Assembly (NCBI GenBank): GCA_030018475.1
Contig: JASEFT010000005.1
Location: 1-32,451, forward strand
Direction: 5' to 3'
From: Candidatus Thermoplasmatota archaeon
GTDB lineage: Archaea > Thermoplasmatota > JASEFT01
DNA length: 32,451 nucleotides
Shown: in pieces, positions 1-32,451 of the stretch
Layout of the letters: each line of letters starts with the position of its first letter
How positions within the stretch are numbered: the stretch's first letter is position 1
Program-made: the position numbers and the translations under genes
The notes under the pieces: generated by a model
The model's input: only the letters and a program-made list of their open reading frames with translations
Told to the model about the DNA's origin: nothing
The model's database searches: none

Positions 1-69
1 GGAAGAAGGACAGCTTTAGAACTTAAGCGTGGTATAGAACTTGGAAGGGTAAAAGAAATAGTTACTTAG
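1..69 (+). CDS. C-terminal tail of an unidentified gene (partial)
   Basis: An open frame enters from the left edge and ends at a TAG after 22 codons. The visible residues are basic and helical (ending GRVKEIVT). The fragment is too short to name a family. It is followed by 64 nt that contain a TATA box for the next gene, so the two are probably separate transcripts. Confidence 0.55.
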   Translation, partial: GRRTALELKRGIELGRVKEIVT

Positions 70-100
70 AAAAGAGGTAAGTGCCTCTCGAATAGTAACG

Positions 101-108
101 TTTATAAT
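101..108 (+). promoter_or_regulatory. TATA box of the 134-355 gene
   Basis: The motif TTTATAAT sits about 26-33 nt before the ATG at 134. This is the spacing expected of a leaderless or near-leaderless archaeal transcript. No Shine-Dalgarno motif precedes the ATG, which agrees with that reading. Confidence 0.5.
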
Positions 109-133
109 ATGTGAGGCAGTTGCTAAGTAAAGA

Positions 134-355
134 ATGCTATCTAAACGAATATTACTTGCTATTGAAGAGCTAGAAATGTGGAAAAAGAGGGAGAATGAGT
201 TTAAGAACTTGCTTGAAAAGGCTACCGGCGAAGAGAGAACGAGGTTAAAAAAGGAGCTTGAGAAAGTTAGCGAGCAAGTTGATTATTACGAAGCTTTAAT
301 AGGAGATATGAAAAAGGAGCTAAGACCTATAAAAATCACAGACGTACTAAGATAG
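134..355 (+). CDS. small coiled-coil protein of unknown function (73 aa)
   Basis: The 73-residue protein is almost entirely charged helix with heptad-like spacing, rich in Glu, Lys and Leu from about residue 8 to 62. There is no signal peptide, cysteine pair or membrane segment. It has its own TATA box and faces nac tail to tail, 16 nt away, so it is likely a monocistronic unit. The composition suggests a dimerising or protein-binding role, but that is inference. I do not recognise a family. Confidence 0.7.
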   Translation: MLSKRILLAIEELEMWKKRENEFKNLLEKATGEERTRLKKELEKVSEQVDYYEALIGDMKKELRPIKITDVLR

Positions 356-371
356 ATGTAAAATGCGCCTT

Positions 372-713
372 CTATTTATTACTCTGAAGTTTTAGTATTG
401 CCTCTGCAATATCGCCCTGCGTAGCCTCTAGCGCTTTTTTAGCTTGCTCTAAAGTTACGTTTGCCTGCTGAGCTACTAGCTCTATATCGCTTGCTTGCAT
501 GCCCCTCTCTTTAATTTCAGGCTCGCCAGCGACTTGATATGTTTTCTGTTCTTGGACTAGCATTACAGTAACACTTGGCTTCCTAAACAGATATTCTTTT
601 GAGGCAGTCCTTATAATAACTTCCTCTACATTTTCAAGCTCTTCAACGCTAATGCCTAGTTGGCGCATTGCTCTTTCTATTTGCTTGGGGCTGAGCCCTC
701 TAAATCCGCGCAT
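372..713 (-). CDS. nac: nascent polypeptide-associated complex protein
   Basis: Archaeal homolog of eukaryotic NAC-alpha, which binds ribosomes and nascent chains in the cytosol, usually as a homodimer. The 113-aa length is normal. The N-terminus begins with the family's glycine/arginine-rich RGFRGLSPKQ segment. A NAC beta-sheet domain covers about residues 35-70 (VIIRTASKEYLF, then the TYQVAGEPE stretch). A C-terminal UBA domain covers about 74-113 (DIELVAQQANVTLEQAKKALE, with a DIAEAI helix). It is divergent from nnr and appears to share an AT-rich palindromic promoter with it. Confidence 0.95.
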   Translation of the reverse strand: MRGFRGLSPKQIERAMRQLGISVEELENVEEVIIRTASKEYLFRKPSVTVMLVQEQKTYQVAGEPEIKERGMQASDIELVAQQANVTLEQAKKALEATQGDIAEAILKLQSNK

Positions 714-738
714 ATGAAAGAAATATAATTTAGAAAAG

Positions 739-749
739 TAAATATTTTA
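739..749. promoter_or_regulatory. palindromic TATA shared by nac and nnr
   Basis: TAAATATTTTA is a near-palindrome lying about 26-36 nt before the nac ATG (minus strand) and about 19-29 nt before the nnr ATG (plus strand). Both distances fit a TATA box for transcripts with little or no leader. One element may therefore direct both genes. Only 54 nt separate the two starts. Confidence 0.5.
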
Positions 750-767
750 TGCTGCCAATATCTAATT

Positions 768-2204
768 ATGCTCACTTACAGAGATGTTTTAGCATTGGAT
801 AGGAATTCTGAGTATTGGCTTGTACCGCAAGCCGAGCTTATGGAAAATGCTGGGAGAGCGGTTGCAGGAGTTGCGCTGAGGCATATTGAGAAAGGCAGAA
901 ATGTTATCATAATTTGTGGGCTCGGCAATAATGGCGGTGATGGCTTTGTAGCTGCACGATACCTTAAAGAAAATAATTGCAATGTAAAGGTGATTCTTTT
1001 AGGCAAGCCTGAGGATATAAAGACAGAAATTGCGAAGGCAAACTACGATAGAGTTAGGGATATTGCAGAAAGTTTTGAAAATGTAAATTTAGCTAAAGAG
1101 CTAGAAAAAGCAGATATTATAATTGATGCTATGCTGGGCGTAGGCGTTAGCGGAAAATTGAAAGAGCCTTATCTAAGTGTAGTAAAATTAATAAACAAGT
1201 ACAAAAGCAGTAAATTTATAATTGCCGTTGACGTACCTACAGGGCTTGGCACAACCTTTGCTGTTATACCGAACATTACAGTTACGTTTCACGATTTGAA
1301 GGAAGGAATGAGTAGAAAAAATTCTGGTAGAATTATAGTAGAGGATATTGGTATACCAAAAGAGGCTGAGAAATGTACTGGCCCTGGCGAGCTTGTTTAT
1401 TATCCCAAGCCAGAAAAAGATTCTAAAAAGGGCGATAACGGAAGAGTTTTAGTAATTGGTGGCGGCCCGTATACTGGCGCTCCTGCACTTGCAGCTAGCG
1501 CTGCTTATCGTACAGGCGTTGATCTAGTTCATTTAGCAGTTCCTAGCGCAATATACCAGATAATTGCAAGCTACTCACCAAATTTTATAGTACATTCTGT
1601 AGACAGAGAGATATTGACTCAAAACGCTATTGGTAAAATTCTAGAACTGGCTGAGAAAGTGGATTCTGTAGTTATAGGGCCTGGATTAGGAAATGCAAAA
1701 GAAACAAAGGTAGCAATTAAAGAGCTTGTTGCGGAAATAACGCTTCCTTTAGTTATAGATGCAAATGCATTTGATGCGATTAAGTTACACAATATAAAAA
1801 ACAAGACTGGTGTTGTCACACCTCATTCAAAAGAGTTTAAAAAGCTTACTGGGCAAGCGTTCCCTAAAGAGCTCGACAAAAGAATTTCGAGTGTTGAAAA
1901 ATTTGCGAAGCAAGTGAAAATGGTAATATTGCTCAAAGCACCAATAGACATTATCTCAAACGGTAGCAAGACAAAGCTCAGCTACACAGGTAATGAGGCA
2001 ATGACTGTTGGTGGCACGGGCGACGTGCTTGCAGGTATTGTTGCAGCACTGCTTGCTAAAAAAGTAGAGCCTTTTAGGGCCGCATGTATGGGCGCTTTTA
2101 TTAACGGCTATGCAGGTGATTTGGTATTTAAAGAAAAATCTTATTCTTTACTCGCTACCGATATAATTGAAAAAATACCAATGGTGCTGAAGGAGTTCTT
2201 GTAA
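768..2204 (+). CDS. nnr: bifunctional NAD(P)H-hydrate epimerase / ADP- or ATP-dependent dehydratase
   Basis: Repairs damaged NADH and NADPH: the epimerase interconverts R and S hydrates and the dehydratase removes water using ADP or ATP. The 478-aa length matches the fused form. The N-terminal YjeF_N domain (about 1-210) has the Rossmann-like motif GLGNNGGDGFVAARYL near residues 51-66. The C-terminal ribokinase-like domain (about 215-478) shows GDNGRVLVIGGGPYTGAPALA, VIGPGLG and the catalytic GGTGDVLAG motif. The stop overlaps the next ATG by one base, so translational coupling is likely. The cofactor (ADP or ATP) cannot be read from sequence. Confidence 0.95.
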   Translation: MLTYRDVLALDRNSEYWLVPQAELMENAGRAVAGVALRHIEKGRNVIIICGLGNNGGDGFVAARYLKENNCNVKVILLGKPEDIKTEIAKANYDRVRDIAESFENVNLAKELEKADIIIDAMLGVGVSGKLKEPYLSVVKLINKYKSSKFIIAVDVPTGLGTTFAVIPNITVTFHDLKEGMSRKNSGRIIVEDIGIPKEAEKCTGPGELVYYPKPEKDSKKGDNGRVLVIGGGPYTGAPALAASAAYRTGVDLVHLAVPSAIYQIIASYSPNFIVHSVDREILTQNAIGKILELAEKVDSVVIGPGLGNAKETKVAIKELVAEITLPLVIDANAFDAIKLHNIKNKTGVVTPHSKEFKKLTGQAFPKELDKRISSVEKFAKQVKMVILLKAPIDIISNGSKTKLSYTGNEAMTVGGTGDVLAGIVAALLAKKVEPFRAACMGAFINGYAGDLVFKEKSYSLLATDIIEKIPMVLKEFL

Positions 2205-2878
2205 TGCTACTCGGTATTATTGCAGATGTGCATTCGAACTTACCTGCACTGGAAAGTGTGCTCCATGCACTAGAGCTAGAAAAAATTGATAAAATAATAC
2301 ATGGGGGCGATATTGTAGGCTACAATCCTTATCCTAACGAAGTTATAGAAATTTTAAAAGAGCGTAAAGTCATTTCTATACTTGGCAATCATGATAGAGC
2401 TGTATTAGCTCAAGATACTCTGGGACTTAATCCTTACGCTGCTCAAGCAGTTCTTTGGACTATAGATAAATTAACTAGCGAGAGTTACGAGTATCTGAGA
2501 ACTTTAAAAGCTCGCGAGAAATTGAATTTGGGCAAACAAATTAGCATAATTCACGGCTCGCCTTGGAACGATGACGAATACGTTTACGAGTACGAATTAA
2601 CGCCTGATTTTCTAACAGAAGTTAAAGCTGAAGTTCTAATTTACGGACATACTCATGTACCATGCATTAAAAGGTTTAGCAACGGTCTAATAATAAATCC
2701 AGGCTCTGTAGGGCAACCCAGAGATTGCAATCCAAGAGCAAGCTATGCAGTTTTAGATTTAGCTACTGAAAAAGCAGATGTGAAAAGAGTTATCTACGAC
2801 ACAAAAGCGGTTATGAAAAAGATTCTAAAAGAGGGCTTGCCTGAATTTCTAGCTCAAAGACTTGTTCTGGGAATATGA
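2204..2878 (+). CDS. YfcE/MJ0936-type metallophosphoesterase
   Basis: Two-metal phosphoesterase of the calcineurin-like fold (224 aa). All signature blocks are present in order: ADVHSN near residue 8 (D-x-H), GGDIVGYNPYP, GNHDRAV, IHGSP and YGHTHVP. Family members hydrolyse phosphodiesters or phosphomonoesters, but the physiological substrate is usually unknown. The ATG overlaps the nnr stop by one base, so it is probably in the nnr operon. The next gene has its own TATA box. No signal peptide is seen, so the protein is cytosolic. Confidence 0.88.
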   Translation: MLLGIIADVHSNLPALESVLHALELEKIDKIIHGGDIVGYNPYPNEVIEILKERKVISILGNHDRAVLAQDTLGLNPYAAQAVLWTIDKLTSESYEYLRTLKAREKLNLGKQISIIHGSPWNDDEYVYEYELTPDFLTEVKAEVLIYGHTHVPCIKRFSNGLIINPGSVGQPRDCNPRASYAVLDLATEKADVKRVIYDTKAVMKKILKEGLPEFLAQRLVLGI

Positions 2879-2909
2879 GACTTCATAAATGTTTTTCATT
2901 AAAGTAGAG

Positions 2910-2917
2910 TTTATATA
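2910..2917 (+). promoter_or_regulatory. TATA box of the phosphoesterase-helicase pair
   Basis: TTTATATA lies about 25-32 nt before the ATG at 2942, consistent with a leaderless transcript that carries the phosphoesterase gene and the ATGA-coupled helicase gene. Confidence 0.55.
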
Positions 2918-2941
2918 GTTGCAAAGCTTAGCTCAGTTGTT

Positions 2942-3646
2942 ATGTCTAAAATTGTGCCTATTTATAACGAGCCTGCACTGCTATTAAATAAAGAAACTTT
3001 GGTGGTTGCAGACCTACATTTAGGAATAGAGCTGGAGCTCCAGAGCAAAGGTATTAATTTACCAAGCTTGACAGACAAGATTCTAGATAAAATTCTAAAA
3101 CTAGGCAGTAAATATAAAATTAAAAAACTGGTAATTCTCGGTGACTTAAAGCATAGTATCCCTATTTATTATCAAGAGCTAAAAGAAGTGACTCAAATGA
3201 TTGAAAAGCTACTCCATGAAGGCATCGGTATAGAAATAATTCCTGGAAATCATGACGGCGCTATTCACAAATTACTGCCTAAAGCAGTAAAAATACACTC
3301 TCCCAAAGGAGTTGCGATTGATGGGATAGGGCTATTCCATGGGCATGCCTACCCTTCAGATGAAATATTAGATCACAAAGAGCTTATCACAGCTCATATT
3401 CATCCTGTGGTAGCACTGAGCACAGGTTTTAGCACAATTGCAGAGCCTTGCTGGGTTAAATTCAAATCGTCAAATCGCTCTTTCATAATAATGCCGGCAT
3501 TCAATAAACTCTGTGGCTGCATTATTAACACTGGCAAATTAAAGTTACGTCCACCGCTCTCTAAGCTCATTACTCTTAACAATTCCTTGATTTACCTTTT
3601 AGACGGTACCTCGCTCGGAAAGCTTAGCAACTTAACGAGAACATGA
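2942..3646 (+). CDS. COG1407-type metallophosphoesterase paired with Lhr helicase
   Basis: Calcineurin-like phosphoesterase (234 aa) with VADLHLGIE, LGDLKHSI, PGNHDGAI, FHGHAYP and AHIHPV in the order of the metal-binding blocks. It differs from the preceding phosphoesterase and resembles the ICC-like group (bacterial relative PdeM) that is commonly encoded next to Lhr-type helicases. Its stop overlaps the helicase start as ATGA, so the two should be co-translated. The partner suggests a nucleic-acid substrate in repair or RNA/DNA processing. That role is inferred from context, not shown by the sequence. Confidence 0.87.
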   Translation: MSKIVPIYNEPALLLNKETLVVADLHLGIELELQSKGINLPSLTDKILDKILKLGSKYKIKKLVILGDLKHSIPIYYQELKEVTQMIEKLLHEGIGIEIIPGNHDGAIHKLLPKAVKIHSPKGVAIDGIGLFHGHAYPSDEILDHKELITAHIHPVVALSTGFSTIAEPCWVKFKSSNRSFIIMPAFNKLCGCIINTGKLKLRPPLSKLITLNNSLIYLLDGTSLGKLSNLTRT

Positions 3647-6357
3647 GTGTATTTGAGCTACTAGATATTAAAATACAGAAATTGCTGGCTGCAAAAGGGT
3701 TGGCAGAGCCGACAGAGTCGCAGGCTCTTGCAATACCTGAAGTAATTAAAGGCGAGAATATTCTTTTGATTGCCCCCACTGGCATAGGCAAAACAGAAGC
3801 TGTGGTTCTTCCGCTACTACATAAAATGATAACTGAACGCTTATCACCTATCTCTATTCTTTATATTACACCACTTCGTGCGCTCAATCGCGATTTGTAC
3901 TCTAGACTCTTATTCTGGTGCTCTAACTTAGGAATTAACTTGGCAGTAAGGCATGGCGATACCACGAAGCAAGAGCGTAGAAGGCAGCTGCTGCATCCGC
4001 CAGATATTTTAATAACAACGCCCGAGACTTTACAACTATTGTTAATAGGCAAGCGCCTTAAAGAGCTTTTGAAAAATATTAGATGCGTAATAATAGATGA
4101 GGTTCATGAGCTTGCAGTCAGTGAAAGAGGGGCACAACTAGCAATTGCATTAGAGCGCTTGGAAGAACTTGTTAATAAAGAATTTCAAAGAATAGGCTTG
4201 AGCGCTACTGTGGGTAGCCCAGAAATTGTAGCTAGCTTCGTGGCAGGCAGTAGAAAAATAAAAATTTTAAAAACTAACATTGCTAAAAGGCTGGAAATAA
4301 GTATTGTCTCTCCTCAGTCAAATGATAAAATTAAAGAGCTGGCTGATAAACTAGGAGTAGAGACTAAACTTATAGCTCTACTATCTAAAGCTTGGAGCTT
4401 GATTAAAGAGCATAATTCAACTCTTTTATTCGTTAATACACGCGATGCCGCTGAGTTCCTAGCTTCGCAACTCAGAAGGTGGGATGCGCAACCGCAGATT
4501 GGGATACATCATGGCTCGCTTTCAAAAGAAGTAAGGACGAAAATGGAGGAGGATTTTAAAGCTCAGAACTTAAAAGCGCTTATAGCAACTTCAAGCTTAG
4601 AACTAGGTATAGATATAGGCACTGCCGATTTCACTATCCAGTACAATTCGCCAAGACAAGTTTCAAGACTAGTGCAACGTGTAGGGAGAAGCGGTCATAG
4701 AGTTGGCGAGCTTTCTAAAGGTGCTCTGATTGCTACAAGTGCTGATGAGCTTGCAGAAAGTTTTGTAATTGCTAGAAAGGCGTTAAATGGTGAGCTGGAA
4801 GGTATTGAGGTCAGAGATTCGCCACTCACAGTACTTGCAAATCAAATAGTAGCCTTTGCGCTAGCTGGTAGGCACAATATTGAGCATGCTTATAAAACAA
4901 TTACAAAAGCTTATCCCTTCAGAAATTTAAGTTTTGAGAAATTTAAGAGCACATTAGAGCTTTTAAAGGCTCAGAGATTATTACATGTAGAAGGAAATAG
5001 TTTTAGAGCACTGAGACTAGGCAGAGAATATTTTTACGAAAATATTTCTATGATACCTGATGAAAAGGTATATCACGTCATTGATATTACAACGAGGGAG
5101 CGAGTTGGTACGCTGGACGAGCGTTTTGTGGTTAGCTACCTAGACAAAAATAAAAGTTTTACTATGAAAGGCCAGTCTTGGACTGTGAGCAGCATAGAAG
5201 AAGACAGAATTTTTGTGACTCCAGCTCATGGTATAGGCGAAATTCCTTCTTGGCTCGGCGAAGAAATCCCTGTGCCTTTTGAAGTTGCCCTTGAGGTGGG
5301 CGATCTAAGGGAAGCTATAGCTGAAGGCAAATCTCAAGCTCACGAGCTAAAGCTTTTCACAGAATACATTGAAACTCATAGGAAAGCCAACAAGCTTGTA
5401 CCGAACGGTAAACTTATTACTATAGAAAAAGGCAGTGGTTTGATAATATTGAACGCATGCTTTGGCACTAAAGTAAATCAAACTCTAGCTCAAATTATTT
5501 CTACTTTATTAGCTTCGCGGATAGGTAGCAGTGTTGGAGTACATTCCGACGCTTATAGAGTCATTTTTGAGCTACCCGAAAATGTAAATACCGAGCTAAT
5601 TGAAGAATATTTTAGAACTACAAAGCCTGAGCTTTTAGAAAGCTTTGTAAAAGTTAGTTTGAAAAATTCTAGCTTGTTTAAATGGTATCTTTTACATACA
5701 GCTAAAAAATTCGGCACTTTAAGTAAAAGCGCTGACAGGCAGATAGGTCTTCGTAAAATTCTAGACTCTGTTAAGGATACGCTTATCTGGGAAGAGGCGA
5801 TTGCTAAAATTTTATGGGATAAAATGGATATTGAAAGAACGAAAATGATTTTAACTAAAATCCAAGCCGGAGATATTAAAGTTAGTATTACTAATCTTAC
5901 GCCTATAGGCTTGGAAGGCTGTGAAAGGAGAAAAGAGCTTATATTGCCTGAGCGCGCTGAGAGAGAAATTCTTGAGCTGTTAAGGAGAAGGCTGGAAAGT
6001 AAAAGAATTTCAGTGGTATGTTTGAGCTGTAAAAAGGCAAGAAGTTTAACTTCAAAAGATTATTTACCTAAATGCCAATCCTGCAACTCAGTGCTTCTTG
6101 GAGTGGCTGAGAATGAGACAGTAGAAAATTTCAGAAAGGGCAGACTTTCTAAAAAAGAATTGTTTAAACTCAAAAAAAGCGCTAATCTATTACTTTATTA
6201 CGGCGCTAGAGCTTTGCTTGCGTTCGCTGCCAGAGGCGTTGGCGTAGAAACAGCTGCTAGAATACTAGGAAAGCCCTGTTTTACAGAGCAAGATTTTCTA
6301 AGAGAGCTCCTTAGAGCTGAAATAACATATGCAAGAACTCGTAGATTCTGGGATTGA
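3643..6357 (+). CDS. Lhr-like SF2 DEAD/DEVH-box helicase
   Basis: A 904-aa superfamily 2 helicase with the Lhr core. Walker A is APTGIGKT at residues 44-51, motif II is DEVH at 152-155 and motif III is SAT at 187-189. The RecA2 motifs include ATSSLELGIDIG and QRVGRSGHR. These are followed by the winged-helix and Lhr-specific region, with a Cys4 pair (CxxC near 791 and CxxC near 810) likely to bind zinc. Archaeal Lhr proteins unwind DNA/RNA hybrids or forks and are implicated in repair. The ATGA overlap ties it to the upstream phosphoesterase. The exact aLhr subgroup is not certain. Confidence 0.93.
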   Translation: MSVFELLDIKIQKLLAAKGLAEPTESQALAIPEVIKGENILLIAPTGIGKTEAVVLPLLHKMITERLSPISILYITPLRALNRDLYSRLLFWCSNLGINLAVRHGDTTKQERRRQLLHPPDILITTPETLQLLLIGKRLKELLKNIRCVIIDEVHELAVSERGAQLAIALERLEELVNKEFQRIGLSATVGSPEIVASFVAGSRKIKILKTNIAKRLEISIVSPQSNDKIKELADKLGVETKLIALLSKAWSLIKEHNSTLLFVNTRDAAEFLASQLRRWDAQPQIGIHHGSLSKEVRTKMEEDFKAQNLKALIATSSLELGIDIGTADFTIQYNSPRQVSRLVQRVGRSGHRVGELSKGALIATSADELAESFVIARKALNGELEGIEVRDSPLTVLANQIVAFALAGRHNIEHAYKTITKAYPFRNLSFEKFKSTLELLKAQRLLHVEGNSFRALRLGREYFYENISMIPDEKVYHVIDITTRERVGTLDERFVVSYLDKNKSFTMKGQSWTVSSIEEDRIFVTPAHGIGEIPSWLGEEIPVPFEVALEVGDLREAIAEGKSQAHELKLFTEYIETHRKANKLVPNGKLITIEKGSGLIILNACFGTKVNQTLAQIISTLLASRIGSSVGVHSDAYRVIFELPENVNTELIEEYFRTTKPELLESFVKVSLKNSSLFKWYLLHTAKKFGTLSKSADRQIGLRKILDSVKDTLIWEEAIAKILWDKMDIERTKMILTKIQAGDIKVSITNLTPIGLEGCERRKELILPERAEREILELLRRRLESKRISVVCLSCKKARSLTSKDYLPKCQSCNSVLLGVAENETVENFRKGRLSKKELFKLKKSANLLLYYGARALLAFAARGVGVETAARILGKPCFTEQDFLRELLRAEITYARTRRFWD

Positions 6358-6370
6358 AAGAAAAGAAGCA

Positions 6371-6383
6371 AAAAATTAAATAA
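6371..6383 (+). promoter_or_regulatory. TATA box of kptA-rpoD
   Basis: The AT tract AAAAATTAAATAA precedes kptA. The ATG at 6411 is about 28-40 nt downstream, so a leaderless start there fits better than the GTG at 6399. Confidence 0.4.
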
Positions 6384-6410
6384 TATCGAAAATATTTAGT
6401 GCATAGAAAA

Positions 6411-7040
6411 ATGCTAAAAGAGTGTTCTCAACATGGGTTTTTTAGAAATGATAAATGTCCTCAATGCCAGAATAATGGCAAGTTTATAATGAGTGATAAG
6501 GAGCTCAACATGATCGGCAGAATAATGGCAGGGGTATTGCGCCATTTTCCGGAAAAATTTAATTTGAAAATGGATGAGCATGGATGGATAGAGTTATATG
6601 CTTTCGTAGATTCCCTCAGAAGATTCCCTGCCTTCAAATGGGTAAAGCCACACCATATAAAAGCAATTGTAGAAACTGATCCTAAAGGTAGATATCAACT
6701 GCAGAATAATAAATTAAGAGCTACTTATGGTCACACCTTAAGTTTAGAACTAGACTTACCTACAAATGAAATACCCGAGAAGCTCTACTATCCTGCAACT
6801 GATGAAGAGTGCGAAATAATTTTAGAGACTGGTATAAAGCCAGTGGATAGGAAGAAAGTTCATTTAAGTAAAACCAAAGAATTAGCACTTGAGGCAGGTA
6901 AAAGCAGAGTAGAAAGACCTATAATTCTAGAAGTTGATGCTAAAAAAGCTTGTGAGGAGGGTATTATTATAAAGCGAGCCGGAAGGACAGTGTATATTAC
7001 AGACGAAGTGCCTGGAAAATACTTGAAAAGAGTTGAGTGA
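6411..7040 (+). CDS. kptA: RNA 2'-phosphotransferase (Tpt1/KptA family)
   Basis: Transfers an internal RNA 2'-phosphate to NAD+, giving ADP-ribose 1'',2''-cyclic phosphate. The archaeal N-terminal Cys motif is present (C..HGFFRNDKCPQC). The body carries LRHFP (the R-H catalytic pair), RATYGHT (second Arg and His) and a later Arg in SRVERPIILEVD. These correspond to the family's Arg-His-Arg-Arg set. I start it at ATG 6411; an in-frame GTG at 6399 would add four residues. The stop lies one base before the rpoD ATG, so the two genes are probably co-transcribed. The physiological substrate in archaea is unsettled, because archaeal tRNA splicing does not leave a 2'-phosphate. Confidence 0.92.
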   Translation: MLKECSQHGFFRNDKCPQCQNNGKFIMSDKELNMIGRIMAGVLRHFPEKFNLKMDEHGWIELYAFVDSLRRFPAFKWVKPHHIKAIVETDPKGRYQLQNNKLRATYGHTLSLELDLPTNEIPEKLYYPATDEECEIILETGIKPVDRKKVHLSKTKELALEAGKSRVERPIILEVDAKKACEEGIIIKRAGRTVYITDEVPGKYLKRVE

Positions 7041-7041
7041 T

Positions 7042-7872
7042 ATGAAGATAGAACTAAGAGAATTAAAAGAAAGAGCAATGAAATTTGTAGTGGAAGATAC
7101 TTCTGTCAGCTTTTTAAATACTTTAAGAAGAGTTTTGCTCAAGGACATTCCTAAACTTGCAATTGATACTGTAGAATTCCATCTGGGTACACTTACGGAT
7201 GAAAAAGGAAAGGATTATGAAAGTATAGCACCTCTTTTCGACGAAATTATAGCTCATAGGCTTGGTATGGTGCCTATACCTACAGACTTGAGTTTATTTG
7301 TACCTAAAGATAAATGCAGATGCCAAGGAGCTGGATGCCCTAGCTGTGAGCTTGTATATACTCTAAAAAAATTTGGTCCGTGTACGGTTTATTCAGAAGA
7401 CCTTGTGCCAACCGGCGGCGAAAATTTTAAAATAAAAGAACATAAAATTCCTGTGGTAAAGCTAGGCCCTGACCAAGGACTGTTTGTTACAGCTACTGCA
7501 AGGTTAGGTACTGCGAAAGAGCATGCTAAATGGCAAGTGGCAACAAGCGCTGGCTATAAGCATTATCCTGACATAAAAATCAGCTCCAAAAAATGCAATT
7601 ATTGTAACGATTGCGCTAAAATCTGTCCTAAAGGTGTAATTAAAATTACAGGTAAAAAGATAATTTTAGAAAATCTAGAAGAATGTACACTCTGCAAAAG
7701 CTGTGAAGAAATATGCAGGAAAGAAGCAATTAAAGTGATTGCTAACAATAGAAAATTTATATTTAAATTCGAGACCGATGGCTCACTTAGCGCGAAAGAG
7801 ACTTTAGAAAAAGCGTTAGAAATTATCAAATTAAAATGTAAAAATTTTGAAAGTGGATTGAAAATGATTTAG
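7042..7872 (+). CDS. rpoD: DNA-directed RNA polymerase subunit D (Rpo3)
   Basis: The alpha/Rpb3-like assembly subunit, which pairs with subunit L. The N-terminus MKIELRELKERAMKFVVEDTSVSFLNTLRRVLL and the later HRLGMVPIP block are diagnostic. A Cys cluster of form CxCx4CxxC (KCRCQGAGCPSC) matches the Rpb3-type zinc site. An inserted ferredoxin-like domain near residues 183-233 has two complete CxxCxxCxxxC sets, so it could carry two [4Fe-4S] clusters. I prefer the ATG at 7042 over the upstream TTG at 7033, because family members begin with this strand. No ribosomal genes flank it, although rpoD usually sits after S13-S4-S11 in archaea. Confidence 0.96.
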   Translation: MKIELRELKERAMKFVVEDTSVSFLNTLRRVLLKDIPKLAIDTVEFHLGTLTDEKGKDYESIAPLFDEIIAHRLGMVPIPTDLSLFVPKDKCRCQGAGCPSCELVYTLKKFGPCTVYSEDLVPTGGENFKIKEHKIPVVKLGPDQGLFVTATARLGTAKEHAKWQVATSAGYKHYPDIKISSKKCNYCNDCAKICPKGVIKITGKKIILENLEECTLCKSCEEICRKEAIKVIANNRKFIFKFETDGSLSAKETLEKALEIIKLKCKNFESGLKMI

Positions 7873-7909
7873 ACTGTCTTCTTTAACAGCTCCCAAATTA
7901 GAATAAAAA

Positions 7910-7919
7910 GGTTTTTAAA
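7910..7919 (+). promoter_or_regulatory. TATA box of the lipoprotein operon
   Basis: TTTTTAAACC lies about 24-33 nt before the ATG at 7943. It follows the rpoD stop by about 40 nt and probably starts a two-gene transcript (7943-8685). Confidence 0.45.
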
Positions 7920-7942
7920 CCATTATAGAGATTAACATAGTT

Positions 7943-8368
7943 ATGAAAAAGAGGAGCTTAGTGTTATCTGCTGTAATGCTCTCTTTGATGCTTGCAGGCT
8001 GTATAGGTCCTATCACGAGCATAACTGCAAGACCTCACCTGATTATAGATTATGTAGATAGCTTAACAAAAATATACATAGCAGCATGGGGGGAGGTTAG
8101 AAGATATACAAGAATAGAGCTGTGTATCAATCAAACTACAGTTATAAATGAAACTGAGGTCTGCATGGTATTCTATAACACAAGCAGTACGATATTTTCT
8201 CTTAATGCAACTGTTGTAGATAGCAAGATCAATACTATTTACTACTACGACTGCTTAATAGAAATTTTAGACAATGAGCTTGTAATGAAGTTAATTGAGG
8301 ATAGCGAAGTAAAAGAAATCAAGCGTATGGAGTTGCCTGTTATAAGAGTAATGCTGGTGAAAGAATGA
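7943..8368 (+). CDS. predicted lipoprotein of unknown function
   Basis: A 141-aa exported protein. The N-terminus is a clear lipoprotein signal: two Lys and an Arg, a hydrophobic stretch, then the lipobox LAGC with Cys near residue 19. The mature part is beta-rich and has several N-x-S/T sequons (for example NQT, NET and NTS), consistent with an extracellular glycosylated domain. The stop overlaps the next start as ATGA, so it is co-translated with a two-TM protein. I recognise no domain family. Confidence 0.75.
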   Translation: MKKRSLVLSAVMLSLMLAGCIGPITSITARPHLIIDYVDSLTKIYIAAWGEVRRYTRIELCINQTTVINETEVCMVFYNTSSTIFSLNATVVDSKINTIYYYDCLIEILDNELVMKLIEDSEVKEIKRMELPVIRVMLVKE

Positions 8369-8685
8369 AAATTCCTAAACTTTACATTCTCACAATGGTC
8401 ATACTGATGATTCTAGGATTTTTTATATTCGCAGTTACTTTTAGAGTTATTTCTTTACCAGATATAACCTACCTTTACACAGCGCTATCCACATTCCTTT
8501 TGGGCTGGATTGCTATACTCATATTAGCAATAATAGGCGCTGTGTTCTTAGGAATGTATTTAAGTCATAGAATACTTCTTACAAAGGATTTTACACCTTT
8601 TGAAAAAGCTATGCTGGAAATGAAAGAAGATATAGCTGAGATAAACAGAAAATTGGATAGTATCGAAGGTAAAATCAAGCTTTAG
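8365..8685 (+). CDS. small two-TM membrane protein with C-terminal coiled coil
   Basis: A 106-aa protein with hydrophobic helices at about residues 8-28 and 40-66. A charged helical tail (EKAMLEMKEDIAEINRKLDSIEGKIKL) has heptad spacing and is probably cytoplasmic. It overlaps the upstream lipoprotein gene by four bases (ATGA). The pairing suggests the two work together at the cell surface, but that is inferred from coupling alone. The family is not recognised. Confidence 0.72.
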   Translation: MKIPKLYILTMVILMILGFFIFAVTFRVISLPDITYLYTALSTFLLGWIAILILAIIGAVFLGMYLSHRILLTKDFTPFEKAMLEMKEDIAEINRKLDSIEGKIKL

Positions 8686-8687
8686 AT

Positions 8688-9482
8688 TCAGACTAACTTT
8701 TCGCTGCAGTAACTTCTTCTGGAGCAATTCCTGCATTTACTAACTTTTTTATGGTCTCTATGAACTATTCCTGTCCTTAGAGCTTCGCGCATTCCGTTTG
8801 CCTTTTTGAGTGCAGTTTCTCTGAGCTCGTCACTAATACTGATTTTATATTGGTTCTTACCATATACTAGCATTCCGTAAGCTACTTTACCGTATCTTTC
8901 TTCTGTAATTAATGAATAAGCAACTAGTTGAATTATATGCGAGAATAAAGGGCCTCTTGGTACTCTACCTGCCTTGAACTCTACAGGGACGTAACCGTCG
9001 TTAATTCTAATCACATAGTCTGGCTTGCCTATGAGTTTGTGCTTATTACTTACTAAATTAGGAGAATACTCATCAGCTATATATTCAATTGTACCTGAGG
9101 GTATAGCTGCAACCTCTCTGCTGCTCATTAAAAGTTTAGCCGATTTTAAAGCTACAAAAAGGAAGAAAGCACTAGCTACAAGCCAGATTGCGGCAATTAC
9201 CATTGCAATAATACTCGCTACTACCATCTGCGAGATGTAAATACCTACCCCAACAATGCTCAAAATAGATGCGCTCGTTGCAAGAATGGCAATCATAAAT
9301 TCGCTTGTGAAGAGCTTTTCCTCTTCCTCTTTAATAACTGAGAGACCTCTCTCCAGTTCTTTATGTTCGTCAATACCTTCTTTAAGCTCTTTACCTTTGC
9401 CAGCAATGCCCTTTCTTGCCAGCCACCAGCTTAGAGGGCAATAGGCATATTTTTCAAGTTCGCCTGCAGAAATAAACTCCAT
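8688..9482 (-). CDS. membrane-inserted Cas4-like PD-(D/E)XK nuclease
   Basis: A 264-aa protein with the Cas4/Dna2-type layout. C15 lies in KYAYCPL, D155 in GKPDYVI, the E-x-K site is E168 and K170 in VEFKAG, and Q185 is in QLVAY. C250, C253 and C259 complete a likely 4-Cys Fe-S site with C15. Two adjacent TM helices (about 62-83 and 86-112) are inserted between the first Cys and the nuclease core. I start at the ATG at 9482; the longer frame to 9608 reads through the tRNA gene and is rejected. An AT tract near 9507-9520 is a plausible TATA. No CRISPR array or other cas genes are in the window, so a role in DNA processing outside CRISPR is likely. Confidence 0.82.
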   Translation of the reverse strand: MEFISAGELEKYAYCPLSWWLARKGIAGKGKELKEGIDEHKELERGLSVIKEEEEKLFTSEFMIAILATSASILSIVGVGIYISQMVVASIIAMVIAAIWLVASAFFLFVALKSAKLLMSSREVAAIPSGTIEYIADEYSPNLVSNKHKLIGKPDYVIRINDGYVPVEFKAGRVPRGPLFSHIIQLVAYSLITEERYGKVAYGMLVYGKNQYKISISDELRETALKKANGMREALRTGIVHRDHKKVSKCRNCSRRSYCSEKLV

Positions 9483-9532
9483 GAGAAAATAGTATGAAGA
9501 TATGGCTAAAAATATTTTTTGGGTTTTAAAAA

Positions 9533-9604
9533 AGCCGCTGGAGGGTTTCGAACCCTCGACCTGCTGATTACGAATCAGCTGCTCTACCACTGAGCTACAG
9601 CGGC
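9533..9604 (-). tRNA. tRNA-Thr (anticodon CGT)
   Basis: A full cloverleaf reads on the minus strand. The 7-bp acceptor is GCCGCTG/CAGCGGC, the D arm GCTC...GAGC, and the anticodon stem GCTGA/TCAGC with loop TTCGTAA gives CGT. The variable loop is AGGTC and the T arm GAGGG/CCCTC has loop TTCGAAA. The discriminator base is T. No intron is present and CCA is not encoded. A T-rich stretch follows and can act as terminator. The gene lies 7 nt after the upstream deaminase-family gene. Confidence 0.97.
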
Positions 9605-9611
9605 GCACAAT

Positions 9612-10082
9612 TCAAGGCGCCAGCTTTATTCCGCGCTGCTTGAAATAGTTTCCTGAGCGTAAAGGATATAAAAGTTCAGGAGCTTTTAGTCTTTCAAATA
9701 CTATCTGCGCAAACCTATCACCAATATTTATTTCAACCTCTTTATCACTTGCGTTAAATGCAGAAAGCGTTAAATTACCTTCAAACCCAGCATCTACTTT
9801 ACCGAAAGAGCCTATAATACCTTTCCTTGCAAATGTAGTTCTAAGCCATAGCTGAGCGCACAAGCTTCGGAGCTTAAGATATTCTTTTGTGCTAAGAACG
9901 AACCAAGTCTTTGCCGAAATTTTTATTGAGCCTTCTTTAATACTTAAATTTTTATCAAGAACTAATATTTCTGCAATCGTTAGATCGTAGCCGTTTGGAG
10001 TTAGATTATTGCGGTTAAAAGGCTCTATTGATAGCTCTTTTCTAACTAAAGCTTCTACTATTTCTCTATCTGTAAGTATCAT
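9612..10082 (-). CDS. dCTP deaminase / dUTPase family protein
   Basis: Acts in dUTP removal or dUMP supply. The 156-aa protein has the trimeric dUTPase-fold motifs TPNGYDLTI, RTTFARKGIIG, VDAGFEGNLTL with the Glu, and the C-terminal GDRFAQIVF. Bacterial dCTP deaminases are usually near 190 aa, while a shorter archaeal dUTPase group is about this length. I therefore leave open whether it deaminates dCTP, hydrolyses dUTP or does both. Its start overlaps the flavodoxin stop (four bases), and tRNA-Thr follows 7 nt downstream. Confidence 0.85.
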   Translation of the reverse strand: MILTDREIVEALVRKELSIEPFNRNNLTPNGYDLTIAEILVLDKNLSIKEGSIKISAKTWFVLSTKEYLKLRSLCAQLWLRTTFARKGIIGSFGKVDAGFEGNLTLSAFNASDKEVEINIGDRFAQIVFERLKAPELLYPLRSGNYFKQRGIKLAP

Positions 10083-10513
10083 AGTTTAGAAACTAATGCC
10101 TTACCAAACTCAATGCATCTTTCTAAATCTTTTTTGCTCGGCTTACCTATAACTAATATTTTATCGATTACCTTTATACCATGGCAATCTAAAACTTCAA
10201 AAAGTGTATTAAGACATTTTTCGCCGTCCTGTTTTGTGCCAGAAGTAGCAAGTGCAAAACCTTTTTTGCCCTTTAGTTTACCGTAGACCTCAATACTGTC
10301 ATCAATTACTTTCTTCAGTTCTGCACTAACAGTTCTGAAATAAGTTGGCGAGCCTAACCCAATAATTTTAGCATCGACAAAATCTTGGTTCCTTACCTCA
10401 TTTACAGATTTTAAAATTACATCTAAATTTTTATTTCGCAAACCTTCTGCAACTGCATCAGCTACCTTCTTTGTGTTGCCGGTTCTTGAATGATAAACTA
10501 TAAGAGCTTTCAT
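10079..10513 (-). CDS. flavodoxin-like protein
   Basis: Small FMN-binding electron carrier (144 aa). The phosphate-binding loop is SRTGNT at residues 9-14, after the first strand KALIVYH. Later GLGSPTYF and ALATSGT segments match the two isoalloxazine-contacting loops. No cysteines suggest an iron-sulfur site. The start is the first ATG, and the gene overlaps the downstream deaminase-family gene, so it belongs to the same minus-strand operon. The redox partner is unknown. The pyruvate:ferredoxin oxidoreductase in this window is a possible but unproven electron source. Confidence 0.85.
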   Translation of the reverse strand: MKALIVYHSRTGNTKKVADAVAEGLRNKNLDVILKSVNEVRNQDFVDAKIIGLGSPTYFRTVSAELKKVIDDSIEVYGKLKGKKGFALATSGTKQDGEKCLNTLFEVLDCHGIKVIDKILVIGKPSKKDLERCIEFGKALVSKL

Positions 10514-10543
10514 AATTGTAGATAGATCAGAAAAAGATGAATG

Positions 10544-10936
10544 CTAGCATTTTTCAACTTTTATCACACTGCCTGGAACAACGGTCTTTAATAATTCTAG
10601 ACCGCTTACTACTTTTGCAAATACATTTACTGGCGAATAAGCTAAAGGCTTGCCGCTCTTAGAGATAGGTGTGGCGCCGAAAAATATGCATATACAACGA
10701 CCCTCTACCCAGTAGGCAACGTCGCCAACCTCAACTTCTTCTTGAGCTTTCTCTTCTGCTATTTTCAAAGGCGCTCCAAAATAAATTTCATCACCCCATG
10801 TATTCACATTACTTTCGAGAGGGAGCTTTTCGCAAATCAGCTTAGCTGTTTTAGGGTTTCTATCAATAAGCTCTGCCACTATTTCCTTGTCTTCAATTAT
10901 AAATTTTATTCTAGCCATGCCACCTTTTATTCCCAT
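10544..10936 (-). CDS. cyclophilin-like beta-barrel protein (DUF369/TM1367 type)
   Basis: A 124-130 aa beta-rich protein with the sequence layout of the archaeal/bacterial cyclophilin-like family: a strand of IKFII, then AELIDRNPKTAKLI, the NTWGDEIYFGAP segment, VGDVAYWVEGRCICIFFG and the PVNVFAKV strand. The structural family resembles cyclophilin but lacks its catalytic residues, and its function is not established. Two in-frame ATGs exist, at 10936 and 10918. The first overlaps the preceding gene's stop by 10 nt; the second (MARIKFI) fits family N-termini better. Confidence 0.8.
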   Translation of the reverse strand: MGIKGGMARIKFIIEDKEIVAELIDRNPKTAKLICEKLPLESNVNTWGDEIYFGAPLKIAEEKAQEEVEVGDVAYWVEGRCICIFFGATPISKSGKPLAYSPVNVFAKVVSGLELLKTVVPGSVIKVEKC

Positions 10937-11124
10937 CTGCTCTTAACTTTAAGCCTGCGAAGCATTTCCATAGCATCTATTTCCCTAGGATCTCTGCCTA
11001 GTCTGCAATTAACTTCACTGTAAAGCTCGCCAAAAGAAACGCGATATTCGCATTTACTGCATTCTTTACTTGTTACCTCTTTGCATATATTAGGACAGTA
11101 AGTTTGGAATTTTCTGACGGTCAT
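10927..11124 (-). CDS. small Cys-rich, probably zinc-binding protein
   Basis: A 65-aa protein with Cys at residues 10, 14, 22, 25 and 40. The CxxxC and CxxC pairs could bind zinc. It is otherwise charged and basic near the C-terminus. It overlaps the cyclophilin-like gene and is led by a palindromic TATA at 11148-11161. This makes it the first gene of a likely minus-strand operon running down to the deaminase-family gene and possibly the tRNA. I recognise no named family. Confidence 0.68.
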   Translation of the reverse strand: MTVRKFQTYCPNICKEVTSKECSKCEYRVSFGELYSEVNCRLGRDPREIDAMEMLRRLKVKSRWE

Positions 11125-11147
11125 AATATCAATAATTACTATCCAGA

Positions 11148-11161
11148 GATAAATATTTATC
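11148..11161 (-). promoter_or_regulatory. palindromic TATA upstream of the Cys-rich gene operon
   Basis: GATAAATATTTATC is a perfect 14-nt palindrome centred about 30 nt before the ATG at 11124 on the minus strand. That spacing suits a TATA box. The plus-strand aIF1A gene has a separate AT box (TTTTATTAG, about 11180) close to its ATG at 11202. Confidence 0.45.
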
Positions 11162-11201
11162 CCAGCTCATGAAGAGAACTTTTATTAGCCTGTAAATTAT
11201 A

Positions 11202-11531
11202 ATGAAAAGGAGAATGGCTGAGGTTGAAGAAGCTGAAGAGCTGGGAAAACTACAACTGCCTAAAAAAGGGGAGCTTTTTGCAATAGCGGACCGACTGTTT
11301 GGAGGTAGCAGAATCAAAGTTATATGCTCTGACGGTAAGTCAAGACTTGCTAGGATACCTGGCAAGCTTAAAAAGAAGCTTTGGGTAAGGGCTGGCGATT
11401 TGGTAATAATAAAGCCTTGGGAATTTCAAAACGAGAAGGCTGATATTGTATGGCGCTATACTAGAACTCAAGCAGTCCATTTAAGCAAGAAAGGAATGCT
11501 GCCTAAAGATTTAGATATATTCAGTTACTAA
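11202..11531 (+). CDS. translation initiation factor aIF1A
   Basis: S1/OB-fold factor that binds the 30S A site during initiation (109 aa). The sequence shows the family pattern: a charged N-terminus, then KGELFAIADRLFGGSRIKVIC, DGKSRLARIPGKLKKKLWVRAGDLVIIKPWEFQ and KADIVWRYTRTQA. Start at ATG 11202; a second ATG is four codons in. The next gene, rio1, begins 1 nt after its stop. The order aIF1A-rio1-KH is a common archaeal arrangement that links initiation with small-subunit maturation. Confidence 0.95.
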   Translation: MKRRMAEVEEAEELGKLQLPKKGELFAIADRLFGGSRIKVICSDGKSRLARIPGKLKKKLWVRAGDLVIIKPWEFQNEKADIVWRYTRTQAVHLSKKGMLPKDLDIFSY

Positions 11532-11532
11532 C

Positions 11533-12285
11533 ATGGCAGTAGATGAGCTTGTAAAAGTCAAGCGCAGAATAAAGACTGGAGAGGATAGAAAAGTAGAAGC
11601 TGAAGTTTTCGATAAGCAAACTTTGTTTGCTTTGACGAAATTAATTTCAGATAGGATAGTTGACGAAGTGGAATTTCCTATAGCTACAGGCAAGGAGTCA
11701 AACGTTTTCAGGGCTAGGCAAGCAAAAAATTTTCTTGCCCTTAAAATTTACTGTACTACTACAAGTATATTTAAAGATTTGAGTAAGTACGTTATAGGCG
11801 ACCCTAGATTTGCAGGTATTAAAAAAAAGAACCTCGTATTTGTATGGGCTAGAAAAGAGTATAAAAACTTACAAGCGCTCAGCGAAATTTACGTTCGTGT
11901 GCCTGCACCAATTACATGCAGAGGCAATGTGCTGGTTATGGAATATATAGGCACTGAGCGAAGACCTGCACCAATGCTGAAAGATGTAAAGTTAAAAAGA
12001 CCAATGAAGTTATTCAACGCGTTAGTTGGATATTTAAAGAAAGCCTATAACGATGCGAATCTAGTGCATGGCGATTTTAGCGAATACAACGTTTTAATTG
12101 AAGGTAACGAAAGACCTGTGATAATAGATGTAGGTCAAGCTGTGGTTAGGGAGCATCCTTTAGCGGAGGAGCTACTAGTAAGAGATGTTGCTAATATTGT
12201 GAGTTATTTTAGGAAGTTAGGAGTTAATGCAGAGGTAAATGATATAGTAAAGGCTATAAAAAATGCAGGCCTTAAAAATACCTAA
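11533..12285 (+). CDS. rio1: RIO1-type serine/threonine kinase
   Basis: Atypical kinase/ATPase of small ribosomal subunit maturation (250 aa). It shows the glycine-loop equivalent IATGKESNVFRA, LALKIY with the ATP-binding Lys, the hinge LVMEYIG, the catalytic loop LVHGDFSEYNVL with Asp and Asn, and the metal-binding IIDVGQAV. The HGDxSEYN and IDVxQ pattern separates RIO1 from RIO2. It is sandwiched between aIF1A and the KH-domain gene, which it overlaps by 23 nt, supporting co-expression. Confidence 0.94.
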   Translation: MAVDELVKVKRRIKTGEDRKVEAEVFDKQTLFALTKLISDRIVDEVEFPIATGKESNVFRARQAKNFLALKIYCTTTSIFKDLSKYVIGDPRFAGIKKKNLVFVWARKEYKNLQALSEIYVRVPAPITCRGNVLVMEYIGTERRPAPMLKDVKLKRPMKLFNALVGYLKKAYNDANLVHGDFSEYNVLIEGNERPVIIDVGQAVVREHPLAEELLVRDVANIVSYFRKLGVNAEVNDIVKAIKNAGLKNT

Positions 12286-12781
12286 AGATAGAATTGCTGT
12301 GGTGATAGGCAAGGAAGGCGGTACTAAGAAAGAGTTAGAGTTAAAAATGAATGCTAAACTCAATATAGATTCTGAAACTGGCGAAGTTGAAATAATTATG
12401 AATGAGCCTTATGAAGCGCTTCAAGAGCTTAGAGCTGTAGATATAATAAGAGCCATAGGAAGAGGTTTTTCACCTGAAAAGGCTCTTAATTTATTAAACG
12501 AAAATTTTTATTTTGAAGTTATTGATATAAAAGAGTACGCAGGGAAATCGCAGAAACATATTGCAAGATTGAAGTCGAGAGTAATTGGTAGTGAAGGAAA
12601 GACCAGAAAACTAATTGAAGAGCTTACCGGCGCTTATATCTCTGTCTACGGCTCTGCAGTAAGTGTTATAGCAGAACTTGAAACTTTGAATACTGCTAAA
12701 AAAGCTATAGATATGCTTTTATCTGGCTGCGAGCATTCCACCGTTTATAGATATTTAGAAAGAGCTAGGTCGTTAGCATGA
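12263..12781 (+). CDS. KH-domain pre-rRNA processing protein (Dim2/Pno1-like)
   Basis: A 172-aa protein with two KH domains. The first, about residues 5-75, has the GxxG loop in VIGKEGGTKKELE. The second, about 95-160, has it in VIGSEGKTRKLIEELTGAYISVYG. The archaeal Dim2/Pno1 protein binds the 3' end of 16S rRNA and works with RIO1 and Nob1. The gene overlaps rio1 by 23 nt and overlaps adk by 4 nt (ATGA), so four genes form one plus-strand unit. Confidence 0.93.
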   Translation: MQALKIPKDRIAVVIGKEGGTKKELELKMNAKLNIDSETGEVEIIMNEPYEALQELRAVDIIRAIGRGFSPEKALNLLNENFYFEVIDIKEYAGKSQKHIARLKSRVIGSEGKTRKLIEELTGAYISVYGSAVSVIAELETLNTAKKAIDMLLSGCEHSTVYRYLERARSLA

Positions 12782-13419
12782 GAGTTATTATTTTAGGCGC
12801 GCCAGGCTCTGGCAAAGGCACTCAAGCTAAACTTTTAGAGAGGAATTACAAACTAACTCATTTACCGGCTGGCGATTTGCTAAGAGCTGAGATTGCTAAT
12901 AAAACTGCACTTGGTATGAAAATAGAAAATTATGTAAATAAAGGCAAATTAGCACCTGATAAAATTGTAATTAAAATCATGAAGAGCGCAATTGAAAAGC
13001 ATAGCAATTTCGTACTTGACGGCTTCCCTAGAAATTTAGCTCAAGCTAAAGCGCTCGAAAAAATATGTGATATAGACTTGGCAATAAATATTGAGGTTGA
13101 TGACACTACTGCAGTCAGAAGGCTGTCGAATAGGAGAATATGTGCACAGTGTAATGCTGTCTTTCATTTGGAACTAAATCCTCCCAAGCGCAATAACGTA
13201 TGCGATTTTTGTAGCTCTAAATTAGTGCAAAGAATTGATGATAAAGAAGAAGTTATAAAAGAAAGGTTAAAAGTATATGAGAAAGAGACCTCGCCGTTAA
13301 TAGAATACTACCGTAGCAAGGAAACACTGAAAGTTGTAGATGGGAATAAAAGTATTGAAGAGGTTTTTGAGTGTCTGGAAAAGTGCATTAAAGAGTCGGG
13401 ATTTAAAATAAAAGACTGA
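12778..13419 (+). CDS. adk: adenylate kinase, zinc-LID type
   Basis: Interconverts AMP + ATP with 2 ADP (213 aa). The P-loop GAPGSGKGT is at residues 7-15, the AMP-binding region follows, and DGFPRN is at 81-86. The LID contains C122, C125, C142 and C145, a zinc-binding set. This is the long bacterial-type enzyme rather than the short archaeal adenylate kinase family. The ATGA overlap places it at the end of the aIF1A-rio1-KH operon. It may have come from bacteria by old transfer, although such enzymes also occur in some euryarchaeal groups. Confidence 0.95.
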   Translation: MRVIILGAPGSGKGTQAKLLERNYKLTHLPAGDLLRAEIANKTALGMKIENYVNKGKLAPDKIVIKIMKSAIEKHSNFVLDGFPRNLAQAKALEKICDIDLAINIEVDDTTAVRRLSNRRICAQCNAVFHLELNPPKRNNVCDFCSSKLVQRIDDKEEVIKERLKVYEKETSPLIEYYRSKETLKVVDGNKSIEEVFECLEKCIKESGFKIKD

Positions 13420-13475
13420 CTATTTTCACTACTTTATTGTTCGTCAGTATCGTTGATATCGCTCCGATTACTAAG

Positions 13476-13610
13476 CTACTCACTAGGACTACTGCCAAAA
13501 ACTCTATAGTCCTTTTTTCCAAATTTTACTCCAAACTTACTCTCAAGTAATTTTTCTGCAAGCCAAGAGCCAATAAAGCTGTTAATTCCTGTGACTAAAG
13601 CTCTACTCAT
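13476..13610 (-). pseudogene. N-terminal remnant of an NDP-sugar epimerase/dehydratase
   Basis: A 44-codon minus-strand frame begins at an ATG that overlaps the glycosyltransferase stop as ATGA. The translation MSRALVTGINSFIGSWLAEK, continuing to DYRVFG, matches the Rossmann NAD-binding start of extended short-chain dehydrogenases (TGxxxFIGSxL). It stops at a TAG after residue 44, where a full gene would run about 300 residues. The remaining gap to adk carries no more of the fold. It is best read as a truncated operon partner of the glycosyltransferase. A second frame in the same DNA could encode a short hydrophobic peptide, which I do not trust. Confidence 0.6.
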
Positions 13611-14446
13611 TCCCTTTCACTTATTTTAGCTCTCCTTAGCTTCTCTTTAACCTCTGGTCTTTTACCAACAATTTTACAATAAAGATAGCCTAAGAAACCA
13701 ATTCCTAGTCTTATAAGCTTCCAGATATTTTCGCCTTCGCTTCGCTTGATTTTTACAGCATCTATTAAATTATATTTTTTCCACAAACTGCCGTGCTTGA
13801 GAGTTAGCTCTTTTCTACCAAAGCCATACCAAAAAGACTGCTTTAGAAAGCCTGTTAGTGTCTCTCTTCCATGATGATGCACAATTGCGTTTTCGTTATA
13901 AGTGAATTTGAAGCCTGCATCTATTATTCTATAGTTCAAATCTAATTCCTCAGCTTCCTTAAACCACTCGTCAAAGCCGTTAACTTCGTCAAATACTTCT
14001 TTTCTGTAAGCTAAATTGCAAGCAGGATAGGTTATATCTACACCGCTATGATAAATTTTAACTCTCGGCAAATCTGTAAAGCTTCTGGTACCGATCTTGA
14101 TAGTTTTACCTGCAACTGCATCAGTGCTTTGAGCAAAAGATTTGTCTAATTCAAGTAGCCAAGCGCTGTCTGGAGAGCAATCTGCATCTATAAATGCAAT
14201 TGCATCTCCTTTAGCAATACTAGCGCCAAAATTCCTGCCCCCAGCTCTACTACCAGACTTTATGTAGAATTTAATAAAATCGTACTTCTCAGCATAGCTT
14301 TTTACAAGCTCTGAAGTTCTATCTTTGCTTTCTGCGTCTACTATTATTATTTCGCAAGGCATTTTTGACTGCGCTAATAGTCCATCAAGCAAGCTCGCTA
14401 TGTATTTTTCTGCATTCCTAGTTATAACCACAACGCTTATATCCAT
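13607..14446 (-). CDS. family 2 glycosyltransferase
   Basis: A 279-aa GT-A fold enzyme that transfers a sugar from a nucleotide-sugar donor. It has DISVVVITRNAEKYI at the N-terminus, IIVDAESKDRT, the GSRAGGRNFG segment, the DxD-type IDADCSPD near residue 95, and a C-terminal acceptor region with EELDLNYRI (the ED-like motif). No long TM helix is seen, although a weak hydrophobic stretch lies near 245-260. A minus-strand TATA-like TTTAAATGTATT lies about 20-30 nt upstream of the ATG. Its downstream neighbour is a broken epimerase gene, so this was probably a surface-glycan operon. Confidence 0.88.
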   Translation of the reverse strand: MDISVVVITRNAEKYIASLLDGLLAQSKMPCEIIIVDAESKDRTSELVKSYAEKYDFIKFYIKSGSRAGGRNFGASIAKGDAIAFIDADCSPDSAWLLELDKSFAQSTDAVAGKTIKIGTRSFTDLPRVKIYHSGVDITYPACNLAYRKEVFDEVNGFDEWFKEAEELDLNYRIIDAGFKFTYNENAIVHHHGRETLTGFLKQSFWYGFGRKELTLKHGSLWKKYNLIDAVKIKRSEGENIWKLIRLGIGFLGYLYCKIVGKRPEVKEKLRRAKISERE

Positions 14447-14475
14447 CGCTCTTAAAAACTACAATACATTTAAAA

Positions 14476-14699
14476 CTATAATAATTTCTGCTTGTATTTT
14501 TCAAGAATAAACTCTGCTACACCGCTCATTACCCTCGTTTGCATTATTAAATACTCTCTTACTGTCTTTGGAAATTTCTCACACCATAGAGCAAGTACTA
14601 GATCGAAAAGCGGTTTTTTTTTTCGTGAGAAAATACCCTAAAGTACCTGTACCAATAGCCAATCTCCATGGTAGCCCAAGTGCACTAAAATTTTCCTGG
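14476..14699 (-). pseudogene. C-terminal remnant of an unidentified gene cut by the IS
   Basis: On the minus strand, coding-like sequence runs from the IS edge toward the glycosyltransferase. One frame gives LGLPWRLAIGTGTLGYFL, then a run of ten A bases at about 14614-14623 shifts the frame, and the next frame gives FDLVLALWCEKFPKTVREYL and ends at a TAG at 14476-14478. The two halves read as one protein if a base in the run is lost or gained. The upstream part is missing at the insertion-sequence boundary. I cannot name the family. The gene was in the same orientation as the glycosyltransferase. Confidence 0.5.
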
Positions 14700-14739
14700 T
14701 GTTCAATTTGCTGTGATTAGCTAGTTTCTCACTACTAGA
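14688..14739. repeat. 52-bp direct repeat, copy A (IS left end)
   Basis: A 52-base segment here recurs at 22743-22794 in the same orientation with one mismatch that I can see (G for A after the TTTTCCT). It includes the inverted terminal sequence of the insertion sequence, TGTTCAATTT...GTGATTAG. The two copies bracket about 8 kb of island genes. Confidence 0.9.
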
Positions 14740-14799
14740 TTGTTGTGTTGGCTTTTTGCGTAGTGTTCAAAAGCCTGTGATTTGAGTTAATTTTTTAAG

Positions 14800-15752
14800 T
14801 TGAAGATTATTTACAATCTGGGATGGAAGATGCATACCCACATAAATAAGAGCGGCAGCTCTTTAAGCTTTAGCTTTAGTGTGGGGGGAGGCAAAAGGCA
14901 GAACAAATACGGATTAAAGAGTTTGGCCAATTCTTTTAGTGTAGTAGGTATGGTGTGCTTATGCCCAACTTGTAAACAAACTTAAGCAAAATTGGGGTGT
15001 TAAAATTGCAAGAGCAACCCCTTGGTACTGGGTACAAGAGCTTGGGATGAAAGCTAAACAAGTTTTCGCTAATGAAATTGTTCCAAATTTAAATCGTCCT
15101 AGAGTAATGGAGTTTGATGAGTTTTATGTTAATACTTCTGGAGGCACAGGAGGAATACTTAATGCAATAGATTCAGAAACCTTGCTAAATTTCCATAGCT
15201 CTTTGTGCATGGGAGTAAACACAGAAAAGGCAGAAGAAGTTTTTAAACACCTTCTAGATTTGGGTATCAATCCAGAGATAGGAATCACAGATGATAGCAA
15301 GATCTATCATTCAATCTGGAAATATTTTGGTGCAAAGCACCCCCTTTGTGAATTTCATCTTATGAGAAATATATTCAAAGATTCACAAAAGTTAAAGAGA
15401 ACAAAATCTAAAAAGAAAAGAGAGCGATTACTGAAGAAAATAATAAAAAATTGCAGAATATTTTTTTCACAAAGGAGATTTGGCGAAAAATATAATACAA
15501 CGAATAATCTAGAAAGAATGGAGACATTTCAAAGAGACAGGATCAATAGAATAGTACATTTCGGTAAAGAATCTACTGGAAATAATTTTTTGGAAGATAT
15601 ATAGATTCTATCAGAATTTTAGGAAATTCTCGTTTGGTAAAAGGGCAGGATACTCGCCGGTAGAACTTGCTGGATTAAAACGAGAAGGAAAAGACTGGCT
15701 AGAATATTTAGGAACTCCAAAGCTGAAGTTAAATGTGGAGATGATATTCTAA
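14800..15752 (+). pseudogene. DDE transposase, frameshifted
   Basis: Three pieces make one transposase. The first, from 14800, ends with a GLKSLANSFSVVGM helix. A frame change near 14950 leads to QLVNKLKQNWGVKIARATPW (HTH). Then comes the catalytic core: VMEFDEFYVN (first Asp), GITDDSKIYHSI (second Asp), HPLCEFHLMRN and TTNNLERMETF (probable Glu). A run of six T bases near 15585-15590 shifts the frame again. The next frame gives FYQNFRKFSFGKRAGYSPVE and ends at TAA 15750-15752. A protein-level break at both sites makes it non-functional unless the shifts are assembly errors. Confidence 0.8.
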
Positions 15753-15804
15753 AATGATAAAAATCTAACTGAAAAAGACCCGATCCTTTTAATTTAATAT
15801 TTAC

Positions 15805-15847
15805 AACCCAGTAACGAAAAGGTGTCTAATCACAGGAAAATTGAACA
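15805..15847. repeat. right inverted end of the insertion sequence
   Basis: Read on the minus strand, this matches the left end at 14700-14740. The first 22 positions are nearly the same (TGTTCAATTT, then GTGATTAG), with looser similarity after that. It marks the right boundary of the element. Confidence 0.7.
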
Positions 15848-15890
15848 GTAGGTTTCAAAATCTGATAGCAAGTTTTTAGTTTAAGAAATA

Positions 15891-15900
15891 CATATTTAAA
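15891..15900 (+). promoter_or_regulatory. TATA box of the DUF835 membrane-protein gene
   Basis: CATATTTAAA lies 22-31 nt before the ATG at 15922, beyond the IS right end. The distance suits a leaderless start, although a GGAG at 15903-15906 also precedes the ATG. Confidence 0.5.
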
Positions 15901-15921
15901 AAGGAGCTCACGAGGAAAAAA

Positions 15922-17106
15922 ATGAACCCCTATGCGATACCGTCGCTTATCGGATTTAGCATTCTAGTAGGTATAGGGATATATGTTTTATACAAAAATC
16001 CCAAAAATAAGATAAATAGGGTGTTTTCTCTTGGTGTTTTGGCCGGTGTGATTGCGATTTTCGGTGAATTCATGAAAAGAATTTCTACGAGTGATGAACT
16101 GGCATTATTTTGGGGCAAAGTTGAAATTTTTGGATGCATACTAATACCCCCTGCCTTTCTTCATTTCACTTACGTTTTTCCTAAAACAAGAATTAAAAAA
16201 GAACGCTTTCTTTTTGTTGTTTACCTGCCTATTCTCATTCTTTTGCCGCTATTAACTACAGATCTACTGGTTAAAGGCACTCATATATACTATGCTGGAT
16301 ACGGGATAGCTTGGGGACCGCTGCTCCCTTTTCTCTCTGCCTATCTAATACTTTTATGTTGTTATGGATTTGGCAATTTAGGAAAGAGCTATATTTACTC
16401 TGATTCACAAATCGAGCGAGTACAGATTAAGTTTGTGACTATAGGGATAGCTATCGTTGGTGTCGCAACCCTATCAACATCAGTTATGCCATCCATCCTA
16501 AGTATCCTTTTGGCTAGGGAGATTGAGATATATCCGTTAAGTAGCAGTGCCGGTGTAGTGACTGCAGGGTTCGTCGCATACGCTATCGTAAAATACAAAT
16601 TATTTGTTATCACACCTACCGCCGAGAATTATATAGAAATACCCAAGTACGAATTAAGGCCTAGATATAGTTATCTCGTAGAAGAAGAAAAAGCAACCAA
16701 AAGTTTTGAAATATTTGCAGATCAAGTTACCCATGGAATAGAAGGTCTCTGCATATCAAGGAAACATCCAGAGCTTATCAAAGAGAGGTACGGTCTTGAT
16801 AAGGTACCAAAAATATGGCTCACAGCAGAAATTGCTGACGATAGCCTCAAACCAACAGACCTAGCTCTACTAACACTAACAATAAGAGATTTTATAGATA
16901 AAACTGAAAATGGCGTGGTCCTTCTGGATGGAATTGACTATCTTTTGTTAAATAACAGTTTTGAGAGCGTAGTTAAAACTCTTAACAGCATAAACGATTC
17001 GATTATGAGAAGTAAGAGTAGATTAATCTTATCAATCAATCCAGCTGAATTCTCTGCTAAGCAGTTTGCGCTGCTTTCAAAGAATTTAGAGAAAATCGAG
17101 ACTTGA
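15922..17106 (+). CDS. multi-TM receptor-like protein with C-terminal DUF835 domain
   Basis: A 394-aa protein. Residues 1-230 form about seven TM helices resembling the N-terminal 7TM region of membrane histidine kinases, with the sequence FGEFMKRIS between helices and HFTYVFPKT after the third. Residues about 250-394 are a DUF835 domain: YSYLVEEEK, EGLCISRKHPELIKERYGL, WLTAEI, GVVLLDGIDYLLLNNSFESV and SRLILSINPAEFS. That layout suggests a membrane sensor with a cytosolic DUF835 output. There is no kinase or phosphoacceptor motif. The next genes are a 95-aa protein and a KaiC-like ATPase. DUF835 function is not established. Confidence 0.83.
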   Translation: MNPYAIPSLIGFSILVGIGIYVLYKNPKNKINRVFSLGVLAGVIAIFGEFMKRISTSDELALFWGKVEIFGCILIPPAFLHFTYVFPKTRIKKERFLFVVYLPILILLPLLTTDLLVKGTHIYYAGYGIAWGPLLPFLSAYLILLCCYGFGNLGKSYIYSDSQIERVQIKFVTIGIAIVGVATLSTSVMPSILSILLAREIEIYPLSSSAGVVTAGFVAYAIVKYKLFVITPTAENYIEIPKYELRPRYSYLVEEEKATKSFEIFADQVTHGIEGLCISRKHPELIKERYGLDKVPKIWLTAEIADDSLKPTDLALLTLTIRDFIDKTENGVVLLDGIDYLLLNNSFESVVKTLNSINDSIMRSKSRLILSINPAEFSAKQFALLSKNLEKIET

Positions 17107-17150
17107 TGTCTAGGGTCTAAAAAAGCAGAAGCTGCTGTTCAAAAGCCTGT

Positions 17151-17214
17151 ATTTAAAAAGTATCACTTTTCTTGTGGAGACCTTATCTCTCCCCGCCTTA
17201 AAAGATAGTAAGGT
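17151..17214 (+). promoter_or_regulatory. TATA box and structured leader before the 95-aa gene
   Basis: The TATA element ATTTAAAAAG at 17151-17160 would start RNA near 17178, leaving a leader of roughly 55 nt. The region around and inside the leader can form either of two hairpins. GGAGA/TCTCC is at 17176-17180 and 17188-17192. ACCTTA/TAAGGT is at 17180-17185 and 17209-17214, extended by TCT/AGA. The two share bases and exclude each other. The structure is plausible but may be chance. Confidence 0.35.
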
Positions 17215-17235
17215 TTAATACAGAAAATAACAGTT

Positions 17236-17523
17236 ATGTCTACAGAGATAAAAATGGACGAGGAACAAACCAGTGAGCTTACGAACCTAGAGAAAGAGTG
17301 GTGTGAGTATCTCAAAAGAGCTTTCGGAGCGCTTGCTCCGACAATATTAAAGCTCCAGAAAGAAAAAATAGGATTACTCGGGAATCTTTCTTTTGGGGAT
17401 TATCAAAAGCTTGCCGAGCAGATATACACAATTTGTATTGAGATGGTAGGTGAGAATTACGCGCAGAAAATACGCACCGAGCTGCTGAGCATTCTTAAAA
17501 AGTGGGAGGGAAAAAATGACTGA
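17236..17523 (+). CDS. small helical protein upstream of a KaiC-like ATPase (95 aa)
   Basis: A predicted all-helical acidic protein. Hydrophobic positions fall in helical periodicity (EKEWCEYLKRAFGALAPTILK, then LSFGDYQKLAEQIYTICIEM). There is no signal peptide or TM helix. It overlaps the KaiC-like gene by 8 nt, so translation is coupled and a shared complex is likely. No family is recognised. Conservation alongside KaiC-like/DUF835 neighbours in related genomes would decide whether it is a dedicated partner. Confidence 0.68.
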   Translation: MSTEIKMDEEQTSELTNLEKEWCEYLKRAFGALAPTILKLQKEKIGLLGNLSFGDYQKLAEQIYTICIEMVGENYAQKIRTELLSILKKWEGKND

Positions 17524-18232
17524 GAATATAGAAAGAATGAGAACGTACATTAGAGGTTTAGATGAAAAACTCTCTGGAGGTATACCAAAAAACTTTATAA
17601 TACTTGTATCAGGCACTCACGGTACAATGAAAACTTCTCTTTGTTTTAATATACTCTATAACCTTGGCGTGAAAGAAAACATTAAAAGTCTTTATCTATC
17701 TTTTGAGCAAGAGAGAAATTCGCTATTCCAACAGATGGTATCTTTAGGCATGAATGCGGAAGAGATAGAGAAACATATACTGGTAGTAGATATAGGCGTA
17801 CTTCGAAAATTGCTGAAGGAAGCTAATAAACCAGTTAATAAAGCCGGATGGATAGAGCTTGTGCTAACCCATATTCAAACGGTTAAAGACACAGATAAAA
17901 TCGAAGTAGTGGTTTTAGATTCTTTAAATGCGTTCGGAGCATTCCCAAAAGAACCACTTACAAGAGATGACACGTACCATTTTTTTGCTAGACTTAGAAA
18001 TATCAGTGCCACTGTATTTCTAATCTCGGAAATGACCATGGGATCTAATGTTTTTGAGATATTTGGTGGAGAACCATATCTATGTGATGGTATAATACAT
18101 CTAGACCTCCGCCGCGAGAAAATGGCTCTTAAACTAATGCTTGGGATAATAAAAATGAGAGCTACAGAAATTTCAAGGGTATATACTCCTTTAGTTTATG
18201 ATAAAAAAGGTTTTACGGTAATACCTGAGTAA
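17516..18232 (+). CDS. KaiC-like RecA-superfamily ATPase
   Basis: A single-domain 238-aa member of the KaiC-like family. It has RGLDEKLSGGIPKNFIILVSG at the N-terminus, Walker A GTHGTMKTS at residues 33-41 (Met in place of the usual Gly before the Lys), LYLSFEQ, Walker B VVVLDS at 131-136, and the C-terminal IIKMRATEISRVYTPL followed by GFTVIPE. Archaeal members act as switch ATPases in signalling. The gene is coupled to the 95-aa protein and runs tail to tail into the STAND gene with a 20-nt overlap. Its partner may be the DUF835 receptor upstream. Confidence 0.85.
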   Translation: MTENIERMRTYIRGLDEKLSGGIPKNFIILVSGTHGTMKTSLCFNILYNLGVKENIKSLYLSFEQERNSLFQQMVSLGMNAEEIEKHILVVDIGVLRKLLKEANKPVNKAGWIELVLTHIQTVKDTDKIEVVVLDSLNAFGAFPKEPLTRDDTYHFFARLRNISATVFLISEMTMGSNVFEIFGGEPYLCDGIIHLDLRREKMALKLMLGIIKMRATEISRVYTPLVYDKKGFTVIPE

Positions 18233-21044
18233 CGCTATTCCCTATTTCCCGGTAGAGTTTATTCACAGCTTGGATCCCAAGCTTGTCATCAATTCGCTTT
18301 AAAACCGCTAACGATTTGTCAAGATATTCCTTTGCCCTATCTCTATCGCCTTTTTTTAAGTGAATCTCACCCAAAGAAAGCAACGACCTACCAGTAAGGA
18401 ATTTATTACCTATTCGCTCTGCGTACCTTCTACATTTTTCAAAACAATCAATAGCTCTATTCAAATCTAGCTTCTTTAAATATACGTCTCCCATACCTTT
18501 ATATGCTCTTGCAAGCTCGCTCGCATTCTCGACTTTTTCCAGCACTTTTAAGCTTTTCTCATAATACTCGAGCGCTTTATCACCCTCTCCTCGCTCCCTG
18601 TAAGTATTGCCAAGCTCTATAAAAGTAAAAGCTAATACCCATGGATCTTTATATTTTTTTATACTGGGCAATGCCAGAACATATTCTGGTAGTTTTTCTT
18701 TGTCCCTTTCCCAATAAAAAATCTGAAGACTTTTTTGCAATTTAGTGAGCTCGGGCACGGTAGCGCGGTTTGATGCATGCAAACTCTTCATATAATTCTT
18801 CATTGCCTCGTACCATTTACCTCTCTGCTTCTCTACACTCGCGATCTTTTTATGCAACTCTGCAACTTTTAACCTATCCCCAAGTTTTTCATAAATCTCT
18901 AATGATGCGGAATAATAGCTTAGGGCTTTCTCCCAAGTTTCAAGCATTGCGGAAACGTCCCCTTTAAGTAACAAAAGTTTGCTCCAGTCCATCTTGTCAA
19001 TAAATGCTTCATCAAACTCTTTAAGAATATCTCTACACTCTTCCCAATATTTTTTAGAGATTAAATCTGGGGCCTCTCTAAATACAAGGTTTAAAGCGCT
19101 TTCATAATCTTTTGCTTTAAGAAAATGAAATATAGCTTCTATTTTGGCTTGGTCTTCCCTCTTTTCTTTATAATACATACCAGCGGCTCTATGATAACTC
19201 ATCTTTTGAGGATGTGAGAGTGTTTTGTATACTACCATTTTTATTACCTCGTGCAAGCTGTAGGCATCGATATATCTATCAAATAATGATTTCTCAACTA
19301 AACTATCAATAATATCGGGCTCGATATCCGCGTCAAGCATCGCCTTAGCATCGAATGGACATCTGAATACTGATGCAAGCTCTAACGCTTTTCTTTCACC
19401 TACGTCAAGCCTTTTGAGTATCTCTTCTCTGAAAAACTTTCCCATCTCTTCTCTTGTCTCTGCCGTTACCAGCTCGAGCGAAAGAGGATGACCGCCAGTT
19501 AGTTTATAAAGTCTTTCGTGTTCCTCCTTTTTAACTCCACGTTTAGCTAGCAATTTGTAGCTATCGTCTCTATCTAACCCACCCAATGTAAGTTCGGTTA
19601 CAATCTTCTTTATAACCACATCTCTTCTATCGTAAAATGAAGGAATTGTTCTCCCAATCACAATAATTTTACTATCCTCTACCAAATCTTTAAAAGAGCT
19701 AAGAAAATTTATAATATCCTGGTTTGCTTTTTGTATATCGTCAAACACTAGTAGAGAGAGCGTGCCTTTTATTTCTTCTCCCAAAACTGCTAATAGCTCT
19801 TCCAAATCAAACTTCTCTCTATCAAGACAGTTTCTCAATTTAGTTCGTTCTAATTTAACCAGAAACTCTGAGAACTTACTAAACAAATTACGAAGTGTAG
19901 TGAACTCATAGAATCTATGCCAAAACACATTCATCTCAATGCTTTCTATAAACTTTGAGGCTAATACTGATTTCCCTATACCTGCAATACCTTTTATACA
20001 AAGTACCTTTGATCTTGATTTTAGAAATTCATATAGAGCCTTTAACTCCTTTTCCCTACCAAAGAAATATCTAACTTCAGGTCTTCTTTCTGAATAATCG
20101 ATAAATCTTTTTGGCTCGAGTATTGTTCTAAGGTCAATAAAACCTTCTGGGGTGATGTTCTTGATGATGTTTGTATAATTTATTTCTACAGGTGCTATCT
20201 TCCCGGGTTCATAAACCTCTATAGTTTGTGTGAGCAGCGATATTTCCTTTTCAGAGAAGACCACCGGATTTATTGGTAGGATTAATATCCCATCGTTCTT
20301 CGCTACGATATCTGTTGTAGTTTTTACCCATTTCAAACACTGATCAAAACCATTCACTTGCGATAGGTACTCAAATCCCTCTAACATTATCACAGGTTTG
20401 TCATTTTCCTTTAAGAAGTTAGAAATAGTTGCCATGATTTCGAAGTCCAGCCTATCAGGCTTAAGAATATTTTCACCTTCTACTTCTGAAAGCCAGAACG
20501 ACTCAGCTCTCAGACCATACTTCTCCCTTATTTTTCTTGGTGAATGATCTGAAATAACTACCCCCTCATACCTTTCTTCCAACAGCCTTTTAAAGACTTC
20601 GTATGCCATATCTGGTTTCTCACCTTTCACTAGGTAGGAGCGACCTGGCTCTATAGGCTTTTTGGCTGTTTTCTTCAAATAACCAAGCAGCTCAGAAATT
20701 TTCAGCTCCCTGAGTTCATCTCTCTCCCTAACCTTTACCTTCCTTTTACCAATTTCTTCCTGCAACTCTTCTGCCTTTGCTATGCCCTCCCGGGTGAGGA
20801 AATAGAAATCACGAAATCTTCCTGTTTCTGGGACGTAATATCTTCTCTCTTCGATCAAACCATCTCTGACAAGGTCTTTCCGCGCCTGGAGAAGCAGTGG
20901 ACGGGAGATGTTTATAAGATCAAGCATCCCTGTAGGTGAGAAAAAGCGTGGAGGTGCACCTTTAGCAGGCAGATGAAGTTGTTCATCTATATGGTCGAGA
21001 AGGAAAAGCAGCATCTTTTCTTTTGCAGAGAGGGGGACGGGCAT
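18213..21044 (-). CDS. winged-helix / DUF835 / STAND NTPase / TPR fusion protein
   Basis: A 943-aa protein with four parts. An N-terminal winged helix is at about 1-95 (SRPLLLQARKDLVRDGLIEE, then FYFLTREGIAKAEEL). A DUF835 domain is at about 133-285 (SYLVKGEKPDMAYEV, PVIMLEGFEYLSQVNGFDQC). A STAND NTPase follows: FFGREKEL at 327-334, P-loop GIAGIGKS at 352-359, Walker B LLVFDD at 431-436 and GGHPLSLEL at 517-525. TPR-like helices run from about 665 to 930. STAND proteins are ligand-triggered switches, and the winged helix implies DNA binding or a transcription role. An AAGGAG motif 13 nt upstream of the ATG supports the start. It may instead be a defence sensor. Confidence 0.9.
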   Translation of the reverse strand: MPVPLSAKEKMLLFLLDHIDEQLHLPAKGAPPRFFSPTGMLDLINISRPLLLQARKDLVRDGLIEERRYYVPETGRFRDFYFLTREGIAKAEELQEEIGKRKVKVRERDELRELKISELLGYLKKTAKKPIEPGRSYLVKGEKPDMAYEVFKRLLEERYEGVVISDHSPRKIREKYGLRAESFWLSEVEGENILKPDRLDFEIMATISNFLKENDKPVIMLEGFEYLSQVNGFDQCLKWVKTTTDIVAKNDGILILPINPVVFSEKEISLLTQTIEVYEPGKIAPVEINYTNIIKNITPEGFIDLRTILEPKRFIDYSERRPEVRYFFGREKELKALYEFLKSRSKVLCIKGIAGIGKSVLASKFIESIEMNVFWHRFYEFTTLRNLFSKFSEFLVKLERTKLRNCLDREKFDLEELLAVLGEEIKGTLSLLVFDDIQKANQDIINFLSSFKDLVEDSKIIVIGRTIPSFYDRRDVVIKKIVTELTLGGLDRDDSYKLLAKRGVKKEEHERLYKLTGGHPLSLELVTAETREEMGKFFREEILKRLDVGERKALELASVFRCPFDAKAMLDADIEPDIIDSLVEKSLFDRYIDAYSLHEVIKMVVYKTLSHPQKMSYHRAAGMYYKEKREDQAKIEAIFHFLKAKDYESALNLVFREAPDLISKKYWEECRDILKEFDEAFIDKMDWSKLLLLKGDVSAMLETWEKALSYYSASLEIYEKLGDRLKVAELHKKIASVEKQRGKWYEAMKNYMKSLHASNRATVPELTKLQKSLQIFYWERDKEKLPEYVLALPSIKKYKDPWVLAFTFIELGNTYRERGEGDKALEYYEKSLKVLEKVENASELARAYKGMGDVYLKKLDLNRAIDCFEKCRRYAERIGNKFLTGRSLLSLGEIHLKKGDRDRAKEYLDKSLAVLKRIDDKLGIQAVNKLYREIGNSVTQVLP

Positions 21045-21115
21045 GTTTATATTTATCTCCTTGCTCGCTCATAATTGTTTCTGTTTTTTACGTTGGGTTT
21101 ACATTGGGATTCGTG

Positions 21116-21123
21116 TTTATATA
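21116..21123. promoter_or_regulatory. TATA box between divergent STAND and KaiC-like operons
   Basis: TTTATATA with its near-palindromic surround GTTTATATAC lies about 72-79 nt before the STAND ATG (minus) and about 75-82 nt before the 49-aa gene ATG (plus). It could serve both sides. In each case a leader with a Shine-Dalgarno motif precedes the start: AAGGAG on the minus side and AGGTGAG on the plus side. Confidence 0.45.
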
Positions 21124-21197
21124 CCCTTAGTTACAAGGTAGTTTTTGATGAAAAAATAATGACCTTCGAAATCCCCCCTCAAGCTAGAGGTGAGACT

Positions 21198-21347
21198 ATG
21201 ACTGACAAGAAAACAGGTCTGGAAGCTATTGCCAAGGCGGCTTTGCAAGCTACCTTTACTCTTACAATTGTTGACGCTTATCAAGGCGGTCTTACAGACT
21301 CTAGATGTAATGTATTCGTAACTGGTCGCACAGAGGCGATAAAATGA
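21198..21347 (+). CDS. small protein of unknown function (49 aa) before a KaiC-like gene
   Basis: A 49-residue frame beginning MTDKKTGLEAIAKAALQ. I choose this ATG because a strong AGGTGAG Shine-Dalgarno sits 3 nt before it (21188-21194). Starts further upstream would lack one. The stop overlaps the next ATG as ATGA. It contains one Cys and an aromatic near the middle. It has the same operon position as the 95-aa gene before the other KaiC-like ATPase, so it could be a partner peptide, but I see no family. Confidence 0.6.
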   Translation: MTDKKTGLEAIAKAALQATFTLTIVDAYQGGLTDSRCNVFVTGRTEAIK

Positions 21348-22075
21348 CCGAAGAGATTGGTTGGCGTGACGGTTGGGAGCAGATAAAAACATTCATGGAA
21401 AAAGGCTCGACCGAGATCATCAACACAGGCTACAAGAAACTAGATGATTTGCTTGGCGGTGGGCTAATAAAAGGCTCTACCAATCTCGTCATCGAAGATT
21501 CTGGCTGCATAGGTCATATATTCCTTGTGTCATTGCTGAAAAAGAGGGTAGAATTTGGTGATATTGGGGTGATTGACTGTTTCTTTATTTCGCCAGAGCA
21601 GTTGAAGGAGCAGTGCAGAGCATATAATATTGATTTGGATAAATATGATGGTAAGGTTTATTACCTAGATTTCTCCTCGAAACATCGGGTGAAATCTGTT
21701 TTGGGCTCTGACGCTTTAGATACTTTTGCAAAAGAATATACAAGAGTTGTATCTGAGCTCATACCAAAGGGCGATATATTCAATATAAATCTCTCTTTGT
21801 CCGCATCCACCATGAGATACGGTGAGGAGCAGATTTATAGGCATTTGCTCAGAGAGAAAGGGAATTATGAGACATATAAGAGGACCGCCATCTATCTTGT
21901 TGAGAGAAATCTTCATACCCAAGAGTTTATGAACGGTCTCAGGCGTATTTTTGATACTGTTATAAACCTTAATTCGACTATTCATGACGGCAGAATCGAC
22001 AGGTTTGTTTCTGTTGAGAAATCACCTCTGCGAAGTTACTCTGTGAAAAAAAAATCAGTTATGAGATTGCTCTAA
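21344..22075 (+). CDS. KaiC-like protein with degenerate Walker A (pseudo-ATPase)
   Basis: The N-terminus INTGYKKLDDLLGGGLIKGS is the hallmark of KaiC-like ATPases. The expected P-loop that follows is replaced by EDSGCIGHIFL, with no GxxGxGKT. A KaiC-like middle follows (VVSELIPKGDIF, RTAIYLVERN) and no clean Walker B is seen, so ATP hydrolysis is unlikely. The frame stops at a TAA at 22073-22075 just after a run of nine A bases. One slip there opens a further 29 codons that read like the family C-terminus. It is coupled to the 49-aa gene by ATGA. Confidence 0.75.
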   Translation: MTEEIGWRDGWEQIKTFMEKGSTEIINTGYKKLDDLLGGGLIKGSTNLVIEDSGCIGHIFLVSLLKKRVEFGDIGVIDCFFISPEQLKEQCRAYNIDLDKYDGKVYYLDFSSKHRVKSVLGSDALDTFAKEYTRVVSELIPKGDIFNINLSLSASTMRYGEEQIYRHLLREKGNYETYKRTAIYLVERNLHTQEFMNGLRRIFDTVINLNSTIHDGRIDRFVSVEKSPLRSYSVKKKSVMRLL

Positions 22076-22131
22076 GCCCCGGCGAGATTGTTTTCGGCGG
22101 AAAAATAGGGTCTTATAGAGTGATAGAATGA
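22046..22131 (+). other. frameshifted C-terminal extension of the KaiC-like protein
   Basis: After the nine-A run at 22046-22054, the -1 frame reads ISYEIALSPGEIVFGGKIGS, then YRVIE and a TGA at 22129-22131. KaiC-like proteins typically end with such a beta-rich tail. The extended frame ends exactly at an ATGA overlap with the 22128 gene, the pattern used by neighbouring genes, and this supports it as the ancestral reading. It could be a decayed gene, a sequencing error, or polymerase/ribosome slippage. Confidence 0.6.
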
Positions 22132-22340
22132 GAAAGATAGATTGGTTGAATTGGAACGGGAGCAGAAAGGAAAACGAGAACAAGGCAAGACTCCAAGCAT
22201 TACACATCCTGATAAATCAGGATTTTGTAGATGGGGATCTTGTTGAGAAATTGTTTAGGGAGATTTTGAAAATCCACAGTCCTTCTTTCATTTATGAAGA
22301 AGGAAGTTTGAGAAAATACCAGGCAAAAAGAAAAATATAG
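22128..22340 (+). CDS. small protein of unknown function (70 aa)
   Basis: A charged 70-residue protein, MRKIDWLNWNGSRKENENKA at the start, then a helix with HILINQDFVDGDLVEKLFRE. There are no cysteines, signal or TM. Its ATG is overlapped by the TGA of the frameshifted extension of the KaiC-like gene, so it was probably co-translated with it. No family is recognised. A third small protein beside a KaiC-like gene makes an operon role more plausible. Confidence 0.55.
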   Translation: MRKIDWLNWNGSRKENENKARLQALHILINQDFVDGDLVEKLFREILKIHSPSFIYEEGSLRKYQAKRKI

Positions 22341-22352
22341 GCAAAGCCATAA

Positions 22353-22701
22353 ACATCCCGTTACTTTTCACCTGCAACCTTAACCTTAATTGCTATTATC
22401 ATATTAGCTGGATTTCTTGGGATAGTGGGGATAGCGGGCACGGAATTGGTTGCCGGGAAGGCTAGTGCCACTACTGGCCTCCCTAGTGTAACTATAACTT
22501 ATCCTATGATTGGGAGACAGTATCCTCAGCAGGATTCAATGTCCAAGGAATATATTATCAGCACCTGTTCTTTCCAATGGCTATGTCACGCCTACATCTG
22601 GCACGACTTCTACTACGTTCTACTAGTATGTGACTTCTAAATACTATAATCCAACATATGGTTGGTCTAGCTGGGTTGGCAGAGGAGCGTATGCGGCCTA
22701 A
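22353..22701 (+). pseudogene. remnant of a secreted protein with Ig-like repeat sequence
   Basis: One frame from 22353 gives a signal-peptide-like LTLIAIIILAGFLGIVGIAG but has no start codon. It runs out at a TAA at 22638-22640. Another frame gives PVLSNGYVTPTSGTTSTTFY, a sequence typical of repeat domains in archaeal surface proteins. It hits a TAG at 22624-22626 and then continues as YVTSKYYNPTYGWSSWVG to a TAA at 22699-22701. It is a short, frameshifted relic. The TAG is an ordinary stop in nearby genes, so pyrrolysine is not needed to explain it. Confidence 0.55.
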
Positions 22702-22726
22702 GGGCATAGCCCTTCTCTTTTTATTT
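22700..22726 (+). terminator. hairpin with T-rich tail
   Basis: AAGGGC/GCCCTT (22700-22705, 22709-22714) with a 3-nt loop forms a 6-bp stem and is followed by CTCTTTTTATTTTT. It resembles an intrinsic terminator. It falls just after the secreted-protein relic and before the second copy of the IS end. Confidence 0.5.
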
Positions 22727-22742
22727 TTCGGTCTTCGTTTTT

Positions 22743-22794
22743 AAATTTTCCTAGTGTTCAATTTGCTGTGATTAGCTAGTTTCTCACTACTAGA
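22743..22794. repeat. 52-bp direct repeat, copy B (solitary IS end)
   Basis: Same orientation as copy A at 14688-14739, with one mismatch that I can see. No transposase and no matching inverted end follow before the truncated protease. It may be the relic of another copy of the element or of a recombination between copies. Confidence 0.85.
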
Positions 22795-22888
22795 ATCACA
22801 AGTGGTGAGTAGAATGCTACGACTTCGCTTTCCTAAGCTAAAACTAAATCTAATAGTTGCATTGCCTTTTCCTAGATGTAGAATCATA

Positions 22889-22921
22889 GCTTATCCCATT
22901 CCCTATAAGGGAGGGATAGGC
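22889..22921. repeat. strong hairpin before the truncated protease gene
   Basis: GCTTATCCC at 22889-22897 pairs with GGGATAGGC at 22913-22921 (one G-U pair). Inside, TCCCT pairs with AGGGA around an ATA loop, with a 2-nt bulge, giving 14 bp. The hairpin sits at the junction where the protease reading frame opens. Its role is unknown: it could be an IS or rearrangement scar, or a regulatory element. Confidence 0.6.
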
Positions 22922-23060
22922 TTTCCGACGAGGAAAAGGTTATTACGTCAATCATGAACTTAAAGATTCTTTAGCAGAGTCGCTTTCAATCTACAATATT
23001 TCGTTTGCTGGTAAAGGTTATATTATTTCAAACCTAAGCGGAATAAAAATTCCTTTAGAT

Positions 23061-24185
23061 TTGTGTATGCAAACAAATATGGTGGTTGGGAGATTCGTTG
23101 GGACAGAGGATGAGATTTTAGTGTATGGTAATAGAGGGTTATTTTTTGATAAGGTTAGAAAAGCTACTAACGCATGGAAAAAAGTGATGGGGTGTTTTAT
23201 ATCCTATTCACACGGTTTAAATTTCACCGGTGAAGGTATTTTTGTTAGTGAAACCATTCGTGAAACTTTCGAATGGTTCTCGAAATATTCTATATTTACC
23301 GCAAACACTACAGCTATTATAGAAAACCTTACAAAAGGTGTAGGTATATGGTATCATTCCTCTCATGGATGGATAAACTTTACATCTAATGAAGGTGGTA
23401 TTTATGGCTGGAATGGATTTTGTGAAAGAAGTTATGAGGAGGGTGGCAATCTCTCAGAACCAGATGCGGATAAGACTGGCTTGGTTGACCCCAAAAATAC
23501 TAAAAAAATCACAGAAGATGATTTTTCCTCAATAAAATTAAAAAATACTGTATGCATCATTTTGGCTTGCAAAATAGGTAGTAGTAATTTTCCATACACT
23601 TTACTCGGCTCTGGGGCAGCTTGTGTTATAGCAAGCCCTGTTGAACTCAGTTTCAGACAAGGTGGTTTTTTAACCAATAAGGTTGGTGAGTTACTCGTAA
23701 ACGGCGAGACTATAGGGAATGCAATTAAAATCTCAATAAATCAAACAAAGGAAAGAACAGAAGAATTTGACGCGCCGTTTTTATGTTTTGGTGAGCCAAG
23801 CATCAAGGTCTTGGATCATAAAATTAAATGTGAGGTATCTGTCCCCAAAAAGATTTTGATTCCAGAAATAACAAAAATAAATATTCGTGTTTTTAATGAA
23901 GTTGGAAAGCCTGTCCATGATGCAGATGTTAAGGTTAATAACACGAATGCTAAATATAACCCACTTTTTAATTCATATTCTATTTCTTGCAGCATGCTTT
24001 CGGATTATACCAATAATGTGACTGTTGAGATCCATAAGGATATGTGCGGCACACTAACGTTAAATACCACCGTTTATGTGTATCCAAAGGTCTACAGGGT
24101 TACCCTATTCATCATTTGTGGTTTAGTAATTAGTATGATTGCAATTGTTTTTTGGAGATATAGAACAAAGAAAAAACTATCATGA
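23061..24185 (+). CDS. C25/caspase-like surface protease, N-terminally truncated
   Basis: A clan CD-type fold: HSSHGW with a catalytic-type His near residue 102, ILACKIGSSN with Cys near 170, a GAACVIASP loop, FLTNKVGELLVNGETIGNAI and FLCFGEPSIKVLD, the pattern of gingipain-like C25 peptidases. A beta-rich domain follows (about 265-345), then a TM helix (about 349-369) and a basic RYRTKKKLS tail. Several N-x-S/T sequons suggest an outside location. No signal peptide is present. The same frame is open upstream to about 22920 with coding-like sequence (YNISFAGKGY) but no ATG, so the original N-terminus is missing. The first start is TTG 23061 or ATG 23067, probably not native. Confidence 0.75.
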   Translation: MCMQTNMVVGRFVGTEDEILVYGNRGLFFDKVRKATNAWKKVMGCFISYSHGLNFTGEGIFVSETIRETFEWFSKYSIFTANTTAIIENLTKGVGIWYHSSHGWINFTSNEGGIYGWNGFCERSYEEGGNLSEPDADKTGLVDPKNTKKITEDDFSSIKLKNTVCIILACKIGSSNFPYTLLGSGAACVIASPVELSFRQGGFLTNKVGELLVNGETIGNAIKISINQTKERTEEFDAPFLCFGEPSIKVLDHKIKCEVSVPKKILIPEITKINIRVFNEVGKPVHDADVKVNNTNAKYNPLFNSYSISCSMLSDYTNNVTVEIHKDMCGTLTLNTTVYVYPKVYRVTLFIICGLVISMIAIVFWRYRTKKKLS

Positions 24186-24230
24186 CCAATAGTCTGAAGC
24201 GATTTTAGTCGAAAATACCTACAGTCACGG

Positions 24231-24335
24231 TATATTTAAATACACGGCTCTCGCCGATCATCCTAGCGCCTCGGAACCCTTTTTCCCTTACGGGTTTCCT
24301 TCACTTAATAGACGTCTAAAAAGGGAAGAGTTTTT
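24231..24335 (+). ncRNA. candidate structured RNA gene
   Basis: A TATA element, TATATTTAAA at 24231-24240, precedes about 80 nt that are more GC-rich than their surroundings. CCCTTTTT at 24277-24284 pairs perfectly with AAAAAGGG at 24318-24325. It encloses a small CCC/GGG hairpin with a TTAC loop and a 10-nt palindrome, TAGACGTCTA, at 24309-24318. A T run follows at 24331-24335. No ORF occupies the interval. I know of no matching RNA family, so this is an inference from promoter plus structure. Confidence 0.35.
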
Positions 24336-24415
24336 GAATAGGTGTTAGGGCAGGAAAAAAAACAAAAAGTTAGCTCCTCAATTTTTACTTGTAAGCAACA
24401 ACACCAAAGTCCCCA

Positions 24416-25195
24416 CTACCCTATATAACTAGGTACTTCTTTTCTTATTTTAGGCGCTACCGCTTTCTTATATTCTTCCTCTAATTTTTTATACAATGCC
24501 TCGCGCCTCTCAATTTCACGCTCTAATTCTTCTGTATCTATATCGCATTCCATAAGCTCTGAAATTTTATTAGTTACTGCAAGCACTGCCTTGAAATCTA
24601 TAGGGTCTAGAGGATTATCTATATGATAAATATAAGTTTCAGCGAGCAGGCAACATGCCTCTATTCCTCGCTTCCAAGCATATTCCAGCAGTACGCCGTT
24701 AAATCCACTTACCCGCCCTCTTAACGGCTCTATTCCTTTCTTTACTAGAAAATCCATTAATTCTGGCGCTGTAGCTGTACCGAAAACTTTAGGATGCGCA
24801 ACTTTTTCACGTACAGGCACAGCAGCTGTAGTATAGATCCTTTTCACTTTTAGTTTCTCACTTACCTTCGCTACAATATCGCTGAGCTCGTTCTGCTTTT
24901 CAGGCAGTGTTGGCTGGAAGTCTGCAGTGAAGAAGACGAAATCGTGAGCGCCTTTGGCTCTTAGAAAATAAAATCTATACTGACTGTTGAGATGGCAAGG
25001 CTCTAAAACACCTCTATCGTCAAAAACAGCTATTGAATAGTAATCGTAATCTGAACTTAGCCTGCCGAGCTCTTTAGCGCAAAGCTTCTTTATAAAATAA
25101 TCTACAGTGTGCTTAGCAACCAGTCCCATACCTGGCGCGCCTGCCAGCATTATTGGCGATTTCAAACTTAATTTCTTTAAGATTTTAATTTCCAT
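24416..25195 (-). CDS. PAC2 family protein
   Basis: A 259-aa protein of the family that includes archaeal proteasome assembly chaperone homologs. It has the N-terminal APGMGLVAKHTVDYF block, FFTADFQP, RIYTTAAVPV, RVSGFNGVLLEYAWKRGIEACCLLAETYIYHIDNP and a coiled-coil tail (EELEREIERREALYKKLEEE). The family assists 20S proteasome assembly or related steps. Which role applies here is not shown. A minus-strand TATA-like GTATTTATTT lies about 30 nt upstream. It is separated from the epimerase gene by about 60 nt with its own signals. Confidence 0.9.
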   Translation of the reverse strand: MEIKILKKLSLKSPIMLAGAPGMGLVAKHTVDYFIKKLCAKELGRLSSDYDYYSIAVFDDRGVLEPCHLNSQYRFYFLRAKGAHDFVFFTADFQPTLPEKQNELSDIVAKVSEKLKVKRIYTTAAVPVREKVAHPKVFGTATAPELMDFLVKKGIEPLRGRVSGFNGVLLEYAWKRGIEACCLLAETYIYHIDNPLDPIDFKAVLAVTNKISELMECDIDTEELEREIERREALYKKLEEEYKKAVAPKIRKEVPSYIG

Positions 25196-25255
25196 TCCGT
25201 AATAAAAAGGGGCTTACTGAAATAAATACTTTCTCACCCCAAAGCCAGTTGAATC

Positions 25256-26344
25256 TCATACTTTAATTCTCTCTAATATCTCGTTATCAACCTCTATTCC
25301 GAGCCCTACACCATTTCCTAGCCTGTTCGTACCTTCCAAAGTCTCTACACCGTCTTTTATACAATCAATTTCTAAATCTAAATGACCATCTAAATCTGCA
25401 TATCTAACTATTTTTTTACCGAGCGCTAAATGCATACCTGCAGTAATACCTAGCTTGGTTTCTACCATACAGCCTACCATACAAGGAATGCCGGCAGCTT
25501 GTGCAATTTCTGCAATTTTTAGCGCTTTGCTAAGACCGCCGCTCTTCATTAATTTTATATTGAACAAATCTACAGCATCGCTTTTTATGAGTTCAATTGC
25601 ATCTCTAGGAGTATGCAGAGCTTCATCAGCCATTATCGGTATTGCAGTGTTGTTTCTTACCTCTCTTAAGCCATCAATATCGCTAGCAACAACAGGCTGC
25701 TCTATAAATTCTAGCTCGTAACGTTCTAGCGCTTTTAGCACTTTAATAGCTTGTCGGGTTGAATAGCCTTGATTTGCATCTATTCTAAGCCTCGTTTGAT
25801 AGCCGATTGCCGCTCTGAGCGCCTTTACCTTTTCTATGTCTTTCTCAGCATCAATGCCTATTTTCAATTTTATAATTTTGACTTTTTGATCAATTAGTTT
25901 CAAAGCCTCTTCTATTGTTTCATCTACCCCTTTAATGCCTATTGTGATAGAAGTTTTAATTTCTGATTTGTCATTACCAAACGCTACATACAGCGGCAAG
26001 TCCAGATATTTACCCAGAATATCATGGAGCGCTAAGTCAATACCAGCTTTCGCAGCGCTATTACCGTTAATTTTAGTATCTAGTTCTTTCATTATTTTTT
26101 CAATTTCAATTGGATTTTTAGCTATAACAGAAGGCTTCATTCGTTGTAGCGCGTTAATTACTGTGCTTTGAGTTTCAAAAGTTATTTTCTCTGAAGGCGA
26201 AGCCTCGCCCCAGCCGTAAATATTTTCGTCAGTCTCTATTTTTACAAGCACCCCTTCGTAGTAATAAGAAGTTCCTAATGCAATTTTAAAAGGTTTTCTC
26301 AGCTGTATTGCAATAGGGTAAATTTCGAGCTCCGTTATTTTCAT
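25256..26344 (-). CDS. enolase-superfamily dipeptide epimerase-like enzyme
   Basis: A 362-aa member of the muconate-cycloisomerase subgroup. KLKIG supplies the K-x-K pair, and RIDANQGY, FIEQP and MADEA supply the metal ligands. NIKLMKSGG supplies the second catalytic Lys. A C-terminal DLDGHLDL resembles L-Ala-D/L-Glu and other dipeptide epimerases, which invert an amino-acid alpha-carbon. The dipeptide specificity is not readable from sequence. No peptidase or murein genes are near, so the substrate may be a salvage or scavenged peptide. The start is the first ATG. Confidence 0.87.
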   Translation of the reverse strand: MKITELEIYPIAIQLRKPFKIALGTSYYYEGVLVKIETDENIYGWGEASPSEKITFETQSTVINALQRMKPSVIAKNPIEIEKIMKELDTKINGNSAAKAGIDLALHDILGKYLDLPLYVAFGNDKSEIKTSITIGIKGVDETIEEALKLIDQKVKIIKLKIGIDAEKDIEKVKALRAAIGYQTRLRIDANQGYSTRQAIKVLKALERYELEFIEQPVVASDIDGLREVRNNTAIPIMADEALHTPRDAIELIKSDAVDLFNIKLMKSGGLSKALKIAEIAQAAGIPCMVGCMVETKLGITAGMHLALGKKIVRYADLDGHLDLEIDCIKDGVETLEGTNRLGNGVGLGIEVDNEILERIKV

Positions 26345-26421
26345 CTCAAATTGTTAGAATACCCTTGTTAAAACTAAATTTTTCTCACTATCTTTATATA
26401 CTCGTTAAAACATCACTATTT

Positions 26422-26428
26422 CAGGTGA
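26422..26428 (+). promoter_or_regulatory. Shine-Dalgarno site of the 26437 gene
   Basis: AGGTGAT lies 8 nt before the ATG at 26437. A TATA element (TTTATATA at about 26392-26399) is further upstream, so this gene has a leader of roughly 15-20 nt with an SD, unlike its leaderless neighbours. Confidence 0.5.
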
Positions 26429-26436
26429 TTTAAAAA

Positions 26437-26862
26437 ATGGATTTATTATCTGCTGGGATAGGAGCTTTTGTAGGAATAATGGCGACACTGCTTATGGTGG
26501 AAATAGGATTGAAGAAAATACTGCCTTGGGGTGAGACCTCAAGACTGACCTCGATATGGAGCTTAGAAGATATTAAAGGGACAAAGCCTCTAGCGTTCGT
26601 TGCTGAAGATATTGAAGGAGTGGAAATACCAAAAGGAAGCCTTGTAGTTGTTAAAGGCGACAAAATACCTTATTCTAAAGATTTAAGGATAGCTAAAAAC
26701 CCGGCAGTCAATACTAACTTTGCAGTTAGTGAGGATAGAGCGCTAATATTTTCAGGCGCACCAAGATATGGCACGCTTGCAGTATGGACTACAAACCCCA
26801 AAATTATTGCAAGGCTAGGAAGCGAGTTCAATAGATTGTGGAGCGAAAGTAGAAGTTCTTAA
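26437..26862 (+). CDS. small membrane-anchored protein of unknown function (141 aa)
   Basis: One N-terminal TM helix at about residues 4-25 (SAGIGAFVGIMATLLMVEIG) is followed by a soluble beta-rich domain with AFVAEDIEGVEIPKGSLVVVKGD and LIFSGAPRYGTLAVWTT. There are no cysteines. The TATA and SD upstream support the start at 26437. Its stop is about 70 nt before porG, so it is probably a separate transcript. I recognise no family. Confidence 0.7.
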   Translation: MDLLSAGIGAFVGIMATLLMVEIGLKKILPWGETSRLTSIWSLEDIKGTKPLAFVAEDIEGVEIPKGSLVVVKGDKIPYSKDLRIAKNPAVNTNFAVSEDRALIFSGAPRYGTLAVWTTNPKIIARLGSEFNRLWSESRSS

Positions 26863-26933
26863 AATTGAAAGTCCTCCTTTGTCTCAAACAATAATCTTTA
26901 ATCTCCGTCAAGCTATTACAATTTTTGACCGAA

Positions 26934-27476
26934 ATGTACGAAGTTAGATTCCACGGCAGAGGAGGTCAAGGTGCTGTTACAGCTGCTAATATTCTAGCGC
27001 TTGCAGCCTCTAAACAAAATTATTATGTTCAAGCTTTTCCTATGTTTGGGGTTGAGCGCAGAGGAGCGCCTGTAACGGCTTTTTTGAGATTTGATACTGA
27101 GCCAATTGAGCTAAGAAGTCAAATTTACGAGCCTGATGCTGTCGTCGTTCTAGATCCTACTTTGATAAGTGTTGTTGACGTTGCCAAAGGTCTCAGAGAA
27201 AATGGAAATGCTGTGATTAATACCGCTAGAAATCCTGAGAATTTCCATCTACATGCAACTGTTTATGTTGTAGATGCTACTGCAATAGCATTAAACAGCA
27301 AATTAGGTACAAGAACTAATCCTATAGTGAATACTGCAATGCTAGGAGCTTATGCAAAAGCGATAGGTAATATAAAATTAGAATCTATAATCGAAGCAAT
27401 TGGCGAGAGTATAAGCGCAAGAAAATCTGAAAACATAGAAGCTGCAAAAAAAGCTTTTAGGAGCGTTAAAAAATGA
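26934..27476 (+). CDS. porG: pyruvate:ferredoxin oxidoreductase gamma subunit
   Basis: A 180-aa subunit of the four-subunit archaeal oxidoreductase that makes acetyl-CoA from pyruvate and reduces ferredoxin. The N-terminus EVRFHGRGGQGAVTAANILA and the AFPMFGVERRGAPVTAF block are diagnostic. I take ATG 26934 as start; TTG 26925 would add three residues. It is the first gene of the order gamma-delta-alpha-beta with overlapping or near-touching ends, the classic POR operon. The family also includes related 2-oxoacid enzymes, so pyruvate specificity comes mainly from the beta subunit. Confidence 0.94.
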   Translation: MYEVRFHGRGGQGAVTAANILALAASKQNYYVQAFPMFGVERRGAPVTAFLRFDTEPIELRSQIYEPDAVVVLDPTLISVVDVAKGLRENGNAVINTARNPENFHLHATVYVVDATAIALNSKLGTRTNPIVNTAMLGAYAKAIGNIKLESIIEAIGESISARKSENIEAAKKAFRSVKK

Positions 27477-27733
27477 AATTGGGGTTTGGAGCCACTATCA
27501 CAAATGCTGGTAGTTCGAAAGAATACAAAACAGGTGAATGGCGTGTAATGAAGCCAATCTGGCAAAGAGAGAAATGTACTAAATGCTATCTTTGCTATGA
27601 ATATTGTCCTGACTCTTGTATCTCCAAAACAGAGGATGGCATAATCATAGATTACGAGCATTGCAAGGGTTGCGGTATTTGCGCCTACGAATGCCCTAAG
27701 GATGCGATAGCTCTAGTTCCTGAGGAGCGCTGA
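27473..27733 (+). CDS. porD: pyruvate:ferredoxin oxidoreductase delta subunit (ferredoxin-like)
   Basis: An 86-aa subunit with two [4Fe-4S] motifs, KCTKCYLCYEYCPDS and HCKGCGICAYECPKDA, each CxxCxxCxxxCP. It hands electrons from the catalytic subunits to ferredoxin. The start overlaps the porG stop (ATGA) and porA follows after 7 nt. Confidence 0.95.
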   Translation: MKLGFGATITNAGSSKEYKTGEWRVMKPIWQREKCTKCYLCYEYCPDSCISKTEDGIIIDYEHCKGCGICAYECPKDAIALVPEER

Positions 27734-27740
27734 TAAAAAA

Positions 27741-28916
27741 ATGAAAGTTGTAGTTGAGGGTAATCATGCAGCTGCACTTGCAGCTAAACTTTGTAAAGTT
27801 CAAGTTGTGCCAGCATACCCTATTACGCCATCAACACACTTTCCAGAAAAAATATCAGAATACGTAGCTAACGGCGAGCTAAAAGCGGAGTTCATTCTTG
27901 CAGAAAGCGAGCATTCCGCACTTAGCGCATGTATTGGTGCAAGCGCTGCCGGCGCTAGAACTTGTACATGCACATCTTCTCAAGGTCTTGCTCTGATGCA
28001 TGAATTGCTATTTATAGCATCTGGTATGCGGTTACCTATAATTATGCCTGTAGGTAATAGAGCGTTGTCATCTCCTATCAATATTTGGTGCGACCATCAA
28101 GACAGCATCTCTGAGCGCGATAGTGGCTGGCTACAATTCTACTGCGAAAGCAACCAAGAAGTTCTAGATTTTACAATTATGGCGTTTAAAATTGCTGAGG
28201 ACGCTAATGTACTACTGCCTGCAATGCTTGGGTTAGATGCTTTTGTGCTAACTCATACGAGCGAAGTTGTAGAAGCACCTGAGCAGAGCGAAGTTGATAA
28301 ATTCTTGCCGCCGTATAAGCCACTCTTTACTTTAGACCCTAAAAGCCCTAAAACGTTCGGCTCTTTTTGTACGCCCGAGTACTATATGGAATTCAAGAAA
28401 AAAACAGATGAGGCAATGCATAGAACTTCTGAAGTTATTGATAAAGTATTTGCAGAGTTCAAAGCCATGTTTGGACGTGAGTATAAAAAAGTAAAATCTT
28501 ACTGTTGCGAAGATGCAGAAATAATCATACTCACTTTAGGCACTATGAGTGGAACTGCTAGAATGGCAGTTAGTAAATTAAGAGCGAAGGGCGAGAAAGT
28601 AGGCTGCGCTTCTTTAACTGTTTACAGACCTTTTCCAAGCAAGGAATTAATAGAAGTTGCAAGAACCGCAAAAGTTTTGGCAGTAGTTGATAGAAATATT
28701 TCACTTGGCTTTGCTGGAGCAGTTTTTGAAGATGTGTGTAGTTGCTTTGTAAATCATTCTAAAAAGCCGTTGGTTCTAAACTATATTTTAGGTCTTGGTG
28801 GAAGAGATGTGCTAATCAAAGATTTTGAGCTTATAGTTGAAAGCGCTAAAAAAGCGCTAGAAACCAACAAATTTAAAATACCTGAGTGGATTGGACTGAG
28901 AGAGGAGCTTATATGA
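27741..28916 (+). CDS. porA: pyruvate:ferredoxin oxidoreductase alpha subunit
   Basis: A 391-aa subunit with the PITPSTHFPEKISEYV motif (pyruvate/TPP domain contact), FILAESEHSALSACIGASAAGARTCT, and GMRLPIIMPVGNRALSSPINIWCDHQD. The C-terminal region carries TLGTMSGTARMAVSKLRAKG and VYRPFPSKEL. Its stop overlaps the porB ATG as ATGA. Together with porB it forms the TPP-binding catalytic core. Confidence 0.95.
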   Translation: MKVVVEGNHAAALAAKLCKVQVVPAYPITPSTHFPEKISEYVANGELKAEFILAESEHSALSACIGASAAGARTCTCTSSQGLALMHELLFIASGMRLPIIMPVGNRALSSPINIWCDHQDSISERDSGWLQFYCESNQEVLDFTIMAFKIAEDANVLLPAMLGLDAFVLTHTSEVVEAPEQSEVDKFLPPYKPLFTLDPKSPKTFGSFCTPEYYMEFKKKTDEAMHRTSEVIDKVFAEFKAMFGREYKKVKSYCCEDAEIIILTLGTMSGTARMAVSKLRAKGEKVGCASLTVYRPFPSKELIEVARTAKVLAVVDRNISLGFAGAVFEDVCSCFVNHSKKPLVLNYILGLGGRDVLIKDFELIVESAKKALETNKFKIPEWIGLREELI

Positions 28917-29788
28917 ATGAAGAACTTTTTTTACCAGGTCATAGAGCATGTGCGGGTTGCGGAGAAACTATTGCGGTAAGGCAGATTCTAAGTGTAGCAG
29001 GTGAGAATACAATTGCTGTAGTGCCTACAGGCTGTCTTGAAGTGGTCTCTACTTCCTACCCTGAGACCGCTTGGAAAATACCTTTAATCCATGTGGCTTT
29101 TGAAAATGCAGCTGCAGTAGCTTCAGGCATAGATTGCGCTTTGAAAGCTTTGGGTAAAAGAAAAGGTATTAACGTGCTGGCATTTGCCGGCGACGGAGGT
29201 ACTTTCGATATAGGCTTGCAAGCACTTTCCGGAATGTTAGAAAGAGGTCATAATGTAAAATATATATGTTTGGATAACGAAGCTTATATGAATACAGGTA
29301 TTCAGCGCTCTTCTGCAACGCCTTATGCAGCTTCTACTACTACTTCCCCGCTAGGAAAATATTCTATTGGCGAAAGTAGAAAAAAGAAGCCAATAGGGGC
29401 TATTTGCATAGCGCATGATATACCTTACGTAGCAACTGCAACTATAGCTTATCATTTAGATTTGAAGAAGAAGATAAAAAAAGCTTTAGAAATTGATGGG
29501 CCTTGCTTCATGCACATTCTTGTTCCTTGCCCTACCGGCTGGCGCTTCCCAAGCGAACTCACTATAGAGCTTTCAAGACTTGCTGTAGAAACAGGCGTTT
29601 TTCCTCTTTGGGAATGCGAAGGAAGTGATATGAGTAACTTAAAAATTACTAAGAAAGTAGCACATAGAAAGCCTGTAAAAGAGTATTTGCAGTTACAAGG
29701 GCGCTTTGCACATGTCATGAGAAACGAAAAACTACTGGCTGAAATTCAAAAAGAAGTAGACGAGAAGTGCGCTAAATATGGTCTATAA
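28913..29788 (+). CDS. porB: pyruvate:ferredoxin oxidoreductase beta subunit
   Basis: The TPP-binding subunit (291 aa from ATG 28913). GDGGTFDIGLQALSGMLERG is the TPP/Mg motif. Cys residues in HRACAGCGE near the N-terminus and a later Cys (PCPTGW) fit the [4Fe-4S] cluster ligands of this subunit. DNEAYMNTGIQRSSATP is typical of pyruvate enzymes rather than oxoglutarate or indolepyruvate ones. A GTG at 28886 would add nine residues, but the ATGA overlap with porA favours 28913. It overlaps queD by 11 nt. Confidence 0.95.
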   Translation: MNEELFLPGHRACAGCGETIAVRQILSVAGENTIAVVPTGCLEVVSTSYPETAWKIPLIHVAFENAAAVASGIDCALKALGKRKGINVLAFAGDGGTFDIGLQALSGMLERGHNVKYICLDNEAYMNTGIQRSSATPYAASTTTSPLGKYSIGESRKKKPIGAICIAHDIPYVATATIAYHLDLKKKIKKALEIDGPCFMHILVPCPTGWRFPSELTIELSRLAVETGVFPLWECEGSDMSNLKITKKVAHRKPVKEYLQLQGRFAHVMRNEKLLAEIQKEVDEKCAKYGL

Positions 29789-30248
29789 ATTAGAAATTGA
29801 TGGCTGGCGTAGCGGAATAACTTTTTCTGCCTGTCATATGATGCCAGAGCTTGATAAATGCTCTAGATTACATGGTCATACTTATGCGGTGCATGCAAGG
29901 ATTTACAGTGAGACTATTCGAAAGGGTATGGTGATAGACTTTACAGTTATAAAAAAAATTCTTAGAAAAATTATTGATAAATTAGATCACAAAGTACTGC
30001 TTCCTAAAGCAAGGGTTAAAATAGAAAATAAAAAAGTAAAGATAACAGAAGATAAGAAAGAGTATAGCTTTCCAATAGAGGATGTAATATTGCTTGATCT
30101 GGAGCCTGTTAGTGCAGAAAATTTAGCAAATTATTTACTAGAGAGATTAATTGACGAGCTGGATTTAAAAGATAGAAAATTTTGCAAACTCGAACTCGGC
30201 TTGGACGAAGGCTGGGGACAGGGGGTATGGCTAATAAAAAAGCTGTAG
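29778..30248 (+). CDS. queD: 6-carboxy-tetrahydropterin synthase family (QueD-like)
   Basis: Acts early in preQ0/archaeosine synthesis, or pterin metabolism in related members. The 156-aa protein has FSACHMM, the Cys-x3-HGH set in CSRLHGHTY (zinc and catalytic residues), VIDFTVIKK, KLDHKVLL and SAENLANYL, then ELGLDEGWGQGVW. It overlaps the porB stop and is itself overlapped by queC, which strengthens the archaeosine assignment. QueE and the later enzymes are not in the window. Confidence 0.88.
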   Translation: MVYKLEIDGWRSGITFSACHMMPELDKCSRLHGHTYAVHARIYSETIRKGMVIDFTVIKKILRKIIDKLDHKVLLPKARVKIENKKVKITEDKKEYSFPIEDVILLDLEPVSAENLANYLLERLIDELDLKDRKFCKLELGLDEGWGQGVWLIKKL

Positions 30249-30907
30249 TTTTGCTTAGCGGCGGTATAGATTCTGCAACTACACTTGCAATTGCTAAATC
30301 AGAAAATTATGATACTCATGCAATTTCCTTTGATTACGGACAAAGACACAAAAAAGAGCTTGAAAGCGCTAAAAAAATAGCCCGCCACTATAGAGCAAAA
30401 CATAAAATTTTGAAATTAGATTTGAATTTTGTAAGCTCTTCATTACTACAGAAAAAACAGAAAATTCCGGAAAGGAATATTAAGGATCTAGGAAGAGATA
30501 TACCTTCAACTTACGTGCCTGCAAGAAATCTAATTTTTTTGGCTTACGCCTCAGCTTACGCAGAAAGTATCGGAGCCAGCAAAATTTTCATAGGCGCGAA
30601 TGCAATTGACTATAGTGGCTACCCTGACTGCAGACCTGATTTCTATAAAGCTTTACAAGAAGTTATAAAAGTAGGTACTAAAGCTGGAGTTGAAGGAAAA
30701 GCTATCGATATAAAATATCCGCTAATCAATCTCACTAAGGCTGAAATAATCAAGAAGGGTTTGTCGTTAAAAGTTCCTTATCATTTAACATGGTCCTGCT
30801 ATAGAGGTAAAAGGAAAGCGTGCGGTAAATGCGATTCCTGCTTGATTAGATTGAAAGGGTTTAGAGAGGCAGGAATTAAAGATACTATTGAATATGAAAA
30901 AATTTGA
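30227..30907 (+). CDS. queC: 7-cyano-7-deazaguanine synthase
   Basis: Makes preQ0, the nucleobase inserted into archaeal tRNA before archaeosine formation. The 226-aa protein starts MANKKAVVLLSGGIDSATT (PP-loop) at the ATG at 30227. An upstream in-frame start at 30182 would lie inside queD and add a non-family tail. Other signatures are FDYGQRH, STYVPARNL, and the zinc set in CYRGKRKACGKCDSC at the C-terminus. It overlaps queD by 22 nt and overlaps the next gene. Confidence 0.95.
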   Translation: MANKKAVVLLSGGIDSATTLAIAKSENYDTHAISFDYGQRHKKELESAKKIARHYRAKHKILKLDLNFVSSSLLQKKQKIPERNIKDLGRDIPSTYVPARNLIFLAYASAYAESIGASKIFIGANAIDYSGYPDCRPDFYKALQEVIKVGTKAGVEGKAIDIKYPLINLTKAEIIKKGLSLKVPYHLTWSCYRGKRKACGKCDSCLIRLKGFREAGIKDTIEYEKI

Positions 30908-31448
30908 TTTGAAATTAGCAGGTTATTGTGGAATATTAGCTCCTATAGCAATGCTTTTACTGATTTTAATTGCTATCTCTTACTCGCCTTTCTCTTGGAC
31001 TGCGAATGCACTTAGCGATTTGGGAGTTAACGGCATTACAGCTATTCTATTCAATTCAAGTTTAGTTGTGTGCGGAGCGCTTATTTTTATATTTGCACTC
31101 GGGCTGAGAAAAATTTTAGCTAATTGGTTAGGTAATATTGCAATAATAGCATTTATTTCAACTGCTATCGCTTTGTGCGGTATAGGACTATTTCCGGAAA
31201 ATATGGGAATTATTCATTTCTATTTTTCTGTAGCTTTCTTTGTACTACTACCGATATCGCTGTTCTTTATTGGTTTATCTATAAGCGCTAAAGATAGAAA
31301 ACTAGGATTTGTAATTTTAATATTAAGTATGTGCAGTGCGCTAATCTGGCTACTACCTAAAAACGGCGTTGCTGTTCATGAATTTGTAGCTTCAAGTGCT
31401 GGCAGCGCTTCATGCATACTGCTGGGTATTAAACTAACTAGGAGTTGA
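30894..31448 (+). CDS. DUF998-type multi-TM membrane protein
   Basis: A 184-aa protein with about six TM helices, the pattern of DUF998 proteins: a first helix with CGILAPIAMLLLILIAISYSP, then NALSDLGVNG, GLFPENMGIIHFYFS and HEFVASSAGSASC between helices. DUF998 members are of unknown function. Start ATG 30894 overlaps the queC end by 14 nt. An upstream TTG at 30888 is less likely. Membership in the chain suggests only shared transcription. Confidence 0.85.
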   Translation: MKKFDLKLAGYCGILAPIAMLLLILIAISYSPFSWTANALSDLGVNGITAILFNSSLVVCGALIFIFALGLRKILANWLGNIAIIAFISTAIALCGIGLFPENMGIIHFYFSVAFFVLLPISLFFIGLSISAKDRKLGFVILILSMCSALIWLLPKNGVAVHEFVASSAGSASCILLGIKLTRS

Positions 31449-31450
31449 AA

Positions 31451-32212
31451 ATGCCTTATAAGTTAGGTTGGTTCTCTACAGGAAGGGATAAAGCAGCTAG
31501 AGATTTACTTACAGTAATCAAAAAAGGTGTTGATAGCAAAGAGCTAAATGTAGAGTTGGTGTTTGTGTTTAGTAATAGAGCGCAAGGCGAAGCAAAAGAA
31601 AGCGATTTGTTTTTCAAGCTGGTAAAAAGTTACAATCTTGAGTTGGTGCAGTTTTCATCAAAGCAATTCAAACCTGAGTTATGGAGCGCAAACAGGCCTA
31701 GATGGAGGATAGAATATGATAGAGAAGTTATGAGACTTTTAGCTAAATATGAAGTGGATCTGATACTACTTGCTGGGTATATGCTAATAGTTGGACCTGA
31801 GCTGTGTAGAAAATATAAGCTTATAAATTTGCATCCAGCAGCACCTTTAGGGCCTACGGGCACTTGGCAGGAAGTTATCTGGGAGTTAATTCGGACCAAA
31901 GCGCAAGAAACAGGTATTATTATTCATCTTGTAACCGAGATTCTGGATAGAGGTCCTGTAGTTACATACTGCACATTTCCAATAAAGGGTAAAGGGTTTA
32001 ATAAGCTCTGGGGAGAAAAGGATAAAACCAAACTTTTTAAAAAGATAAGGGAAGAGGGTGTGAAAAGAGAGCTTCCGTTATTATTTCATACAATCAAAGA
32101 GCTTGCAAGCCGGAAAATTGAGCTACGAGCTGGCGGAGTTTATGCAAAAGGCAAGCTTTATGCGCAGGGCTATTGCATGAACGAGCTCATAGAGAGAACT
32201 ATTTGTAGTTGA
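31451..32212 (+). CDS. formyltransferase-family protein (PurN-like)
   Basis: A 253-aa protein of the glycinamide-ribonucleotide formyltransferase fold. The core LLAGYMLIVGPEL and LINLHPAAPLGPTG supply the Asn and His of the N-x-H site, and EILDRGPVV supplies the Asp. These match PurN N106, H108 and D144 in order. The C-terminus is longer and ends in a non-family stretch, so the substrate may not be GAR. An AGGAG 6-10 nt before the ATG at 31451 supports this start over the TTG at 31445. Confidence 0.8.
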   Translation: MPYKLGWFSTGRDKAARDLLTVIKKGVDSKELNVELVFVFSNRAQGEAKESDLFFKLVKSYNLELVQFSSKQFKPELWSANRPRWRIEYDREVMRLLAKYEVDLILLAGYMLIVGPELCRKYKLINLHPAAPLGPTGTWQEVIWELIRTKAQETGIIIHLVTEILDRGPVVTYCTFPIKGKGFNKLWGEKDKTKLFKKIREEGVKRELPLLFHTIKELASRKIELRAGGVYAKGKLYAQGYCMNELIERTICS

Positions 32213-32376
32213 ATATTTCTCTCTATGCTGGGTATTTTTCTCTTAGGTATGGAAAAATAGACTAAAACAAGTGCTGTAGAAACAGTCATAGAATTTATAG
32301 AGAAGATAAAGAACAGTGCTCCTAGAGCAATCACAGGAAGCCACATTAACGATTGTAGTAGAGATTTCTTGCACAT
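32170..32376 (-). CDS. possible small or broken membrane-protein gene
   Basis: A 68-codon minus-strand frame has two hydrophobic stretches (LMWLPVIALGALFFIFSI and MTVSTALVLVYF). Upstream in another frame, an ATG at 32418-32420 opens MANNYAALSEEMLKKCARNL, which ends at a TAA at 32346-32348. The two could be one frame-shifted gene or unrelated. Its tail overlaps the formyltransferase end (convergent). Evidence for a real gene is weak. Confidence 0.35.
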   Translation of the reverse strand: MCKKSLLQSLMWLPVIALGALFFIFSINSMTVSTALVLVYFSIPKRKIPSIERNIQLQIVLSMSSFMQ

Positions 32377-32451
32377 TTCTTTAGCATTTCTTCGGAGAGC
32401 GCAGCGTAGTTATTTGCCATTTGTCAATTTGATGTCGCAAAATCCAGATGC

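What the first reader, a model, noticed from the sequence alone, without database searches (positions are those of the whole stretch)
15922..22340. Candidate system: two KaiC-like units around a winged-helix/DUF835/STAND/TPR protein
A DUF835 receptor-like membrane protein, a 95-aa helical protein and a KaiC-like ATPase run head to tail. Opposite them is a 943-aa protein with DUF835, a STAND NTPase and TPRs. Divergent from that lies a 49-aa protein, a KaiC-like protein without Walker A and a 70-aa protein. DUF835 appears in two proteins, and each KaiC-like gene has a small coupled upstream partner. I know of no described pathway with this set. The arrangement suggests a sense-and-switch module, possibly a signalling or defence system. 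Function is inference.
Basis: inference. Interest (0 to 1): 0.8.

Follow-up and report, generated by a model that had tools for sequence, protein, structure and literature searches.

The report
KaiC switch wired to STAND regulator
In an uncultured archaeon, a membrane sensor, a small helper protein, a clock-family ATPase (KaiC) and a large gene-regulator-like protein sit together, and pieces of this set recur side by side in many related archaea, so it is probably a signalling circuit of a predicted but almost untested kind, with a link to a regulator that I found described nowhere.

Summary
All seven genes exist at the stated coordinates with the stated domains. The left half is a real, partly conserved module. 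B (95 aa) belongs to a new small helical family: in a B-first scan of 390 genomes of the phylum, all 18 strong hits (the window's own included) lie directly upstream of a KaiC on the same strand. KaiCs of this type carry an unusual Walker A, GxxGx[M/L]K[S/T]; 26 of 80 such loci have a DUF835 gene nearby, against 0 of 31 control regions. DUF835 models as a KaiC/FlaH fold without a P-loop, matching its published label 'inactivated KaiC'. The KaiC-STAND link recurs: in Aciduliprofundum, B-KaiC faces a DUF835-carrying STAND-TPR protein with overlapping gene ends, as here. The receptor-KaiC link recurs in the sister family and, together with B, in L292. The right half (49 aa, dead KaiC, 70 aa) shows no conserved tie to the left: relatives of the dead KaiC sit with REC-DUF835 genes. 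Best reading: membrane input, then KaiC with adaptor, then a DUF835-docked STAND transcription switch. No evidence for defence. A new variant of the published 'KaiC hub' idea; the mechanism is inferred.

The parts
15922..17106 (+). A: membrane receptor-like protein, HisKA_7TM domain followed by C-terminal DUF835 (dead-KaiC fold)
   Evidence: Pfam; full-length homologue G001:C218, 36% identity, adjacent to a KaiC (L223); same architecture with two DUF835 domains next to KaiC in L292, L331, L333, L334
17236..17523 (+). B: 95-aa three-helix protein, proposed KaiC adaptor; founding sequence of the B family used here
   Evidence: no Pfam match; AF2 model pLDDT 82, three helices; 18/18 strong homologues directly upstream of KaiC
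17516..18232 (+). C: single-domain KaiC-family ATPase, Walker A GTHGTMKT (Met instead of Gly before Lys)
   Evidence: Pfam; tree and motif; 78/80 relatives share the Met/Leu variant
18213..21044 (-). D: (winged helix)-DUF835-STAND NTPase-TPR protein, proposed transcriptional switch; gene end overlaps C by 20 nt
   Evidence: Pfam; full-length paralogue G000:C48, 44% identity; same architecture in G253 and G256; DUF835 AF2 model pLDDT 89, best fold match FlaH 4yds E 2e-6
21045..21197 (.). 153-nt divergent intergenic region between D and E; candidate control region
   Evidence: sequence read; promoter function is inference
21198..21347 (+). E: 49-aa ORF with Shine-Dalgarno AGAGGTGA, stop overlaps start of F (ATGA)
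   Evidence: codon usage coding-like; not found next to F homologues
21344..22075 (+). F: KaiC-like protein without Walker A (standalone inactivated KaiC family)
   Evidence: Pfam 2.1e-10; hhalign with KaiC profile prob 93.7, E 1.9e-7; four homologues 44-48% identical over the alignment, all lacking a P-loop lysine
22128..22340 (+). G: 70-aa ORF, weakly supported as a gene, unconserved in the genomes searched
   Evidence: Shine-Dalgarno-like GAGTGAT and codon usage; no homologue in 5 other genomes

Best explanation
A, B, C and D are parts of a KaiC-hub signalling circuit. A is a membrane receptor whose cytoplasmic end is a P-loop-less KaiC-fold domain (DUF835). C is the active KaiC ATPase, made together with B, a small helical adaptor. 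D carries a second DUF835 on a STAND ATPase-TPR regulator with a probable N-terminal winged helix. The DUF835 domains of A and D dock on, or replace subunits of, the KaiC-B assembly. A signal at A changes the state of the KaiC ring, which releases or engages D; the STAND domain then switches and D acts on DNA, possibly at the divergent D/E promoter. Shown here: the genes, the domains, the KaiC-like fold predicted for DUF835, the conserved B-KaiC pair, and recurrence of the KaiC-DUF835-STAND and receptor-KaiC neighbourhoods. Inferred: physical binding, direction of signal flow, DNA binding, and any role for F.
For: B-first scan of 390 genomes: 18 strong hits (E<1e-20, 7 families by the tool's labels, the window's own B among them), all directly upstream of KaiC on the same strand. 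In L292 B, a B-containing 170-aa protein, two KaiCs and 7TM-DUF835-DUF835 run contiguously. B-KaiC convergent with a STAND-TPR protein carrying DUF835, ends overlapping 14-20 nt, in G033, G067, L323 and L324 (Aciduliprofundum), and a DUF835-STAND gene in tandem with KaiC in G039/L301. In these the DUF835 sits inside the STAND NTPase, whereas in D it sits before it, so the same pairing appears with two different builds. 26/80 loci of this KaiC type have DUF835 within the fetched flanks, against about 5 expected from the window genome's own density and 0/31 control regions. The DUF835 model matches FlaH/ArlH, DUF257, KaiC and RecA. DUF835 is tabulated as inactivated KaiC in PMC5847659.
Against: Most DUF835 genes are not next to KaiC: 6 of 60 under a strict KaiC cut-off. 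The closest full-length D homologues (C48, G253, G256) are not next to KaiC. In the same order, G001 and G002 have D relatives without DUF835 and no B. D's winged helix is not detected directly. No interaction could be modelled: co-folding was not available. The 80 loci are phylogenetically related, so counts overstate independence.
Confidence: 0.6

Rival explanations
1. Only B-C is a functional unit (KaiC with its helical partner, a KaiB-like or DEATH-like substitute); A, D and E-F-G are independent signalling genes that merely sit nearby in a region rich in such genes.
For: B-C is far better conserved than any other pair. D's full-length relatives and most DUF835 genes lie away from KaiC. 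The genome holds about 20 KaiC and 11 DUF835 matches, so chance neighbours are possible.
Against: KaiC facing or following a DUF835-STAND protein in Aciduliprofundum and G039, and KaiC next to 7TM-DUF835 in G001, L292 and L331/L333/L334, repeat the links with different builds.
Confidence: 0.25
2. Anti-phage defence: D is an Avs-like STAND sensor, with KaiC and receptor parts as accessories.
For: STAND ATPase plus repeats resembles Avs-type proteins in outline; weak PADLOC matches to candidate STAND models (PDC-S01 3e-5).
Against: No effector domain (nuclease, TIR, protease, pore) found in D; its N-terminus resembles a winged helix and DUF835. No PADLOC system match beyond generic TPR/STAND. 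Flanking genes read as housekeeping by eye. HTH-STAND-TPR relatives are multiplied in many genomes of the phylum, as regulators are.
Confidence: 0.05
3. A timing or motility-control device: KaiC-B as an archaeal clock-like or archaellum/pilus regulator, with the STAND protein regulating surface structures.
For: PMC4858521 proposes that a KaiC plus helical partner regulates type IV pili, possibly in place of KaiB. In DHVE2-group genomes B-KaiC-DUF835 lies beside an archaellin gene. In the window genome another KaiC-DUF835 cluster lies beside an apparent gvpA.
Against: No pilus, archaellum or gas-vesicle gene was read near this locus. C has one KaiC domain only.
Confidence: 0.15

Closest known systems
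KaiC-like ATPase signalling hubs of archaea (Makarova, Galperin & Koonin 2017, as cited in PMC5847659 and PMC6393860)
   Same: KaiC ATPase, inactivated KaiC domains (DUF835), input and output domains in one neighbourhood
   Different: DUF835 joined to a STAND-TPR regulator and encoded tail-to-tail with KaiC; no paper found through the search tool describes this, but the 2017 paper itself is not held and could not be checked
KaiC (arCOG01174) + DEATH-like helical protein (arCOG03758) pair of archaeal type IV pilus loci (PMC4858521)
   Same: small helical protein and KaiC encoded as a pair
   Different: no pilus genes here; B matches no Pfam family including the DEATH-like NitrOD2/NitrOD5 models; whether B is arCOG03758 could not be tested
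MalT-type STAND transcription regulators
   Same: STAND NTPase with C-terminal TPR-like repeats and a DNA-binding-like domain (MalT model hit 3.4e-6)
   Different: the putative winged helix is N-terminal and a DUF835 domain lies between it and the NTPase
Cyanobacterial KaiABC clock
   Same: KaiC ATPase family
   Different: single KaiC domain, membrane receptor and STAND partner; no evidence of timing
REC-DUF835 response regulators (PMC5847659)
   Same: DUF835 used as signalling domain; relatives of F sit beside such a gene in G001 and G002
   Different: DUF835 is on a 7TM receptor and on a STAND protein here

Membership tests
Archaeal KaiC-hub signalling system | KaiC ATPase with intact Walker A | tested here: met
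   C: Pfam 1.4e-37 and GTHGTMKT; variant Met directly before the lysine
Archaeal KaiC-hub signalling system | partner with inactivated KaiC-fold domain | tested here: met
   DUF835 in A and D; AF2 model matches FlaH E 2e-6; F lacks the P-loop lysine
Archaeal KaiC-hub signalling system | input (sensor) domain linked to the hub | tested here: met
   HisKA_7TM in A; recurrent next to KaiC in G001, L292, L331, L333, L334
Archaeal KaiC-hub signalling system | output (DNA-binding) domain | tested here: inconclusive
   winged helix in D only via weak hits of homologues
Archaeal KaiC-hub signalling system | physical interaction of KaiC with inactivated KaiC proteins | not testable with these tools
   no co-folding or binding assay
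KaiC + DEATH-like helical pair | small all-helical protein encoded next to KaiC | tested here: met
KaiC + DEATH-like helical pair | DEATH-domain-like fold or family match | tested here: inconclusive
   no Pfam match, including NitrOD2/NitrOD5; Foldseek best hits not significant
KaiC + DEATH-like helical pair | linkage to type IV pilus or archaellum genes | tested here: not met
   none read in the window, though an archaellin neighbours the pair in DHVE2-group genomes
MalT-type STAND regulator | STAND NTPase followed by superhelical repeats | tested here: met
MalT-type STAND regulator | C-terminal LuxR-type HTH | tested here: not met
   D ends in TPRs
Avs/AVAST defence | N-terminal effector domain and database match | tested here: not met
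KaiABC clock | double-domain KaiC | tested here: not met
   C is 238 aa with one KaiC domain
KaiABC clock | KaiA and KaiB partners | not tested
   no dedicated search was run

The most novel reading that the evidence does not exclude
Archaea wire KaiC rings to STAND switches through two docking parts: a dead-KaiC domain (DUF835) and a small helical adaptor (B). Remote B-like domains are also fused to, or encoded directly after, TPR/STAND proteins in 7 of 11 weak hits, so the same adaptor fold may serve both sides, as death-fold adaptors do in animal NLR/apoptosome signalling. The Met-Walker A KaiC clade would be the dedicated hub enzyme.
Probability: 0.25. Interest if true: 0.8.

Novelty: new variant of a known kind. 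Interest (0 to 1): 0.6.

Why it matters
KaiC expansions in archaea have been proposed as the archaeal counterpart of two-component signalling, but outputs are largely unknown. A repeatable KaiC-adaptor-DUF835-STAND neighbourhood, present in Aciduliprofundum, gives a concrete input-hub-output chain to test, and a small gene family (B) that reliably marks the hub KaiC.

Tried and rejected
Defence reading: no PADLOC system. One seven-gene system: rejected, because F relatives sit beside REC-DUF835 genes in G001/G002 or alone, G has no relative in the genomes searched, and E was seen beside none of the F homologues. E-F coupling as a start-site artefact: considered because F homologues start about 20 residues later; the ATGA overlap, Shine-Dalgarno and codon usage favour the longer F. 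DEATH-domain membership of B: not shown. DUF835-first neighbourhood test: only 6/60 strict hits against 0/31 controls, weak on its own.

Full report
What is there. The window is contig 5 of a 1.41 Mb archaeal genome in 133 contigs. All seven genes of the finding exist with the claimed domains. Codon usage and ribosome-binding sequences support the small ORFs.

The B-C pair. B has no Pfam match. A first search found divergent homologues, each just upstream of a KaiC where the locus was read. A 17-row profile then scanned 390 genomes of the phylum: 18 strong hits (E 1e-21 to 1e-31), all 18 directly upstream of a KaiC on the same strand. Sixteen are printed so; the other two are hidden there by overlapping reading frames: the G067 B match (L160, about 6142-6369) ends at the KaiC start, and the G321 match ends at a KaiC with an N-terminal extension (L352). 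Eleven weak hits (E 1e-5 to 1e-8) are not next to KaiC, but seven are fused to or directly follow TPR/STAND-type proteins (L361, L362, L365, L368-L371), while the other four have unrelated neighbours. The 18 include sequences used to build the profile; the independent ones (for example G311, G345, G348, G378, some of them close relatives of profile members) obey the rule too. AF2 predicts a three-helix protein (pLDDT 82) without a significant structural match; the best plausible one is Af1502 (5a1q, probability 0.84 but E 1.6), a 'STAC' protein genomically coupled to receptors (PMC4834066). I treat that as a lead only.

The KaiC type. In a tree of 27 KaiC proteins, C and all B-linked or DUF835-STAND-linked KaiCs carry GxxGxMK[S/T], while the ordinary ones elsewhere in the tree carry GxxGxGK[S/T]; the window genome's C2 copy has Leu. 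Of 80 named relatives retrieved with a KaiC profile, 78 carry Met or Leu there; most are Thermoplasmata, with a few Hydrothermarchaeota and 'Pyrohabitans'. I found no paper on this variant, but did not search for it exhaustively.

DUF835. The AF2 model of D's DUF835 (pLDDT 89) matches FlaH/ArlH (E 2e-6), PH0250 (a DUF257 protein, from memory), RecA and KaiC. Sequence profiles alone were weak. This fits the published label of DUF835 as inactivated KaiC (PMC5847659).

Links between KaiC and DUF835 proteins. 26 of 80 loci of this KaiC type hold DUF835 in the fetched flanks, 23 of them within 700 nt; at the window genome's density about 5 are expected, and 31 control regions had none (Fisher p 8.6e-5; related species inflate this). 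Seen from DUF835, the link is much weaker: 6 of 60. Three kinds of neighbour recur. First, the receptor: a 394-aa 7TM-DUF835 homologue of A overlaps a KaiC gene by 1 nt in G001 (this KaiC is of the ordinary GK type), and 7TM-DUF835-DUF835 follows KaiC by 18 nt in L331, L333 and L334; L292 has B, a B-containing 170-aa protein, KaiC, KaiC and 7TM-DUF835-DUF835 contiguously. Second, STAND: in G033 (1,486,778 bp, probably A. boonei, from memory), G067, L323 and L324 (the last two titled Aciduliprofundum sp.) B-KaiC faces a 1147-1169-aa STAND-TPR protein with DUF835 (a second, weaker copy in some), the gene ends overlapping 14-20 nt as C and D do here; in G039/L301 a 973-aa STAND with DUF835 precedes KaiC in tandem. 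In these the DUF835 lies inside the NTPase, not before it, so they are not simple orthologues of D: the same pairing exists in two builds. Third, short DUF835 proteins directly after B-KaiC in DHVE2-group genomes, followed by a GvpD-like KaiC and a receiver protein, beside an archaellin gene.

D itself. Full-length (winged helix)-DUF835-STAND-TPR proteins exist as a paralogue in the same genome (C48, 44%) and in G253/G256 (29-31%); none of these is next to KaiC. G001 and G002 have HTH-STAND-TPR homologues without DUF835, so DUF835 was gained or lost in this family. The winged helix is seen only through weak hits of homologues.

The right half. F belongs to a small family of standalone KaiC-like proteins without a P-loop. 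In G001 and G002 its relatives follow a REC-DUF835-wHTH gene, behind a histidine kinase in G002; the paralogue in contig 28 and its syntenic relative in G001 have no signalling neighbours recognised. E and G have no detected relatives in what was searched (E was not searched genome-wide). I see no evidence that E-F-G belongs to the A-D module, beyond the shared divergent promoter region.

How it most likely works. Membrane signal at A, passed through DUF835 to a KaiC-B assembly, read out by the DUF835 of D, which controls a STAND switch and probably transcription. Docking and direction are inference. The general scheme is that proposed by Makarova, Galperin and Koonin (2017; not held, known here through PMC5847659 and PMC6393860), and a KaiC plus helical partner was described for pili (PMC4858521). 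The STAND connection and the conserved B family are the additions; whether the 2017 paper already lists them could not be checked.

Noticed in passing
L056 (own genome contig 2, 27.7-33.5 kb), 3747-9445: Three DUF835 genes, a KaiC with GTPGTLKS and a PadR-like protein with a weak MEDS match, beside an ORF that reads like gas-vesicle GvpA (by eye, not scanned).
   Followed up: partly
L134, L137, L313 (DHVE2-group genomes): B-KaiC-DUF835-GvpD-like KaiC-receiver protein beside a 539-aa archaellin-domain gene, a possible archaellum/pilus control operon.
   Followed up: partly
L361, L362, L365, L368, L369, L370, L371: Remote B-like helical domains fused to TPRs or encoded directly after STAND/TPR genes.
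   Followed up: partly
L275, L284, L285, L319: B followed by a longer KaiC (427-446 aa) whose N-terminal extension reads like helix-hairpin-helix (LPGVGMSKAK).
   Followed up: no
window 15047-15604: Short ORF with a weak Mutator-like transposase match (E 0.0036), probably a remnant.
   Followed up: no
window 23061-24185: 374-aa ORF with TTG start, possible C-terminal membrane helix and a sub-threshold Peptidase_C25 match (E 0.044).
   Followed up: no
G253 and G256 (about 2 Mb genomes): 130 or more first-look candidates for STAND-TPR homologues of D per genome, a large expansion.
   Followed up: no
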